Made by a program: the position numbers and the translations under genes. This document shows, one piece after another, positions 1 to 64,000 of a stretch of DNA of 64,000 nt. Source of the stretch: Lysinibacillus mangiferihumi. GTDB lineage: Bacteria; Bacillota; Bacilli; Bacillales_A; Planococcaceae. The stretch's first letter is position 1, and each line of letters starts with the position of its first letter. The notes under the pieces are model-generated. The model saw only the letters and a program-made list of their open reading frames with translations, ran no database searches and was not told the DNA's origin. The stretch lies in contig NZ_PYWM01000016.1 of NCBI RefSeq assembly GCF_003049665.1, positions 49,104-113,103 on the forward strand, in the 5' to 3' direction.

Positions 1-505
1 ATACATCTGACCAATTCAGTACACCTGGGTACTTTGTTTCGCCAATTAAAATAACATTTTTTAATAGAGGTAGTCGCTTCGATTGCAAATTACCCGGTTC
101 ACAATGTTCAAGCTCAGGACATATTTCTTGGAGTGTATGAATAAAAGAATGGTCGCGATAATTTTCGATTAAAATAATCGTCTTTGCATCGGATTGTCTT
201 AGTAAATATTCCAGCTCATGGGCACGATAATTGGTGTTGACAGTGACAATTGGCGCACCCATTTTTCCTGTACCAAACTGTAACTGTACCCACTCTGGAA
301 CATTTGTTGTCCACACGGCAATATGGTCTCCTTTTTCAATTCCAAGGGACAGTAACCCCCTTGCCACTAAACGACTTTGCTGGTTTAACTCCTCATAAGT
401 CAAGCGCAAGTCTCTATCTGCATACACGAGCGCTTCATGTTTAGGATATTTTTTAGCCTGTTCATCGAGCAATTGACCAATTGTTTGATACACAAGTTCT
501 GCCAT
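1..505 (-). CDS. AMP-binding acyl-CoA synthetase, N-terminal part
   Basis: Open frame on the minus strand from an ATG at 505 (protein begins MAELVYQTIG) running off the left edge, so only about 168 N-terminal residues are present. The visible part has the ordinary start of the ANL superfamily: an 'LTYEELNQQSRLVARGLLSLGIEKGD' style segment (split here: LTYEELNQQS, then RGLLSLGIEKGD), then VPEWVQLQFGTGKMGAP and VNTNYRAHELEYLL, all typical of fatty-acyl-CoA ligases. The AMP-binding P-loop and catalytic lysine lie outside the window. An AAGGGGGAT-like ribosome binding site precedes the ATG. It sits 31 bp downstream of an acyl-CoA dehydrogenase on the same strand, so the pair probably activates and oxidises a fatty or branched-chain acid. 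Substrate cannot be read from this fragment. Confidence 0.85.
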   Translation of the reverse strand, partial: MAELVYQTIGQLLDEQAKKYPKHEALVYADRDLRLTYEELNQQSRLVARGLLSLGIEKGDHIAVWTTNVPEWVQLQFGTGKMGAPIVTVNTNYRAHELEYLLRQSDAKTIILIENYRDHSFIHTLQEICPELEHCEPGNLQSKRLPLLKNVILIGETKYPGVLNWSDV

Positions 506-536
506 GAAAATCCCCCTTCAATATGCTATTTAATTT

Positions 537-1679
537 TTAACAGCCAATTAGACGAGAAATAACGAGACGTTGAATTTCAGATGTTCCTTCACCGATTTCC
601 ATTAACTTAATATCACGCAAATGACGTTCTACATCATATTCCTTCATATAACCTGAACCACCATGAATTTGAATGGCTTGATTACAAGTACGGAAGCCCA
701 TCTCAGAAGCAAATAATTTCGCCATCGCTGCCTCTTTAGCAAATGGTTTTTTCTGATCTTTAAGCCACGCTGCTTTATGTACTAGCGTACGAGCTAGCTC
801 AATTTCCATTGCCATATCTGCTAACTTAAACTGTATTGCTTGAAACTTGGCAATTGGTGCCCCAAATTGCTCTCTTTCGTTCGCATACTTTAATGCTTTT
901 TCATATGCAGACTGTGCAATGCCGACTGATAACGCTGCTATGGAAATACGACCACCATCTAATGTATTTAAAAATTGGCTGAATCCACGTTTTTCGTCCC
1001 CTAATAAATTCGTTCTTGGTACTCGAACATTTTGCAAAATAATTTCACAAGTATTGGAACCACGCACACCCATCTTGTCATAATTACAATTGATTGTGAC
1101 ACCAGGCGTATTCGTTGGCACAATAATGGATGAAATGATTTTTTTGCCATCTTCACGTTTACCTGTTACTGCCGTGACAATAATTTGGCGCGCATGACCT
1201 GCATTAGTAATCCAGCATTTTTCTCCGTTAATAACGTAATCATCACCATCTATAACTGCTGTTGTACGGGTACCGCCAGCATCAGACCCCGCATTAGGTT
1301 CCGTTAAGCCGAAAGCACCTAATGTTTCCCCTTTCGCTAAAGGAACAAGCCATTCACGCTTTTGCTCTTCCGTACCAAAATTATAAATAGGAGCGGCGCC
1401 TAAGCTCACTGCTGCTGCATAGCTTAAACCCGTACCACCACATGCACGCCCAATTTCTTCAACAGCAATTGCATAGGAAACCGTGTCTCCTCCAGAACCA
1501 CCATATTCCTCTGGAAACGGGATACCTAATAAGCCTAGCTCAGCCATTTTTTCAAAGCTTTCTATTCTCATTGTTGATGTCTCGTCAACTTCACGAGCAT
1601 AAGGTTTAATCTCTTTCTCTGCAAAATCACGTACCATGTCTCGAATCATCGCTTGCTCTTTCGTTAGTTCAAAGTTCAT
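537..1679 (-). CDS. Acyl-CoA dehydrogenase (short/medium-chain type)
   Basis: FAD-dependent alpha,beta-dehydrogenation of an acyl-CoA, passing electrons to ETF. About 380 residues, the normal family length. Visible signatures are FGLTEPNAGSDAGG (FAD/substrate loop), CWITNAGHA, and the C-terminal IQIHGGSGYMKEYDVERHLRD followed by GEGTSEIQ (20 or fewer residues each), in which the Glu of EGT is at the catalytic-base position of short/medium-chain enzymes (about residue 364). I chose the second ATG (1679) because AGGGGG lies 8 nt before it and only 2 nt before the first. It is transcribed with the acyl-CoA synthetase downstream, and a palindrome that should bind the neighbouring TetR protein lies just upstream. 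Exact chain length or branched-chain specificity is not determinable by eye. Confidence 0.93.
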   Translation of the reverse strand: MNFELTKEQAMIRDMVRDFAEKEIKPYAREVDETSTMRIESFEKMAELGLLGIPFPEEYGGSGGDTVSYAIAVEEIGRACGGTGLSYAAAVSLGAAPIYNFGTEEQKREWLVPLAKGETLGAFGLTEPNAGSDAGGTRTTAVIDGDDYVINGEKCWITNAGHARQIIVTAVTGKREDGKKIISSIIVPTNTPGVTINCNYDKMGVRGSNTCEIILQNVRVPRTNLLGDEKRGFSQFLNTLDGGRISIAALSVGIAQSAYEKALKYANEREQFGAPIAKFQAIQFKLADMAMEIELARTLVHKAAWLKDQKKPFAKEAAMAKLFASEMGFRTCNQAIQIHGGSGYMKEYDVERHLRDIKLMEIGEGTSEIQRLVISRLIGC

Positions 1680-1746
1680 TCCCATTTCCCCCTAATATCC
1701 AATTTGCCATAGCGGAATTCATTCAGACGACAGTTACACAATATTT

Positions 1747-1764
1747 AGACCGACTAGTCGGTCT
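1747..1764. promoter_or_regulatory. Probable TetR-family operator (perfect 18-bp palindrome)
   Basis: AGACCGACTAGTCGGTCT is a perfect 18-bp inverted repeat. It lies between the stop codon of the TetR gene and the acyl-CoA dehydrogenase start. On the minus strand it fills the spacer of a plausible promoter (TTTAGT, 17 bp, TCTAAA). TetR regulators of fatty-acid degradation genes commonly bind palindromes of this size. Binding by the adjacent regulator is inferred. Confidence 0.7.
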
Positions 1765-1767
1765 GTA

Positions 1768-2424
1768 CTAAACATTAATAAAACCAGCTTGTTCTTCTGG
1801 CTTCATCTTTACCATAAATTGAGTTGCTTCTTCCATAGCTTGGTCTGTCACAATTGCTCGTAATATCATATCTGTAAATACTTCTGTAATTTCCTCCATT
1901 GTTAATGGACCCGTTTGTTTAAACCACATATATGTCCAGTTAATCATCCCTACAATGGCCATTGTTACAATTGTACAAGGTAATTCAGCACGAAAATCCT
2001 TTGTCTGCTGCCCTTCTTCAATTACCTTTTGTAAAATATCCCGATATTGATCCCGCTTCTTATGAATGATTGCACTATATTCTTCTGATAAAGAACGGCT
2101 TTCCTCATAAAATACGGTAATATGAGATTGGTACACATCAAACACTTGTGTCAGCGTTTGAAGCATTGCACATAAGCGTTTAATCGGTGTATCGTATTTG
2201 TCATACGCTTCCTGTGACTGTTTAATCACATAGGAAATAAACACGTCATGAACCTCATACAACAATTCATCTTTCGATTTAAAATTATGATAAAACCCAC
2301 CTTTTGATGCGCCAATATACTCCACAATGCGTTCAACCGTTACATTATGATAGCCATCTTGCTGAAACAGTACTACAGAAGCATCTACAATTCTTTGTTT
2401 TAACGTTTTTTTTACCATAGGCAT
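1768..2424 (-). CDS. TetR/AcrR family transcriptional regulator (FadR-like)
   Basis: 218 residues. The N-terminal helix-turn-helix is clear (residues about 8-55: KQRIVDASVVLFQQDGYHNV, then the recognition region IGASKGGFYHNFKSKDELL), as in TetR_N domains. The remaining all-helical region is a ligand-binding domain. It ends 83 bp before an acyl-CoA dehydrogenase and acyl-CoA synthetase read in the same direction, with the palindrome at 1747-1764 in between, so it is likely a repressor released by acyl-CoA, as in Bacillus FadR (inference). The start has GAAGGATGATAG directly upstream. Confidence 0.9.
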   Translation of the reverse strand: MPMVKKTLKQRIVDASVVLFQQDGYHNVTVERIVEYIGASKGGFYHNFKSKDELLYEVHDVFISYVIKQSQEAYDKYDTPIKRLCAMLQTLTQVFDVYQSHITVFYEESRSLSEEYSAIIHKKRDQYRDILQKVIEEGQQTKDFRAELPCTIVTMAIVGMINWTYMWFKQTGPLTMEEITEVFTDMILRAIVTDQAMEEATQFMVKMKPEEQAGFINV

Positions 2425-2675
2425 CTATCATCCTTCTTTTATAACACTTACCCCTTTGTTCCCTATAACTAGGACTAACATTTTCTTAATTTTCCTAATT
2501 ATAAAAACTATGACACTCTAAATATAGCATCACAAAAAATTACTGTCTAGTTTAAAAAAGAATTTTAATGACATTAAAAAGAAAATAAACTACATTAAAC
2601 AGAATAAAGTAATGTACCACTTTCACAAAACACATACAATAACTGTATGCACGCCATTTAAAATTCATTACTTGC

Positions 2676-2696
2676 GTGCCAGTCACTCAAACAATT
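2676..2696. repeat. Solo arm of the GTGCCAGTCAC hairpin repeat
   Basis: GTGCCAGTCACTCAAACAAT and the next base closely match the left arm of the perfect hairpin at 20169-20215. The facing arm is absent, so this looks like a decayed copy. Confidence 0.5.
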
Positions 2697-2760
2697 TATA
2701 AAAAATACCGCGAGCGTTGGTGTCAATTCCGAAAGTAGCATGCTGATATAACCTTATACA

Positions 2761-2805
2761 AACAAAACCAGCAAAACATCTTTCCGATGTCCTACTGGTT
2801 TTGTT
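2761..2805 (-). terminator. Rho-independent terminator of the serine hydrolase gene
   Basis: Arms AACAAAACCAG and CTGGTTTTGTT pair perfectly, with an inner ACATC/GATGT stem. It lies 22 bp after the stop codon of the minus-strand hydrolase gene and is followed by a U-containing stretch on that strand. Confidence 0.75.
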
Positions 2806-2826
2806 GAAGTCCCTCTTGAATTGTAG

Positions 2827-4902
2827 CTAGTTCAACGTGATTGCAAATTCCGAATTCGATGCACCAGCAAATACCACCGTTCCGTTCTTCGGCAGTTTTA
2901 CTTTGTTATTGCCGCTGACAACAGTAAAATTAATACATAATCCCTTGTCATCATACACCGCAAATGAACTATTTGATGGCAACTCCACCGTCATCGTTTT
3001 CCCTTCTAACGCTTCCGGGATTGTAAACCATCTCGCATGTCCATTTGCTTGTAGTGTAACTTTGGATGATTGGCTTGCATCAAGCGGTTTTAAGTTGGAT
3101 TCACTTACATATAAAAATCCGGACATCTCTAAATATTCATCGTCACCTTCTGTATAGAAACGGGATTCCGTCGTATCACGACCACCCATCACAGGTATTT
3201 GAAGCTGATGCATCGCCGTGTTAGGGCCTGTAATTTTACTGCCTCCCCAATAGCCTTCCATCCCTTCCTTGCTCATTTGGATGGGCACTATTGGTGCAAA
3301 ATATAGCAAAGAACTAAATTTCTCACTCACAAGATAAAACTTGACGCCTTCTCGCTTTGTCCATGCGGCAGCTGTTTCCTTCGATAGCACATTGTCTTCA
3401 AGTTTCTCGGCTACATATTGCGTAACCGCTACTTGCCCTAAATCTGGCAGCGATGAATATGTGCTCTCCTTCAAATAAGTACGTCCATTCTTCTCCGTGA
3501 CGAAATTGAGCTTGGCGGTACCATTCTCATTCATAAAGCTTCCATCGGCAGTATATATATATTTTTCTTCTGGATTAGATTGCAAGATTAGTTCGCCATT
3601 CTTCGTAATGTCTATTTTGAAATGACCGAAATTATTGCCGTAAAAACCCGCTTTCTTCGCTAGGTCTTCAGGCATTTTGTCCTTGACTGGCTTGCCAAAG
3701 GATTTGCTCGGCTTGATATCCTTAATTGTACCTTTCTCTTTAAGCGCAGCGAGCAGTATTTCAGTCGCCATCAGTTGATTTGTAGTGCTGATACCGCCAG
3801 ATGATAACACAGCCACTGCCATCTTCTGTTCAGGAAGTACGACCAGTGAAGCATGTTGCAGTCCCGTGTCGCCACCTTTAGCCAAACCCTTTATCCCATA
3901 TTCACTAAATGGATATAGTTTCACACTATCCCAGCCAAGACCATAGTTGATAATATTATCTCCATCCTCTGGCCACATTCCTTTTTTATATTCCTCTTGC
4001 TCCATCTCCTGAACTGCCTTGTCAGAGAGGATTCCTTTTCCCTGCCCCATAAATATTTGTGCGAATCGCACCATATCTTCTGCTGTGGAAGAAATCCCTC
4101 CCGTACCAATCACATTCACCGATTCAGGTGGAAGCTGTCCTTGATACGTTGGATAATAAAGTCCTGCCCGCTTATCGTTTTCCCATTCGTCCTGTGGCGT
4201 TTTCGTATGATTTAGCTTTAAAGGTTCTGTAAACTGTTGATGGATAAATTCCGTAAAGCTCATACCGCTGACTCTTTCTACCATTATCTCGGCTAGCGTA
4301 AAACCGTCGTTGCAGTATACTGAGAACGCGCCAGGATCAGCCTTCAATTGTTGGTTGGACAATTGGCGTAACAAGTTATCATGGGCATAAGTATCATTAT
4401 CGTTAAATAAAAAAGTATTACTAAACGTACTACCTTGCAAGCCAGAGGAGTGGTTTAATAGCATACGTGGCGTAATGCTTTTGTAACGCTCATCTTTCAT
4501 CTTGAAATCAGGAATATAGTGGACAACAGGTTCATCCAAATCGACTTTTCCTTCATCGACCAATTTCATAACAGCTGCAGTTGCATACATTTTACTGACT
4601 GAACCAATCCCGTATAAAGTATCTTTAGTCAGCGGCTGTTTCCCTTCCATATCATTCTTGCCTGTCTGACCTGACAAAACAAGTTTACCATTATCAATTA
4701 GCGCATACTGCACGCTAGTCGTCTCATAGGAATTCGTAAGTAGCGCAGCCTTCTCTTCCGCAATCTTTTTTAGTTCTTGACTAGCTAATTCTTGGCTAGC
4801 CACAACCGCAGTCTGACTGTTAGAAAACGCCAACGCCCCAGTTGGTAGACTTATTGTTAATGCTAGTGTAGCGGCTAACACCGCAGATAATTTATTTTTC
4901 AT
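2827..4902 (-). CDS. Secreted serine hydrolase of the beta-lactamase/PBP4* family
   Basis: 691 residues from the ATG at 4902, preceded by AAGGGGGC; an upstream ATG in frame has no such site and would bury the signal peptide. Residues 1-25 (MKNKLSAVLAATLALTISLP onwards, cleavage after ALA) are a Sec signal peptide. The catalytic domain follows: SVSK (SxxK nucleophile, about residues 101-104), YCN (Y-x-N, about 196-198) and a GGDTGLQHA segment at the third motif position. This is the beta-lactamase class C / EstB / PBP4* fold. The C-terminal third (about 430-691) is an extra region with no motif I recognise. Likely an extracellular D-aminopeptidase, esterase or peptidoglycan-related hydrolase; substrate unknown. 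Monocistronic, with its own terminator. Confidence 0.88.
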   Translation of the reverse strand: MKNKLSAVLAATLALTISLPTGALAFSNSQTAVVASQELASQELKKIAEEKAALLTNSYETTSVQYALIDNGKLVLSGQTGKNDMEGKQPLTKDTLYGIGSVSKMYATAAVMKLVDEGKVDLDEPVVHYIPDFKMKDERYKSITPRMLLNHSSGLQGSTFSNTFLFNDNDTYAHDNLLRQLSNQQLKADPGAFSVYCNDGFTLAEIMVERVSGMSFTEFIHQQFTEPLKLNHTKTPQDEWENDKRAGLYYPTYQGQLPPESVNVIGTGGISSTAEDMVRFAQIFMGQGKGILSDKAVQEMEQEEYKKGMWPEDGDNIINYGLGWDSVKLYPFSEYGIKGLAKGGDTGLQHASLVVLPEQKMAVAVLSSGGISTTNQLMATEILLAALKEKGTIKDIKPSKSFGKPVKDKMPEDLAKKAGFYGNNFGHFKIDITKNGELILQSNPEEKYIYTADGSFMNENGTAKLNFVTEKNGRTYLKESTYSSLPDLGQVAVTQYVAEKLEDNVLSKETAAAWTKREGVKFYLVSEKFSSLLYFAPIVPIQMSKEGMEGYWGGSKITGPNTAMHQLQIPVMGGRDTTESRFYTEGDDEYLEMSGFLYVSESNLKPLDASQSSKVTLQANGHARWFTIPEALEGKTMTVELPSNSSFAVYDDKGLCINFTVVSGNNKVKLPKNGTVVFAGASNSEFAITLN

Positions 4903-5087
4903 AATTGCCCCCTTAGATATGTAATCGATTTCATTGCTTCTACCTTGTTTAGCAGTATAGCTCAACTAATCTAGATTAGAACCTCTCCTTCCAACTAATT
5001 TGGTAAATATCCACAGCAAATCTGTTATACACAATATAACACAGTTTTGTTATTACAGTCAAATATTACTATTAATATAAATATCAA

Positions 5088-5116
5088 ACAAAAAATCTCC
5101 ACTATAGCTTGGAGAT
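5088..5116 (-). terminator. Hairpin with U-tract upstream of the serine hydrolase gene
   Basis: On the minus strand ATCTCCA, loop, TGGAGAT is followed by TTTTTTG, a good intrinsic terminator. No intact minus-strand gene precedes it, so it either belonged to a gene now lost from the decayed region to the right, or acts as a leader attenuator of the hydrolase gene. Confidence 0.55.
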
Positions 5117-5198
5117 GATGTTAATTTTCTTATGTCCTCCGTTCACACAGTCTTTAAGTGCGGTGATTAAAATAACTGTTAGCGGAGAGAGTTGGTGT

Positions 5199-5330
5199 TT
5201 GAGAGAAATTGGAAAGTAAGAAGAATTAGCAGAAAAATGTGGACTACAAACTTCTTATTGAATAGAAATGGAGCGTGGAGCTAGGAATATTACTTTACTA
5301 ACGTTAGGCAAAATTCCAAAATACGGATTG
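5199..5330 (+). pseudogene. Relic of an XRE-family (HTH_3) regulator
   Basis: Plus-strand frame 3 bases in phase with 5199 reads LREIGK, stop, EELAEKCGLQTSY, stop, IEMERGARNITLLTLGKIPK. This is unmistakably the helix-turn-helix core of SinR/XRE-type proteins (family pattern 'SQEELAEKSGL..TYISEIERGERNISLLTLEKI') broken by TAA at 5217 and TGA at 5259, with a small deletion before EELAEK. No ribosome binding site or intact ends remain. It lies in an 890-bp stretch without an intact gene, next to other relics. Confidence 0.7.
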
Positions 5331-5449
5331 GGGGGACGGAGATTTTCTACAAAATGCCCTCGAACATTGGTTAGGGAATTTTATTACTAATAATTTGTTG
5401 TTTCTACCTTTATGTAATATAAAATATATAGCTTAATCCTAAAAAATAT

Positions 5450-5499
5450 CTCCCTGTTGGATAAACAGATTATTTTTTATCTGTCTATCCAACAGGGAG
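5450..5499. terminator. Strong hairpin, probable terminator of a lost gene
   Basis: Arms CTCCCTGTTGGATA (5450-5463) and TATCCAACAGGGAG (5486-5499) pair perfectly over 14 bp, extended by ACAGAT/ATCTGT. On the minus strand the hairpin is followed by ATATTTTTTAGG. It stands between two gene relics with no intact gene attached. Confidence 0.55.
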
Positions 5500-5618
5500 C
5501 AAATCAAATGCATGTATTTCATTAAGAGCGCTACGTTAAATAGCGATTCTATGCCTCGTTTAGCTACTTTGTTAGCTAGTAATATTCTATCTACCCGAAA
5601 ATAATAGACCTACGATAT

Positions 5619-5708
5619 TCTGCAAAGATTTATTTTTTACATCGAGAAGCTTCTGGTTTAGGTCAATTTATTAGTGGTACCGATATTGAAATATATCTGC
5701 CAGAATGA
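5619..5708 (+). pseudogene. Relic of a histidine kinase C-terminus
   Basis: The plus frame ending at TGA 5706-5708 reads HREASGLGQFISG then TDIEIYLPE. This matches the end of HATPase_c domains (FYREASGSGLGLFIS ... GTTFTIYLPE) with most of the piece between the G2 box and the terminal beta strand deleted. No start or upstream kinase region is recognisable nearby. Short match, so moderate confidence. Confidence 0.45.
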
Positions 5709-5734
5709 AAACTAAATTTCTACTAGTTAACAAA

Positions 5735-5772
5735 CTATGGGCAAACTCAAATTCCATTGAATTTGCCTATAG
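5735..5772 (-). terminator. Terminator downstream of topB
   Basis: CTATGGGCAAACTCAA pairs imperfectly with TTGAATTTGCCTATAG. It begins 20 bp after the topB stop codon. The following minus-strand bases TTTGTTAACT give only a weak U-tract. Confidence 0.55.
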
Positions 5773-5791
5773 TCCTAAATCTTCCGATGAT

Positions 5792-7987
5792 TTAATTATC
5801 AGAGTTAAAGCCTTTTAATAGATCTGCAAACGGATTATTCAAAGGTTCTTCTTCTTTTGCTTGTTGTTTCAAATACTTTTGCACACTTCGCTTATCCACT
5901 TTTCCGCCACCTTCTTTTTTGCGACGAGCTTCAAAGGCAGATAATTTTTCACGATGTCCACATTTGCATACGAAGATTTGACCATCGCCTTCACCACGTA
6001 ACTCTAGTTTTTTCTTACATTGAGGACAACGAGCGTTCGTTATGCGAGCTACGTTTTTCTTGTATCCACATTCACGATCTTGGCATACAAGCATCTTACC
6101 TTTCTTACCGTTCACTTCAAGCATTGGTTTGTTGCAATCAGGGCATGATTTCGTTGAAATATTATCATGCTTATACTTCTTATCGCTTGATTTGATTTCT
6201 GCAACTATTTTTTTCGTGTGTTGCTTCATTTCATTGATAAATACTTCTTTCTTCAATTTCCCTTTTGCAATCAACTCCAACTTTTGTTCCCATTCAGCAG
6301 TCGTTGCAGGTGAGCGTAATTCTTCAGGCACTAAATCTAATAGCTGGCGACCTTTTGAGGTAATATAAATTTCTTTACCGCCTCGTTGCTCAATCATAAA
6401 GGAATTAAAAAGCTTTTCAATAATATCGGCACGCGTTGCTACAGTACCTAATCCCCCCGTTGATTTTAAAGTATCGGCTAACTGTTTATCATTACTCTCT
6501 AAATACTTTGTCGGATTTTCCATCGCAGATAGTAATGTTGCTTCATTAAAACGTGCTGGAGGCTTTGTTTGACCCGATGTTTGTGCAATTAAATGAACTT
6601 CTAATGTTGTGCCATTTTCGATTCGAGGGAAAACTTGCTCTTTTAAGTCGTCATTCGATTCCTCATCATCAAAGCGGTTTTCATATACTTCCTTCCAACC
6701 AGCTACAGTGATTGTTTTTCCTTTTGCAACAAAATTTTCATCAGTAATTTTCGCGCGTAACGTTAATTGTTCAAATTCATGTGCTGGGAAAAATACCGCT
6801 AAGAAACGTTTTACAACTAAATCATAAATCTTACGTTCTTTATCATTAAAGTTTGCGAAATTTACGTATTCTTCAGTTGGAATGATCGCATGGTGATCAG
6901 AAACTTTAGCATCGTCTACAAACGCTTTAGTTGCTTTTATAGGTTTAGATAAAACTTTGTTAGCAAACGGGCGGTATTCACCAATTCCGCATGCTTTTAG
7001 ACGTTCTGGTAACGTTGCTACGATATCGCTTGAAATATATCGTGAATCAGTACGAGGATACGTTAATACTTTATGTTGCTCATATAGCTTCTGCATAATA
7101 TTTAAAGTTTCTTTCGCAGAGTAACCAAAAATTTTATTCGCATCGCGTTGTAATTCTGTTAAGTCATACAGCCCAGGTGCAAACGATTTTTTAGGCTTAC
7201 GCTCAACTTCAATTACCTTTGCGTTGTTGTTACCTAGTTTTTTAATGATGGTATCGATTTTACCTTTTTCAAAGCTACGGCTATTGCCTTTTGCATCTTG
7301 CCAAGTAAGTTTTAAATTATCTTTTGTTTTTGCTTCAATACCGTAATATGTTTGAGGTTTAAAATTTTTAATTTCTTCTTCGCGAGCTGCAACCATGGCC
7401 ACAACAGGTGTTTGTACACGCCCGCAGTTTAATTGTGCATTAAAACGTGTTGTTAAAGCACGTGTTGCATTCAATCCGATATACCAGTCAGCTTCACTAC
7501 GAGCTACAGCAGCATGATATAGATTTTCATAATTTTTTCCTGGTTTAAGATTTTCAAAGCCCTCTTTAATTGCTTTGTCGGTTACAGAAGAAATCCATAG
7601 ACGTTTGATTGGCTTTTTAGTGTTTGCTTTTTCAATAATCCAGCGTGCTACTAATTCGCCCTCTCTCCCAGCGTCCGTAGCTACAATTATTTCTTTTACA
7701 TCATTTCGAGTTAGTTGCGATTTCACCGCATTATATTGTTTACCTGTTTGCTTCATTACAACCAATTTCATGCGTTCCGGAAGCATTGGTAAATCTTCTA
7801 AATTCCATGTTTTATACTTCACGTCATATGCTTCTGGGTCCGCTAATGTTACAAGATGTCCCAGTGCCCACGTCACAATATATTTGTCGCCTTCTAAAAA
7901 ACCATTCCCTTTTTTTGTGCATTTTAGTACATTTGCGATGTCACGCGCAACGGATGGTTTTTCGGCAATTACTAAACTTTTTGCCAT
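5792..7987 (-). CDS. topB: DNA topoisomerase III
   Basis: 731 residues, full length for the Bacillus TopB family. Type IA topoisomerase: cuts one strand through a 5'-phosphotyrosine and decatenates DNA. Toprim domain at the N-terminus (MAKSLVIAEKPSVARDI, acidic motif VATDAGREGE at 102-111), the catalytic tyrosine in LTYPRTDSRYIS (Tyr310), and a C-terminal zinc-ribbon region (CPDCNKPM about 625; CPQCKKKLELRGEGDG about 670, followed by FVCKCG). The AAAGGAG site is 9 nt from the ATG. It is monocistronic and flanked on both sides by regulator relics. No sign of a conjugative element around it, so this is probably the chromosomal housekeeping copy. Confidence 0.97.
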   Translation of the reverse strand: MAKSLVIAEKPSVARDIANVLKCTKKGNGFLEGDKYIVTWALGHLVTLADPEAYDVKYKTWNLEDLPMLPERMKLVVMKQTGKQYNAVKSQLTRNDVKEIIVATDAGREGELVARWIIEKANTKKPIKRLWISSVTDKAIKEGFENLKPGKNYENLYHAAVARSEADWYIGLNATRALTTRFNAQLNCGRVQTPVVAMVAAREEEIKNFKPQTYYGIEAKTKDNLKLTWQDAKGNSRSFEKGKIDTIIKKLGNNNAKVIEVERKPKKSFAPGLYDLTELQRDANKIFGYSAKETLNIMQKLYEQHKVLTYPRTDSRYISSDIVATLPERLKACGIGEYRPFANKVLSKPIKATKAFVDDAKVSDHHAIIPTEEYVNFANFNDKERKIYDLVVKRFLAVFFPAHEFEQLTLRAKITDENFVAKGKTITVAGWKEVYENRFDDEESNDDLKEQVFPRIENGTTLEVHLIAQTSGQTKPPARFNEATLLSAMENPTKYLESNDKQLADTLKSTGGLGTVATRADIIEKLFNSFMIEQRGGKEIYITSKGRQLLDLVPEELRSPATTAEWEQKLELIAKGKLKKEVFINEMKQHTKKIVAEIKSSDKKYKHDNISTKSCPDCNKPMLEVNGKKGKMLVCQDRECGYKKNVARITNARCPQCKKKLELRGEGDGQIFVCKCGHREKLSAFEARRKKEGGGKVDKRSVQKYLKQQAKEEEPLNNPFADLLKGFNSDN

Positions 7988-8559
7988 ATTTTCATACTCC
8001 TTTACTTACATCTGTCATGTTAAATATACCACAAGTAATGCGTTATATTTTTTTAGCTACTCTTACTTAGAAGTCCTACTAAGGTGATGAGTGGAATTTT
8101 CAAAAGTATTAAAGAATGATATTAAGTATGCATAGGAAGGCTGCTAGTTTATCAGGAGCAGCTAGCTTGGCAGAGTGATTTGGATAGAACTTATATTGGG
8201 ATGTTAGAGAGCGCGCTAGGCATCCTAGTTTAACGACAATTTTCATATGAAAATGTAGTATCACATTGCAATCAACTGGTTCAATATTCAATGTGCTGTA
8301 GAAGAAATTTTGTATGAAATTGATTAGTTGCGTCTTGAATTTTCTTTTTTTCATCTAGTAAAATGTATATAAGCTAGTAAAATTTTTAACTGTTGTATCA
8401 TTCATCGTTCCATCCCTCATATTTGCCTATATTGTATTCCATTAAGGTTTTATAATTAAACATTTACATAAAAAGTATTTTTAAAACTGCATACTCCTAT
8501 TCCCTTAACATATATTGAATTGCCATAATATTCTCAAAATTATAAAGGAGGAGAAGAAA
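7988..8559. other. Gene-free stretch upstream of topB with a regulator relic
   Basis: About 570 bp. The middle holds the XRE relic at 8153-8245. An 81-codon minus-strand frame (8109-8354) is its shadow and has no convincing homology. The rest is AT-rich with the topB promoter region on the left and the small membrane gene's promoter region on the right. Confidence 0.6.
8153..8245 (+). pseudogene. Second XRE-family regulator relic
   Basis: From 8153 the plus strand reads QEQLAWQSDLDRTYIGMLES; skipping 2 bases at about 8210 the frame resumes as ERARHPSLTTIF. Together these reproduce the XRE family core 'SQEQLALQSGLDRTYISMLERG.R.PSLTTIF' with one frameshift. No start codon, ribosome binding site or C-terminus survives. 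It differs in sequence from the relic at 5199, so two separate regulators decayed on either side of topB. Confidence 0.72.
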
Positions 8560-8694
8560 ATGCAAGCTCAAGACTTTAGACCACGAAATGTGATTATTAT
8601 TACGATTATTGTTGTTTTATCACTTATTATTGGTCACGCGATTTATGTAGATTTTATTGATGTTTCTTCATATGTAAATGAAATCGTTGAATAA
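8560..8694 (+). CDS. Small single-pass membrane peptide, 44 aa
   Basis: ATG at 8560 with an excellent AAAGGAGGAG site 6-12 nt upstream. The product has a short polar N-terminus (MQAQDFRPRN), one strongly hydrophobic helix (residues 11-30: VIIITIIVVLSLIIGHAIYV) and an acidic tail ending EIVE. I do not recognise a family. The ribosome binding site, codon use and a terminator-like hairpin about 120 bp downstream suggest a real small gene. It stands alone between topB and the tandem array. Confidence 0.7.
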   Translation: MQAQDFRPRNVIIITIIVVLSLIIGHAIYVDFIDVSSYVNEIVE

Positions 8695-8812
8695 GTTCTA
8701 AAGTATTCCATTGGTTTTAGGTAACTTGTGCAAAACTGAATCAAGTGAAGCTTTGTGGCAGTCATTAATATGTAAGTGGAATCATGCCATAAATTTATAT
8801 AGTAATAAAAAG

Positions 8813-8870
8813 AAGAATCTGCATAGCACTCTTTACTGTTACGAGGAGGCGTATAGGCAGATTCTTTTTT
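8813..8870 (+). terminator. Terminator-like hairpin after the 44-aa gene
   Basis: AAGAATCTGC (8813-8822) pairs with GCAGATTCTT (8857-8866) and is followed by TTTT on the plus strand. The 34-nt loop is long for a terminator. Reads toward the tandem array. Confidence 0.5.
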
Positions 8871-8898
8871 CTACACTTATGGGAGTTTATAGTGCTTT

Positions 8899-9444
8899 CG
8901 CGGGTAAAGTGCTTTACTCCGCGGGTATTCTTCTCCTTTTCGCGGGTAAACACCTTTACTCCGCGGGTATTCTTCTCCTTTTCGCGGATAAACACCTTTA
9001 CTCCGCGGGTATTTCTCTCCTTTTCGCGGGTAAACACCTTTACTCCGCGGGTATTTCTCTCCCTTTCGCGGGTAAACACCTTTACTCCGCGGGTATTTCT
9101 CTCCTTTTCGCGGATAAACACCTTTACTCCGCGGGTATTTCTCTCCTTTTCGCGGATAAACACCTTTACTCCGCGGGTATTTCTCTCCTTTTCGCGGGTA
9201 AACACCTTTACTCCGCGGGTATTTCTCTCCTTTTCGCGGGTAAACACCTTTACTCCGCGGGTATTTCTCTCCCTTTCGCGGGTAAACACCTTTACTCCGC
9301 GGGTATTTCTCTCCCTTTCGCGGGTAAACACCTTTACTCCGCGGGTATTCTTCTCCCTTTCGCGGGTAAACACCTTTACTCCGCGGGTATTTCTCTCCTT
9401 TTCGCGGGTAAACCTCCTTACTCCGCGGGTATTTCGCAACCAGT
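8899..9444. repeat. Tandem array: 13 units of 42 bp, built from 26 half-units of 21 bp
   Basis: CGCG recurs every 21 bp exactly, from 8899 to 9424, giving 26 half-units that alternate in two flavours: one continues GGTAAACACCTTTACTC, the other GGTATTTCTCTCCTTTT. Each 42-bp unit contains a near-perfect hairpin (CGCGGGTAAA, CACC, TTTACTCCGCG, one bulged T). Variation between units is limited to a few bases (GGGTAAA/GGATAAA, CTCCTTTT/CTCCCTTT, first and last units most divergent). The array ends at the last base of the glycosyltransferase stop codon. Because 42 is a multiple of three, reading frames of 187-305 codons stay open through it on both strands, but these are repeat artefacts. A second locus with the same 21-bp spacing is at 26150-26258. 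Confidence 0.95.
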
Positions 9445-10511
9445 CATTTGTGTAGCTGTTTGCGAAGATATTGTTGATGGTCAAGTATGCGTTGATCGTT
9501 TGGTTTATGGTGGCGTGCTGCTTCATTGTGTTCATAGGCATTTTCATAAAGCCGTAATCGATCATATAATAGACTTAATTGATAATGCGGTATCCATGTT
9601 GAGTATGCTCGTTTGTAAACGCCAATAGTGCAAGGCGTTACTTGTAAAGCTTGGGAATACCAATAAATTGCTTCCTTATTTTTCGATTGCGCCATAAAGT
9701 GTTGGCCAATTCGACAGCATGTTTCCGGTTTTGGTTGATCATACAATAATGATTGAAAAACAGCCTGTGTCGCATTCTTGGTATCTTGTAATTGCTCATA
9801 GCAATCTGCTAAATTTAAACAAGCTTGAACTTGGGCCTCAGATGTTTCGAGTGCTGTATCTAAAAATGTATGATAGTGATTAATTGCTTCTAAAAAACGG
9901 CTGTGTTGTTTTAATTCATTTGCATAATGGAAAAAATCTCTTGGCGCAAATGTATATCCGTCTGCTATTAACCGCTCATATATGCGTAGATTACAAGCTG
10001 TTTGTTGCTTTACTGGTAAATGTACAACTGCTACATCACTTTTATAAATGTTACCTGTTACATCCAAAAACTCATGCACCGCTCCCCTCCATTGATAATG
10101 TCGTGCACGCTTTACTAGACGGTATCTTTTTTCACTCGTTGCTACAGTGCCATCCGCCTCTAGCGTTATAACATAATCCATTGAAACTGCATCTATGCTT
10201 GGATAAAGAAATTGCTTTAATTGTACTAACTTTTGCTGATCTTCAGATGTGAGCACATCATCTGCATCAAGCCACAAAATATAATCTTTCGTTGCTTGCT
10301 GGAAGGAAAAGTTCCGCGCCTTTGCAAAATCATCGCACCACGGAAAATCAAAAATTCTAGAGGTATAGTGCTGTGCAATATCCTTGGTACGATCAGTTGA
10401 GCCCGTATCAATAATATTGATTTCATCCACTACATGTTGGACGGAATCCAAACATCTTTCGAGCAAGCTTTCTTCATTTTTGACAATCATACATAAACTA
10501 ATCGTTATCAT
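9444..10511 (-). CDS. Family 2 glycosyltransferase with TPR-like C-terminus
   Basis: 355 residues. The N-terminal half is a GT-A family 2 domain: MITISLCMIVKNEESLLERC, IIDTGSTDRT (nucleotide-sugar binding) and LWLDADDVL (DxD metal-binding motif, about residue 95). The C-terminal half (about 195-355) is helical with TPR-type repeats (ACLNLADCYEQLQDT, KNKEAIYWYSQALQV, YENAYEHNEAARHHKPNDQR). This architecture occurs in SunS-like and other protein or polysaccharide glycosyltransferases of Bacillales. No secreted acceptor peptide or polysaccharide cluster is adjacent, so the acceptor is unknown. Strong AAAGGGGGG site before the ATG. The gene's 3' end touches the 42-bp tandem array, leaving no room for a normal terminator. 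Confidence 0.88.
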   Translation of the reverse strand: MITISLCMIVKNEESLLERCLDSVQHVVDEINIIDTGSTDRTKDIAQHYTSRIFDFPWCDDFAKARNFSFQQATKDYILWLDADDVLTSEDQQKLVQLKQFLYPSIDAVSMDYVITLEADGTVATSEKRYRLVKRARHYQWRGAVHEFLDVTGNIYKSDVAVVHLPVKQQTACNLRIYERLIADGYTFAPRDFFHYANELKQHSRFLEAINHYHTFLDTALETSEAQVQACLNLADCYEQLQDTKNATQAVFQSLLYDQPKPETCCRIGQHFMAQSKNKEAIYWYSQALQVTPCTIGVYKRAYSTWIPHYQLSLLYDRLRLYENAYEHNEAARHHKPNDQRILDHQQYLRKQLHK

Positions 10512-10579
10512 TAGGACCCCCCTTTATGTAAGTAATATATGCAGGCTATAAAATTTGCACGCTTTTATCTAAATGCACA

Positions 10580-10610
10580 AAAAAACGAACGGCAACTGCG
10601 CCGCTCGTTC
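10580..10610 (-). terminator. Terminator of the helicase operon
   Basis: On the minus strand GAACGAGCGGC, loop GCAGTT, GCCGTTCG then TTTTTTT. Begins 7 bp after the stop codon of the 249-aa gene. Confidence 0.85.
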
Positions 10611-10616
10611 TCGCAT

Positions 10617-11366
10617 TTATAAATATTGTGCACGCCATTGTGGCTGCTCTTGGTCTGTAAGTTGCCGTTCAAGCTCTTCGTCCCATTTATTTAACAAGGT
10701 ATTCCATACACGAACGTAGATAATATCTTGTTCCTTATCGTAAAGAAGAAATTCTAGACATGGAATATCATTGATTTGTTTCGCTTCTGATGTCACAATG
10801 GTTTCGATTATTTTCTGCGAGCTTGATGCTTCTTGCTCTTCCTGCTGTAAAGCTATAAGCAACATTGCCTCATCAAATTGTTCTTGCTGCTCCGCCTCTT
10901 TATCAACATAACGATAAGGAGGCGGCAACTCATCAAATTCCTCTATCTCGTCTTCTCCAACAGGGAGAATCGCTTGGTGGCATGGACTAAATAACAAAGT
11001 CGCTGTTTCGACTTCTAACTCCTCTTCGAAAATGCCACGTGCCAACTGTTGTTGTCCTTTAGGGGTTAATGTATAGAAGCCCTCCGATTGTTCGATAAGA
11101 CGCACGCGAGACATTAATGATACTAAATCCTCAATAAACAGTGGGTCTACTAGTAAAAGCTCACTTAACTCCTGCACATTTTGAAAATTCGCTTCCTGCA
11201 TGCTTATTAACAGCATTTGCATCAAGACATCCATCGTAGAGCGACGAATCGGCTCATATGTTACCTCAATGGTACGAATTGGAATACACCAATCCGTTGC
11301 CTTTACTATTTTGACATGACGATTTTGTTGTAACTCTCTCATTAAACGTTGCTGTATTTTCAACAC
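10617..11366 (-). CDS. Winged-helix-like partner protein of the SF1 helicase
   Basis: 249 residues, GTG start at 11366, 1 bp after the helicase stop codon, with an AGGTGATG site, so the two are translated together. Residues about 45-110 look like a winged helix: NVQELSELLLVDPLFIEDLV then LIEQSEGFYTLTPKGQQQL, as in replication/repair-type wHTH modules. An acidic middle (EDEIEEFDELPPPYRYVDKE, about 140-160) and a C-terminal beta-rich part (CLEFLLYDKEQDIIYVRVWN) follow. I do not recognise a named family. Tight coupling to a large helicase suggests a DNA- or helicase-binding accessory role (inference). Confidence 0.75.
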   Translation of the reverse strand: MLKIQQRLMRELQQNRHVKIVKATDWCIPIRTIEVTYEPIRRSTMDVLMQMLLISMQEANFQNVQELSELLLVDPLFIEDLVSLMSRVRLIEQSEGFYTLTPKGQQQLARGIFEEELEVETATLLFSPCHQAILPVGEDEIEEFDELPPPYRYVDKEAEQQEQFDEAMLLIALQQEEQEASSSQKIIETIVTSEAKQINDIPCLEFLLYDKEQDIIYVRVWNTLLNKWDEELERQLTDQEQPQWRAQYL

Positions 11367-11367
11367 C

Positions 11368-14300
11368 CTACATCACCTGTCCTTTATGATTACGTAAGCC
11401 ATTGTAGGATTTCACCGTTGTTAAAAGATTGCTGTACATATCACGTGTATCCTGATGTTTCGCACGCTTCGCAAACATATCAGCACTGCCGACAAGCATT
11501 AACAGTTCTCGCGCACGAGATAGCGCGACATTTAACCTGCGATAATCTCTCGCAAAGCCAATGTCCCCTCCCTTTGGCGTATTCCGCACCATACTCACTA
11601 AGATGACATCCATCTCCATCCCTTGGAACTTATCGACTGTGCCCGTTCTAAATTGGAGATGTGGTAACTGTAATTCCTGTTGGAGAAGGCGATTAATTTT
11701 CTTCACCTGCTCGCCATAGAAGCTAATAACACCTACACTTTTCTGCGCGTCCTGTGGTATGCGTCCAGCCTTTTTCGCTTCCATCACGGCAGTATTCAAA
11801 TCCGTTAAAATATGACGAATTGTTTGTAATTCTCCTTCATTATAACGACTTGTGCCACCTTTAACTTGTTCCTCTAAAAACGGTCTTTCCGCTGGCATAT
11901 CAATCCATAGCAAATGATCATCACGACCGACAAATTGCCCTTCTAAGCCATGGTCACGGGCCGCATCCGAATCTGGTAATCCACATTGCAAGCCGTTTTC
12001 TTCCTTGTCGTAAAATGGTGTAATGCTGTGCATAATTTTTTCATGCATACGATACTGCAATGCAAGCATTTGCTTATGTGTTGAAGGTAGGTTATTAAAT
12101 AATCGCTCAAATAGCGACTCACGTAGCAAGCTTTTCAACTCTTGCGCCCCATCAAAATTAGGATTTTCTTCTAGCATGCCTTTCAACGTTTCCTCCAACG
12201 TATCATCACCAAGCAACGGCGGTAATTGATGATGGTCACCCACTAAAATAATTTTTTTGCCTTTTAACATCGGTAATAATAGCTCTGGCGGTGTAGCCTT
12301 CGATACTTCGTCGATTATGACAACATCAAACGTTGGATAGTTCTCCATAAACTCCTTGCTTGCCGAAGCAACGCATGTTGTGCCGATTACGTTGGCATGA
12401 CGCACATACAATTTACGAATTTCATCTAAATCATATTCCGTAGCGTTTTGCAGCTTATCGCGCCATTGCTCTTGTAATTTCTTACGTAGAGGTAGCTGCT
12501 GTTGTTTTCGATGGAGCTCTTCTAAACTTTCATTTGCTGTTTGAATAGCTTCCTTCACTTCTTCTAATGTGCGCTCTGGCGTGGATTGTAGCAATGTTGT
12601 TAAAGCCGTTAGTTGTTTTTCCTTTTTAAGTCCTTCTATATTAATAGCTTTAATTTTTTCTTCTAACTGCGCTAGCTCTTCGTCAATCTCTTGTAAGCTT
12701 GCCTTAGCTGTTTGATGTGCCGCTCTTTTCGGTAAGAGCTGTGTATTTGCTTGTTCAACAGCCTGAAGCTGCTGACGGGCTGTTTGCACAGAGGTTTGCG
12801 TTGTAGTTACGAGCATTTTCAACTGCTCCACAGATTCTTCTGGCATAGTCTCAGCTTGGAACGTATTTGCAAGTTGTTGTAAACGCTCGGTATGGGCTAA
12901 ATACGGCTGCAATTGACGCTGCAAGCTTTGTACATCGAAGCTTGTAATTGCACATTCTTGGTGTATTAAACTCGCGATATTTTTGCGGAGCGACTCAAAT
13001 TCACGATCTTTATGCTCCTGTTGTTGGCGAAGTGCCATCCCCTTTTGCCACACAAAATCGCGACGCATATACAGTCCCAGTAAATAGCTTTCTAACTGTT
13101 CCACTGACGGTGTTTGCCCTTCTTGAAATGAGGCATTTAGCTGTGCAAAAACGCCGTTTAAATTTTGTAGGGAGAACGATTGAACAGGCTGTTGACGACT
13201 TTTTGCAAGCGCCCGCTCTTTCCCTTCAGGTGAAACCGACGCTTCAAGTTTTGCAATCGCTTTTTGTAGACGCGTATTAATGGTTGCCCATGCTTCTAAA
13301 TCTTTGGCATCCTCTAAATGCTCTAGTCGTCGAATTTGCTGCGCTAACACAGGTGAAGGTTGAACTTGATAATGCTGTAAAAACCGCTGGATACGGTCAT
13401 AGGTTGTTAATGAAGCGATATAATTTTGACTTTCCTTCATGAAAAGCAATCGCTTATTTTCTTGTTCATATTTCACTTGAATATCTTGAAACTGGGTTGT
13501 GAGTTCTTGTTTTTCTACAAGTAATTCTTTATATTGAATAGCCGCTTGCCATTGCTCTATTTTGATGGTGTTGTCTTGAATCGTTTGTTGTAACTGTTCA
13601 GCAGATGCGTATTCAGCTACTATGTGCTCCTGTGATTGAATAGCGGACGCTAACTGTGCAAGCTGTTTTTCATAATGCTCTTTTTGTGCTTCACTCGCTT
13701 CTTTTTCCGCTTTTGCCGTTTTTAACTCTTTTTTTAGCGATTGAATTTCTTTTTGTAAAATGGGTTCGTCTATTGCTGCTTGCTCCTTAGCAGCAATTTC
13801 CTTTGTTAGTTCTTCGAGCCACGCTTGCAATTTCGCTAGCTCATCAGTTGTTTTACTTATACTCGCTTGTAATTCTTGTTCACGTTCAGTAAAAGCAGTA
13901 ATTTCTTCTTCAACAGCTGCTAATGTTTGCTCACGCCAATGTAGGGCAACATTTTCCTCAATGAATTTTTTCCCCTCTTCTTCAATACTTTCTGTTCGGC
14001 CATATCGTAAAATACGAATTTCTTGATTGGAGAGAAGTCTTCCTAAGGCATTATCAACAGCTAAGTTTGACTGTGAGGCAACGAGTGTTTTTAAGCCTGC
14101 TTTTACGTTTTGCTGGCAAATCTCTGAAATAACCGTTGTTTTCCCTGTTCCAGGGGGCCCTTGAATAACATACAAATCTTCTACAGATAACGCGCCGATT
14201 ACAGCTTTACGTTGATATTCATTTAAATTATTATGAAACTCAATATCTTCACGAAGCTTTGCTGTACGGACAGTCGGACGCTTTTCGAATAAAATCGTCT

Positions 14301-15150
14301 CTAAGCTTGCATTTACTGCTTCACCTTTTTCAAGCTTTGTAAAGCCGTTACGTAAGCGTCGAATTTGACTTAGTGTCGCAAAATTACTAAAGCTTGCTTG
14401 TTTTGAGCGCAAATTTAGCTGGTCTTTGCGTGCTTGCTCCTGTGCAAAAGGCTTTAAGTCAACTTCCACTGTTTGCTTACCCGCATTCGCTTTTAACACT
14501 TGTCCAATTTCACCACGGACCCCTTGGATGCTCACACTTAAACCTTCAAGTTGCTTCCATTCCTTCGCTTTCACATATGGACATACTAGTGTTAAACGTG
14601 AAAAATCTTCATTATAGTAGCTTTGTTTAAAGTCTGTATGAATATCATCGATTGTCGCATCACGTTCTTGAATTTTTAAATAGCCTTCCCAACTTGCAAT
14701 ACGCTTTTTCACATATTCTGTCCGTTCCTCTGCAATCGGTAGCTCTCTAATTTTCGTGTGAAGATCAAGCGGGATACCAGCCCCATTATTGGGCTTTGTG
14801 ACAAATTGCAAAGCCGCTGGTAAACGACGATTCGTATTGATTGGACCACGCATATGTACAAAACGAATATTTGTTGCTAATAACCCTTCCACTTTTAACA
14901 CACAATCCATAATCGCTGTTTTTCCGGCCAATATACTGTCTAACTTTTCATTATGCTCTGCATTAAAATAAATCGATAAAAACGTTTCGCCAATTGTTTT
15001 TGCTTTTCTTTTTTCAATATAGACGGTCAATGTTTTTTGTAACGCAAAAAAGGCATGCTCATTTGCTGAGCATTCCTCTACCGCCTCCTTCGCCTTATTC
15101 GTCAAAATTAAATTACAGCGTTGTTTCTCTAGTAAAGCGATGTTCTGCAT
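11368..15150 (-). CDS. Large SF1 (Upf1-like) helicase with internal coiled coil
   Basis: 1260 residues. N-terminal region of about 300 residues with no recognised domain, then a superfamily 1 core: Q-motif NEYQRKAVIG, Walker A GPPGTGKTT (331-339), motif Ia ASQSNLAVDNAL. A long Glu/Gln/Lys-rich coiled-coil insertion of more than 500 residues (about 390-920) separates it from Walker B IIDEVSKATPPELLL (about 945), motif III VGDHHQLPPLL, ALQYRMH (motif IV region), and the C-terminal motifs DKFQGMEMDVILVSM (about 1170) and VALSRARELLMLVGS. These are AAA_11/AAA_12 type helicase signatures. First gene of a two-gene operon with the wHTH protein. Large helicases of this design occur both as repair enzymes and in anti-phage loci; function here is not known. 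Confidence 0.88.
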   Translation of the reverse strand: MQNIALLEKQRCNLILTNKAKEAVEECSANEHAFFALQKTLTVYIEKRKAKTIGETFLSIYFNAEHNEKLDSILAGKTAIMDCVLKVEGLLATNIRFVHMRGPINTNRRLPAALQFVTKPNNGAGIPLDLHTKIRELPIAEERTEYVKKRIASWEGYLKIQERDATIDDIHTDFKQSYYNEDFSRLTLVCPYVKAKEWKQLEGLSVSIQGVRGEIGQVLKANAGKQTVEVDLKPFAQEQARKDQLNLRSKQASFSNFATLSQIRRLRNGFTKLEKGEAVNASLETILFEKRPTVRTAKLREDIEFHNNLNEYQRKAVIGALSVEDLYVIQGPPGTGKTTVISEICQQNVKAGLKTLVASQSNLAVDNALGRLLSNQEIRILRYGRTESIEEEGKKFIEENVALHWREQTLAAVEEEITAFTEREQELQASISKTTDELAKLQAWLEELTKEIAAKEQAAIDEPILQKEIQSLKKELKTAKAEKEASEAQKEHYEKQLAQLASAIQSQEHIVAEYASAEQLQQTIQDNTIKIEQWQAAIQYKELLVEKQELTTQFQDIQVKYEQENKRLLFMKESQNYIASLTTYDRIQRFLQHYQVQPSPVLAQQIRRLEHLEDAKDLEAWATINTRLQKAIAKLEASVSPEGKERALAKSRQQPVQSFSLQNLNGVFAQLNASFQEGQTPSVEQLESYLLGLYMRRDFVWQKGMALRQQQEHKDREFESLRKNIASLIHQECAITSFDVQSLQRQLQPYLAHTERLQQLANTFQAETMPEESVEQLKMLVTTTQTSVQTARQQLQAVEQANTQLLPKRAAHQTAKASLQEIDEELAQLEEKIKAINIEGLKKEKQLTALTTLLQSTPERTLEEVKEAIQTANESLEELHRKQQQLPLRKKLQEQWRDKLQNATEYDLDEIRKLYVRHANVIGTTCVASASKEFMENYPTFDVVIIDEVSKATPPELLLPMLKGKKIILVGDHHQLPPLLGDDTLEETLKGMLEENPNFDGAQELKSLLRESLFERLFNNLPSTHKQMLALQYRMHEKIMHSITPFYDKEENGLQCGLPDSDAARDHGLEGQFVGRDDHLLWIDMPAERPFLEEQVKGGTSRYNEGELQTIRHILTDLNTAVMEAKKAGRIPQDAQKSVGVISFYGEQVKKINRLLQQELQLPHLQFRTGTVDKFQGMEMDVILVSMVRNTPKGGDIGFARDYRRLNVALSRARELLMLVGSADMFAKRAKHQDTRDMYSNLLTTVKSYNGLRNHKGQVM

Positions 15151-15222
15151 GAGCTGCCCTCCCTTCCGAATTCACTAAAGTATTATTTTATCATATCGTA
15201 AAAGGTTTTCAGAAAAGAAAAA

Positions 15223-15259
15223 TCCCCTGCACAGTGATTTCCTTCCACTGTACAAGGGA
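15223..15259 (-). terminator. Terminator of the flavin reductase gene
   Basis: On the minus strand TCCCTTGTACAGTGG, loop, CACTGTGCAGGGGA then TTTTTCTTTTC. It lies 77 bp after the reductase stop codon and before the helicase start. Confidence 0.85.
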
Positions 15260-15336
15260 CTTTATAATATTGCAAAATTACGCATCAGTGTAACTCTTGC
15301 TCGTCATAACTGTTTAGGAACAGTACTTACCTTTAT

Positions 15337-15897
15337 TTAATGTTGGTCTATTGTTTCTTTCGGTAATGATTTACTCATTTCACAGTACTGAACAAAAACG
15401 CGAGCCATTTCACGTAAACGATTATGAACATCCTCGTCTACAATTTTATTGTCTGCATCAAAATGTGATGTATGTGTATAGACATAGTTTGGTGTTACAA
15501 GCGCACGGAAGTAGTCTAAAATTGGTTTTAGTTGATTTTCAACTACTAAATGGTGCTGATATGTGCCACCATTCGCTACGATAGAAACAGGCTTATAACG
15601 CATCGTTTTCGGATGTAAGAAATCGAATGCATTTTTTAACACACCTGGAATTGAAGCTTGGAAAATTGGTGTAGCAATAATATACGCATCCGCTTCTTCA
15701 AATTTTTGAATCATTTTTTTCATATCATCATTTAATGGTGAACCATCGACAATTTGATGCTTATATTCACTAAAATGCATAATTTCTAAGTCGAAACTAG
15801 CATCGAATTCTTTAATATAATGCTCTACTTGCTCTAAAATAGCACCAGTTTTACGCCCAAACATTGTGCCATCAACGAGTAAAATTTTCATATTCAT
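15337..15897 (-). CDS. NADPH-dependent FMN reductase (SsuE/flavodoxin-fold family)
   Basis: 186 residues from the ATG at 15897, which has GGAGGC 4 nt upstream; a longer frame to 15972 adds 25 residues with no site. Flavodoxin-like fold: MNMKILLVDGTMFGRKTG (phosphate loop), ADAYIIATPIFQASIPGVLK (P.YxxSxP-type FMN contact, here TPIFQASIP) and PVSIVANGGTYQHH (isoalloxazine loop). Matches the FMN_red family that supplies reduced flavin to oxygenases or acts as an azo/quinone reductase. Monocistronic. Confidence 0.87.
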   Translation of the reverse strand: MNMKILLVDGTMFGRKTGAILEQVEHYIKEFDASFDLEIMHFSEYKHQIVDGSPLNDDMKKMIQKFEEADAYIIATPIFQASIPGVLKNAFDFLHPKTMRYKPVSIVANGGTYQHHLVVENQLKPILDYFRALVTPNYVYTHTSHFDADNKIVDEDVHNRLREMARVFVQYCEMSKSLPKETIDQH

Positions 15898-16014
15898 TTT
15901 GCCTCCACATTCATCTTCTACAATAATATTGTAACAAATGAATAGAGTCACGGGAAGAATTGTAGCAGTCAAAACATGAAATTCAGTCTTTAGGCGGAAT
16001 GATATGAAAGGAAC

Positions 16015-16857
16015 CTATTTTTCATTTTTGCGATGAAATGTCACCTCTTTGTCTACTACGCTTTCTTCCACTTTAAATTTATCTCGATTAATGATAACCT
16101 CTCGATTTACCTTGTCCGCTTCAGATACATCTGCACCTTTTCGCTTTTGCCAATTAAATAGCTCCTCACGTGCAAACTCTTCGCGAACCACTTTTGGAAA
16201 ATCCATTGTAGCTAGCTGTTGGGAAGGATAGATGGTCACTGGTTGCTTCTTGCCATGTAGCGCAATAACAATCATCGCTTTTGCCACCTGCGAAGCATCG
16301 ATAGCACGCATACGTTTTAATGGTCCTATTAGCAAAGGTTTAGCAAGCTTTAACACCTTTTCGCCCGCTTTTTCGCCAAAACGAAATTCATCTCGTTGCC
16401 CTACTAACAGAGATGGACGAATAATGGATAAGCGTTGCATACCCAGCTCTATTAAAGCCTGCTCCAACTTCCCCTTCACCCGATTATAGTAAACTTTTGA
16501 CCGTTCATTTGCACCCATTGCCGTTATAACAAGCAAATGCGGAATCCCTTGTTTTTTCGCTAATGAAGCAATAGCTAGTGGATATTCAAAATCCACTTTT
16601 TCAAATTCTTCACGTGAGCCTGCCTTTTTGATTGTAGTACCTAAACAACAATATAACTCATAAGCAAATTCAATATCTTTTTCTTCTAGTGTATCGAAGT
16701 TACGAATCTTGACCTCTAACTTCGGGTGTTCATAGTGAAGCTTTCTTCGTGCAATAACGATTACCGAAACGTATTCATCATTTTCACATAACTGTTCTAT
16801 GAGCGAGCTTCCAGTTAACCCAGTGGCTCCCACAACAATTGCCGAACGCATACCCAA
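16015..16857 (-). CDS. NAD(P)-binding atypical SDR protein with charged C-terminal tail
   Basis: 280 residues. Rossmann nucleotide-binding motif VVGATGLTGSSL near the N-terminus, followed by VIVIARRKL and LYCCLGTTIKKAG and the conserved IIRPSLLVGQRDEFRFGEK typical of NAD(P)H-binding, YbjT/HTATIP2-like proteins. The annotated start is a TTG at 16857 placed 8 nt after GGAGG; the ATG two codons later is 14 nt away. The oxidoreductase fold ends near residue 215; the last 60 residues are highly charged (KVVREEFAREELFNWQKRKG, ending DKEVTFHRKNEK) and unexplained. Substrate unknown. Monocistronic. Confidence 0.82.
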   Translation of the reverse strand: MGMRSAIVVGATGLTGSSLIEQLCENDEYVSVIVIARRKLHYEHPKLEVKIRNFDTLEEKDIEFAYELYCCLGTTIKKAGSREEFEKVDFEYPLAIASLAKKQGIPHLLVITAMGANERSKVYYNRVKGKLEQALIELGMQRLSIIRPSLLVGQRDEFRFGEKAGEKVLKLAKPLLIGPLKRMRAIDASQVAKAMIVIALHGKKQPVTIYPSQQLATMDFPKVVREEFAREELFNWQKRKGADVSEADKVNREVIINRDKFKVEESVVDKEVTFHRKNEK

Positions 16858-17070
16858 TCTCTACTCCTCCTATCTGCCTTAACATAGACGGTTACTAGAT
16901 ATGTATAGTATGAATAAGAACATTAGCTTATCCTCTCTATTATTCATCGGTATGACAAACGCCATTTTTGAAGTTTAACTGCATACTTTATTTATCTAAT
17001 GTTAATTTTTACACATACTTGCCCATTTTTCACCATAATTTAAATAGACAGATGAAAGGATGGGATACAT

Positions 17071-18117
17071 TTGCAAAACGAAACACAAACAATAAAACCG
17101 AAAAAATCGATTGTTTTCATAATTGAAAGCTGTATTGATAAAGGGCTGTATCCTTTTGAACGGGTTGCAACATTGGCTAAGTTGCTTGTGCAAGAGGACG
17201 TTTTCATATTCGTCAAAACCCCTTCTAATGATGGGATTCAAATTTTAATGAATCACAATCTTTCACCAATACTATTCGATCTTTTTGACGAATTACCTAA
17301 GCAAATCAAAGCCATACAGCCTGATTTAATTGTCAGGGACGGTCGTAACTCCGAAAGTTGGCAAGTGGAAAGTTTACGACCATTCTGTAAAACGATGATT
17401 CATTTTGATGATTTTGGTGATGGTGGCCAAGCCTGTGATTGTGTGTTACTCGCACTCTATCAAGAAGTGAAAGATTATTTTCCATCTCATTATATTGGTG
17501 GCAGTTTCGCCTTTGCATTACCAGAAGCCTATCAACATTCAGATCCATTACCTGATGTTAAAGTACCTGAAAACCCTCCTCATATTGTTGTTGCTTTTGA
17601 GGATGGGGACGAGCATAACTTAACGTATCGAACTCTTCGCCACCTAACCCAGCTACAAATCCCACTACAAATTACAGTCATGATAGATGATAGCTATCGC
17701 CATGCGACGGATGACTTGCAAATGATGGTACTTAGTCGTCGTAATACTGCAATATTGCGTGATAAAGACGCACTTCTCAAATTATTACCCAAAGCCGATG
17801 TCATTATCTGCAATGCGAACTACACACCTTATAAAATTGCTTCTTACGGTGTACCTTGTATTACACTTGCACAAACGGAGAACGAGCTATTACATGCTTT
17901 TCCTCGTGAGCATAATGGCTTTATACACCTCGGTCTCGGCCGTAAGATGAAACAATCACAAATACAAAATGCAGTGATGGAGTTTTTATTGCATGAGGCT
18001 CGTAGTGAGCGGGCTGTAAAAAAACAGCGACAGCTGAATCTCGCAAGTAATAACCAAACATTGGAATCATTATTACTTGATTTCGCTTATGATCGACATA
18101 ATATCGCTTCAACTTAG
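17071..18117 (+). CDS. PseG-like glycosyltransferase-fold protein, catalytic motif degenerate
   Basis: 348 residues, TTG start at 17071 with AAAGGATGGG upstream. The layout matches PseG (UDP-2,4-diacetamido sugar hydrolase, GT-B fold): N-terminal Rossmann part, PDLIVRDGRN, MIHFDDFGDGGQACDCVL, and C-terminal ADVIICNANYTPYKIASYGV resembling the 'sxGxTxyE' donor-site region. The diagnostic PseG motif GxGHxxRxxTLA aligns with GLYPFERVATLA (residues 25-36), so the catalytic His is Pro and the second Gly is Tyr. No other pseudaminic- or legionaminic-acid genes are nearby. It may be a sugar-binding or divergent transferase; hydrolase activity is doubtful. Confidence 0.7.
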   Translation: MQNETQTIKPKKSIVFIIESCIDKGLYPFERVATLAKLLVQEDVFIFVKTPSNDGIQILMNHNLSPILFDLFDELPKQIKAIQPDLIVRDGRNSESWQVESLRPFCKTMIHFDDFGDGGQACDCVLLALYQEVKDYFPSHYIGGSFAFALPEAYQHSDPLPDVKVPENPPHIVVAFEDGDEHNLTYRTLRHLTQLQIPLQITVMIDDSYRHATDDLQMMVLSRRNTAILRDKDALLKLLPKADVIICNANYTPYKIASYGVPCITLAQTENELLHAFPREHNGFIHLGLGRKMKQSQIQNAVMEFLLHEARSERAVKKQRQLNLASNNQTLESLLLDFAYDRHNIAST

Positions 18118-18249
18118 TGATTCTTTTAAGGTGAATATGATACAATATATTAGAATTTTTCACTTCTTTTCCCCCTGCTTCTAGTGAATGTAGGCTAGAA
18201 TTTTCAAGGGCGTTTAAAGCATCAGTACCCGATTGATTTTAACAATTGA

Positions 18250-18282
18250 GCGGTGGGGGATGATAAAACCTCCATCGCTTTT
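18250..18282 (+). terminator. Probable terminator of the PseG-like gene
   Basis: GCGGTGGGGG (18250-18259) pairs with CCTCCATCGC (18269-18278), followed by TTTT. It lies 133 bp after the stop codon and shortly before the small coiled-coil gene. Confidence 0.5.
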
Positions 18283-18327
18283 ACACGCATTGGTAATACA
18301 AATGAAACGATAAAGGAGCGACATACC

Positions 18328-18513
18328 ATGCCAACAAAAAGCGATATTGAATATCAAATTAAAGAATTAAAAATGGATTATATGAATTTACAAGGCGACA
18401 TTGAAAAACTTGAATCTACAGGCCATAATGACCAAGTCGCTAAAGCAGAGCAACGCCTAGCTAACATGGAAACAAAGCTAGCCGAATTAAACAAACTACT
18501 AGCAGAGCTTTAA
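18328..18513 (+). CDS. SE1832-family small coiled-coil protein, 61 aa
   Basis: ATG at 18328 with AAAGGAGCGACATACC before it; a longer in-frame extension to 18253 has no site. The product (MPTKSDIEYQIKELKMDYMN onwards) is a charged amphipathic helix throughout, with heptads DIEKLEST and AKAEQRLANMETKLAELNKL, ending LLAEL. This length and start are typical of the short SE1832-type proteins found in Bacillales; function unknown. It lies 90 bp upstream of the ABC-F gene, same strand. Confidence 0.78.
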   Translation: MPTKSDIEYQIKELKMDYMNLQGDIEKLESTGHNDQVAKAEQRLANMETKLAELNKLLAEL

Positions 18514-18603
18514 TATTTTGCATATTGCAACTGTATGTAATAACAGTCGTACAGCGAATCTATCTACACAAGACGTAATCGAAATTATGGAGGAACAACC
18601 TAT

Positions 18604-20166
18604 ATGGCAATATTAACAGTTGAAAATTTAGGTCATTCGTTTGGTGACCGCACACTTTTTAAAGATGTTTCTTTCCGTTTAGTTGAAGGCGATCATATTG
18701 GTCTTGTCGGCGCTAACGGAGTTGGAAAGTCTACTCTAATGGGAATTATTACAGGGCAAACAATTCACGATGCCGGAAAGGTTGAATGGCTACCTGGTAC
18801 ACATTATGGCTATTTAGACCAACATACTGTGCTGACTGCTGGACGTACTATGCGCGATGTATTGCGTGATGCCTTCCTCCCTCTATATAAAAAAGAAGAA
18901 GAGTTAAACGAAATTACAGGTAAGATGGCTGAAGCGACACCTGAAGAATTAGAAGATTTACTAGAACAAATGGCAGATGTTCAAGATGCACTTGATGCTG
19001 GTGATTTTTATTCACTCGATATGAAAATCGAAGAGGTTGCACGTGGTTTAGGTTTGGATGCGATTGGACTTGAACGTGATGTAGCTGCCCTGTCTGGTGG
19101 TCAACGTACGAAAGTATTACTGGCAAAGCTTTTATTAGAGAAGCCAAAGGTATTATTACTCGATGAGCCAACGAACTATTTAGACGAAGAGCATATTACA
19201 TGGTTAAAAAACTATTTAAAAAACTATCCACATGCCTTCTTATTAATTTCCCATGATACGGAATTTATGAATGAGACAGTAGATGTGATTTTCCAATTAG
19301 AGTTTTCAAAACTGACTCGCTATACAGCTACGTACGAGAAGTTTTTAGAGCTAGCTGAAATCAATAAACGTCAACATATTGATGCATATGAAAAGCAACA
19401 GGAATTCATCAAAAAACAAGAAGACTTTATCGCAAAAAATAAAGCGCGTTACTCTACAACGGGTCGAGCTAAATCTCGCGCGAAGCAGCTTGATCGTCTA
19501 GAACGAATTGACCGTCCTGAAACAGCAGTAAAACCTGAATTTGGTTTCAAAGAAGCTCGTACACCAAGCCGTTATGTAGTGGAAGCTGAAAATTTAGTCA
19601 TCGGTTACGATAAAGACAAGCCCTTACTACCACCACTTTCATTTATGATTGAACGCGGCGAGAAAATTGCCTTAGTCGGTATGAATGGTGTTGGTAAATC
19701 TACATTATTGAAAACGATGCTCGGTAAAATCAATCCGCTAAGTGGTACAGTTATTCGTGGGGATTATTTAGCACCTTCTTACTTTGAACAAGAAGTAAAG
19801 GCAGATAAAATTACACCAATTGACGATGTCTGGAACGCCTTCCCATCCATGGAACAGGCACAAGTACGCGCCGCATTAGCACGTGCTGGATTAAAAACAG
19901 ATCACATCACTCGCCCACTTAATTCTTTATCTGGTGGTGAGCAAGCGAAAGTTCGTTTATGTAAGCTCATGATGGAAGAAGCCAACTGGTTACTATTTGA
20001 CGAACCGACAAACCACTTAGATGTCGATGCAAAAGAAGAATTAAAACGTGCTATGAAAGAATTTAAAGGCACAATCGTACTCGTTAGCCATGAACCTGAT
20101 TTTTATGAAGGTTTAGTAACGAAAGTATGGAATGTACAAGACTGGTTCACATCTGGTCAACAATAA
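18604..20166 (+). CDS. ABC-F family ATPase
   Basis: 520 residues with two nucleotide-binding domains and no membrane segment: Walker A GANGVGKST (about 37-45) and GMNGVGKST (about 360), signatures LSGGQRTKVLLAKLL and LSGGEQAKVRLCKLM, Walker B LLLDEPTNYLD and LLFDEPTNHLD, both with catalytic Glu. The linker between domains (KNKARYSTTGRAKSRAKQL) is the basic P-site tRNA interaction motif of ABC-F factors. These proteins bind the ribosomal E site and act on translation or antibiotic protection; the housekeeping subgroup similar to YkpA/YbiT is more likely than a resistance factor (inference). GGAGG lies 11 nt before the ATG. Followed by a perfect hairpin. Confidence 0.93.
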   Translation: MAILTVENLGHSFGDRTLFKDVSFRLVEGDHIGLVGANGVGKSTLMGIITGQTIHDAGKVEWLPGTHYGYLDQHTVLTAGRTMRDVLRDAFLPLYKKEEELNEITGKMAEATPEELEDLLEQMADVQDALDAGDFYSLDMKIEEVARGLGLDAIGLERDVAALSGGQRTKVLLAKLLLEKPKVLLLDEPTNYLDEEHITWLKNYLKNYPHAFLLISHDTEFMNETVDVIFQLEFSKLTRYTATYEKFLELAEINKRQHIDAYEKQQEFIKKQEDFIAKNKARYSTTGRAKSRAKQLDRLERIDRPETAVKPEFGFKEARTPSRYVVEAENLVIGYDKDKPLLPPLSFMIERGEKIALVGMNGVGKSTLLKTMLGKINPLSGTVIRGDYLAPSYFEQEVKADKITPIDDVWNAFPSMEQAQVRAALARAGLKTDHITRPLNSLSGGEQAKVRLCKLMMEEANWLLFDEPTNHLDVDAKEELKRAMKEFKGTIVLVSHEPDFYEGLVTKVWNVQDWFTSGQQ

Positions 20167-20168
20167 AT

Positions 20169-20215
20169 AGTGCCAGTCACCCACACAATTCAAAATTGTG
20201 TGGGTGACTGGCACT
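20169..20215 (+). terminator. Perfect 22-bp-arm hairpin after ABC-F gene (GTGCCAGTCAC repeat)
   Basis: Left arm 20169-20190 begins AGTGCCAGTCACCCACACAA; the right arm 20194-20215 is its exact reverse complement, with a 3-nt loop CAA. It lies directly after the ABC-F stop codon but has only a weak U-tract (TTCCTC). The same sequence family appears as a solo arm at 2676 and an imperfect hairpin at 46037-46076, so this is an interspersed repeat that may double as a terminator. Confidence 0.8.
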
Positions 20216-20249
20216 TCCTCTAAACTTACATCATTGTAAGCTTATTTAA

Positions 20250-20277
20250 TGAAACTTTTCCCTCTTTCCAGCGTATA
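20250..20277 (+). promoter_or_regulatory. ECF-sigma promoter (TGAAAC-N16-CGTATA)
   Basis: TGAAAC at 20250-20255 and CGTATA at 20272-20277 separated by exactly 16 bp is the consensus for Bacillus SigW/SigM/SigX-type promoters. It reads toward the Spx-paralogue/MarR operon, leaving a leader of about 150 nt. In B. subtilis spx itself is partly under ECF control (established knowledge), which fits. Confidence 0.75.
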
Positions 20278-20434
20278 TTTAGTATAGATTAAAAAATATC
20301 ATATTCTCTTAAAAGTTTTTTAAATAACTATTGATTTATATATAGCTTACTAGTAAGATATATGTATAACCTATTTAACTTACATATAAGCTATTCATAA
20401 AATATAATCTAACAAAGAAAGCGGGGAATGAAGA

Positions 20435-20839
20435 ATGACAGTTACAATTTACTCACAAGCGAGCTGCTCTTCATCCAGAAAAGCATTAAAATGGTTAAAA
20501 GAACACAACATTGAATATAAAGAAAAACGTATTACATCACATCCTCTTACACTTGCTGAATTTAAAGAAATTTTAAGCATGACAGAAGATGGCACTGATG
20601 AAATTATTGCTACAAACTCAAATGATTTTAAAAATCTTAATATTGATATTGATCAGCTTTCTATTCAAGAGCTATACGCGATTATTCAGGCGCACCCAAG
20701 AATGTTACGTAGCCCTATCCTTATAGATGAAAAACGTATCCAAGTTGGGTACAATGAGATGGACATTCGTCGTTTTATTCCACGTAAAGTACGTGCTTAC
20801 GAGTTAAACGCGATGACAAGATTGGCTCAAGAAAGTTAA
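20435..20839 (+). CDS. Spx/ArsC-family regulator, Spx paralogue with CxxS
   Basis: 134 residues, close to the usual 131 of Spx. Spx binds the RNA polymerase alpha C-terminal domain and redirects transcription under disulfide stress. Conserved features: MTVTIYSQASCSSSRKALKW at the N-terminus, MTEDGTDEIIATNSNDF and the C-terminal block LIDEKRIQVGYNEMDIRRFI then PRKVR. Compared with B. subtilis Spx the redox switch CxxC is C11-S-S-S14, so the second cysteine is missing, and LRRP is LRSP. It is therefore probably a paralogue insensitive to disulfide formation, with the primary spx elsewhere. Lies 23 bp before a MarR gene, probably one transcript from the ECF promoter at 20250. Confidence 0.88.
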   Translation: MTVTIYSQASCSSSRKALKWLKEHNIEYKEKRITSHPLTLAEFKEILSMTEDGTDEIIATNSNDFKNLNIDIDQLSIQELYAIIQAHPRMLRSPILIDEKRIQVGYNEMDIRRFIPRKVRAYELNAMTRLAQES

Positions 20840-20862
20840 AACTGTTTTGGAGATGACCTTAT

Positions 20863-21309
20863 ATGGATCAAGAAAAACAACAAGCCATTACCTCATTATT
20901 TGAAGTTGTCTCTTCTATCGAGCGTAAATGGGCAAACGAGTGGAATAATCATAATGTACTCGGCTTTTCAAAATCCCATATTTTAATTTTAGACTACTTA
21001 TCGCAGGAGGGACCAAAGCGCCCTTCTGCTATAGCTGAGCGCTTAAAAGTTACAACAGGTGGCGTCACAGTATTAACGACCAAACTGATTAATGCTGGCT
21101 TTATCGAAAAAACACAGCACGCTACCGATCGCAGAGCCTCGCAATTAGTTATTACGACCGAGGGTGAAGATATCCTTGAAGAATCACGTCAACAAGTTAG
21201 CGAAATTATTAACAATATGTTTGGCATGCTGTCAGCAGAAGAGGTGCAAACATTACGTGATATTTTTGCCAAGTGTTTACTAACTGTCGATACTAATCGT
21301 CAAGATTAA
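20863..21309 (+). CDS. MarR family transcriptional regulator
   Basis: 148 residues with a winged helix: FSKSHILILDYLSQEGPKRP, SAIAERLKVTTGGVTVLTTK (recognition helix), then the wing HATDRRASQLVITTEG with the conserved DRR. Dimerisation helices flank it. Follows the Spx paralogue by 23 bp, so it likely shares its transcript. Ligand and targets unknown; no efflux pump or oxidoreductase follows it in the operon. Confidence 0.9.
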   Translation: MDQEKQQAITSLFEVVSSIERKWANEWNNHNVLGFSKSHILILDYLSQEGPKRPSAIAERLKVTTGGVTVLTTKLINAGFIEKTQHATDRRASQLVITTEGEDILEESRQQVSEIINNMFGMLSAEEVQTLRDIFAKCLLTVDTNRQD

Positions 21310-21334
21310 ATTTTCAGCTTTGTGTAGAAACACG

Positions 21335-21380
21335 AATAAGGATGCATCGCAAATTATTGTTTGCAATGCATCCTTATTTT
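21335..21380 (+). terminator. Bidirectional terminator between MarR and ECF sigma genes
   Basis: AATAAGGATGCAT and ATGCATCCTTATT pair perfectly, extended by GCAAA/TTTGC, followed by TTTT on the plus strand and A-rich on the other side. The genes converge here, so one hairpin serves both. Confidence 0.88.
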
Positions 21381-21439
21381 GATTGGCCGAACGAATACTT
21401 CCGTCTAAGTAGTTAAGATAGTGCGACCAATTGTTTTTA

Positions 21440-21988
21440 TTACGCTGGTAGCACAGCCTCGACAATTGACACATCAGCCATAAGCATTTCTTTTAGGCGC
21501 GCTTTCGCACGGAATAAACGAGATTTCACCGTCCCAATAGAAACCTTCATAATAGTAGAAATTTCAGCAAGTGAATATTGGTCTATGTAGAAATACCATA
21601 AAGTTTTTCTATAGATTGCATCTAACTGTCCCATTTTATCCTGTACTAGCTTTGTCACAATTTCTTTTTCAATTTTTTCTTCTGTTGAAATTTCATTATT
21701 GGGAACCAAATCTAAAATCGGTACGTCTAATGTTTCAGGTTGGTTCATCATGTACTTACTGCGTCGTACTTTTTTTCGATAGCGATCTCTAAATGTGTTC
21801 ATTGTAATTGTTGTTAGCCAAGCTTTAATATGTTCTACTTCGGCAACGCTATCTTCGTAGCGTACGACTTTGACCCAAACTTCTTGCATCAGATCTTCTG
21901 CTTCTACATTATTACGAGTAAGTTTCAAACATAAATGGTATATATAACGATTATATTCCTCATATACGCCTTCTAATTTTTCATTCAT
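21440..21988 (-). CDS. ECF-type RNA polymerase sigma factor
   Basis: 182 residues with sigma-70 regions 2 and 4 only. Region 2: YIYHLCLKLTRNNVEAEDLM, QEVWVKVVRYED, WLTTITMNTFRDRYRKKVRR. Region 4: YRKTLWYFYIDQYSLAEIST and VSIGTVKSRLFRAKARLKEM (helix-turn-helix binding the -35). GGAGGAATACACA precedes the ATG. ECF genes are usually followed by an anti-sigma gene; here the next gene downstream is MarR on the opposite strand and a terminator intervenes, so no partner is present. Regulation must be transcriptional or by a distant factor. Confidence 0.9.
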   Translation of the reverse strand: MNEKLEGVYEEYNRYIYHLCLKLTRNNVEAEDLMQEVWVKVVRYEDSVAEVEHIKAWLTTITMNTFRDRYRKKVRRSKYMMNQPETLDVPILDLVPNNEISTEEKIEKEIVTKLVQDKMGQLDAIYRKTLWYFYIDQYSLAEISTIMKVSIGTVKSRLFRAKARLKEMLMADVSIVEAVLPA

Positions 21989-22053
21989 TGTGTATTCCTC
22001 CGCTTCTTGTTCTTGCTTCTATACACATTCTCGCAAAATAATGTATTACACTC

Positions 22054-22081
22054 TATCGTATTGGCTTTCAATTTCATTACA
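22054..22081 (-). promoter_or_regulatory. Possible autoregulatory ECF promoter
   Basis: On the minus strand TGTAAT, 17 bp, CGATAG lies about 65 bp upstream of the ECF sigma gene's start. It resembles SigX/SigW-type sites (TGTAAC-N17-CGTC/CGAC) with mismatches. Autoregulation is common for ECF genes, but the match is weak. Confidence 0.35.
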
Positions 22082-22303
22082 ATCGTGTAAGCTTAAATGC
22101 TTTTACTTGTAATATTCGTAAAAAATGTTTTACTACTATATCTCTTTTATATGAAAAAACCTATGAAAACCCTTCCAAATTCAAATTCACATAGTCGCAT
22201 TTAATTATTGTAGGCTTAATATTACTTTTGCTTATATAAAGATTTGTTTATAACTAATAGCGAAGCTTTACACAGTACCTTTATCACTATCATCAACATA
22301 TAC

Positions 22304-22344
22304 AAAAAGCTCTTAAAAGGTATTACCCGCTTTAAGAGCTTTTT
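22304..22344 (-). terminator. Terminator of the alcohol dehydrogenase gene
   Basis: AAAAAGCTCTTAAA and TTTAAGAGCTTTTT form the stem; the minus-strand side ends in GCTTTTTG. It lies 8 bp past the gene. Confidence 0.88.
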
Positions 22345-22351
22345 AAGCTAT

Positions 22352-23395
22352 TTATTGAAAATCTATAATGATTTTTAATGCATGCTCATCCGCCGCATTA
22401 GCAAATGTTTCGTAAGCTTCCATCATGTCGTCAAATTTATAGCGATGTGTAGCTAACCTTTCTGGCTTAATCTTCCCTGTTTCTAAAGTTTTTATTAGCA
22501 TCGGTGTTGTGCTTGTCGATACTAAACCTGTGGAAATTGTCACGTTGCGAATCCATAAATCTTGTAATTGCAAATCGACAGGTTTACCATGGACACCAAC
22601 ATTAGCTAAACGACCTCCTGGTGATAAAATTCGCTGGCAAATATCGAATGTTGCAGGGTAACCTACAGCTTCAATTGCTACGTCAACTCCACGACCATCT
22701 GTCATTTCAAATATTTTATCGATTGCAGCTTGGGCATCACGTGAATTGATTGTCTCTGTAGCACCAAATTTCTTGGATTCTTGTAAACGATTATCATCGA
22801 GATCAATCATTATAATTTTTGAAGGAGAGTAAAATTGCGAAGTTAATAGTGCAGACATTCCAATTGGACCTGCACCTACGATAGCTACTACATCACCTGG
22901 TGACACTTGACCATTTAATACGCCAATTTCCAAACCCGTTGGTAAAATATCAGAAATCATAACAGCAGCATCATCAGATATCCCTTGTGGAATGTGGTAT
23001 AGAGAGTTATCAGCATGTGGAATATGAACATACTCTGCTTGTGTCCCATTGATTAAATGACCTAAAATCCACCCGCCATCTTCACAATGAGCATATAAAG
23101 ATTTTTTACAATAGTGACATTTACCACATGACGTCACGCATGAAATAATTACTTTATCGCCTACTTTAAAGTTTGATACACCTGCCCCTACCTCTTCAAC
23201 AATTCCAATACCTTCGTGACCTAAAATTGTCCCCTCTTTAACAGCAGGTACATCGCCACCTAAGATATGCAAATCCGTACCACAAATAGTTGTTTTCACA
23301 AGACGCACCACTGCATCGCTATCTTTCACTACACGAGGTTTGTCTACTTCACGTAATTCCTTTTTACCTGGTCCTGCAAATACTAGCGCTTTCAT
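22352..23395 (-). CDS. Zinc-dependent alcohol dehydrogenase (MDR superfamily)
   Basis: 347 residues. GroES-like catalytic domain with catalytic zinc ligands in CGTD (Cys38) and GHEG (His60, Glu61), and four structural-zinc cysteines at 90, 93, 96 and 104 (CGKCHYCKKSLYAHC). Rossmann domain with VGAGPIGMSA (about 173-182) and MIDLDDNRL, whose Asp favours NAD+. Closest in style to secondary-alcohol/sorbitol-type dehydrogenases. RBS GGAGAATTCTAA before ATG. Monocistronic. Substrate not readable. Confidence 0.92.
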   Translation of the reverse strand: MKALVFAGPGKKELREVDKPRVVKDSDAVVRLVKTTICGTDLHILGGDVPAVKEGTILGHEGIGIVEEVGAGVSNFKVGDKVIISCVTSCGKCHYCKKSLYAHCEDGGWILGHLINGTQAEYVHIPHADNSLYHIPQGISDDAAVMISDILPTGLEIGVLNGQVSPGDVVAIVGAGPIGMSALLTSQFYSPSKIIMIDLDDNRLQESKKFGATETINSRDAQAAIDKIFEMTDGRGVDVAIEAVGYPATFDICQRILSPGGRLANVGVHGKPVDLQLQDLWIRNVTISTGLVSTSTTPMLIKTLETGKIKPERLATHRYKFDDMMEAYETFANAADEHALKIIIDFQ

Positions 23396-23515
23396 TTAGA
23401 ATTCTCCTCTCTCAATAGATTTGTAGACTTAATATACTTTAAATATAATTAATTATTCAGAAAACGTCAATATTGTGGACGATTTTAAGTTAATTTTTAT
23501 AATTTTTAGAGACAA

Positions 23516-23548
23516 AAAAGCCTTCTTAAATATCGCCATTTAAGAAAG
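23516..23548 (-). terminator. Terminator of the IS3-like orfAB
   Basis: On the minus strand GCTTTCTTAAAT, loop GGCGAT, ATTTAAGAAGGC followed by TTTTTTG. It lies 21 bp after the orfB stop codon. Insertion sequences rarely carry such a strong dedicated terminator directly after the transposase. Confidence 0.87.
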
Positions 23549-23568
23549 CTCTCGTATTCACATTATTC

Positions 23569-24213
23569 TCATTTATCTATGGAAGCATGTCCTCGACGCA
23601 ATCGATATTGTGCACCCGTTAAAAATGGCACCATCGCTTGTAAACATGCATCATCATATAAATACTCTTTAAAAACAATTGGTGGTAGTAACAGCTCTTT
23701 TTCTTTACAAGCTTCTTTACAATGTTCAATAAACGCTGGTTGTAGGCTAGTATACAAAGCTGATGGCATTGGAAACTGGTCATATGCTTTCTGTATAGCC
23801 ATTACCAATAAGTCTTCACTTAGTACTTGATCGAAGCTGAAACCCGTTATTTTCTTTGTATGGACATCTATAATAGACGCCATATAAGCCCATCCTTGAT
23901 GCCAAGTTGGTACGTAACTTATATTGATTACCCACTTTTCGTTAGCTTTTGTCGTTTCGAAGCCTATATTTACTATTGGTTCCGGAACTTCTTCTACTTG
24001 TGCTTCCCTTGCCATTTTTAATACACGCTGGACCTTCCGCAAACTCCCTTGAAAGCCTCGCATTTTCAATATTTCATATAGCTGTGCACCATTATAAAGT
24101 TGCCCATTTTCGATAAATATTTGTTCAATTTCCTCTAATAACGCTTCCGATGCCGACTTTCTTGATGACTGTTGCTTTTTTTGCAATCCACTGTAGTAAG
24201 TACTTTTGGGCAA
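23569..24213 (-). CDS. IS3-type OrfB (rve-like integrase domain lacking DDE)
   Basis: Independent reading from a TTG at 24213 gives 214 residues; by -1 frameshifting it would be fused to OrfA, with upstream in-frame residues DVIDYIERESKKHAVKVLCE matching the usual OrfB beginning. HTH_21 region: EEIEQIFIENGQLYNGAQLY and LRKVQRVLKMARE. Integrase core: WVINISYVPTWHQGWAYMAS then IIDVHTKKITGFSF, aligning with WTTDITYI..GW.YLA..DL.SR.IVGW. Active-site positions are Asn97 (D1), Ser156 (D2) and Gln192 (E), spaced 58 and 35 residues apart exactly as in DD(35)E enzymes. Strand transfer chemistry should be impossible. Confidence 0.85.
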   Translation of the reverse strand: MPKSTYYSGLQKKQQSSRKSASEALLEEIEQIFIENGQLYNGAQLYEILKMRGFQGSLRKVQRVLKMAREAQVEEVPEPIVNIGFETTKANEKWVINISYVPTWHQGWAYMASIIDVHTKKITGFSFDQVLSEDLLVMAIQKAYDQFPMPSALYTSLQPAFIEHCKEACKEKELLLPPIVFKEYLYDDACLQAMVPFLTGAQYRLRRGHASIDK

Positions 24214-24290
24214 GTCTAATAGCTCACAGAGTACTTTAACAGCATGTTTTTTACTTTCCCGTTCTATATAATCAATTACATCTGTATCAT

Positions 24291-24551
24291 CTAATTGGCT
24301 GCGAATATGGTAATAGCCTTTTTTAAAATATCGACCTCTTGTTTTAATCGTTCGTTTTCTTTTTGAACGGTTAATACTTCTGCCTTCGTCATGTCGGTGA
24401 CACCATCAACTGGTGTATATAACTTTATCCATTTATAAATGGTTACTTCAGATATACCATATTCGCTTGATAATTTACTGACAGCGGTGCCGAGGCGATA
24501 TTGTTTTACAAGCTCTAATTTAAAGTCAGATGAATATCGTTTATTCCCCAT
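24291..24551 (-). CDS. IS3-type OrfA (HTH and leucine zipper)
   Basis: 86 residues: helix-turn-helix of the HTH_Tnp_1 type (YSSDFKLELVKQYRLGTAVS, then LSSEYGISEVTIYKWIKLY) followed by a leucine-zipper helix (VQKENERLKQEVDILKKAIT). AAAGGGGGAG stands 4 nt before the ATG. The frame ends at TAG 24293-24291, after the slippery site. OrfA alone normally binds the element ends and represses; here it could bind chromosomal sites. Confidence 0.88.
   Translation of the reverse strand: MGNKRYSSDFKLELVKQYRLGTAVSKLSSEYGISEVTIYKWIKLYTPVDGVTDMTKAEVLTVQKENERLKQEVDILKKAITIFAAN
24318..24324 (-). other. Programmed -1 frameshift heptamer A AAA AAG
   Basis: The minus strand reads ATT TTA AAA AAG GCT in the orfA frame; AAAAAAG is the canonical slippage site of IS3-family elements. 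A -1 shift continues as GYYHIRSQLDDTDVIDYIER into orfB without a stop. Conservation of the heptamer, despite loss of the active site, is notable. Confidence 0.75.
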
Positions 24552-24702
24552 ACAACTCCCCCTTTTTTCTCCTATTTATAATAGTTGCTTGTCATAACAA
24601 TGTCTAGGTTGCTGAAGGATAGTTCCGTATGAATCATCGCTATTGCAGCAATAAATAATGTTTTGGAAAGCATTGCTACGACAGGATTCCCCAACCACAT
24701 TA

Positions 24703-24711
24703 TGCTATACT
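24703..24711 (+). promoter_or_regulatory. Extended -10 promoter of the dipeptidase gene
   Basis: TGCTATACT is an extended -10 element (TGnTATACT) 38 bp before the ATG of the dipeptidase gene. No good -35 at 17 bp, as is common for extended -10 promoters. Confidence 0.5.
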
Positions 24712-24748
24712 ATTTCTATTATCGAAATATTGAAAGAGGGATGAATGT

Positions 24749-26134
24749 ATGACGCAATTACAGACATTAAATGCTTATTTTGCTGAACATCGTGAGGCGC
24801 ACTTAAATGAATTAAATGAATTTTTACGTATTCCAAGTATTAGTTCATTATCTGAGCATAAAGGCGATATTCAGCATGCCGCAGAATGGCTAGCTGATGC
24901 CTTCAAGAAACTCAACTTAGAAAACATTTCTATCACTCAAACTGCTGGTCACCCTGTTGTTTATGCTGACTGGTTACATGCAGAAGGCAAACCAACTATT
25001 CTATTTTACGGTCACTACGATGTACAGCCAGTTGATCCATTACATCTATGGGATAGCGAACCGTTCAACCCTACGATCCGTGATAACAAATTATATGCAC
25101 GTGGCGCAAGTGATGATAAAGGTCAAGTGTTTATGCACTTAAAAATGATTGAAGCACTATTTGCAACGACTGGTACTTTGCCAGTGAACGTAAAATTCAT
25201 CTATGAAGGAGAAGAAGAAATCGGTAGCCCTCATCTGCCTGCCTTTGTTGAAGAACATAAAGAAAAATTAGCAGCTGATTTAATTTTGATTTCTGATACA
25301 GGTCTTTATGGCCCTGGTAAACCAGCAGTATGCTATGGCTTACGCGGTCTTACAGGCGTACAAATTGATGTGCGTGGCGCAAAAGGCGATTTACATTCAG
25401 GCCTATACGGTGGCGGTGTACAAAATGCCATTCATGCACTAGCAGAAATTTTAGCATCCTTCCGCGACGAACACGGTACAATCCAAGTAGAAGGTTTCTA
25501 CGATAAAGCATTACCATTAACGGAAGAAGAACGTGAAGCTTATCGAGCACTAGGCTTTGACGAAGACTCCGTAAAAGAGGAAGTCGGCGTATCTGAATTG
25601 TTCGGTGAAGCAGGCTATTCTTATTTAGAGCGTACTTGGGCCCGTCCAACTTTAGAAGTAAATGGTGTATTCGGCGGATTCTCTGGCGAAGGCATTAAAA
25701 CTGTACTTCCTGCTGAAGCTGGTGCAAAAATTACTTGCCGACTAGTACCAAATCAGGAGCCAGAAGAAATCGTTGCTTTATTAAAAGCACATATCGACAA
25801 ACATAAGCCTGCTGGTGTAGAAGTAACGATTTCAGAATTCGATAAAGGCCGTCCATTCTTAACACCATTTGATCATCCATTTATTCAAGCAGCCGGTCGT
25901 TCCTACGAAAAAGTTTATAATGTACCTACCGCTTACACACGTGGTGGTGGTTCGATTCCAATCGTTGCTGCCTTTGATGAAATTTTAGCTTTACCAGTTG
26001 TTTTAATGGGCTTTGGTCTATCGAGCGAAAACTTCCATGCACCAAACGAGCATTTCCATTTAGAAAACTTCGATAAAGGTTTACGTGTATTAGGAGACTA
26101 TTTATATGAGGTTGCAGCACTAAGTCAATCGTAA
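24749..26134 (+). CDS. M20 family dipeptidase
   Basis: 461 residues, full length. Dinuclear zinc peptidase: GHYDVQPVDP (His89, Asp91), ARGASDDKGQ (bridging Asp122), YEGEEEIGS (catalytic Glu and metal ligand, about 155-156), ISDTGLYGPG and the final metal histidine in SSENFHAPNEHFH (about 438). The insert of about 180 residues between metal ligands (GAKGDLHSGLYGGGVQNAIH) is the dimerisation domain. Cytosolic, no signal peptide; hydrolyses dipeptides or beta-alanyl/carnosine-like substrates. AGAGGG upstream of ATG. Monocistronic, followed by the second CGCG array and a bidirectional terminator. Confidence 0.93.
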   Translation: MTQLQTLNAYFAEHREAHLNELNEFLRIPSISSLSEHKGDIQHAAEWLADAFKKLNLENISITQTAGHPVVYADWLHAEGKPTILFYGHYDVQPVDPLHLWDSEPFNPTIRDNKLYARGASDDKGQVFMHLKMIEALFATTGTLPVNVKFIYEGEEEIGSPHLPAFVEEHKEKLAADLILISDTGLYGPGKPAVCYGLRGLTGVQIDVRGAKGDLHSGLYGGGVQNAIHALAEILASFRDEHGTIQVEGFYDKALPLTEEEREAYRALGFDEDSVKEEVGVSELFGEAGYSYLERTWARPTLEVNGVFGGFSGEGIKTVLPAEAGAKITCRLVPNQEPEEIVALLKAHIDKHKPAGVEVTISEFDKGRPFLTPFDHPFIQAAGRSYEKVYNVPTAYTRGGGSIPIVAAFDEILALPVVLMGFGLSSENFHAPNEHFHLENFDKGLRVLGDYLYEVAALSQS

Positions 26135-26149
26135 ACAACACAACTTATC

Positions 26150-26258
26150 CGCGATGTACTTTGCTTTACCCGCGAAATACTTTGGGTTATCCGCGCTTTA
26201 TTACCATTTACCCGCGGAATACCCGATTTTACCCGCGCTTTACTGCGGTTTACCCGCG
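26150..26258. repeat. Second 21-bp CGCG array (five units)
   Basis: CGCG occurs at 26150, 26171, 26192, 26213, 26234 and 26255: six cores at exactly 21-bp steps. Most are preceded by TTTACC or TTATC, as in the big array at 8899-9444, while the bases between cores vary. It fills the gap between the dipeptidase stop codon and the terminator. Confidence 0.88.
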
Positions 26259-26263
26259 ATAAT

Positions 26264-26297
26264 AAAAATCCCCTCGCCATTTTGGCAGGGGATTTTT
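26264..26297. terminator. Bidirectional terminator, dipeptidase / nitroreductase
   Basis: AAAAATCCCCT and AGGGGATTTTT with inner GCC/GGC form a strong stem with T-tracts on both strands. The flanking genes converge. Confidence 0.92.
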
Positions 26298-26304
26298 CAT
26301 TTGT

Positions 26305-26877
26305 TTATTCACCAAAATTCGTTACAAACTGTGCTGATGTTTTTCGTTCTTTGCCTTTTGGTACTTCATCAAAATAACCTACCTGTAACATCGCTATTAC
26401 ACGTTCACCTGGCTGCACTTTTAATGCTTCACGGAATTTAGGATTATCTAAGAAGCCTGGTGTTTTCCAGCAAGAGCCAATACCTTTATCCCAAGCTAAC
26501 AGCTGGATATTTTGAATAAAAATACTCGCTGCTGCGTAATCTTCTAAACGCTCTTTTTGACGTGCATCCTCTGGCACAATGACAAATGCATAGCCACCAG
26601 GCAATGTAAATTTTGCCATTTGCTTCGCTAAATCTTCACTCGAAAGCTCCTGCCATTTTGGAACAGCTAGCTCTCGTAATAGCTGATGTAGTGCAACTAA
26701 ATCATCATCGCAAGCAATAACTAAACGCCACGGTTCGCGATTACCATGATTCGGTGCCCAGACAGCATCGTCAACAATGCCCAGTAAATCTTCACGTTTC
26801 ACTAATTGCCCATTAAACTTCTTAATTGAACGGCGATTTATAATTGCATCTCTTACCGATAAAAATTGTTCGCTCAT
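26305..26877 (-). CDS. Nitroreductase family protein
   Basis: 190 residues. FMN-binding nitroreductase fold: INRRSIKKFNG (phosphate-binding arginines), AVWAPNHGNREPWRLVIA, and the C-terminal AAASIFIQNIQLLAWDKGIG followed by SCWKTPGF, a pattern of the YdjA-like subgroup. Probably an NAD(P)H-dependent reductase of nitro or quinone compounds. GAAGGAGATAG precedes the ATG. Single gene. Confidence 0.9.
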   Translation of the reverse strand: MSEQFLSVRDAIINRRSIKKFNGQLVKREDLLGIVDDAVWAPNHGNREPWRLVIACDDDLVALHQLLRELAVPKWQELSSEDLAKQMAKFTLPGGYAFVIVPEDARQKERLEDYAAASIFIQNIQLLAWDKGIGSCWKTPGFLDNPKFREALKVQPGERVIAMLQVGYFDEVPKGKERKTSAQFVTNFGE

Positions 26878-26977
26878 TTTTTTCTATCTCCTTCTAATAA
26901 TAGTAGTATATATCATTATTCTTCATTTCTATCTCCAACATTATCATAAAATGATGAGCTTTAAAACTGCTAACACT

Positions 26978-27472
26978 CTAAGCAAAACTATCATCTATAT
27001 GATAAAAATAATAGGTCATATTTGGGGTATACGCCGTAGAATCCTGATAAAAATAAGCCCTATTAATACTATCTGATGTATGTGCATTGACATAGGGAAT
27101 TCCATTTTGGATACTCGTCACAATGACCGAATGATCAATTCTGCCATCTCCTTGAAAATCGTAAAATATAACGTCCCCAATGTCCAATTGTTCTGCCGTT
27201 TGCACGCGTGTAGCCTTTAAACCCGTTTTTGAGCCCTCTAAATACCATCTTAGAGAATGTGCCACGGACCAGCTAAAGCTCCAGTTGCCTTGTTGAATCC
27301 ACCAGCCCCTTTCCCTATTTGGTGCTCCTCGCATCGGTGCTCCTCCAGCAAGTAAGCACTGTGAAATATAATTCGTACAATCGACATCAAAGTTCGGAAA
27401 TGCCGGATTACGACTATTCCACCATAAATTCGCATATTGCACAGCTGCCTGTCTGTTATACATTTTGGCCAC
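26978..27472 (-). CDS. Amidase-domain (Amidase_6 / CHAP-like) protein
   Basis: 164 residues from a GTG at 27472, chosen because AAGGAGGGGGAGC ends directly before it; the in-frame ATG farther upstream lacks a site. [20 protein letters not shown] and [16 protein letters not shown] (probable catalytic Cys), [20 protein letters not shown] (His) and VNAHTSD are hallmarks of the amidase_6 domain common in Bacillales. There is no signal peptide in this copy, so it acts inside the cell or in the spore or is exported non-classically. Substrate unknown. Confidence 0.82.
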
Positions 27473-27657
27473 GCTCCCCCTCCTTATGTCCATCATATGA
27501 CTCCATCGTTCGTTCTATTAATTAGGTCCTTCATCGCAAAATTGCTGAAAGCTGTCACATTAGGCGCTATCTTTTCCAATTTTAAGATAGTTTTTGCTAC
27601 AATAAGATTAAACAAATTGGCAATTTTTTTATTTTACGAACAGAAGGGATGTTGAAT

Positions 27658-28680
27658 GTGAAGCAGCATGCTGAGAAAGAAATTTTACAGCCTACTCTTT
27701 TATGCGATAAAAAAGGGAATTTAAATCCAGCTGCTATTGGATTTGCACGAAAACCTCTCATAAATAGCAATTTAAGCGGACATATCATGCGTAAAAAGAA
27801 ATGGAACTATTGGTGCATCTATGGCGATGAGATTTTATTCTCCGCAACGATTAGTCATTTCGATTACGCAGCTGTGTGCTTCGTGTATTTCCTTGAATAT
27901 GAAACTCAGCGCTATTTTGAAAAAACAATAACAGTTCCACTCGGTGGCAAGCTCAAAATGCCAACGCATGTACTGGAATCGGTATCTTTCACAAATAGTG
28001 AAATGACAATTGATATGACCTATATTCAAAACGAAACACATTTATCTGTTTCAATCCCTACTTTTGATGGCGATGCCTTGCGTGCCAATTTAATTATTCA
28101 GCATCCACCTTCAGACGAATCGTTAAATGTCGTCATTCCTTGGAATCGTAGGACATTTCAATTTACAGGAAAGCATCATATTCTTCCTACTTCAGGAGAA
28201 GTAATCATCGGCAATCGCCGCTTTACGTTTACCCCTGAAGAAAGCTTTGCTGTACTTGATTATGGACGTGGTGTTTGGCCACGGGAAGCCACTTGGAATT
28301 GGGGCATGGCATCTCAACGTGTTCGAGGTAGGCGCATCGGACTCAACTTAGGCGGTAAATGGACAGATGGTACTGGCATGACTGAAAATGCTGTTTTTGT
28401 GGATGGGAAGATGACAAAAATACACGAAGATTTGCTGTTCACTTATGATCGAGAGGATTATATGCAACGCTGGACAGTAAAAACAAAATTTTCAAATCAA
28501 GTATCTCTAACATTCTCTCCATTTTTCGAACGGGTTGCCGCAACTAACGCAAAACTCGTTAAATCGGAAGTACATCAAATGTTTGGTTATTATGATGGAA
28601 CGATTTTATTAGATAATGGTGAAACATTAGTTATTAAGCAAATGCTAGGATGTATCGAAGAACATCAAGCAAAATGGTAA
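27658..28680 (+). CDS. DUF2804 family protein
   Basis: About 340 residues. The ATG at 27649 touches GAAGGG, so the GTG at 27658 (9 nt spacing) is the better start. The sequence is beta-rich with the DUF2804 landmarks GRGVWPREATWNWGMASQRV, GLNLGGKWTDGTGMTENAVF and FGYYDGTILLDNGE. No signal peptide or membrane segment. The family is uncharacterised, distantly reminiscent of lipocalin/AttH-like hydratases. It is separated from neighbours by its own promoter region and a terminator. Confidence 0.83.
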   Translation: MKQHAEKEILQPTLLCDKKGNLNPAAIGFARKPLINSNLSGHIMRKKKWNYWCIYGDEILFSATISHFDYAAVCFVYFLEYETQRYFEKTITVPLGGKLKMPTHVLESVSFTNSEMTIDMTYIQNETHLSVSIPTFDGDALRANLIIQHPPSDESLNVVIPWNRRTFQFTGKHHILPTSGEVIIGNRRFTFTPEESFAVLDYGRGVWPREATWNWGMASQRVRGRRIGLNLGGKWTDGTGMTENAVFVDGKMTKIHEDLLFTYDREDYMQRWTVKTKFSNQVSLTFSPFFERVAATNAKLVKSEVHQMFGYYDGTILLDNGETLVIKQMLGCIEEHQAKW

Positions 28681-28711
28681 TAACTATTTCCTATTTCAAC
28701 CTTAAAACACA

Positions 28712-28764
28712 AAAAAATTCGCCCTCTTTTCGCCATCGATAAAAGAGTGTCGCGAATTTTTTTG
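28712..28764. terminator. Bidirectional terminator, DUF2804 / glycerophosphodiesterase
   Basis: AAAAAAATTCGC pairs with GCGAATTTTTTT, with CTCTTTT/AAAAGAG inside. Placed between converging genes. Confidence 0.85.
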
Positions 28765-28809
28765 TTTCCTTTGGAGTCATTAGTTGTCGTTCAGCAAAGG
28801 GTAGCTTTG

Positions 28810-29532
28810 TTAATCTTTATTGATTCCATCTAGTATAGCTTCTGGGTCATCTGTAAATAGGGCTTGTATGCCGAGCTGTTGCAATTGCTTTGCATACTTA
28901 ACGTCATTAACGGTGTAAACACGCACGGTTGCCTCTCTCTCTAGTGCTGTTGCTATAGGTTTCCTAAATGCAGTAGGTAAACTAACATGAATCGCATTAG
29001 CAGGAATGGTTGCTGTATAGGTTGTAAAATCGACTAAAACCTCCGCAAATAAAGCAGCCGTTTCAATGTATGGTGCCATCTGATATACAGTTTGAAGCGA
29101 TTCATGGTTAAAGGAAGAAATAATGACCCTCTCTGTCATTTGGTGCGTCGCTATTTCCTTTAATACAAGTGCCTCAATTCCTTCGTAAGGAAAGACATCC
29201 GTTTTTAACTCAATATTGATACGATGGTGTGTAGCGACAAAAAGCTCTAAAACTTCACCTAATGTAGGAATACTTTCACCTTGAAATTGTGCTGCAAACC
29301 ACGAACCATAATCATATGCACGCAGTTGCTGAAGTGTAAAATCTTTTACATAACCAGAACCATTAGATGTTCGGTCAATCGTTTCATCGTGAATAACTAC
29401 AAGCTCACCATCTGCGGTGACATGAACATCCAATTCAATACCTGCAATTGGTAGCTTAGATGCTGCATAAAAAGCAGCTTTTGTATTTTCGGGAAAATGA
29501 GCTGAAACGCCACGATGGGCAAATAAATCCAA
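28810..29532 (-). CDS. Glycerophosphodiester phosphodiesterase
   Basis: About 240 residues; TTG at 29532 is 8 nt from AGGAGG, better placed than the TTG at 29538. TIM-barrel GDPD: FAHRGVSAHFPENT (catalytic HRG and ENT), IELDVHVTADGELVVIHDET (metal ligands E-D, catalytic His), INIELKTD and TVNDVKYAKQL near the end. Cytosolic. Releases glycerol-3-phosphate from deacylated phospholipids or teichoic-acid-derived diesters. Divergent from the HelD-like gene. Confidence 0.93.
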   Translation of the reverse strand: MDLFAHRGVSAHFPENTKAAFYAASKLPIAGIELDVHVTADGELVVIHDETIDRTSNGSGYVKDFTLQQLRAYDYGSWFAAQFQGESIPTLGEVLELFVATHHRINIELKTDVFPYEGIEALVLKEIATHQMTERVIISSFNHESLQTVYQMAPYIETAALFAEVLVDFTTYTATIPANAIHVSLPTAFRKPIATALEREATVRVYTVNDVKYAKQLQQLGIQALFTDDPEAILDGINKD

Positions 29533-29589
29533 ATGCAAAACCTCCTTTTACTCGTTACTTCATAGTATAACAATAAGCTAAATAGAACG

Positions 29590-29618
29590 TTTACACTTGA
29601 TAGGTAAAATTTTGTATA
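29590..29618 (+). promoter_or_regulatory. SigA-type promoter of the HelD-like gene
   Basis: TTTACA (29590-29595), 17 bp, TGTATA (29613-29618), about 50 bp before the start codon at 29668. Confidence 0.5.
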
Positions 29619-29667
29619 GTAGTATGAGAATCTACTTAAAATTGTAAGTACTTAGGAGGTGCTAAAA

Positions 29668-31896
29668 ATGACTGCACAACACCCAGATTTTCAGGCTGAG
29701 TTAGAGCGCCTTGCATACACGCAAAATTATATGCAACAGATTTTAAATGAATCGCAACGAGACCTGCAATCTGCACAAGAAAATATACGAAAGTCTATGG
29801 CGGATTTAGATTATCTAGATTCAAGTTTAAGTTATTTAAACATTTTAACAAATGCTCGTTTTTTTGAAATGGCTCGCAATCAAAAAGAAGGTTTAGAGGC
29901 TGTACAAAAAAAGCCTTACTTCGCCCGCATTCACTTTCAAAAAACGGGCGATCCTGAAGAGTTTTTGTATATCGGAAAAACGTCCTTATTTCATCGTGAA
30001 ACACATGAACCTATTATTGTCGATTGGCGTTCGCCTGTAGCAAATGTCTATTACGACGGCCGTCTTGGTGATATGGAATATGATGTTCGCGGAGAAGTTC
30101 ATAAAGGACATTTATTTGCCAAACGACAATATAAAATTGAAGATGGCGTATTGCTCGATATTCGGGATATTGACTTAACAACAAATGATGAATTACTACA
30201 AGAAGCATTGGCAGGAAAAGCAGATGTACGCTTAACAGAAATCGTCTCTACTATCCAAAAAGAACAAAACGATATAATACGCGCTCATCTGCGTCAGCCA
30301 ATTATTGTCCAAGGTGCTGCCGGTAGTGGGAAAACTACGATTGCTTTACACCGCATCTCGTACTTCCTCTATACGATGGGCGAACATTTTAATCCTGAGC
30401 AGCTCATGATTTTAGCACCGAATAAGCTTTTTATTGATTATATTGGAGATGTCCTCCCAGAGCTTGGTGTTGATAAAATATGCCAAACAACATTTGCAGA
30501 CTATGTCCTTGCCGCAACAAAACTAAAGTTAAAACTACGCAATCCGAATGAACAATTGGAATCACTCGTAATAGGCGGTGCTGATCAGCCAACTGCTTGG
30601 ATTTCTGAAGTGAAGGGCTCCCTTTATTATCGAGATATGATCGAACGATATTTACAAAAAATTGAATTGCAAATAGCTGAACAATTCGAGGATGTCTATA
30701 TTGAAAAATATCGTATAATGCGGGCTTCACATTTAAAAAAATTATTCTTATATGAATTTTCTTATATGCCGATTGAAAAACGGTTAGCCCATATTAAAAA
30801 GGTACTTGCAAGTCATGTTCGGCAAAAGAAACAAGCCGTCTTAAATACGTTGCATGCAAAATACGATGAAGCCCTTGGAAAAGCGCTCAATGGTATTCGT
30901 GATGCTGAGAAACGAAAACACATTGTTACAAAATTTATCGATGAACGCGATGAACGTTTGCCCGCCATTGAAAAGGAAGCAAAATCTACCGTTGCTGTCT
31001 ACATGCGCCGCTTTACAAAATATAATGTAAAAACAGTCTATCGTACACTTTTAACGAACGCTGAACTATTAGCAGAAATTGCACCAGAATGGCATTATAT
31101 GGAACAACAACAATTTTTACAAGCACATGCTAAAGAGCAATGGATGTTAGAAGATTTAGCTGCCCTCTATTATTTACAAGCAAAGCTAAAAGGGATTGCA
31201 GATGAATGGAAAATGCGCGTTGTCTTTATCGATGAAGTACAGGACTACAGCCTATTCCAACTCGCCGCTCTAAAAGCAGGGCTAGAAACGGATATGTTTA
31301 CAATGGTAGGTGATTTAGCACAAGGGATTCATAGCTATCGTTCCCTAACCGCTTGGGAGCCTGTGCAAAATTTATTTCCCCGCGCTAGCTTCAGAACACT
31401 TCAAAAAAGTTACCGAACAACTATTGAAATTATGGAGGTCGCTAACAAAATTTTAATGCAAATGGATGAGCAACTGCCATTAGTTGAGCCTGTAGTCCGT
31501 CATGGAGATGCGCCAACATTTGTACAGGCAGCTTCCTTTAATACGCAGCAAATTAGAGAAATTTTCGCTTCCATTAGAGCAAACGGGCACCAATCAATTG
31601 CCTTAATTTGCAAAACTACGGCTGAAGCCAAATCAATGCAACAGGCGTTAACGAATGACGCCATACCTTGTCAACTTCTCACAGAAGATGAATCGATTAA
31701 TCAGCAAGTATTACTTGTTGTACCAAGCCATTTAGCAAAAGGTCTTGAGTTTGATGCTGTCATTGTTGCTGCCTTTGATACGCCCTTCTTTGATTCGAAA
31801 ATTGATAGAAAATTACTTTATGTGGCATTAACTCGTGCCATGCATGAGCTATATTTAATTGGTCCTACGAAAAAGGCATTTCTATTAGAAAATTAA
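29668..31896 (+). CDS. helD: HelD-like UvrD/SF1 helicase
   Basis: 742 residues; ATG at 29668 is 8 nt from AGGAGG (the GTG three codons earlier overlaps the site). N-terminal coiled-coil arm (about 1-65), then the beta region with PIIVDWRSPVANVYYDG, which is characteristic of HelD. SF1 motifs: VQGAAGSGKTTIALHR (Walker A, about 215-225), VVFIDEVQDYSLFQLA (Walker B), MVGDLAQGIHSYRS (III), TLQKSYRTTIEIME (IV), and C-terminal VVPSHLAKGLEFDAVIVAAF plus LLYVALTRAMHELYLIG. HelD binds stalled RNA polymerase and recycles it using ATP (established for B. subtilis). Own promoter and terminator. Confidence 0.9.
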   Translation: MTAQHPDFQAELERLAYTQNYMQQILNESQRDLQSAQENIRKSMADLDYLDSSLSYLNILTNARFFEMARNQKEGLEAVQKKPYFARIHFQKTGDPEEFLYIGKTSLFHRETHEPIIVDWRSPVANVYYDGRLGDMEYDVRGEVHKGHLFAKRQYKIEDGVLLDIRDIDLTTNDELLQEALAGKADVRLTEIVSTIQKEQNDIIRAHLRQPIIVQGAAGSGKTTIALHRISYFLYTMGEHFNPEQLMILAPNKLFIDYIGDVLPELGVDKICQTTFADYVLAATKLKLKLRNPNEQLESLVIGGADQPTAWISEVKGSLYYRDMIERYLQKIELQIAEQFEDVYIEKYRIMRASHLKKLFLYEFSYMPIEKRLAHIKKVLASHVRQKKQAVLNTLHAKYDEALGKALNGIRDAEKRKHIVTKFIDERDERLPAIEKEAKSTVAVYMRRFTKYNVKTVYRTLLTNAELLAEIAPEWHYMEQQQFLQAHAKEQWMLEDLAALYYLQAKLKGIADEWKMRVVFIDEVQDYSLFQLAALKAGLETDMFTMVGDLAQGIHSYRSLTAWEPVQNLFPRASFRTLQKSYRTTIEIMEVANKILMQMDEQLPLVEPVVRHGDAPTFVQAASFNTQQIREIFASIRANGHQSIALICKTTAEAKSMQQALTNDAIPCQLLTEDESINQQVLLVVPSHLAKGLEFDAVIVAAFDTPFFDSKIDRKLLYVALTRAMHELYLIGPTKKAFLLEN

Positions 31897-31929
31897 ATAA
31901 CACTTTCTTACGCCTTACTAAAAAATAAA

Positions 31930-31968
31930 AAATAGCACAGTAGGATACAGTCCCTAACATGCTATTTT
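31930..31968 (+). terminator. Terminator of the HelD-like gene
   Basis: AAATAGCA pairs with TGCTATTT, with an inner AGG/CCT element, followed by TTTAG. Confidence 0.65.
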
Positions 31969-32020
31969 AGCAGTTGGATAGCCTTGCTCATTCATAAAGA
32001 TTAAATAAATACTGTAAAAA

Positions 32021-32146
32021 TTATTTATGGCGCGGTGGTAATCTGTAAAACTTTCCTTTCGATAAATAAGCTTTCACAACCTTCCACCATGAGCGAGGTG
32101 CTTCCCTCGGAGGAGACTTTTTTTTCGGCAATGCTGGCATACGCAT
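32021..32146 (-). CDS. Small basic protein, 41 aa
   Basis: ATG at 32146 with AAAGGGGGCG 6-8 nt upstream. The product, MRMPALPKKKSPPREAPRSW then WKVVKAYLSKGKFYRLPPRHK-type tail, has about 14 Lys/Arg and few acidic residues, with Pro-rich ends and a central amphipathic stretch WWKVVKAYLSKG. I recognise no family. The ribosome binding site and the composition, unlike random frames in this AT-rich DNA, support a real gene. A longer frame in another phase (32025-32246) lacks a site. It may be a nucleic-acid-binding or spore small basic protein; that is speculation. Confidence 0.6.
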   Translation of the reverse strand: MRMPALPKKKSPPREAPRSWWKVVKAYLSKGKFYRLPPRHK

Positions 32147-32267
32147 GACAACGCCCCCTTTCTTCATCCTTATTAATACTATATGGGCATAGTACACATT
32201 TATGATAAAAAAGAGGAATATAACAGGAACTTAAACTTCTTAGCAATAAAGAGGTTGGGACATAAGA

Positions 32268-32452
32268 GAAAAAGTGTTAGATTGATTTGGTTCAATCTAA
32301 CACTTTTTTGCTATGCCGTTGTTGTCCGCTACGACGGTGCTTTCCGCTCAGCACCGTAAGCCGCAACCCTCTGCTTGCGCGCGGAATGCCCGCGTCTTAC
32401 ATTATGTGCTGTTCTGAGCTGGAGTCACCGCCTTCGCTACCAACAACTAGTA
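32268..32452. repeat. Interspersed terminator-linked repeat, copy A
   Basis: Begins with the hairpin AAAAAGTGTTAGATTGA / TCAATCTAACACTTTTTT (32269-32309), then GCTATGCCGTTGTTGTCCGC, a GC-rich middle with GCGGAAAGC-type inverted segments, and ends GTCACCGCCTTCGCTACCAA. The reverse complement matches 61676-61858 closely and a shorter version is at 43717-43840. It stands between the small basic gene and the GNAT gene and can terminate transcription in both directions. Confidence 0.85.
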
Positions 32453-32575
32453 AACATTTCTAATTTTTTTAATTGCAAAAGCAAGAATAAATAAGGTCTC
32501 CATATAGCAAAAATTTATGAACAGCTTTCGTCTGTTCCTTAAATTTTTTTAGTTTTGTCCTAGCCACTCTTTCCA

Positions 32576-33442
32576 TTAATTTTTCACATAATAGTCTAGT
32601 TGCTGTGCTTTCATAAAGCCTGCCTTCTCATAAACAGAAAGAGCTTTTCTATTCTCGATTTCTACATCAAGCATAACAAATTTAGCGCTTTGTTTACTAG
32701 CATAGTCTTTTGAAAAGGATAATAAAGCTGTACCGATTCCTTGCCCTTGATACTGAGGATGAACTGCAAGTGCTGTCACCCATTGAATTTCATTTTCTTC
32801 CGCTGTGGTCACCGTACCTACAACGTGACCATCTTTATGTGCCACCCATAGTTTTCGCCCATTCATTGACGTATTAAAGGCGATTAGCTCCTCCGATTCT
32901 GATGGCAAATCCCCAAACGCATCACTATATATAGCGATTAGTTCAGTCTGCTCCCCAGCGTATGGGGCAATTTGAATATCATCACGAAGTTCAACTGGCT
33001 CTGCTTTCGTTTCCAATGTTGCTTCTGAAAAACTGTATGAATAGCCAAACTTTTCGATAAATGTATGCCCGTAAGGAGAGCCATCAATAACGACTGCCAA
33101 CTGACCTTCTGCTCCTCGCTCTTCTAGTCCAGCTTGTAACACATTGACTAAAGCTGTTCCAATTCCTTTTTGGCGATAAGCTGGTGTCACTACTAACGAC
33201 CATTCATACGTATGCAACCCTATCAAATCAATGGCACTTGCAGCACCTACTAATACATCATTGTCATCTTCATAAGCAAGCACCATAAAACCTTTCGATT
33301 CAAAAGAACCTGCCGATGGTATATTCATAATCGTTTCATATACACGATAATCGTTTAAAGTTGCTTCTTCACATAATATTTTTAATTCATTCAATGTTTC
33401 CCCATCCAAAGGGAATGACACTGTAATCACTGAAATGTTCAT
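32576..33442 (-). CDS. Double-domain GNAT N-acetyltransferase
   Basis: 288 residues with two GNAT folds in tandem. Domain 1 (about 1-150) holds VVTPAYRQKGIGTALVNVLQ, domain 2 (about 155-288) ALAVHPQYQGQGIGTALLSF and ENRKALSVYEKAGFMKA; both keep the Q/RxxGxG/A acetyl-CoA loop. Similar to the mycothiol-synthase-like architecture of two fused GNATs, though the substrate is unknown. ATG with CGGAG upstream. Monocistronic. Confidence 0.88.
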   Translation of the reverse strand: MNISVITVSFPLDGETLNELKILCEEATLNDYRVYETIMNIPSAGSFESKGFMVLAYEDDNDVLVGAASAIDLIGLHTYEWSLVVTPAYRQKGIGTALVNVLQAGLEERGAEGQLAVVIDGSPYGHTFIEKFGYSYSFSEATLETKAEPVELRDDIQIAPYAGEQTELIAIYSDAFGDLPSESEELIAFNTSMNGRKLWVAHKDGHVVGTVTTAEENEIQWVTALAVHPQYQGQGIGTALLSFSKDYASKQSAKFVMLDVEIENRKALSVYEKAGFMKAQQLDYYVKN

Positions 33443-33883
33443 TGTTTACTCCGTTCTTATATCAGACTATTGCCCTATTGTAGCAAGAAAGAAAATGAAC
33501 TGGCAACAAATTATAATACCCGTTTCTAATAATCAGCAATTTTACTTCCAATACAGAATAAATAGAAAGATTTGTACTACTATAGGTCTTTAAAATAAAT
33601 GAAATTTACTAGAAGCGATTAGTTATAAATCATTATATGGCTTCTTATCCTAAGAAATCGAATAATTACATTTATTGTAATTATTATAACATTAATACAA
33701 ATAAATTACATTAATAAAAGTACTAAATTTCTACAATAAATTATTATACAACCGTTACTATTGGCAGGTGCTTCCAATTAAAAAAGAACGATTTCTAGAA
33801 AAATCGCTCTACAATCAAACTTATCCTACTTACGTTTACCAGTAATTTGCGGTTCTTTTCCACCTCAATAGTTCTTCCAAACA
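33443..33883. other. AT-rich intergenic stretch
   Basis: About 440 bp, very AT-rich (long runs of ATTA/TTATAA around 33650-33750). Holds the terminator of the ABC exporter operon (33783-33811). No gene or ribosome binding site seen. Confidence 0.6.
33783..33811 (-). terminator. Terminator of the ABC exporter operon
   Basis: On the minus strand AGCGATTT, loop TTCTAG, AAATCGTT then CTTTTTT. Confidence 0.75.
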
Positions 33884-35716
33884 TTACTCTTCTAAATGAT
33901 ATGTGGAGGCGCTTAGCATCTGGGCGTAAATGCCCCCTGATTCGATTAATTCTTGCTGTAAACCTGCTTCTACTAGCTCACCCTTCTGCATAACAAGTAT
34001 GACATCTGCATTGTGCACAGTATTTAATCGATGTGCAATGACAAAGCTTGTGCGTCCTTGCATCAGTCGGTCGAGTGCCTCTTGGATTGCTAATTCTGTT
34101 ACGGTGTCAATGCTGCTCGTTGCCTCATCAAGCAATAAAATTTTCGGATTAGCAATCAGTGCCCGTGCAATGGATAATAATTGCTTTTGCCCTTGGGAAA
34201 TTTCACGACCATCTGCTTTAAGAACAGTATCATAACCATCCTTTAGTTTCATAATAAATTCATGCGCATTAGCGAGCTGCGCCGCTTCTATAACTTCCTC
34301 ATCACTAGCATCTAAACGGCCATAACGTATATTTTCCCTTACTGTAGTTTCAAACAAAAAAGGGTCCTGTAATACAAAGGCCATTTGGCAACGGAGTGCT
34401 TGCCGTTCAATTTGCTGTACATTTATACCATCAAATAGCACTTCGCCCTTCGTCACCTCATAAAATCTAGCAATTAACTGTAAAATCGTTGTTTTCCCTG
34501 CACCAGTTGCCCCTACCAAAGCAACCGTCTGCCCTGGCTCAACCGTAAAATTAATATCTTTTAGTGTGTAAGATTCCTGTGCCACATCATATTTAAAAAA
34601 CACATGTTTGAATGTTACCTGTCCTACTAATGTATGATTCTTTGCAGTAGACATTTCCATTTCAGACTGTTCATCGAGTAATGAAAATACACGCTCAGCT
34701 CCTGCAATAGCTGACAGTACTGTATTAAACTGATTCGCCAAATCATTTAATGGTCGTGTAAATTGGCGAGCATATTCTGTAAAAATAACAATTACACCTA
34801 TTGATACATGACCGTAAAGTGCAAGCACCCCACCAATACCAGCAACAATAGTAAAGCTCATATTATTTAAAAAGTTCATGACTTTTGGTATATATCCAGA
34901 GTACGTCTGTGCCCAAAAGCCTGTTCTTTTCAAACGTAAACTTTTGTCGCGAAATTCTGCTTTTACACGCTCTTCCTGTGAAAAGGCCTTTACAATTCGC
35001 TGTCCAGAAATAGTTTCTTCAACCATGCCATTGAGCGCTCCCATTGCTGATTGTTGCTCTTTAAATAACGGAGCAGTTCGACGTGTAATCCAGCGCATTG
35101 CCCAAAACATAATTGGAATAATTGTCATTGTTAAGATCGTTAACAATGGGCTCAAGCTTAGCATGATAATAAGCGTGCCCCCAAGCGTTAAAACGCTGGA
35201 AAACACCTGTATAAAAGAACTATTCAAAGTAGAGCTAACCGCTTCAATATCATTTGTCATGCGACTCATTAACTCGCCATGTTGCCGTCTATCAAAAAAC
35301 GAAATAGGTAACTTTTGAAAATGAGTAAAGACACTTGTTCGCAGCCTATATATCGTCTGTTGGGCAATCCCAATCATCCAATAATTTTGTAAAAATAACG
35401 AGATAGCTAAAAGCACATAAATTCCGATTAACAGCGTAATTTTACTGCCTAATCCACTTAGCTCGCCATGCATCACATATAGATCTATTATCTTGCCGAT
35501 TACATACGGTCCTAATAGCGCCATAATTGAGCTGACCATGACGAGTAACAGTACGATGACTAATAACATCCGTTGTTCATCGACAATTTTCCATAGACGC
35601 CATAATGTACTTTTCCAATCTGCTGCTCGTGGCCCTTTCTTTTTCTTTACAACCTGTTTTACATCCTCTTTCGATAAAATCGGCTCATAGCCAAAAGGTT
35701 TTTGGAAAAATCCCAT
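33884..35716 (-). CDS. Heterodimeric ABC exporter subunit, ATPase-competent half (YfiC-like)
   Basis: 610 residues. Six-helix ABC transmembrane domain (about 50-340) with a basic N-terminal extension (VKQVVKKKKGPRAADWKS), then a nucleotide-binding domain: Walker A GATGAGKTT, Q-loop FVLQDPFLFETTVRENI, signature altered to ISQGQKQLLSIARAL, Walker B ILLLDEATSSID with the catalytic Glu, and H-loop FVIAHRLNTV. The start codon overlaps the stop codon of the upstream half (TAATG), with GGAGGTGA before it, so the two are co-translated and form a heterodimer. Probable multidrug or lipid exporter in the inner membrane; substrate unknown. Confidence 0.93.
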   Translation of the reverse strand: MGFFQKPFGYEPILSKEDVKQVVKKKKGPRAADWKSTLWRLWKIVDEQRMLLVIVLLLVMVSSIMALLGPYVIGKIIDLYVMHGELSGLGSKITLLIGIYVLLAISLFLQNYWMIGIAQQTIYRLRTSVFTHFQKLPISFFDRRQHGELMSRMTNDIEAVSSTLNSSFIQVFSSVLTLGGTLIIMLSLSPLLTILTMTIIPIMFWAMRWITRRTAPLFKEQQSAMGALNGMVEETISGQRIVKAFSQEERVKAEFRDKSLRLKRTGFWAQTYSGYIPKVMNFLNNMSFTIVAGIGGVLALYGHVSIGVIVIFTEYARQFTRPLNDLANQFNTVLSAIAGAERVFSLLDEQSEMEMSTAKNHTLVGQVTFKHVFFKYDVAQESYTLKDINFTVEPGQTVALVGATGAGKTTILQLIARFYEVTKGEVLFDGINVQQIERQALRCQMAFVLQDPFLFETTVRENIRYGRLDASDEEVIEAAQLANAHEFIMKLKDGYDTVLKADGREISQGQKQLLSIARALIANPKILLLDEATSSIDTVTELAIQEALDRLMQGRTSFVIAHRLNTVHNADVILVMQKGELVEAGLQQELIESGGIYAQMLSASTYHLEE

Positions 35717-37437
35717 TATTTCACCTCCTGCTGGGAGATAGCGATTTTTTGATAGAGCTCAGAAGTTTGCACAAGGTCTTCGTGTGAACCATAGGCGACC
35801 ACTTTACCCTCGTCTATTAACAAAATATGATCTGCACCTTTAGCCGTACGAATTTTTTGTGTGACAACGAGCATCGTTGCACTTTCTTCACTAAGCGCAT
35901 CCCATAGTGCCTGCTCTGTTTTCACATCAAGTGCACTTGTACTATCATCAAGCATTAATATATGTCCTTTTCTTAATAGTGCCCTCGCAATCGATAATCT
36001 TTGTTTTTGACCACCTGATAAATTAACTCCCTTTTGCCCAACTCGCGTATCATAACCACTCGGGAAGTCTTCCACAGATGCATGGATTTGTGCCTGCATC
36101 GTTGCATTTAACACTTCGTCCATTTCCGCTTTCGTATCCCCCCAACGTACATTATCAGCAATACTACCTGTAAATAATAAAGATTGCTGCGGAACATAGC
36201 CTATGATGTCGCGTAGTTCTTGCAAGTCCCATTGTTGAACATCTTTTCCTTCGACATATATCTGTCCTTCTGTCACATCATAAAAACGAGGAATAAGCTG
36301 TAGTAAAGTCGATTTACCAGCACCAGTAGCCCCCATAATGGCTAATTTTTCACCTGACTTCACTTGAAAACTTACGTTGGACAAGACGGTAGCATCTGTA
36401 CCTGGGTATTGAAAGCTGACATTATGAAATACCAGCTCCCCTAATTTCATGTCACTAGATGCCCCCACTATCGATGACGAAGCACTTTCTACTTCATTGT
36501 CAACAGCCAACACCTCTGTCATGCGTTCTGCTGAAGCTTTCGCACGGGCATAAAAAATAATAATAAAAGCAAACATTGAAAACGAACCTGTAATACGCAT
36601 TGCATAGTTGACAATCGCTACAATATCTCCAAGTGGTGCTGTCCCTGTAGCAACTTGCTTTGTACCGAACCAAAGAACTGCCAATAAACTCATGTTCATT
36701 ACGAACAATAAGACCGGCATAATATATTCCATCGTGCGCAGTGCTTTAACAGTATCCACCTTCAAATGTGATGCCACTTGCTCAAAACGTGAAGCCTCAT
36801 ATTTCCCACGTAAATAAGCTTTCACGAGGCGCATTGCTTGTAAATTTTCTTGAAGCACTCGATTTAATCGGTCTACACGCTTTTGCACTTTCCCAAAATA
36901 AGACACACCTTTTGCAACCATAAAAATTAGGAAAACAAAAATGATTGGTGCCCCAATAACTAAAAACAATGCTAGTTTTGCATTGACAACAAATGCCATA
37001 ACAACGCTCCCCACAACAGCAAGTGGTGCTCGGAGCATAATACGAAGGCTCATAAACAACACTGTTTGAACTTGTGTGACATCATTTGTTAGCCGAGTAA
37101 TGAGCGAAGCTGTAGAAAATTTTTGATAATTAGCCAATGTAAAAGATTGTATTTTTTCAAACAAAGCATTACGCAAATCAAAAGCAAAGCTTTGCGCAGT
37201 ATGTGATGAAAAATATGAATTAATGACACCGGCTAAAAAGGCGATAAAAGATAAAATAAGTAATACGGCTCCCCATTGTATAATCATCTGTTGATTTTGA
37301 GCACGTACACCATCATCAATAATTTTGGCCATAATAAGCGGTTGAATCAGCTCTACGAATAATTCCATAAGCATCAAACATAATGCAATAACGGCTGTCC
37401 ACTTATAAGGTTTTACATACGAAAAAATTACTTTCAC
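35716..37437 (-). CDS. Heterodimeric ABC exporter subunit, degenerate ATP site (YfiB-like)
   Basis: 573 residues, GTG start with AAGGGGGAGA. Six transmembrane helices (about 15-300), then Walker A GATGAGKST, Q-loop YVPQQSLLFTGSIADNVRWG, canonical signature NLSGGQKQRLS, and Walker B MLDDSTSALD, where the catalytic Glu is Asp. Its partner has the opposite pattern (good Walker B, altered signature). This is the asymmetry of TM287/288 and BmrCD type exporters, in which one of the two composite sites cannot hydrolyse ATP. Confidence 0.93.
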   Translation of the reverse strand: MKVIFSYVKPYKWTAVIALCLMLMELFVELIQPLIMAKIIDDGVRAQNQQMIIQWGAVLLILSFIAFLAGVINSYFSSHTAQSFAFDLRNALFEKIQSFTLANYQKFSTASLITRLTNDVTQVQTVLFMSLRIMLRAPLAVVGSVVMAFVVNAKLALFLVIGAPIIFVFLIFMVAKGVSYFGKVQKRVDRLNRVLQENLQAMRLVKAYLRGKYEASRFEQVASHLKVDTVKALRTMEYIMPVLLFVMNMSLLAVLWFGTKQVATGTAPLGDIVAIVNYAMRITGSFSMFAFIIIFYARAKASAERMTEVLAVDNEVESASSSIVGASSDMKLGELVFHNVSFQYPGTDATVLSNVSFQVKSGEKLAIMGATGAGKSTLLQLIPRFYDVTEGQIYVEGKDVQQWDLQELRDIIGYVPQQSLLFTGSIADNVRWGDTKAEMDEVLNATMQAQIHASVEDFPSGYDTRVGQKGVNLSGGQKQRLSIARALLRKGHILMLDDSTSALDVKTEQALWDALSEESATMLVVTQKIRTAKGADHILLIDEGKVVAYGSHEDLVQTSELYQKIAISQQEVK

Positions 37438-37510
37438 ATTCTCTCCCCCTTGTTTGAGAAGAACTAGTATTCTATAAACCTAGTCAAAAACACCTATACA
37501 AATAATATTT

Positions 37511-38404
37511 TTATGCCTTTTCTCCTGCGATTGATAGCCATGTTACACAAACAAGCATAACGAAAACTCCCACTAATTGCCACAATCCAAGTGATGTACC
37601 AAATACAATAACTGAGATCACCATCGCCGTTAACGGTTCGATACTTGATAAGATACTTGTCTCTACAGCAGTAATATACTTCATGCTACTTAAAAATAGA
37701 ATGAAGGCAACAGTGCCCGTTACGATTAGCGCCAGCATTAAACCTGTAATTTTGAAATCTGTAAAGACCGTCCACTGATTGGATTGCCATACACGACTTA
37801 CTATACCTAACGTCACACCACCGATTAGCATCCCCCAGCCTACGACAAGGAGCACATTCCATTCTTTCATCAGACGTGCTGGATACAATGTGTAAAAGGC
37901 AAACGTTAATCCAACTGCTACTCCCCATAATAAGGCTTTATTACTAACTAATAAAGATTCAAAAGAAGCGTTCGTTAGTAGTAGAAATAAACCTACTAAT
38001 GTGCCTATAATACCTAATACTTGATATTTAGGTGGCCATTTCTTTAAACTAAGAGATACATAAGCAACAACAAATATTGGCGCTAAAAATTGTAGTAACG
38101 TAGCTAATACAGCATTACTTTCATTTATCGCTCCAACGAAAGCATATTGCACACCGAGCATTCCTACAATACCAAAGGTTAATAGCTGTCTACTCCAAAA
38201 TTTTTGTTGCCATATGCTAAAAATATCTTTACCTGTTAACAATAAGTATGTAAGTAGAAAAATACCTGCAACCGATAGACGAATTGTCAACATAAAAGAA
38301 ACTGTCAATGCTGTATGATTGAGTAACCATTCCATTAAAGGTCCTGTTGCTCCCCACAACATCGCTCCAGTAATAATAAAAAGTATACCTTTTAATCGTT
38401 CCAT
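37511..38404 (-). CDS. EamA/DMT family permease
   Basis: 297 residues with ten hydrophobic helices in two five-helix EamA repeats; LFIITGAMLWGATGPLMEWL at the start and LSSIEPLTAMVISVIVFG in the second repeat are typical. Inner-membrane metabolite or amino-acid exporter of unknown substrate. It lies 73 bp upstream of the ABC exporter pair on the same strand, perhaps read through into it. Confidence 0.9.
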   Translation of the reverse strand: MERLKGILFIITGAMLWGATGPLMEWLLNHTALTVSFMLTIRLSVAGIFLLTYLLLTGKDIFSIWQQKFWSRQLLTFGIVGMLGVQYAFVGAINESNAVLATLLQFLAPIFVVAYVSLSLKKWPPKYQVLGIIGTLVGLFLLLTNASFESLLVSNKALLWGVAVGLTFAFYTLYPARLMKEWNVLLVVGWGMLIGGVTLGIVSRVWQSNQWTVFTDFKITGLMLALIVTGTVAFILFLSSMKYITAVETSILSSIEPLTAMVISVIVFGTSLGLWQLVGVFVMLVCVTWLSIAGEKA

Positions 38405-38590
38405 TCAATTCCCGCTTCCTATATACGTACTAAAAATTGTTATTTTTCTTCAAAACTTTTCTTTAATTTCGTTAGAAAAGTCCTATTTTTTCTCATTATC
38501 AAATATTTACAATTATATTCATAATGACTAATTCCCGATAATTATCTATAATATTAGTATATATTGATTACCCAAGGAGATCGAATACTC

Positions 38591-40612
38591 ATGAGTCTTA
38601 TGCATAAATCATTTACGATAGATGAACATTATATAAATTCACTTCCTTTTCCTGCAATTGTCATAAAGCAAAATGGACAAGCAACAATTTCGGGAAAACA
38701 CGCTGAAGAACTATTTGGTTTCTCAGTTACTGACATTACAGGACATACTACTCCATCCATACATGAAAATCTACTAAGAAATCTTTCATCTGAGACGTTT
38801 CAAGCGATTTTACACAATACAGAAAGTACATATATAGATAAAGTTCAAGTGTACACACATTCTGAAGAAGAAATCTCTTCAGCATTACTGGCAAAACCAT
38901 TTATTGAACAAGGTGAACACCTTATTTTAATTATGTTTATGTTACCAGAGTTAATGATTAATTCTGTTTCAAACAGCAGTACATATGTAGACTTAAAGCA
39001 AGGTTTAGACTCTACATTTATGACAGTGACTTTGGATCGTGATGGCTTTATATTAGAGTGTAATGCAGAATTTTTAAAAATTAGTCAATGGACACCAAAG
39101 CGAGTAATCGGCAAAACTTTTTGGCAACTATTCCCTGAAAACGAAGCGAGTGAAAAAATTACAAATACGATATGGCGCAATTTAAATAATGGCCATACGT
39201 GGCAAGGGGAAATCGAGAAGGTTACGAAAACAGGGCAGTCCTATTGGGTACTTCTCACAGCTATCCCAACTTTTAATTTAGAGGCAAATGAACATCAGTT
39301 TATTTTAATTGAGAAGGATATTACAAAATCTAAGACAATTCAACACCAACTTGAAAAAATTGCTTATATCGATACAGAAACAGGCTTGATGAATGCCCAC
39401 CGTTTAGAAAAAGTGATTACAAAAATGATTGAGGAAGAAAAACACTTCTCCTTCGTCTATTTAAGTATAGATAAATTTTATACATTAAAGGAATTACACG
39501 ATCAACAAATCAATCAAAGCCTAATTATCGAATTTACAAACCGCATCAAAATGTACTTCCAAGACAGTACGATGGCTCGTATTAACGAAAATGATTTTGT
39601 TGTCATTACGCCATTAAGTGAATGGTTTATACAAGGCTTCTTGTCCTATTTACAACAGCATCCAATCTATAGCAGCAATATCGCAGTACCTATTTCAATT
39701 AGTGGTGGTATTACACGCTACCCTGAGGATCAAACAACCTTCTCTCAACTAATGAAGGCCTCAATCGCAACGATTACGAATGTGCGTGAAGCCGGTGGTG
39801 ACAAAATTGTCTCCCTTTCAAAAGCAACACATAAAGCATTAAATCGAAAAGCTTTAATTGAAAAACGTCTGCTACAAGCACTAGACCAGAAAAACCTAAA
39901 AGTACTTTATCAACCACAAGTTGACATCTATTCAGGTAAAATAACAGCGGTGGAAGCGCTAGTTCGTTGGGAAGATGAAGTGATTGGTGTCGTTTCACCA
40001 GATGAACTAATTCCAATCGCTGAGGAAACGGGTCTTATTAACAATATTGGATCGTTTATGATAGAAAAAGCCTGCGAGCAAGCACTTATTTGGAAGAAGG
40101 CTGGTCATAATTTAAAAGTGGCTATTAACTCATCTGTGCGTGAATTCCGCGATAAAAACATGGCCAAATCCATTCTTGATATGTTAGCAAAAACAAATTG
40201 CCCTGCCAATCTCATTCAAATTGAAATTACTGAAAAATTCGCATTAGAAGCAGAAGCTGCTACCTCTATTACACAGCAAATGCGAAAACTTGAAAACGAA
40301 GGGATTGCTTTTGTTTTAGATGATTTCGGTACTGGTTATGGTTCATTCCGATACATGCAAATTTTACCAATCGAAACATTAAAGATTGATAAAACATTTA
40401 CTAGTTCGTTATTAAAGTCCGAAAAAACACAAAAGCTTATGCATGGCATGGTACAGTTAGGCAAATCTATGGAGTTAAAAGTGGTAGCTGAAGGCGTTGA
40501 AACAGCCGAGCAAGCTGATCTATTAATCACTTACGGCTGCGATGCTATTCAAGGTTTTTATATTAGCAAACCTGTTACACCAGACGAAATCGAATCATTA
40601 CTTATAAAATAA
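38591..40612 (+). CDS. PAS-PAS-GGDEF-EAL cyclic-di-GMP phosphodiesterase
   Basis: 673 residues from the ATG at 38591 (AAGGAGAT 9 nt upstream). Two PAS domains (about 10-100 and 130-255; the second with FILECNAEFLKISQWTPKRV and a PAC-like GQSYWVLLTAIPTFN), a GGDEF domain (about 265-410) whose active loop is INENDF instead of GGDEF, and an EAL domain (about 420-673) retaining VEALVRW, the Asn of AINSS, EITE, VLDDFGTGYGS, KIDKTF, AEGVET and QGF. So it should degrade rather than make c-di-GMP, with the GGDEF part perhaps sensing GTP. No transmembrane helix, so cytosolic. Own terminator. Confidence 0.92.
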   Translation: MSLMHKSFTIDEHYINSLPFPAIVIKQNGQATISGKHAEELFGFSVTDITGHTTPSIHENLLRNLSSETFQAILHNTESTYIDKVQVYTHSEEEISSALLAKPFIEQGEHLILIMFMLPELMINSVSNSSTYVDLKQGLDSTFMTVTLDRDGFILECNAEFLKISQWTPKRVIGKTFWQLFPENEASEKITNTIWRNLNNGHTWQGEIEKVTKTGQSYWVLLTAIPTFNLEANEHQFILIEKDITKSKTIQHQLEKIAYIDTETGLMNAHRLEKVITKMIEEEKHFSFVYLSIDKFYTLKELHDQQINQSLIIEFTNRIKMYFQDSTMARINENDFVVITPLSEWFIQGFLSYLQQHPIYSSNIAVPISISGGITRYPEDQTTFSQLMKASIATITNVREAGGDKIVSLSKATHKALNRKALIEKRLLQALDQKNLKVLYQPQVDIYSGKITAVEALVRWEDEVIGVVSPDELIPIAEETGLINNIGSFMIEKACEQALIWKKAGHNLKVAINSSVREFRDKNMAKSILDMLAKTNCPANLIQIEITEKFALEAEAATSITQQMRKLENEGIAFVLDDFGTGYGSFRYMQILPIETLKIDKTFTSSLLKSEKTQKLMHGMVQLGKSMELKVVAEGVETAEQADLLITYGCDAIQGFYISKPVTPDEIESLLIK

Positions 40613-40622
40613 AAAATGTGAT

Positions 40623-40669
40623 AAAAAGCTGTTCCGATGTATCCACCACTTTCGGAGCAGCTCTTTTTA
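40623..40669. terminator. Bidirectional terminator after the EAL gene
   Basis: AAAAAGCTGTTCCGA pairs with TCGGAGCAGCTCTTTTT (two mismatches). Separates converging genes. Confidence 0.85.
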
Positions 40670-40702
40670 TTCACCATATTTTGTATAATGTAAAGTGATA
40701 CT

Positions 40703-41170
40703 TTATTTTCGATAAGTTCTTTGCAACTTCGACTTGCTTGAGCGGATAGCACGAAATACAAATTGCATTAAGACCTCTGCAAACACTAAGCCCATCACGA
40801 TTGCACCTGTAATTAAAAACGCCTTCAGCCCATATTGTAAGCCCTGTAAATAATCATCTTCGACAACATTACGCATTGCATTGTAGGCCATCCCCCCTGG
40901 CACAAGCGGAATGATTCCCGCCACAATAAAGATAATCATCGGCATTTTAAAGCGGCGCGCATATAAATGTGCAACAATTGCAATGATAAATGAGCTGAAA
41001 AACGAAGCGTCTACAACATCCAATCCCTGCTCAGTCAAAAGATAATAAATCATCCAGCCAATCACACCAACAAAACCGCAATGAAATAAGGTTTTTCTTG
41101 GTACATTAAAAATAATCGCAATACCTGCTGTTGAAAAAAAGCTCACAATTAATTGTATAATTATATCCAT
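40703..41170 (-). CDS. ThrE-type exporter small subunit (DUF3815/YjjB-like)
   Basis: 155 residues, four to five hydrophobic helices, with IVAGIIPLVPGGMAYNAMRN and AEVLMQFVFRAIRS as in the C-terminal half of ThrE threonine/serine exporters. AGGAGGCGG before the ATG. Begins 12 bp after the larger subunit, so one operon. Together they would be a split ThrE; substrate threonine/serine by family, not shown here. Confidence 0.87.
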   Translation of the reverse strand: MDIIIQLIVSFFSTAGIAIIFNVPRKTLFHCGFVGVIGWMIYYLLTEQGLDVVDASFFSSFIIAIVAHLYARRFKMPMIIFIVAGIIPLVPGGMAYNAMRNVVEDDYLQGLQYGLKAFLITGAIVMGLVFAEVLMQFVFRAIRSSKSKLQRTYRK

Positions 41171-41182
41171 CTCTTCCGCCTC

Positions 41183-41935
41183 CTAAAACGATAGGATGAC
41201 GGCAATCGCTGAACCAATCGCAAAGGCTGTTAAAAAAGCCTCTGCTCCCTTTGCCATCCCTGACATAAAATGACCTGCCATTAAATCCCTTACCGCATTA
41301 GTGATTAAAATACCTGGCACTAGTGGCATAACAGAGCTAATAATAATTTTATCGATTTCTGTACCATAGTGAAACTTCACTGCTAAAAAAGCAATAACGC
41401 CAATAATTAACGAAGCCGTAAACTCCGAGAAAAATTTCACTTTTGTTAAATGATTCATTAGAATAAGAGTAAGAAATCCTAGACCACCTGCAATAAATGC
41501 TGTAGGGAAATCAGACCATCCACCCTTAAACATAATCAGAAAACAGCCACTGGCAAGTGCTGCTGCAAATGTTTGTATATAAATTGGTAAAAAATAATTT
41601 GTTTTTTGTATCGACTTTAGCTCGTCATAAGCGTCTTCTAATGATATTATGTGAGATGTGAGTCTACGAGATACTGAATTTACCAAGGATATTTTTTGCA
41701 AATCTGTAACCCTACTGGAAATAGAAGTGATTCTCGTCGGCTGTGTCTTGCCTAACGAAAAAATAATACCTGTAGGTGTAGCATAACATTGCGCATCTAG
41801 CATATTTTGAGATTGTGCCATACGCAGCATCGTATCTTCAACACGATATGTTTCTGCACCACTTTCAATCATAATTCGCCCTGCAAGAAGCAAGCAGTCA
41901 ATAGTAAGTTCATTATCCACTTCACGTGATAGCAT
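41183..41935 (-). CDS. ThrE-type exporter large subunit (DUF1212/YjjP-like)
   Basis: 250 residues. Cytosolic N-terminal part with the DUF1212 pattern LLLAGRIMIESGAETYRVED and YATPTGIIFSLG, then five hydrophobic helices including SSVMPLVPGILITNAVRDLM and AFAIGSAIAVILSF. GGAGGT 11 nt before the ATG. First gene of the two-gene exporter operon. Confidence 0.88.
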   Translation of the reverse strand: MLSREVDNELTIDCLLLAGRIMIESGAETYRVEDTMLRMAQSQNMLDAQCYATPTGIIFSLGKTQPTRITSISSRVTDLQKISLVNSVSRRLTSHIISLEDAYDELKSIQKTNYFLPIYIQTFAAALASGCFLIMFKGGWSDFPTAFIAGGLGFLTLILMNHLTKVKFFSEFTASLIIGVIAFLAVKFHYGTEIDKIIISSVMPLVPGILITNAVRDLMAGHFMSGMAKGAEAFLTAFAIGSAIAVILSF

Positions 41936-42306
41936 TCCAGTTATCTACCTCCTTCAAAAGGTTCCTTGCATATAGTAACGAACTGTAAATAAAAACTCAA
42001 CAAAAAATCTTCGATATTATCAATATATTTTGGAATAATTGTATCTGTCGCTAAATGATACAATGCCTTCAGTACAAAATCCATTTATCCGTCGAATTTC
42101 ATTGAGCTAAAATGTGAAAAATACAGTTTGCTTTGAGCGAGTCTTTTATAAGTTCTTGTCGTGATAGTTTTTAAACACTGTTACATACTATTTTTTATTG
42201 TATTTCTATTAAATTCAACAAAAACTTTGTAGATTTCTACAACTTTTCCGTTGACTCGCACGTCTGATTTTATAGAAGAATAATTATAGAGAGGAGCGTA
42301 CCAACA
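41936..42306. other. Intergenic stretch between thrE-like operon and deacetylase
   Basis: About 370 bp, AT-rich, serving two divergent genes. A 14-bp palindrome TGTAGATTTCTACA at 42228-42241 lies 65 bp before the deacetylase start and could be an operator. No small gene seen. Confidence 0.5.
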
Positions 42307-43707
42307 TTGATTCAGGAACGCAGAAAAAAACGCGGCCCTATGATTGACTTTCTGTTAATTGGGCTTATTGTTACATTAATATCCATCATCTTTGTCATTG
42401 TATTGTCTAAGGACCCTTTTAAATTTCAAAAAATTAGTGCCTCAAAAGACACAAATAGTGAAGCTACGTCCACTGAAAACTCTGCGTTTCCAGGTATACG
42501 TATTACATCTGACGTTTCTAAAGATAAACGCACACCTTTTGCCGTTCACTATCCACAAACAGAAAGTGAAGTTTTTAACGATGTCGTACTGCAGTATATA
42601 ACAGAGGCAAAAGAAGACTATCTGTTATCTATGAAAAAAAATAAAAATAAAAAGGCAACAGGTGAGCTTACTATAAATTTAGAAACATTTCCATATCAGG
42701 ATCACTACTATTCTTTTGTCTTGACGAAAATGCTGTATTTAGGCGGAGCAAATCATGCAGTTTCCACTAAAACATTTTTCTTTAATAATGAAACAGGTGA
42801 GGAAATCAATATCCAAACATTATTACAGAACGACAACAATAACCTGACAACTTTAGCAGCCTATGTTCGTAAAGACTTACAGCAAAATCTTGAGCTAAAA
42901 GATCAGCTTAATAATGATGAGCTACTGAAAGTAACCGAGCCAAAGTGGGAAAACTTTAATCGATTTGCTATTATCGATGATTCGATCCATTTTTACTTTG
43001 ATGAGTACGAAATTGCCAGTGGCGCAGCAGGTGCACCTATAGTGAAGCTTGCTCTTTCACTTATTAATCCATTATTAGCATCCGATTTTCAAATTGCTAT
43101 GGAAACAATGGAACCTACAAAACCTGTTTCTCCAGGAGATCCAAACGCCAAACGTATTGCATTAACGTTTGACGACGGTCCACACCCGAAAGTAACCGAA
43201 CAAATTTTAAATACGCTCGATAAATACAATGCGAAAGCGACGTTCTTTATGCTCGGAAGCCGTGTGAAACACTATCCTAATATCGCGAGAGATGTTCTCG
43301 CACGTGGTCATGAAATCGGCAACCATTCTTGGAATCATCCAGTATTGACTAAAATGCCAATGGAGCAAGTTTTAAAAGAATATACGTCTACTGCAAATGA
43401 AATTGAATTAGCGATTAATCAAGGTGCAACTGTTTTTAGACCTCCATACGGCGCTACTAATGACGACATCAATGCGAAAATACCTGTTCCTGTAGTATTG
43501 TGGAGCATTGACACTTTGGACTGGAAACATCGTAATTCACAATTATTACTGACATATATTAAAAAAAATATGCACAACAATGCCATCGTTTTAATGCATG
43601 ATATTCACCAATCAACAGCAGATGGACTTGACGCTGTATTAGCCTACTTACAGAGTGAGGGCTATGAATTTGTGACTGTCTCTGAAATTCTCCCTTATCG
43701 TGAATAG
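42307..43707 (+). CDS. pdaC: PdaC-like polysaccharide deacetylase
   Basis: 466 residues, TTG start at 42307 with GAGGAGCG 8-10 nt upstream. One membrane helix at about 13-35 (DFLLIGLIVTLISIIFVIVL) anchors it facing out. A DUF4163/DUF3298-like pair follows (about 60-270; SGAAGAPIVKLALSLINPLL). The NodB domain (about 280-466) has LTFDDGPHPK (catalytic Asp and metal Asp), GNHSWNHP (metal histidines), RPPYGATN, and the final MHDIHQST. Length and order match B. subtilis PdaC, a peptidoglycan deacetylase giving lysozyme tolerance. Role in the cell wall is inferred by family. Confidence 0.9.
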   Translation: MIQERRKKRGPMIDFLLIGLIVTLISIIFVIVLSKDPFKFQKISASKDTNSEATSTENSAFPGIRITSDVSKDKRTPFAVHYPQTESEVFNDVVLQYITEAKEDYLLSMKKNKNKKATGELTINLETFPYQDHYYSFVLTKMLYLGGANHAVSTKTFFFNNETGEEINIQTLLQNDNNNLTTLAAYVRKDLQQNLELKDQLNNDELLKVTEPKWENFNRFAIIDDSIHFYFDEYEIASGAAGAPIVKLALSLINPLLASDFQIAMETMEPTKPVSPGDPNAKRIALTFDDGPHPKVTEQILNTLDKYNAKATFFMLGSRVKHYPNIARDVLARGHEIGNHSWNHPVLTKMPMEQVLKEYTSTANEIELAINQGATVFRPPYGATNDDINAKIPVPVVLWSIDTLDWKHRNSQLLLTYIKKNMHNNAIVLMHDIHQSTADGLDAVLAYLQSEGYEFVTVSEILPYRE

Positions 43708-43716
43708 CAAGAATAG

Positions 43717-43840
43717 AAAAAGTGTTAGATTGACCGCAATCAATCTAACACTTTTTTGCTATGTCGGTGTTATCCGCCTCACCACGCACACGCTAGTTGC
43801 CTCTTACGTTGTGTGCGTTCTAAGCAGAAGTCACCACTCC
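43717..43840. repeat. Interspersed terminator-linked repeat, copy B (short)
   Basis: Hairpin AAAAAGTGTTAGATTG / CAATCTAACACTTTTTT (43717-43756), then GCTATGTCGGTGTTATCCGC and a shortened remainder ending AGCAGAAGTCACCACTCC. It is an internally deleted relative of copies A and C, lying 9 bp after the deacetylase stop codon and serving as its terminator. Confidence 0.8.
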
Positions 43841-43850
43841 ATTTAATCTA

Positions 43851-45944
43851 TTATTTAATAACCAGTGTATCAAGCGCTTTGAAATCTTTTAATTGGTAGC
43901 TCTTTACTTCATTGCGAGCAACGGTGTATAAAGTATCGCCAACATAGACAACACGTTGTACAACTTGCTCCCAATTCTCATATTGCTCATTCGTCCTTCC
44001 ATTTATAATATTTCCTTTTAGCACAATGCCCTTCTCTGCTGTAATTTCGTAAATTTGTGCGCCCTGACCTTGGTAGACTATCTCATCGCCTTTTCCTTCT
44101 TCATAAAGCACCACTGGGAAGCCGAAGTAATGATAGTCTTTATTGCGGAATAAAGCTTTTGGATTGTATTGTACATCTGAATAAGAGCCTTTACCGCCTA
44201 TTTTAACGGTAGATTGCTCTTTAGGATTTTTAAAATCTGTTACATCAAACAAGGACATTTTCATATTCGTTGACACTGTGAAATTGCGTTTCGTATAAGC
44301 ATCATAACGTTCTTCCGTATCATAACCAATACCTATTAAGTGTGTATCATCAAGCGGATGTAAATAATTGCTATACCCTGGAATTTTCAATTCACCTAGT
44401 ACTTTTGGTTTTCGTGGATTAGCTACATCAATAACAAATAGCGGATCCACTTGCTTAAACGTTACGACATAGGCTTTCTCCCCCATAAAGCGGGCAGAAT
44501 ACACCTTTTCCCCTGGTGCCATATCCTTTACTGCACCAATTTCTTTTAAGTTCTCATCTAATATGAACAGGTGGTTACGAGAAATATTTTTTTCATCCCA
44601 CGTATTTCCTTCAGTCGTCACAATGCGGAATTTCCCGTCATACTCATCCATTGAATATTGGTTTAACACTGTTCCTTTCACTTCACTCGTACCTACAAAC
44701 TTCAAAACCCTTCCATCTAAGTCCCACTTAAACACTTGTGTATCATTTGATTGAGGCATCCAGATTCTATCCTTTATACCTCCCATTGGCGTTATTTGTT
44801 TATCGTCATATTTTGGTGTAGTTAAGTAGAGGGCATCTTCTGACATATAAAGTCCACTACTACCACCTAAATAACCTTTCGTACTCGCTGATGTTTTGGC
44901 ACCATTTTTTAAATCAATTGCTGTAATTAAACTATATGAGCCATCCATCGTGTTTGGTAAAATAGAAATTTTGTCAATAGCTAAGCTTTTGTATTCTTTA
45001 CTTACTACACTATCATACGTTTTAGGTTTTAAATCTGGTTTACTTCCCTCTTGAAGTATCCAATAATTCGGATGCATGTTACCAATTAAATACAACGTAT
45101 CATTCGTAATACGTATATTCTGTAAAGAGCCCTCCTGTGCAACTTCCCGTATCACTTTGGGATTTTTCGGATTTGAAATATCATAAAAAGTTGCCGTTGA
45201 CATACTTGTGCCTGCTTGTTCAATATATTCTTCTCCGATAGCAATTAATAGCTGATCGTATAATGCTAGTTTCGTAATATATTGAGATTCCTTTTGTTTA
45301 ATTGTCGTTGCAAGTTTCAAATCTTGAGGATGATTAGCGTCAACAACCGTTATACTTTGATCTTTGATAGCGTAAATAAAGCCATCTTTAACAACGACGA
45401 TATCCCCCTCCTCGACACCTTCTACTTGGTTGTTTGTTGTAGAAGAATTATCTGCAACAGGGGCACTATCTTTACTACTAGAAGCACTATCTTCAAGGAC
45501 GTTTATTTCTGGCCCTCTATTTCCATTTGCCACAACGGCTTCAAAATATTGTTGTAACTCTTTTTCAGATTTAACAGTCTCTATTTTGTCAATAACAGTA
45601 AAGGCAATATCATGCGATGTTGCTTTCAATGTACTATAAGCAAAAGCTTCCTTTTGCACATGTAAGCGGTAACTCCCAGCAGGAAGGTTACTGACAAAAA
45701 GAGATTTTTTATCTTCTCCTAATGTAATCGTTGCCGCCACCTTTTTGCCCGATTCATCCGTAACATAGACATATTCATCTGTTACATTTTTTAATGTTTG
45801 TGAAAAGGATGCCCGCCAACTTTGCGTTGTCATTATTGTACTTGCTGCTTTAGCTTGTGCCTCTGGGGAAATCATCAATGTAAAAATCCCTGGTAAAGCA
45901 GCTAAAACGATAATCATAAATATAGCTAGCCATTTACTTCTCAT
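43851..45944 (-). CDS. Secreted beta-propeller domain protein
   Basis: 697 residues from the ATG at 45944, preceded by AAGGGGTGG; an ATG six codons earlier overlaps the site. Residues 1-33 are a signal peptide (WLAIFMIIVLAALPGIFTLM, cleavage near AQAKA). After an N-terminal Ig-like region comes the beta-propeller family pattern: NNQVEGVEEGDIVVVKDGFI, LYLIGNMHPN, YMSEDALYLTTPKYDD and repeated 'ITVVDANHPQDLKLA' style strands. This matches the C-terminal beta-propeller secreted proteins (Beta_propel) of Bacillales. Function unknown; probably extracellular and attached by its hydrophobic N-terminus or released. Confidence 0.85.
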   Translation of the reverse strand: MRSKWLAIFMIIVLAALPGIFTLMISPEAQAKAASTIMTTQSWRASFSQTLKNVTDEYVYVTDESGKKVAATITLGEDKKSLFVSNLPAGSYRLHVQKEAFAYSTLKATSHDIAFTVIDKIETVKSEKELQQYFEAVVANGNRGPEINVLEDSASSSKDSAPVADNSSTTNNQVEGVEEGDIVVVKDGFIYAIKDQSITVVDANHPQDLKLATTIKQKESQYITKLALYDQLLIAIGEEYIEQAGTSMSTATFYDISNPKNPKVIREVAQEGSLQNIRITNDTLYLIGNMHPNYWILQEGSKPDLKPKTYDSVVSKEYKSLAIDKISILPNTMDGSYSLITAIDLKNGAKTSASTKGYLGGSSGLYMSEDALYLTTPKYDDKQITPMGGIKDRIWMPQSNDTQVFKWDLDGRVLKFVGTSEVKGTVLNQYSMDEYDGKFRIVTTEGNTWDEKNISRNHLFILDENLKEIGAVKDMAPGEKVYSARFMGEKAYVVTFKQVDPLFVIDVANPRKPKVLGELKIPGYSNYLHPLDDTHLIGIGYDTEERYDAYTKRNFTVSTNMKMSLFDVTDFKNPKEQSTVKIGGKGSYSDVQYNPKALFRNKDYHYFGFPVVLYEEGKGDEIVYQGQGAQIYEITAEKGIVLKGNIINGRTNEQYENWEQVVQRVVYVGDTLYTVARNEVKSYQLKDFKALDTLVIK

Positions 45945-46036
45945 TATTTTCCACCCCTTCATATTACTTGTTTTATAATTAGACTACTAAAAGGTTATAA
46001 AGTTACATTACATGAAAAATTTACATAAAAATAAAA

Positions 46037-46076
46037 GTGACTACCACCAAATTCAGAATTGTTTCGGTGCCTGGCA
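46037..46076. repeat. Imperfect GTGCCTGGCACC/GTGACTACCAC hairpin repeat
   Basis: GTGACTACCACCAAATT, loop CAG, AATTGTTTCGGTGCCTGGCAC. Both arms resemble the perfect element at 20169-20215 (GTGCCAGTCACCCACACAATT) with several changes, and the right part also contains the palindrome GGTGCCTGGCACC. Confidence 0.55.
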
Positions 46077-46080
46077 CCAT

Positions 46081-46117
46081 AACAAAAGGCATCTGGAATA
46101 GGTCTTCCTGATGCCTT
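46081..46117 (-). terminator. Terminator of the lysine-catabolic operon
   Basis: On the minus strand AAGGCATC, loop, GATGCCTT then TTGTT. It lies 31 bp after the last gene of the operon. Confidence 0.75.
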
Positions 46118-46147
46118 CTGTACAATAAAAATTAACATGTCTGTCGT

Positions 46148-47350
46148 TTACTCATCAAAGGGCCATTTCGGTAACATTTTGGCTAATGGCTTATCGTTTC
46201 TTCGACCAAGCACATAATCTGCTTGCATAATTGTATGGATTTCTCGTGTACCTTCATAAATAACGGGCGCTTTCGAGTTACGTAAATAACGCGCTACAGG
46301 ATAATCATCCGAATAGCCGTACGCACCATGAATTTGCAGCGCGTCATCAGCCGCCTTATTGGCAAAATCACATGCCTGCCACTTCGCCAAGGACGTTTCT
46401 CTTGTATTACGAATGCCTTTATTTTTCAACTCGCCAACCCGATAAACGAGCAGTCGGCTCATTTGATAGCCCGCTTCCATTTTGGCAATCATCTGTCCGA
46501 CAAGTTGATGCTCGCCAATAGGCTTCCCAAATGTCTCTCGTTCATGACAATATTTCACACTTGCCTCAAGACACGCTTGAATAAGCCCAACTGCACCTGC
46601 AGCCACTGTAAAGCGACCATTATCCAGTGCGGACATCGCAATTTTAAAACCCTCTCCCTCTTCTCCTAAACGATTTTCAACTGGAATGCGTAAGTCTTCG
46701 AAAAAGAGCTCCCCTGTATTGCCAGCCCGAATACCGTACTTGCCTTTAATCGCCTTAGAAGTAAAGCCAACCATAGAGCGTTCTACAATAAAGGCACTGA
46801 TACCATGGTGCTTTTTCGCTTTATCTGTGTAAGCAAAGACAATAAAATGATCTGCTATATCACATAAGGAAATCCATGTTTTTTGCCCATTCAGCACATA
46901 ACAATCACCATCTCGTATGGCTGTTGTCGTCATGGCCGCTACATCCGAACCTGCACCTGGCTCAGTCAGCCCAAAAGCCCCAATCCGTACCCCCTTCGCC
47001 TGTGGTACAAGGTATTGCTGTTTCTGCGCCTCGGTGCCCCATTGCATTAACGTCATACTATTTAAACCTATATGGACGGATACAGCTGTTCGAAAGGCCG
47101 TATCCCCCCGTTCAAGTTCCTCACAAACAATGGCTAGTGCGTTATAATCCATGCCGCTACCACCGTACTTTTCTGGCACGCAAACACCCATTAGTCCGAG
47201 CTCAGCTAGTCTTGACCAAATGCTTGTATCAAAGCTTCCTGCGGCGTCCCATTTTGCAATATGTGGCATTATTTCATCATCCACAAACTGGCGTACGGTT
47301 TTTCGTAAGATTTCCTGCTCCGTTGTAAAATCGAAATTCAAGGACCTCAC
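46148..47350 (-). CDS. Acyl-CoA dehydrogenase, glutaryl-CoA dehydrogenase-like
   Basis: 400 residues, start GTG at 47350 immediately after the TAG of the preceding gene (a TTG three codons in is an alternative). Fold markers: GLTEPGAGSDVAAM, WISLCDIADH, LQIHGAYGYSDDYPVARYLR. The catalytic Glu is in YEGTREIH (Glu366). Residues FRTAVSVHIGL (Arg87) and the WGTEAQKQQYL segment resemble glutaryl-CoA dehydrogenases, where an Arg at this place binds the substrate carboxylate. Placed last in an operon with aminoadipate-semialdehyde enzymes, which fits the lysine-to-glutaryl-CoA route. Glutaryl specificity remains inference. Confidence 0.85.
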   Translation of the reverse strand: MRSLNFDFTTEQEILRKTVRQFVDDEIMPHIAKWDAAGSFDTSIWSRLAELGLMGVCVPEKYGGSGMDYNALAIVCEELERGDTAFRTAVSVHIGLNSMTLMQWGTEAQKQQYLVPQAKGVRIGAFGLTEPGAGSDVAAMTTTAIRDGDCYVLNGQKTWISLCDIADHFIVFAYTDKAKKHHGISAFIVERSMVGFTSKAIKGKYGIRAGNTGELFFEDLRIPVENRLGEEGEGFKIAMSALDNGRFTVAAGAVGLIQACLEASVKYCHERETFGKPIGEHQLVGQMIAKMEAGYQMSRLLVYRVGELKNKGIRNTRETSLAKWQACDFANKAADDALQIHGAYGYSDDYPVARYLRNSKAPVIYEGTREIHTIMQADYVLGRRNDKPLAKMLPKWPFDE

Positions 47351-48523
47351 CTACCATTTCACAATCATTGCAGACTTATGTGATGTTTCTTTAATGACAA
47401 CACCACGCTTCGCCATTTCTTTAATATACGTCTCCCCTGGAACAATCGTTTCTGGAGCAAACACGCCACGTTCTGTAATAGCGCCATCACCAATCATTTG
47501 GGCAACGACAGAAATTGTATTCGCTGTTGCACGAGCCATCGCTGTTTCATTATTCGTCATATCTTTACGTACGACCATTTCGTATTCATATGTGACCTGC
47601 TGTTGCGCCTTTTCTCCTGAAACAATTACTCGTAATAACACCGCATCAGGCTTTGTTCCAAGTTCAAGCTTCTTCTTAAGCGCCTCCCTGACAACAGCTC
47701 TTACAGGCACTTCTTGGTTATCCACTTCTACATTATTACTTGCATCTAAAAAGCCTAAATCAGCTAGCAATTTAAACTTTTCTGCATGCCCTTTATATCG
47801 TATTGTCTTATATTCTAATGTGTGGACATTTGGGAATGTCTTATAAAGAGTGGATATGCCACCCGATGTATAAAATGCCTCAAGCACACCAAAATCATCG
47901 AAATAGATAGGCTCAATGCCTGATAATGATGGAACTTCTTCAAGTTTCCCCTTTTGAATCATTTTAGAAGGCTCTGTATAGTGGTCAAATACACCATCTA
48001 GTGAAAAGACACGCGTATAGTGCAACGGTGGCTTCGGCTCTGTTGGAATACCACCTACATAGAGTTTAATAGATTCCACTTCATCTAATTTTGTTGCGCC
48101 ATAGCCCGCTAATATATTGACCATACCTGGAGCTACACCTAAGTCAGGAATAAGTGTCACACCTTTTGCCTTTGCTTCTTCATGTAACGCTAAAATCTTA
48201 TCCGTTACACCGCCAATATGCCCACCTAGATCGACAGAATGGACACCGGCTTCTATCGCAGCTCGTGCTACACGTTCATTGAACGAATAGAACAGTGCAT
48301 TGACAACAACATTACCTTTCGCAATAACCGATGTTAAAGAGTCATCATTTTCCGCATGAAGCTCTACGACTTCAACTTTATCTGTCTTTAACGTCTCAAC
48401 AAATTTTTGGGCTGTCTTTACATCAATATCCCCTAAAATGACCTGTTCCACTTTACTATTTTTTATTAAATCACGAGCAACCTCTTTCCCCATCAATCCT
48501 GCACCTAATACAACAACTTTCAT
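47351..48523 (-). CDS. Saccharopine dehydrogenase family, probable L-lysine 6-dehydrogenase
   Basis: 390 residues from the ATG at 48523, with AAAGGGGATG 9-12 nt upstream; the earlier ATG abuts the site. Rossmann motif VVLGAGLMGKEVARDL, then DLGGHIGGVTDKI, LIPDLGVAPGMVNILAG, and the C-terminal FAPETIVPGETYIKEM found in lysine 6-dehydrogenases (epsilon-deaminating) of Geobacillus type. Would convert L-lysine to 2-aminoadipate 6-semialdehyde/piperideine-6-carboxylate with NAD+. Middle gene of the operon between an aldehyde dehydrogenase and an acyl-CoA dehydrogenase, which supports the assignment over saccharopine reductase. Confidence 0.85.
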   Translation of the reverse strand: MKVVVLGAGLMGKEVARDLIKNSKVEQVILGDIDVKTAQKFVETLKTDKVEVVELHAENDDSLTSVIAKGNVVVNALFYSFNERVARAAIEAGVHSVDLGGHIGGVTDKILALHEEAKAKGVTLIPDLGVAPGMVNILAGYGATKLDEVESIKLYVGGIPTEPKPPLHYTRVFSLDGVFDHYTEPSKMIQKGKLEEVPSLSGIEPIYFDDFGVLEAFYTSGGISTLYKTFPNVHTLEYKTIRYKGHAEKFKLLADLGFLDASNNVEVDNQEVPVRAVVREALKKKLELGTKPDAVLLRVIVSGEKAQQQVTYEYEMVVRKDMTNNETAMARATANTISVVAQMIGDGAITERGVFAPETIVPGETYIKEMAKRGVVIKETSHKSAMIVKW

Positions 48524-48549
48524 CAAGAACATCCCCTTTCATTGATCTG

Positions 48550-50028
48550 TTACTTTGTATCGATTTGTGCTCTTTGTAATTTACCGCTGTAGTCAACGTA
48601 TATGCTCTTCCATTCTGTGTAAACGTCCAATGCTGCCACACCGGAATCTCGATGTCCATTTCCTGTTCCTTTCGTTCCGCCGAATGGCAAATGGATTTCT
48701 GCACCTGTTGTACCTGCATTGATATAGACAATACCTGTATCTAAGTCGCGTTGAGCGCGGAAAATCGTATTCACATTTTGTGAGAAAATAGAGCTTGATA
48801 AGCCAAATTTCACACCATTATTGACTTGGATTGCTTCATCTAAATTTGCCACTTCAATAAGAGAGACGACCGGACCAAAAATTTCTTCCTGTGCAATAAT
48901 CATATGAGGCTTTACATTTGTAAACAATGTTGGCTCATAGTAAAACCCTTTATCATAAGGTGCTTCATTTAAAATTTTGCCGCCTGTTAATAAGGTTGCA
49001 CCTTCTTGTTTACCAATCTGTACATAATGATTAATTTTTTCTAATGCCGCTCTATTAATCACCGGACCGATTTTCACAGTTTCATCCAAACCGTCTCCAA
49101 TTGTTAAAAACTGCATTGCTTCTAATAGACGATTTTCTAATTCTTCTTTTACATCTTTATGCACAATGACACGACTACATGCTGTACATCGTTGACCAGC
49201 GGTGCCAAATGCGCTCCATAATATTGCTTCTGTAGCGAGCTGTAAGTCTGCATCATCCATAACAATGACAGCATTTTTGCCGCCCATCTCTAGCGAAATT
49301 TTCTTTAAATGTTTGCCGCCAAGTTCCGCCACCTTACTTCCTGTTGAGGTAGAGCCGGTAAACGATATGACTTTTACATCAGGATGCTCTATTAGCGCTG
49401 TTCCGACAGTTGGCCCTGTACCAAAAACAATATTTGCTACCCCTTCCGGTAAGCCAACCTCTTCAAAAATTTTCCCCATTTCATAAGCCATCATCGGCGT
49501 TTCATTTGATGGTTTCCAAATAAATGTATTGCCAGCGACAATTGCAGGGAAAGATTTCCATGTAGCAATTGCCACTGGGAAATTCCAAGGAGTTATTAAC
49601 CCTACTACGCCTATTGGTGCGCGTACACTCATAGCAAATTTATTGGCAAGCTCTGACGGTGTCGTCTCTCCAAATAACCGTCGACCTTCACCTGCCATAT
49701 AATAAGCCATATCAATTCCTTCCTGTACCTCACCTCTAGCTTCTTCAATCACCTTACCCATTTCTTTTGTTAAAACGGTCGCCAAATATTCTTTCTTGTC
49801 TTTCATCTTTTGACCTATGGCATATAAATAATCTGCACGCTTTGGTGCTGGCACAAGTGCCCAACTTTTTTGTGCTGCCTTCGCTACAGCTACCGCTTCC
49901 GTCACTTCATTTGCAGTTGAAAGTGGTATTGTTGCTAAGTGCTCTCCGTTTGCAGGATTCGTCACTGCTATACTTTGTAAATGCGAATGTGTAACCCATT
50001 TACCACCGATATAGTTTTTAATCTCCAT
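48550..50028 (-). CDS. Aldehyde dehydrogenase, probable aminoadipate-semialdehyde dehydrogenase
   Basis: 492 residues from the ATG at 50028 (AGGGGGTG 7 nt upstream). ALDH superfamily: ITPWNFPVAIATWKSFPAIV, FTGSTSTGSKVAELGG (NAD binding), LEMGGKNAVIV (general-base Glu, about residue 246), GQRCTACSRV (catalytic Cys, about 281) and EEIFGPVVSL. First gene of the operon followed 26 bp later by the lysine 6-dehydrogenase-like gene, so its substrate is most likely 2-aminoadipate 6-semialdehyde, giving 2-aminoadipate. Family resemblance to piperideine-6-carboxylate dehydrogenases is consistent but not decisive. Confidence 0.9.
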   Translation of the reverse strand: MEIKNYIGGKWVTHSHLQSIAVTNPANGEHLATIPLSTANEVTEAVAVAKAAQKSWALVPAPKRADYLYAIGQKMKDKKEYLATVLTKEMGKVIEEARGEVQEGIDMAYYMAGEGRRLFGETTPSELANKFAMSVRAPIGVVGLITPWNFPVAIATWKSFPAIVAGNTFIWKPSNETPMMAYEMGKIFEEVGLPEGVANIVFGTGPTVGTALIEHPDVKVISFTGSTSTGSKVAELGGKHLKKISLEMGGKNAVIVMDDADLQLATEAILWSAFGTAGQRCTACSRVIVHKDVKEELENRLLEAMQFLTIGDGLDETVKIGPVINRAALEKINHYVQIGKQEGATLLTGGKILNEAPYDKGFYYEPTLFTNVKPHMIIAQEEIFGPVVSLIEVANLDEAIQVNNGVKFGLSSSIFSQNVNTIFRAQRDLDTGIVYINAGTTGAEIHLPFGGTKGTGNGHRDSGVAALDVYTEWKSIYVDYSGKLQRAQIDTK

Positions 50029-50461
50029 TACACACACCCCCTGATATATCTATGATGCCTTGGCTTCTTTGAACACGTTGCTAATGCTACAGAAAATACC
50101 CGTCGCTCTCGCCCTCTATGTGTACTGCATTATATATATGCAGATACAAAATGCCAAAATTCCGAATTTTCATAACAAAGATATGACTCGAATAATAATT
50201 CCGAAGCAATGTTAGGTTAAAATATCGGTGGCACTTGCCAAAGGCTTTATCTTCATTTCCAGTAATTTCAACTAGATGATGCTACTTTCACCACTAGTAG
50301 AAAAATAACTGACAAAAGATAAATAATACACATTCTAGTTTTTTATATTCGACATTTTCTATCTTAATCCCTTTTTTTCTAAAATTATTAATTATGTAAT
50401 GAAACTATCCTGCATAATAATCGTATACAATAACAACAAATGATATTGGAGGAATTACACG
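50029..50461. other. Divergent intergenic region with a 19-bp inverted repeat
   Basis: About 430 bp between the lysine operon and the AIM24 gene. CTGCAT, 7 bp, ATGCAG at 50125-50143 lies about 100 bp upstream of the operon start and is the only clear dyad; it is a candidate operator. No riboswitch or small gene recognised. A regulator gene is not adjacent. Confidence 0.5.
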
Positions 50462-51262
50462 ATGAATAACCATGAGATCGACTACAAAGTATTTGGGGAT
50501 GACATGCAATATGTGCAAGTCGAACTTGATCCGCAAGAAACGGTGGTAGCAGAAGCTGGCGCCTTAATGATGATGGATGATGCGATTCAAATGGAGACAA
50601 TTTTCGGAGATGGTTCGAAAGGCAATAGCCAAAGCGGTCTTATGGGGAAATTACTCGGCGCAGGGAAACGTCTAGTAACTGGAGAAAGCTTATTCATGAC
50701 AACATTTACAAATATCGGTACAGGGAAACGCCATGTCTATTTTGCGTCTCCGTACCCAGGTAAGATTATTCCGATGGATTTAAGTCAACATAAAGGGAAA
50801 ATTATTTGTCAAAAGGATGCTTTTTTAGCTGCTGCTAAGGGCGTTTCTGTTGGTATCGAATTCCAGAAAAAAATTGGCGTAGGCTTCTTCGGTGGTGAAG
50901 GCTTTATTATGCAAAAGCTTGAAGGCGATGGTATGGCTTTTGTACACGCTGGTGGGGCAATTCATCGAAAAACGCTACAGCCAGGTGAAGTATTACGTGT
51001 GGATACAGGCTGTTTAGTGGCGATGACTTCTGACGTTGATTATAATATCGAAATGGTTGGCGGCGTAAAAACGGCACTATTCGGTGGAGAAGGTATCTTC
51101 TTTGCAACTTTACGTGGCCCTGGTACTGTATGGGTTCAATCATTACCATTTAGCCGATTAGCAAGCCGCGTCTTCGCTGCAGCACCGATTTCACAAGGCG
51201 GTGGCGGACATTCATCAGGTGAAGGTGGTATCGGTGGTCTATTTGATATGTTCAATAAGTAA
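50462..51262 (+). CDS. AIM24 / TIGR00266 family protein
   Basis: 266 residues. Glycine-rich beta protein: VVAEAGALMMMDDAIQMETI, then LFMTTFTNIGTGKRHVYFAS, KKIGVGFFGGEGFIMQKLEG and DTGCLVAMTSDVDYNIEMVG, ending in the Gly-rich tail SQGGGGHSSGEGGIGGL. These are the landmarks of the AIM24 domain (mitochondrial biogenesis AIM24 and bacterial TIGR00266). Function unknown in bacteria. GGAGGAATTACACG precedes ATG. Followed by a terminator. Confidence 0.9.
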   Translation: MNNHEIDYKVFGDDMQYVQVELDPQETVVAEAGALMMMDDAIQMETIFGDGSKGNSQSGLMGKLLGAGKRLVTGESLFMTTFTNIGTGKRHVYFASPYPGKIIPMDLSQHKGKIICQKDAFLAAAKGVSVGIEFQKKIGVGFFGGEGFIMQKLEGDGMAFVHAGGAIHRKTLQPGEVLRVDTGCLVAMTSDVDYNIEMVGGVKTALFGGEGIFFATLRGPGTVWVQSLPFSRLASRVFAAAPISQGGGGHSSGEGGIGGLFDMFNK

Positions 51263-51289
51263 CTAGCCAAATAGACCGTGTACTTTCTT

Positions 51290-51328
51290 TAAAGAGTTCG
51301 ATTGACCGTAGTCAAACGAACTCTTTTT
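51290..51328 (+). terminator. Terminator of the AIM24 gene, linked to repeat family (copy D)
   Basis: AAAGAGTTCGATTGAC, loop, GTCAAACGAACTCTTTTT. The following GTTACGCAGTTGAGGTCCGC resembles the GCTATGCCGTTGTTGTCCGC that follows the hairpin in copies A and C, so a diverged relative of that element extends to about 51385. Confidence 0.8.
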
Positions 51329-51397
51329 GTTACGCAGTTGAGGTCCGCTACGTCAAGAAGCTTGGCCTTGACCATCAACGAGTACAATCTGCTAAAT

Positions 51398-51442
51398 AAA
51401 AAGCCCAATTGCTCAACGTTACGCTGAGAAATTAGGCTTTTT
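51398..51442 (-). terminator. Terminator of the eutH-pepP-like operon
   Basis: AAAAAGCCCAATTGCTCA pairs with TGAGAAATTAGGCTTTTT (two mismatches). It lies 50 bp after the aminopeptidase stop codon. Confidence 0.85.
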
Positions 51443-51492
51443 ACTGTTATCATCAGATGGCGATAGGATAGCGTTTTTGTCCGCTAAACTTT

Positions 51493-53268
51493 TTATATTG
51501 CTTTTGTTTCTTCCCTTAGCCATACTTGTTCTTCTTCGTTTAAATAAGGAGCTAGCGTAGTGTATACCTCTTGATGGTAATGATTTAGCCATTGCTTTTC
51601 ACTTTCTGTTAACATGTCTTGATTAATACCTGCTAAATCAATAGGACAATACGTTACTGCTTCAAACTTCATAAATCGACCAAATTCTGTTGTCTCATCT
51701 TCTACTACTGACATCATATTTTCAATTCGAATGCCATACTTGCCTTCAAGGTAAATTCCCGGTTCATTCGTAATAATCATGCCTTTTTCTAATGGCACAT
51801 GATTGGTATTGCGGATGCTTTGTGGCCCTTCATGAACATTCAAGAAAAAACCTACACCATGGCCTGTGCCACATTTATAATCCAAGCCATACTGCCAAAT
51901 TGGTTGTCTTGCTAAAACATCTAGGTTAGCTCCTGTTGCACCGTACAAAAATTTCACTGAGCTTAATGCAATAAACCCTTTTAACACTAAAGTAAAATCT
52001 CTTTTTTGTTCATCCGTAAGACTTCCTAAAACAATTGTCCGTGTAATATCTGTTGTTCCATCATAATACTGTCCGCCTGAATCAATTAAAAATAGACCTT
52101 CATTTTTCAGCGTATATTGTGTTTCTTTATTAGCTTTATAATGCATCATCGCAGCATGGTCTTGATAACCTGCAATCGTATCGAAGCTAGGCCCTACAAA
52201 TCCTTCTTGCTCTCTTCTGAAATTTTCTAATCTTTCTTCTGCAGCAATCTCTGTAATTTCTTCTTTATCTACAAAGTGTTTTAACCATTTTATAAATTTC
52301 ACCATAGCTAAACCATCTTTTATTTCACACCATTTTAGATTTTTTATTTCCACTTCGTTCTTAATAGCTTTTAAGTTAGTCGTCATGTTAGGACTTTCAA
52401 TTTTTGTTACATGACTGTTAATGGCATTATACAATCTAATATTTGTTTTATTTGTATCTAAACTAACAGCATCTCCGCCCGAAAGGTTTGCTAAAAAAGC
52501 TTCAATTTCATGATACTCCCTTAACGCAATACCTTCCCCCTCCAGTTCCGATTTAAGCGCAGTAGGGACCTTGCAAGAATCAATAAATAAATAACATGTA
52601 TGTTCTGCTACGATGACATTCGCTATAGCCACTGGATTGTTAGGTACATCTGCTCCTCTAATATTCAATAGCCATGCAATATCATCAAGAGAAGTTAAAA
52701 TATAATAATTCGCTCCTTTATTTTTCATTTCCGCTCTTACTTCATCTAATTTCTCCACACGTGATTTCCCAGCATAGTTGACGTCATGACTAAAAATCGT
52801 TCCTTTAGGAATCTCTGGTCGATCTCCCCATAACTCATCAATTAAATCTTGATCCATTTTGAATAAGATTGCCTTGGCTTTTAAATCTTTTTCCATACTT
52901 CTAACCATATCAATTGAAAAAACATTTCCATCAAAACCCACATTGCTTCCTTCTTCAAGAACATCTGCTAGCCATTCTGTATAAGAAGGCACCCCTGGAT
53001 CCATCATTCTAAATAATCTAATACCTGAATTTTCAAGTTGCTTGTCAGCTTGAATATAATATCTGCCATCTGTCCATAAGCCAGCATCTTTTAAAGTAAT
53101 GACTACCGTCCCTGCAGACCCTGTAAAGCCTGATAGCCATTCTCTACCTTTCCAATAATCTGCTACATATTCTCCCTGATGTGCATCAAAACTTGGAACG
53201 ATATAAGCATCCAGTTGATGTTTTACCATAAGCTCTCTTAACTTTTCGACTCTATCTCTACTATTCAT
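51493..53268 (-). CDS. M24 family Xaa-Pro aminopeptidase (PepP-like)
   Basis: 591 residues, the long three-domain form; ATG at 53268 is 7 nt from GGAGGT, and five codons upstream lie inside the eutH end. Two creatinase N-domains (VEKLRELMVKHQLDAYIVPS and the LTSLDDIAWLLNIRG block) precede a pita-bread peptidase domain with metal ligands in LIDSGGQYYDGTTDITRTIV (Asp, Asp), GTGHGVGFFLNVHEGP (His), ITNEPGIY (Glu) and GIRIENMMSV (Glu). Cytosolic; removes N-terminal residues before proline. It overlaps the 3' end of eutH by 8 bp, so the two are translationally coupled, an unusual pairing. Confidence 0.93.
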   Translation of the reverse strand: MNSRDRVEKLRELMVKHQLDAYIVPSFDAHQGEYVADYWKGREWLSGFTGSAGTVVITLKDAGLWTDGRYYIQADKQLENSGIRLFRMMDPGVPSYTEWLADVLEEGSNVGFDGNVFSIDMVRSMEKDLKAKAILFKMDQDLIDELWGDRPEIPKGTIFSHDVNYAGKSRVEKLDEVRAEMKNKGANYYILTSLDDIAWLLNIRGADVPNNPVAIANVIVAEHTCYLFIDSCKVPTALKSELEGEGIALREYHEIEAFLANLSGGDAVSLDTNKTNIRLYNAINSHVTKIESPNMTTNLKAIKNEVEIKNLKWCEIKDGLAMVKFIKWLKHFVDKEEITEIAAEERLENFRREQEGFVGPSFDTIAGYQDHAAMMHYKANKETQYTLKNEGLFLIDSGGQYYDGTTDITRTIVLGSLTDEQKRDFTLVLKGFIALSSVKFLYGATGANLDVLARQPIWQYGLDYKCGTGHGVGFFLNVHEGPQSIRNTNHVPLEKGMIITNEPGIYLEGKYGIRIENMMSVVEDETTEFGRFMKFEAVTYCPIDLAGINQDMLTESEKQWLNHYHQEVYTTLAPYLNEEEQVWLREETKAI

Positions 53269-54373
53269 TACGAATACCTCCATTTTCCTTTAAGTGAATT
53301 TTTTTATTTTCTCGATCATACAGCCATAAGGCCAATGCTATACTAATAAACCCTGCAGTAAGCTTTGCTACTATAAACGCACCTAGCATTTCCGGAGCTA
53401 CTTCTGATATAAAACCAAATTGACCCCCAAATACAAATGCTCCACTTACGCCAAAAGCCGTACATACCACTTTTCCTTTAGGGTTCATCTCCTTATATGT
53501 TCCAAATATTAATAGATTACTAGCTAAATTTCCGAGAAGGCCCGCTACTGACACAGCATTAATGCCAACTCTCTCTCCTAATGCTTTAAAACTTTTTTTA
53601 AAAATTCCACTTAGCATGGCTAGCATCGGATATGCTCCCGCTAAAATAAATGCAATTTTTCCTACTATAATAATCGATTCAGATAGCGGTGCTAATCCTG
53701 AAACAAGCTTTACACCAAATATCACGTCAATGCCTTGTAATAGCAATCCAACAGTACTTAACGTCACTATAAACTTTCCAAATAGATTAAAAGCTTTTAT
53801 AAAAACATGTGGAGTCTTGAGTAATCCGACCCCTAACATAATAGTAAAAACAAATATAGGGACCAGATTCCATACAAGTAGAATGATATTTATTTTTTGC
53901 CATAAGCCTGCTACAAGACATCCAATTGGTATAGTAATAATGCCAATTAGCACACCTTTAGCAAAATATTTTTCATCCTCTTTAGCAAGCATCCCTAACG
54001 CAACAGGTATTGAAAAACTAACGGTGGCTCCTAAAGTAGATGCAATGATAATTCCTGAAAATGCTCCCATCTCATTTGACAAAGCAAGCTTTTCAGCCAT
54101 TTGAAAGCCTCCCATATCGACAGCTAGAAATGCTGCTGGAATAATGGAAGGGTCCAGATGAAATACTTTACTTATTGGACTAATGTGAGCGGATAAAAAA
54201 TTTGTTAATACAGGTGCTAAAGACAGTATTCCTATCATACCAAGCCCTAAAGCCCCCATCGTTTTTATGCCTTCCTCAAATTTTTCGCCCAATTTTAAAT
54301 GATTCCCAGTGATGTAATCAATCCCACCGATTACAAAAAAAGAACCAATTAGGTATAATACAAATTTATCCAT
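53261..54373 (-). CDS. eutH: EutH-family permease
   Basis: 370 residues, about ten hydrophobic helices. Family markers: GGIDYITGNHLKLGEKFEEG, MIGILSLAPVL, LDPSIIPAAFLAVDMGGFQM, and GVSGAFVFGGQFGFISEVAP. EutH is the proposed ethanolamine permease of eut operons, but no ammonia-lyase or microcompartment gene is here; instead it is coupled to an M24 aminopeptidase and preceded by an XRE-cupin regulator. ATG at 54373 with only a weak AAAGTGAT site. The transported amine is probably not ethanolamine for catabolism (inference). Confidence 0.87.
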   Translation of the reverse strand: MDKFVLYLIGSFFVIGGIDYITGNHLKLGEKFEEGIKTMGALGLGMIGILSLAPVLTNFLSAHISPISKVFHLDPSIIPAAFLAVDMGGFQMAEKLALSNEMGAFSGIIIASTLGATVSFSIPVALGMLAKEDEKYFAKGVLIGIITIPIGCLVAGLWQKINIILLVWNLVPIFVFTIMLGVGLLKTPHVFIKAFNLFGKFIVTLSTVGLLLQGIDVIFGVKLVSGLAPLSESIIIVGKIAFILAGAYPMLAMLSGIFKKSFKALGERVGINAVSVAGLLGNLASNLLIFGTYKEMNPKGKVVCTAFGVSGAFVFGGQFGFISEVAPEMLGAFIVAKLTAGFISIALALWLYDRENKKIHLKENGGIRNE

Positions 54374-54431
54374 TACTATTATCACTTTCTATAAGCTTTA
54401 TTACTGCTCGCTAGCTGTAGTATACATCCTA

Positions 54432-54986
54432 CTATTTGAAAAGATAATTAGGTGTATTAACAGCGATAAGCTTAACCTTTTTATTAGTGTAATTCGCCCA
54501 ATTGTGAGAGATAGTTGAGTCCATATGAACACAATCACCAGGATACACTTCATGTCGATACCCATTTATGTAAACGGTTAATATACCTTCTAAAACGTAA
54601 ATAAACTCTTCGCCATCATGCGTATAAGATAAAATTTCTTCATCTTGCTTTTGCGGTAGAATTTCGATAAGCCTTGGAACAAGTTGTTTATTTTCCAAGT
54701 TGGTGCTTAAACTATACTTAATAAATCCACCTTCTACAGCTTCCATTATTTCTTGCTCATAACTTCTTAAAACGATATCTTTCCGCTTATGTGGATAATC
54801 AAAAAAATATGTTAAATGGACTCCCAATATAGTAGCTAGCTTTTCAAGTGAATCGACTGCTATCGTAGTAAGCCCCCTCTCTAATTGAGACAAAAACCCA
54901 ACAGATAGTTCGCTTCTTTCACTTAACTCTTTCAAAGTAATACCTTTGTCAGTCCTCAATTTTTTTATTTCCATCCCTATATTCAT
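54432..54986 (-). CDS. XRE-cupin transcriptional regulator
   Basis: 184 residues (second ATG favoured by the spacing to GAGGTG). N-terminal HTH_3 (residues about 8-62: LRTDKGITLKELSERSELSV then GFLSQLERGLTTIAVDSLEK) and C-terminal cupin_2 (about 110-180: LSYTHDGEEFIYVLEGILTV, YPGDCVHMDSTISHNWAN). PuuR-type regulators of this build control amine and amino-acid uptake genes. It lies 58 bp upstream of eutH on the same strand, so it most likely regulates the eutH-aminopeptidase pair in response to a small ligand bound by the cupin. Confidence 0.92.
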   Translation of the reverse strand: MNIGMEIKKLRTDKGITLKELSERSELSVGFLSQLERGLTTIAVDSLEKLATILGVHLTYFFDYPHKRKDIVLRSYEQEIMEAVEGGFIKYSLSTNLENKQLVPRLIEILPQKQDEEILSYTHDGEEFIYVLEGILTVYINGYRHEVYPGDCVHMDSTISHNWANYTNKKVKLIAVNTPNYLFK

Positions 54987-55139
54987 CATCTCACCTCTTT
55001 TTTCATAATTGTGAACAATATAATATATATCAATCTAATTCGCAATGTATTATGAAATAAATTCATAATAATGAAATTTACCTTATGGACATTTTCCTGC
55101 ATATACAAGTAGTGTCTGTAATACCCCTCTGTTTTGGCA

Positions 55140-55178
55140 CAAAAAAGACGCTTGATCCATTTTAGATCTGCGCCTAGA
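55140..55178 (-). terminator. Probable terminator of the hydroxyacid dehydrogenase gene
   Basis: On the minus strand GGCGC and GATC pair with GATC and GCGTC around a loop TAAAATG, followed by TTTTTTG. Imperfect stem. Confidence 0.55.
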
Positions 55179-55211
55179 TTTATTTACTTTCTATGAGCCA
55201 AGCTCCATTGG

Positions 55212-56174
55212 TTAATCGATTCTATTTGAAAGTGGCTTACCCTGCACATATGCCATTAGAGCATTGACATTGAGCATTAGCATAGCTGTTCTTGTCTTTA
55301 AAGATGCACTACCAATATGCGGTAATACAACAACATTTGGTAAGGTTAATAGTGGATGATCCAATGCAACTGGTTCCTGTTCAAAAACATCTAGACCAGC
55401 AGCCCATAGCTTGCCATTTTTCAAGGTATCATAAAGGGCATTCTCGTCAATAATACCACCACGAGACGCGTTAATTAATACCGCATCTTCCTGCATTAAG
55501 GCAAGCTCCTTTGCACCAATTAAACCGACCGTATCTTTATTATAGGGTGTCATAATCACAACAAAATCAGATTTTGTTAAAAGCTCTTCAAGTGATGCAT
55601 AGCAAAACCCATACATTTCTTCTGCTTCATGGCGACGTCTACGGTTATGATATAAAACTTTCATATCAAAACCTTTTGCTCGTCTTGCAACAGCCTGCCC
55701 AATACGCCCCATTCCGATTATCCCAATTGTTGCGCCTGATACATCTTTACCAACTAATTGCATAGGGTACCAGCTTTGCCATTTACCTTCACGTAAATAA
55801 CGCTCGCTTTCTGGTATTCTACGTGCTGTTGCTAGCAATAAACCGAATACTAAATCAGCCGTCGTATTAGTTAACACACCAGGCGTGTTTGTTGCCATAA
55901 TGCCTCTTTTACGTAATGCTGGCACATCAATATTGTTAAAGCCCACTGCTAAATTTGTCACAAGTTTTAAATTGGGGGCGTGTGAAAGCAATTCCTCATC
56001 GACTTGATCCGCTATCGTTACCCACAAAACTTCACAGTTTGCAACGGCTGCTAAAAGTTTTGCGCGAGGTATAACGGTCTCCTCTTCCTCCCATTGTTCA
56101 ATATCATAATGCTCCTCTAAAGGCTCGACAAACTGAGCCGGGAATTTACGTGTAATAAACAATTTCTTTTTCAT
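55212..56174 (-). CDS. D-isomer 2-hydroxyacid dehydrogenase (glyoxylate/hydroxypyruvate reductase type)
   Basis: 320 residues from an ATG at 56174, 7 nt from AAGGGGTG; an in-frame extension to 56255 has no site. NAD(P)-binding core: IGIIGMGRIGQAVARRAKGF (GxGxxG) with basic residues YHNRRRRHEAEE after strand 2, which favours NADPH. Catalytic Arg in INASRGGIIDENAL, Glu in LDVFEQEPV, His in VVLPHIGSAS. Typical of glyoxylate/hydroxypyruvate (D-glycerate) reductases. Monocistronic. Confidence 0.92.
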   Translation of the reverse strand: MKKKLFITRKFPAQFVEPLEEHYDIEQWEEEETVIPRAKLLAAVANCEVLWVTIADQVDEELLSHAPNLKLVTNLAVGFNNIDVPALRKRGIMATNTPGVLTNTTADLVFGLLLATARRIPESERYLREGKWQSWYPMQLVGKDVSGATIGIIGMGRIGQAVARRAKGFDMKVLYHNRRRRHEAEEMYGFCYASLEELLTKSDFVVIMTPYNKDTVGLIGAKELALMQEDAVLINASRGGIIDENALYDTLKNGKLWAAGLDVFEQEPVALDHPLLTLPNVVVLPHIGSASLKTRTAMLMLNVNALMAYVQGKPLSNRID

Positions 56175-56177
56175 CAT

Positions 56178-56597
56178 CCAACACCCCTTATTCGTTTCCC
56201 CATTTTGCCTATAGCGTAACACTAATATGGGAAGGTCACAAGTAAGCTTTTTCAATCATTTTTCCCACTTAACCCCTTTTTAAAAAGCGGTTTTTAACTT
56301 TTTTATTCTATCCTCCATTTTAGTAAATCTATCCTTCTGTTCAGGCATTCTATCCGTTTATTTCAAAAATATCCCATCTGAAATTTCGACAGTTCTAGTC
56401 AAAAAAATATACCTTTTGTTGTACATAGCTCGGAATAACATTAAAAGGCATCAAGTAGTTGAACTTAATACCTTTAGTCATATTTATGCTTTTTTAGTTA
56501 TAAAACGGAATTTATATCCAATTGTTAATTGGTGTAAAGTACGGTGATTATCCTACTTTGAATGTACAGAGCAAGACGCTAAATGCTGCGTTTTCAG
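56178..56597. other. Intergenic stretch without a gene
   Basis: About 420 bp, AT-rich. Near its right end GACGCTAAATGCTGCGTTTT (56575-56594) could form a weak terminator for the sensor gene. Nothing else recognised. Confidence 0.45.
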
Positions 56598-57890
56598 TTA
56601 GAAATCTTTAATGGTCATATCTAGACGACTTGCAACTCGTTCTAATTGCTCGGAAGATTCTCCAATGGATTCAATGACATTCGCCAATTCCGTTATTTGA
56701 CTTCCGACATTTTGAAAGTTGACAATAGAGCCTTCCACCGAGCCGGATATTGCGTCGAAAGCTTTTAATGAATTCAAGTTTTGCTCGATACTGCTATTGA
56801 CAAGCTCTTGAATTTCTTGAATGGCTTGTACGACATGTTTTGTAATCCCATTGGACATACCGATTAACTCCGCAATTTGTTCTACAGATTCTTTCGTTTG
56901 GTCTGCCAGCTTACGCACCTCATCTGCTACAACTGCAAAACCTTTTCCATGTTCTCCAGCTCTTGCAGCTTCAATTGCTGAATTCAATGCTAGTAAATTG
57001 GTTTGTCCAGAAATGTTTTTGACAATTTCAATGACATTATTTATTTTTGAAGAGGAATGATTGAGTTCCTCCACCATCATTGCCATTTTAATCGTTTTAT
57101 CATTGATTTTGCCTGTTTGCTCATTTAACAATACAATTTTCGAATAACCTTCCGATGAAACCTTTTGCATCATTTTAGCCTCATCGATACTGTCTTTTAA
57201 GTATGCATTCACTTGCTTTGTGCTAGAAATAAGCTCCATTACTGACTCATTTGTATCATGTGACTGTGCCTCTAATTGCGTCGAAATACCACCCACTATA
57301 TCCTTTACATGTGTCCGTACACTCATTCGTTGCTCTTCTATTAAAGAATTGGAGTAGTTATTATATTCTTCTAGCACAATCTGTTGTTCGAAATTACACA
57401 TTTTACTTACTGCATCACAATACTTCTCTTCTTCTTCTTTAGACAAATATAAATTATAAACAGTCTTGCGCAAAGATTTTTCTAAGTTTTGAAACGCAGC
57501 TAAATACCATTTTGGATATAAGTTAATCTTTACATGCACCTTGCCTACATTTCGCCTTTTTTCTATAAAGGCATTATCTATTCTTCCTTCAAACATTTCA
57601 ATTATATGGTGGCGAAGTGTTTGGCGAAGACGTTCACTCGAACTGTACTTTTGAATAACATCCCGTAAAGTCGGTATACTCTCAACGGCCTTATAAAATG
57701 TTTCAACAATATCCACAACATTTTGTTCGATATAAGGCTTTAAACTTTTTATTAACTGCAAGTCCTGTTTTGTGAGATTGACAAGTTGTAACTGTAGCAA
57801 ACGTTCCTGATCTTGAATAATTACACCTGTATTTGACACATCATTCATCACAATTGTATTTTGCTTAGGTCTATTTCTAAATTGAAACAT
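56598..57890 (-). CDS. hemAT: HemAT-type globin-coupled aerotaxis sensor
   Basis: 430 residues, no transmembrane helix. Globin sensor domain (about 30-190) with the proximal haem histidine in [17 protein letters not shown] (His119), which matches the HemAT pattern 'GxxHVRIGLxPxWYMGAF'. Methyl-accepting C-terminal domain (about 200-430) with the hairpin tip [20 protein letters not shown] and [20 protein letters not shown] (CheA/CheW contact). Soluble oxygen sensor feeding the chemotaxis phosphorelay. Single gene; no other chemotaxis genes in the window. Confidence 0.94.
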
Positions 57891-58211
57891 CTCTCCACCC
57901 CATAAATTAAAATATTATGTCTATTCTTTTTGAATGTTAAAATCTATTAGCTAAAATAAGTAGTATGACCTTTTCTATTATTGATTATAAAGTGTATGTA
58001 ATAATAGTTACAATAGTTCGGTAAAATTTATCTACTATACCACCATTTTACACTAATTTCATCCTTTTTATATAACCTTATACCTAATTACCTTTATATA
58101 CATTATTATCAATTGGATATTATTAATATGTAAGTAGTACTTATTCTAAACAAAAAGTTCTAAATTCAAAAAAAAGCCACTCATTGTTGTGACAAATGAG
58201 TGACTTTTTAA
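57891..58211. other. Promoter-side gap of hemAT and terminator of uppP
   Basis: About 320 bp, AT-rich; only the terminator at 58171-58210 is clear. Confidence 0.5.
58171..58210 (-). terminator. Terminator of uppP
   Basis: GTCACTCATTTGTCAC and ACAATGAGTGGC pair and are followed by TTTTTTTT on the minus strand, 2 bp past the gene. Confidence 0.92.
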
Positions 58212-59045
58212 TTACATAAATATAATAACACTAAGAATTGCAGCTAACACTAAGCGATAGATTGCAAATGGCATTAGTTTTACTTTTGAGATAAGTGCTA
58301 AGAAAAACTTAATGGATAATAATGCAAATACAAATGAACTAATAAAACCAACTACATAAAACCCTAAATAATCCATTGAAAGCGTATCCCAGTTTTTTAA
58401 TACTGATACAAGGCTGGCACCTGCCATTATAGGAACCGCCATAATAAATGTAAAATCAGCAGCTACACGGTGACTAATCCCGAAAAGAACCCCACCTGAA
58501 ATTGTTGCCCCTGAACGAGAGAATCCTGGCCATAACGATAAGCACTGTACTAAACCAACTTTAAACGCCATGCCGTAAGAAATTTCATCTAATGAATTAA
58601 CTTTTGGTCTTCTTGGAGCCAATTTATCGGCAGCAATCATTAAAATTGCCCCTGCAACTAATGCATAAATAACATGCTCTACTTTAAATAAATGGTCGTC
58701 AATAAAATCTTTAAAAGCAAAACCTAGCACTACTGCTGGTAACATACCAACAATCACATGCATTAAGTTAAAACGACCCGTCATCGATTTTGACTGTCCA
58801 TCAATATTATAGAGGCCAACTAGACTTAGCATACGCTTCCACATGACCACGATAACCGCTAAAATGGACCCCAGCTGAACAACAATTTTAAACGTATTAG
58901 CCGGATACTTTCCTAAAAACTCTTCTGTCTTCAACCACATATCATCGACAATAATCATATGACCTGTAGATGATACTGGTGCAAACTCTGTCATTCCTTC
59001 GACAAAGCCTAAAATAAGTGCCTTTAATAATTCTATTATCTCCAC
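58212..59045 (-). CDS. uppP: Undecaprenyl-diphosphatase (BacA/UppP)
   Basis: 277 residues, seven to eight membrane helices. Both catalytic motifs: GFVEGMTEFAPVSSTGHMII ((E/Q)xxxE and serine) and LWPGFSRSGATISGGVLFG (PGxSRSxxT). Dephosphorylates undecaprenyl pyrophosphate, recycling the lipid carrier of cell wall synthesis; overexpression gives bacitracin tolerance in other bacteria. Start is a GTG at 59045 after AAGGTGACAAT. Monocistronic; no ECF promoter seen upstream. Confidence 0.95.
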   Translation of the reverse strand: MEIIELLKALILGFVEGMTEFAPVSSTGHMIIVDDMWLKTEEFLGKYPANTFKIVVQLGSILAVIVVMWKRMLSLVGLYNIDGQSKSMTGRFNLMHVIVGMLPAVVLGFAFKDFIDDHLFKVEHVIYALVAGAILMIAADKLAPRRPKVNSLDEISYGMAFKVGLVQCLSLWPGFSRSGATISGGVLFGISHRVAADFTFIMAVPIMAGASLVSVLKNWDTLSMDYLGFYVVGFISSFVFALLSIKFFLALISKVKLMPFAIYRLVLAAILSVIIFM

Positions 59046-59274
59046 ATTGTCACCTTACCTTTTAACGTTATTCTACTTTTGTTCTACGGGGGGAATCAGA
59101 GCTTCCGCAACATAAAGAAATGCCACAAATGATAAAAAGTCTCTGTGTACGTTCCATTTAAAATCACCTAGACTACATTCTTTTGTGCCCACGATATTTG
59201 AAAGACTTAGCTTTAAGAGATTTTTGCGCACACCAACTTATTATAAGCTACTCTTTTTTCTTATACTACCTCTT

Positions 59275-60354
59275 TTACTGAAAAGTAATATCAACTACCC
59301 ATAGCTCAGAACGACTGCCGATGCGCATTGGTGGTCCCCAAAATCCAAAGCCCGATGAAACAAGTGTATGCATTTGTCCCTTCAGCTTATAACCATAATC
59401 TAGTTCAAACACACGTGCCGTAATATAGTGATTTGGCCATAGCTGCCCTTTATGCGTATGTCCAGACATATGAAGGTCTACCCCTGTACGCGCAGGTGTT
59501 GTCAAATCATCTGGTGTATGATTCATAACAAACCAAGGCAACTGGTCGCTCAATTTCAAAGCTTCAAGATGCTTCCTTTCTTTATTCGTTTTATCTTCTT
59601 GGCCTGTTATTATAAACGCATTGTTCACTCGAATTGTTTCATCTCGCAGAATTTTAACACCAGCTTTTTTCATTTCTTCTACAAATTCGGCAATTTTCTT
59701 TCCGTAATATTCGTGATTACCAAGTACTCCGTACACACCATAAGTAGCTGTTAGCTGTTTCATTACTTCAGCCATTCCCTCTTGAACAAACCATTTTGGA
59801 TCATCATCCACAATATCTCCTGCTAAAAAAACCACATCTGGCTCCGCTTCATTTGATAACTTAACAAAACGTTGTAAATGCTTTTTGTTTGATAGCACGC
59901 CTAAATGAAAATCCGAAGCAACGACAACACGCATCGAGGATAGCTCACTATCCTTTTGATCCATTACAATATTTAAATGCCGGACAACTGGAGAGTATGC
60001 AAAATAAGAACCGAAAATCCATAAAATAAAGAAAATAGCAACTGCTAAACTACCAATTATGCGAATATTGTGAAATGGTGTTAGCCACATCACAAGCTGT
60101 ACAGTTAAACATAATAACAAGCCATATTCAAATATAAACATCCAATAATTACCTATAACTGAAAATACGCGTAAAGACTCGTGTAGCCTTCCGATAATAA
60201 TGCCAAAAGAAACAATATAAAGTATGAGCCAATAAAAAATGGGATAGTGAAACCAATTCATCGCGACAAGCCATTGCTTGATGCCCCAGCCCAAATAGAA
60301 AGTTAAAGCGCTATATATACTTAAAACAACAAATCCTGCAACAATTTTTGCCAT
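59275..60354 (-). CDS. Membrane-anchored metallophosphoesterase
   Basis: 359 residues from the ATG at 60354 (GAGGAC upstream); a frame to 60402 adds 16 residues without a site. Four or five N-terminal membrane helices (about 1-130: IVAGFVVLSIYSALTFYLGW onward), then a calcineurin-like phosphoesterase domain: VVASDFHLG, VVFLAGDIVDDDPKW, GVLGNHEYYG, FVMNHTPDD and LHMSGHTHKGQLWP, all metal-ligand motifs intact. Similar to YkuE/YpbG-type phosphohydrolases; substrate perhaps a lipid pyrophosphate such as UDP-diacylglucosamine-type, unknown here. Confidence 0.9.
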   Translation of the reverse strand: MAKIVAGFVVLSIYSALTFYLGWGIKQWLVAMNWFHYPIFYWLILYIVSFGIIIGRLHESLRVFSVIGNYWMFIFEYGLLLCLTVQLVMWLTPFHNIRIIGSLAVAIFFILWIFGSYFAYSPVVRHLNIVMDQKDSELSSMRVVVASDFHLGVLSNKKHLQRFVKLSNEAEPDVVFLAGDIVDDDPKWFVQEGMAEVMKQLTATYGVYGVLGNHEYYGKKIAEFVEEMKKAGVKILRDETIRVNNAFIITGQEDKTNKERKHLEALKLSDQLPWFVMNHTPDDLTTPARTGVDLHMSGHTHKGQLWPNHYITARVFELDYGYKLKGQMHTLVSSGFGFWGPPMRIGSRSELWVVDITFQ

Positions 60355-60512
60355 ATAGTAGTCCTCTTCTTTCCTATATTCATTGTGATTATAGCATTCC
60401 ATATAAGAATCGTATTTTTAAAAGCACTTTTATTTTGCGCTGTATTTCAGTAACATTATAGATGTACTAGAAATTTTTTGCATAAACGAGCGAATAAAGG
60501 GGTGTTGTCTCA

Positions 60513-61661
60513 ATGGGGAAGTACAAATTTGAATCAACAGAACATGAGTTATTCCGTAAAACGTTACGTAAGTTTTTAGCTGAAGAGGCAGAGGTACATT
60601 ATGATCAATGGGAAAAAGATCACCTTATTCCACTAGAGTTTTGGCACAAGCTCGGACAATTAGGTTACTTATGTCCTCAAGTCGAAGAAGCGTACGGAGG
60701 CCTAGGGTTAGATTTCAGCTTTAGTGTTATTATTCAAGAGGAGTTAGAACGCGTAGGTTCAAGCCTAATCGGTGTCGGTTTGCATAATGATATCGTTGTT
60801 CCGTATATCGAGGCATATGGAAGCGCTGCGCAAAAATCGCGTTGGCTTCCAAAATGTGTAACAGGCGAGACGATTACTGCCATTGCTATGACTGAACCAG
60901 GAACAGGCTCCGATTTAGCCAATATCCAAACAACGGCTATTCGCGATGGCGATCATTTTATTGTCAATGGTCAAAAGACTTTTATCACAAATGGTATTCA
61001 TGCAAATTTAGTGGTGGTTGCCGTAAAAACAAATCCTCATGCAGAGAAAAAGCATCGAGGTATTAGCCTTATCGTCATTGAGGAAGGAACACCAGGCTTT
61101 ACAAAAGGACGCAAACTTGAAAAAGTAGGGATGCATGCACAGGATACAGCTGAACTATTTTTTGAAGATTGCCGTGTCCCAGTAGAAAATTTACTCGGGG
61201 AGGAAGGAAAAGGCTTTACCTATATGATGGAAAAGCTCCAACAAGAGCGTCTAGCTGTTGCAATTGCTGCCCAATCAGCTGCCGAAGATATGCTTGCTTT
61301 GACGGTTGATTATGTGAAATCGCGTCAAGCTTTTGGCAAATCCATTAGTGACTTCCAAAATACGCAATTTAAAATTGCTGAAATGGCCACTAAAATAGAA
61401 CTTGGCAAAACTTTTTTAGAATCCTTAATTGAAGAGCATATTGCCGCTCAAGATGTTGTGACAAAGGTCTCTATGGCAAAATACTGGATTACCGAAAATG
61501 CACGCGATATAGCAGCCCAATGTATGCAGTTACACGGTGGCTATGGCTATATGGAAGAATATAAAATTGCAAGACGTTATCGTGATATACCCGTAATGTC
61601 AATCTACGCAGGCACAAATGAAGTAATGAAAATGATTATTGCCAAAAATGTAGGCTTATAA
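60513..61661 (+). CDS. Acyl-CoA dehydrogenase, long-chain/isovaleryl-like active site
   Basis: 382 residues. IAMTEPGTGSDLANIQTTAI and QLHGGYGYMEEYKIARRYRD mark the family. At the usual catalytic position the sequence is YAGTNEVMK, with Ala instead of Glu; the base is instead Glu245 in EKLQQERLAVAIAA, the arrangement of long-chain and isovaleryl-CoA dehydrogenases. So its substrate class differs from the other two acyl-CoA dehydrogenases in this window. AAAGGGGTG before ATG. Monocistronic, followed by repeat copy C with its terminator. Confidence 0.92.
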   Translation: MGKYKFESTEHELFRKTLRKFLAEEAEVHYDQWEKDHLIPLEFWHKLGQLGYLCPQVEEAYGGLGLDFSFSVIIQEELERVGSSLIGVGLHNDIVVPYIEAYGSAAQKSRWLPKCVTGETITAIAMTEPGTGSDLANIQTTAIRDGDHFIVNGQKTFITNGIHANLVVVAVKTNPHAEKKHRGISLIVIEEGTPGFTKGRKLEKVGMHAQDTAELFFEDCRVPVENLLGEEGKGFTYMMEKLQQERLAVAIAAQSAAEDMLALTVDYVKSRQAFGKSISDFQNTQFKIAEMATKIELGKTFLESLIEEHIAAQDVVTKVSMAKYWITENARDIAAQCMQLHGGYGYMEEYKIARRYRDIPVMSIYAGTNEVMKMIIAKNVGL

Positions 61662-61675
61662 AAGCATTGTTAGTG

Positions 61676-61858
61676 AACACTAGTTGTTGGTAGCGGAGGC
61701 GGCGACTCCTGCTCAGAACGCACACATCGTAAGACGCAGGCATCTCGCGCGTCAGCGAGGGTTGCGGCTTACGATGTGCCCGCGGAAAGCGCCCGCTGTA
61801 GCGGACAACAACGGCATAGAAAAAGTGTTAGATTGATTGCAATCAATCCAACACTTAT
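61676..61858. repeat. Interspersed terminator-linked repeat, copy C (full)
   Basis: Starts AGTTGTTGGTAGCGGAGGCG, has inverted segments GCGGCTTACGATGTGC / GCACACATCGTAAGACGC, then GCGGACAACAACGGCATAGA and the hairpin AAAAAGTGTTAGATTGA / TCAATCCAACACTT. It is copy A in reverse orientation. It supplies the terminator of the acyl-CoA dehydrogenase gene. Confidence 0.87.
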
Positions 61859-61882
61859 CTCTTTGTACCGTCCTCTTGTCTG

Positions 61883-64000
61883 TTACACTGCCGGTATACG
61901 TACAATTACTTTAAATAAATCTCCATCTACTTCTATACTCATACGCGCTCCGTGCAAATCAACAATAGATTGCGCAATGGCTAAACCTAAGCCTGAGCCC
62001 TCCGTATGACGCGAAGCATCGGCTCGCTTAAAGCGTTCAAACAATTCATCAGCATTTTCGCTTATTTCATATTTCGCAACATTTTTCACCGTGAATTCAG
62101 CATCACCATTTGCCGTTCTTTTTAACGTAACATAGACACGTGTACCTTCTAATGCATATTTCAATACATTGACGATTAAATTATCAATCAATCTCCACCA
62201 TTTTTGACCGTCCACATAAGCGTAAATCGGCTCATTCGGCATTGTCATACGCAAGTCTAAGCGTGCCTGCGATAAATCCTCCTCATGCTCTCCAACTGCT
62301 TGCTGTACAAGCTGTGTGACATCCACACGACTTCGATGGAGCTCAATATTGCCACTCGCCATTTTGGATACTTCAAATAGATCCTCAATTAGCACTTTTA
62401 AACGGTCTGATTTTTTATCGAGAATATGAATATACTGCTTACGCTCCTCTTCCGTAATATCTGGATTTTTCAATAAATCTGTATACGTAATGATTGATGT
62501 TAAAGGCGTACGTAAATCATGGCTGACGTTTGTAATAAGCTCTGTTTTTAAACGTTCACTCTTTGCCTGCTCATGCATTGATGTACGAACACCTTCACGT
62601 AAGTGATTAAGATTTTCGGCATGGGCTGCTAATGGGGATTTCCCCTTCACTTTTACATCTCGATTAAGTCGCCCTTCTGCCATATCCTTTGTATCTTTCA
62701 TAATGCGATTTAAATAGCCCATTTTGGATAAGAAGACAACCATTGCTGGGATACCAACAATCCCACAGATGCCGAATACTATAACCGGAAATCCTCCACC
62801 CGTAATAACACTCGCAACAAAACTACCACCACCAAAAAAGGCAGCTGCGACCATGACAATCGAGTTTAGTGCGATAGATCGATTTAAAAATAAATCGGTC
62901 ATGGATTCTCCAATTCCCCATAAATAACTGTCTCTTGCATGTTCACTTAGCTTTTCAACAGTATTTACGCGACCATATAACCAAATAACTTGCACGAAAA
63001 ACGCAACACCAATAATAATCAAAATCAATGCTTTAAATGCAAAGTCAATTAAAAAACGCACATAATTGTATTGATACATATATTCAATTGCTTCAAATGC
63101 AGCATATGAAGAAAACCAATAGATACAGCCTGTAATAAACACTATGACAATTTGGATATCAATGCGAAACTTCGCTAGAGATTCTTTTTCTTTTAGTGCC
63201 CCAATCGTTGGCAGCAATTCTTTCCGCCCTTTCCAAGCAAAAAATGCTGCAATTAGACTTGATATCCAAATCATAAAGAACATATATTGATTGCGTTTAA
63301 ATTGGTCATAGCCTCCCATAATTGCTGCGGATTGGGCTGCTTTTTTAGAAATCGTAATCGTCCCAGTGTAATCAGTCATTTCATTCAATAGGTCGGATTC
63401 GATGTATACATCTGAACCGTATAATAAATTACTTGAATTGTTACTAATACTTCCTGTTCTTAATGGATGTTGTATATACGTTTTTTTGTATACATTACTG
63501 TCAGTAATATTTCCTGAGCGATAGATTTCACCGTTTTCATTTGTTAATTCATAAGAAAAATAATTATAATTTTTCGCGAAATCTTTTGCTTCATCTTTTA
63601 CAGATTTTATATATTTATCAATAAGCGCGCCCTTTTGCGCCACAATTTTCTTGCGAACATATTCATCATCTTCAAAGTTTTTCGTAATATCTTTTATTTT
63701 GGCATCTCGCTCATTTTCAAGCTTTGTCTTTAAATCATTGGCATTATTATCAGCTGCTTCTTGAATACGAGACTCATATTGACTTTTTATATTCTCAATT
63801 TGTGTGCCAAGTGAGCCATAATAATTTCGATGTTCCTCAATTTCATTTTGCGAAACTGTAATCTTGCTCTTCAATTCCTCTGCGGTTGGTATATTTAACG
63901 CTAGCGGTCCTATTTCTGCTAGGAAATTGTCCAGTTCATGTTGAAAGTTTTCAGATTGAAAATAAGATTTTCCTACATCCTGATAACCAATTTTTGAAAA
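61883..64000 (-). CDS. Membrane sensor histidine kinase, N-terminus cut by window edge
   Basis: At least 705 residues visible; the frame stays open past a possible internal TTG at 63874 to the right edge (FSKIGYQDVGKSYFQSENFQ and on), so the start lies outside. Extracellular region with coiled-coil features (NEIEEHRNYYGSLGTQIENI), several membrane helices in the middle (about 5; one IWISSLIAAFFAWKG), HAMP-like linker, then HisKA with the phospho-acceptor in LITNVSHDLRTPLTSI, and HATPase_c (N-box DNLIVNVLKYAL, G-boxes GSGLGLAIAQSIVDLHG). The kinase domain resembles VanS/YvrG-type OmpR-partner kinases. The response regulator would be upstream, beyond the edge. Signal unknown. Confidence 0.9.
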   Translation of the reverse strand, partial: FSKIGYQDVGKSYFQSENFQHELDNFLAEIGPLALNIPTAEELKSKITVSQNEIEEHRNYYGSLGTQIENIKSQYESRIQEAADNNANDLKTKLENERDAKIKDITKNFEDDEYVRKKIVAQKGALIDKYIKSVKDEAKDFAKNYNYFSYELTNENGEIYRSGNITDSNVYKKTYIQHPLRTGSISNNSSNLLYGSDVYIESDLLNEMTDYTGTITISKKAAQSAAIMGGYDQFKRNQYMFFMIWISSLIAAFFAWKGRKELLPTIGALKEKESLAKFRIDIQIVIVFITGCIYWFSSYAAFEAIEYMYQYNYVRFLIDFAFKALILIIIGVAFFVQVIWLYGRVNTVEKLSEHARDSYLWGIGESMTDLFLNRSIALNSIVMVAAAFFGGGSFVASVITGGGFPVIVFGICGIVGIPAMVVFLSKMGYLNRIMKDTKDMAEGRLNRDVKVKGKSPLAAHAENLNHLREGVRTSMHEQAKSERLKTELITNVSHDLRTPLTSIITYTDLLKNPDITEEERKQYIHILDKKSDRLKVLIEDLFEVSKMASGNIELHRSRVDVTQLVQQAVGEHEEDLSQARLDLRMTMPNEPIYAYVDGQKWWRLIDNLIVNVLKYALEGTRVYVTLKRTANGDAEFTVKNVAKYEISENADELFERFKRADASRHTEGSGLGLAIAQSIVDLHGARMSIEVDGDLFKVIVRIPAV

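Follow-up and report, generated by a model that had tools for sequence, protein, structure and literature searches.

How can a transposase gene stay free of stops after all three catalytic residues have been replaced, and what might its product do for the host? An IS3-type gene pair, orfAB, of Lysinibacillus mangiferihumi raises this question. It lies upstream of an alcohol dehydrogenase gene, adh, in a window of 64,000 nucleotides (assembly GCF_003049665.1, contig NZ_PYWM01000016.1, positions 49,104 to 113,103), to whose positions all coordinates below refer. A preliminary description of the window, made from the sequence alone, proposed that the pair was domesticated, for example as a frameshift-regulated DNA-binding protein, rather than decaying.

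A transposase without its catalytic triad

The locus is read from the minus strand. The first gene, orfA (24291..24551), encodes an 86-aa helix-turn-helix (HTH) and zipper-like protein, which matches HTH_Tnp_1 (PF01527, E 6.9e-14). From the slip site, orfB (23569..24318) continues in the −1 frame and encodes an integrase-like protein with an RNase H-like core. This fold, foreseen in the preliminary description, is present in the structure model. OrfB matches rve (PF00665, E 3.9e-06) under the gathering score, and the NCBIfam transpos_IS3 cut-off of 160 was missed by OrfB (89.9 bits) and by OrfA, scanned separately (37.4). A sequence search of solved structures returned eight matches (repeat or helical proteins and uL24), with no stretch passing alone; fold comparison was used in its place.

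Both frames are open, and the slip heptamer A_AAA_AAG (AAAAAAG, 24318..24324, minus strand), with AGAGG upstream, and the purine-rich ribosome-binding site of orfA (24556..24568, minus strand) can be read directly from the sequence, as described earlier. The heptamer is kept in five of the six orthologues, the slip site of G015 being weakened, and A_AAG, a motif class named in the cited account (PMC4066793), in all six. No Rfam family reached its gathering score within 21000-27000.

An alignment with seven intact IS3 OrfBs, which took in 19 of the 25 family rows, bore out the claimed substitutions. The D-D-E columns hold N137, S196 and Q232 of P0002 (97, 156 and 192 in the earlier numbering; codons 23923..23925, 23746..23748 and 23638..23640, minus strand), spaced by 58 and 35 intervening residues. 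In the same alignment, the C-terminal side of OrfB is shorter than in the intact relatives.

A protein search retrieved 24 relatives at 66-95% identity, followed by six ordinary IS3 transposases at 23-30%. The named members of the family come from Lysinibacillus, Rummeliibacillus and Viridibacillus. In the 25-row family alignment, the first position is N throughout; the second is S in 19 rows, N in five and unreadable in one; the third is Q in 18, E in three, A in two, K in one and unreadable in one. As the first two aspartates are lost in all readable rows and the third position varies, the first two losses are common to the family, and the change from E to Q looks younger. The N/S/Q triad expected in relatives thus holds for the two aspartates, lost family-wide, and for the glutamine in only 18 of 25 rows. 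A tree built from 19 family rows and seven intact relatives separates the two groups by a branch of length 1.49 with a support of 1.000. OrfAB is predicted to be catalytically dead.

Six of the 32 genomes of the genus carry an orthologue, at 73-100% identity. Among 261 genomes of the family, the 32 included, G303 is the sole addition at E 1e-45, and its element is intact. In the plasmid collection (at least 5000 records) all of the matches listed, and in the phage collection (48 records) all matches, were below 60% identity. In a collection of genome contigs, a single-protein scan found no relative, and an alignment scan found two distant loci at 22-26%. The preliminary description had named multiple copies, close intact relatives in the same genome and stop-ridden orthologues as signs against domestication. 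Instead, orfAB occurs as one copy in its own genome, the other IS3 matches there are 25-28% identical, none of them close, and the six orthologues have no premature stop downstream of the slip site. In its triad, tips, copy number and transpos_IS3 score, orfAB falls short of a functional IS3 element.

Selection on orfAB

The dN/dS ratios lie well below 1, as the preliminary description had anticipated for a domesticated gene. Between diverged pairs of the six carrier genomes, NG86 values, for which some dS exceed 1, were 0.05-0.18 for orfA (the part before the slip site), 0.09-0.37 for orfB and 0.03-0.06 for adh, placing orfB under weaker constraint than adh. Among the six orthologues, OrfA is 87-100% and OrfB 72-96% identical. 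Comparing three of the six orthologues with seven of the nine live copies (a G005 copy and the truncated G303c were left out), OrfA is 57-67% and OrfB only 31-38% identical, while in intact pairs an OrfA identity of 73-77% goes with 67-69% for OrfB. We read these identities as one fast phase of OrfB change, with constraint since. orfAB is under purifying selection, and its domestication is well supported: the shared dead site, the selection and the adh linkage described below all favour domestication over decay.

Linkage to adh

The zinc-dependent alcohol dehydrogenase gene (347 aa, 22352..23395, minus strand) lies downstream of orfAB in every carrier, and the order orfA-orfB-adh is the same in all six genomes. 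At E 1e-120, adh occurs in the same six of the 32 genus genomes as orfB. Were the genomes independent, which they are not, such a perfect coincidence would have a chance of about 1e-6. The module is dispensable, as the other 26 genomes have neither gene. In seven genomes of other genera, adh is found at 66-82% identity without orfAB.

The module occurs in three arrangements, that is, in two neighbourhoods, one of them occupied in both orientations. In G000, G019 and G021, it adjoins a sigma-factor-like gene, as in the window. In G015, it is inverted next to the same gene (L045, 3863-6096), and in G029 and G023, it lies in a different place, flanked by a TetR/SDR pair on one side and other genes on the other. 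Of the two neighbours by which the preliminary description had proposed to recognise the locus, the alcohol dehydrogenase is conserved and the M20 dipeptidase is not.

The DNA match of G000 with G029, G023 and G015 stops at the adh stop codon (60 bp beyond it for G015), and on the other side at 24607-24609, just past the −35 of orfA. In G029 and G023, the module has a dS from G000 of 0.69-0.86, roughly double the 0.29-0.49 of the flanks, and for this reason the module was likely transferred as a unit in these genomes. G015 has no clear rise (module 0.52-1.15, flanks 0.61-0.76).

Some features of the surroundings may be recorded here. The slot between the sigma-factor-like and M20 dipeptidase genes (21989-24748) is variable: it holds the module in G000, G019 and G021, whereas G029 and G023 have other DNA there, about 3.2 kb long. 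G019 has about 2.3 kb of extra DNA separating orfA from the M20 gene (L042, ~6300-8700). In G021, the roughly 700 bp between orfB and adh (L043, ~5717-6426) contain another terminator, another right-end remnant and a small ORF. Compared with G000, the dS of G021 is 0.58 for adh and 0.04-0.10 for orfA and the flanking genes; given this difference, adh and its promoter were probably exchanged in G021. After the M20 gene of the window (~26130-26300), small ORFs on the two strands overlap and encode repetitive peptides (SRVN/SRVK, LPAEY/LPALY), a text that suggests short DNA repeats.

A remnant of the right end at the predicted adh promoter

Repeat finding gave five inverted pairs in 23350-24780, one of which is the terminator and none of which could be placed as element ends. 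Therefore, the ends were found through live relatives, whose copies from four genomes yielded element ends. Two live copies in G005 have 3-bp target duplications; the ends of the orfAB locus are too decayed to compare. Read inward, the live right end is TGGATCTA(C/A)GTCAA-N6-GGAC-N8-GTTAA or near. The stretch between orfB and adh retains GTCAATATTGTGGACGATTTTAAGTTAA at 23466-23493 (plus strand), the inner core GTCAA-N6-GGAC-N8-GTTAA of the right end (IRR); the outer TGGATCT is gone and the tip replaced. The earlier statement that no terminal inverted repeats are present has to be revised, as the right end has kept its inner part and lost only the tip.

When the right-end stretches of the six orthologues were each compared with four live ends, at most five of 300 shuffles reached the observed score in 19 of the 24 comparisons. 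The pattern GTCAAN6GGACN8RTTAA occurs once in its own 5.3-Mb genome, at adh. Across the 32 genomes, it occurs 16 times, and the reversed pattern twice. These 16 occurrences are five adh promoters, eight IS copies with orfA nearby, one other IS end (in G015, a related element with an intact tip) and two sites that lie inside unrelated ORFs or overlap them. The adh sites of G015, whose core reads AGAC in place of GGAC, and of the first copy in G021 are one base off the pattern and were missed for this reason. As the pattern was drawn after aligning the orthologues and the live ends, the independent parts of this result are the uniqueness in its own genome and the reversed control. With one site per lineage, identity is 0.93 in the specified core columns against 0.51 in the spacers (permutation p ~1e-4). 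No core was seen by eye before adh in the seven genomes without orfAB. In IS2, the outer 11 bp of each end serve cleavage and the inner part binds protein, according to the cited account (PMC3299598). The lost tip and the kept inner core at adh follow the same divide.

The predicted adh promoter, TTGACG-17-TATATT (23442..23470, minus strand), is found in all six genomes. Its −35 lies inside the element remnant, because TTGAC is the complement of the right-end GTCAA. Of the two promoter copies in G021, the far one reads TTGATG and the adh-proximal one TTGACG. In our reading, linking the right-end box of the live G005 element to its left end across a 3-bp spacer would give TTGACT-17-TAGAAT. The junction promoter described for IS2 resembles this predicted layout of the G005 circle.

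A terminator-like hairpin follows orfB (23516..23553, minus strand), and hairpins stand here in all six genomes (−20 to −32 kcal/mol over 95 bases). The good terminator of the preliminary description is in this sense present and shared by the orthologues, while the scans of the region were no richer in such sites than shuffles (promoters 6 vs 6.4, terminators 1 vs 0.8). Given these hairpins, adh likely depends on its own predicted promoter. On the same grounds, we discounted transcription of adh by read-through from orfAB.

The orfA side

The promoter scan placed a predicted orfA promoter, TAGACA-17-TATTAT, at 24578..24606 (minus strand). TAGACA is present in all six genomes, at the start of a conserved block, and the second hexamer is TATTAT in four and TATGAT in two. 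The layout resembles TGGACA-17-TATTAT of the G005 left end. Judging by this register alone, the orfA promoter might contain a left-end remnant, although weakly so, as none of the 24 comparisons between six orthologues and four live ends reached the five-of-300-shuffle level.

The leader has also changed. In five live relatives, for which copies L092, L094, L098, L099 and L102 were measured, the end box pairs with the orfA start region in a hairpin of −9.9 to −16.1 kcal/mol, a possible shield against read-through transcription. In the six orthologues it is lost (−1.6 to −3.5 kcal/mol). The ribosome-binding site in the window is strong, which together with the loss of the hairpin fits expression for the host. 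OrfA retains SEVTIYKWIK, unchanged from the live relatives, so the same DNA recognition is expected.

A proposed reuse of the transposase as a regulator, and the alternatives

We consider it likely that the dead IS150-type transposase was domesticated and represses its own gene and adh through the old element ends. An ancestral IS150-like element would have inserted upstream of adh, and its outward −35, part of the junction promoter in IS3-type circles, would have become the −35 of adh. OrfA and OrfAB, the −1 frameshift product, would still recognise GTCAA-N6-GGAC-N8-GTTAA and compete with RNA polymerase at the adh −35. They may also control their own gene at the orfA promoter, of which we are less sure than of the adh side. 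The dead RNase H-like part of OrfAB may multimerise or bridge both sites, about 1.1 kb apart, and the releasing signal could perhaps be an adh substrate. For OrfAB itself, we infer a DNA-binding protein regulated by frameshifting.

OrfAB might regulate adh as an activator instead, recruiting RNA polymerase from just upstream of the −35, where the GGAC and GTTAA boxes directly lie. We regard this as a possibility of lesser weight. Against it stand the near-consensus sequence of the predicted promoter, its 17-bp spacing and the position of GTCAA, which overlaps the −35. Because of this overlap, we estimate that binding at adh would somewhat more probably repress than activate.

More tentatively, and a little less probably than activation, OrfAB could act as a dead transpososome, pairing the old ends across 1.1 kb in a loop that silences the orfA and adh promoters, with the frameshift ratio setting the balance between loop former and competitor. 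If so, the adh −35 would be inherited from a circle-junction promoter.

It is unlikely that OrfAB is a domesticated transposition repressor, which binds the ends of incoming related IS elements while adh merely borrows an old −35. The kept recognition helix of OrfA and the end core shared by live relatives in the genus would suit such a role, and in the cited account ISSau2 OrfA and OrfB inhibit ISSau2 transposition (PMC5771124). Another OrfA at E<=1e-22 is found in none of the six module genomes and in four of the 26 others, numbers too small to weigh. However, G015 still has the intact-tip end of a related element, and such a role leaves the adh linkage in three arrangements and the conserved core columns unexplained.

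We find it less likely again that OrfAB has a host role unrelated to adh control, for example in structural or nucleoid DNA binding, with the linkage reflecting co-transfer as a cassette. The three arrangements, and a module about twice as diverged as its flanks between G000 and G029 or G023, do point to travel as a unit. They do not account for a core that is conserved before adh against drifting spacers and unique in its own genome.

Finally, the genus has many IS fragments and broken copies, several with stops, but a young, still clean, decaying transposase is highly improbable and already contradicted by six orthologues with dS up to ~1, both frames open and dN/dS far below 1, and by a dead site common to 24 homologues.

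Comparison with known systems

The closest comparison is with the live IS150-type relatives (G005, G197, G303, G030, G001). They share with orfAB the HTH and zipper of OrfA, the integrase-like OrfB, the right-end core, a near-identical slip-site context and a comparable arrangement of the promoter within the left end. Unlike them, orfAB has no D-D-E, a shorter C-terminal side of OrfB, no outer tip and no leader hairpin; it has a strong ribosome-binding site, is single-copy and always stands beside adh. For the protein as for one binding end, live relatives from the same genus are available for comparison, and the pattern is one of lost chemistry and a lost tip, with the binding core and the outward −35 kept. 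Inverted-repeat searches can miss domesticated elements that retain just the inner binding part. If the repression model is true, orfAB would behave like a transcription factor derived from a transposase, its former ends serving as operators. It would offer a stepwise test bed for the path from IS to regulator and for the possible reuse of programmed frameshifting to control host genes.

Among characterised IS elements, ISSau2, of the IS150 subgroup, has an OrfAB that binds both ends and shares the A6G slip site with orfAB, but ISSau2 OrfAB cleaves the ends and transposes (PMC5771124). IS2 has bipartite ends as well. Its OrfA is a repressor near its own promoter, and a promoter forms across the circle junction; unlike orfAB, it is mobile, and no host gene is controlled in that account (PMC3299598). 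The same account describes IS911 OrfA without a repressor role, which counts against our repressor reading.

In vertebrates, transposases turned regulators are known, such as the ZBED genes. Among the papers listed in a search of mainly open-access literature, we found no report of this family or of a bacterial IS3 transposase turned regulator. TldR proteins are descended from nuclease-dead TnpB. They are RNA-guided transcription factors (PMC13418256) and, like the role proposed for orfAB, reuse an IS protein as a regulator, from another protein family. The orfAB product is of the IS3/rve type, with recognition predicted to be by its HTH, not of the TnpB type with a guide RNA. Ner/SfsB is likewise a DNA-binding protein of a mobile element taken over for the control of host metabolism. 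It is an Xre-type phage repressor (PMC8987985), not a transposase that reuses its own ends, as we propose for orfAB.
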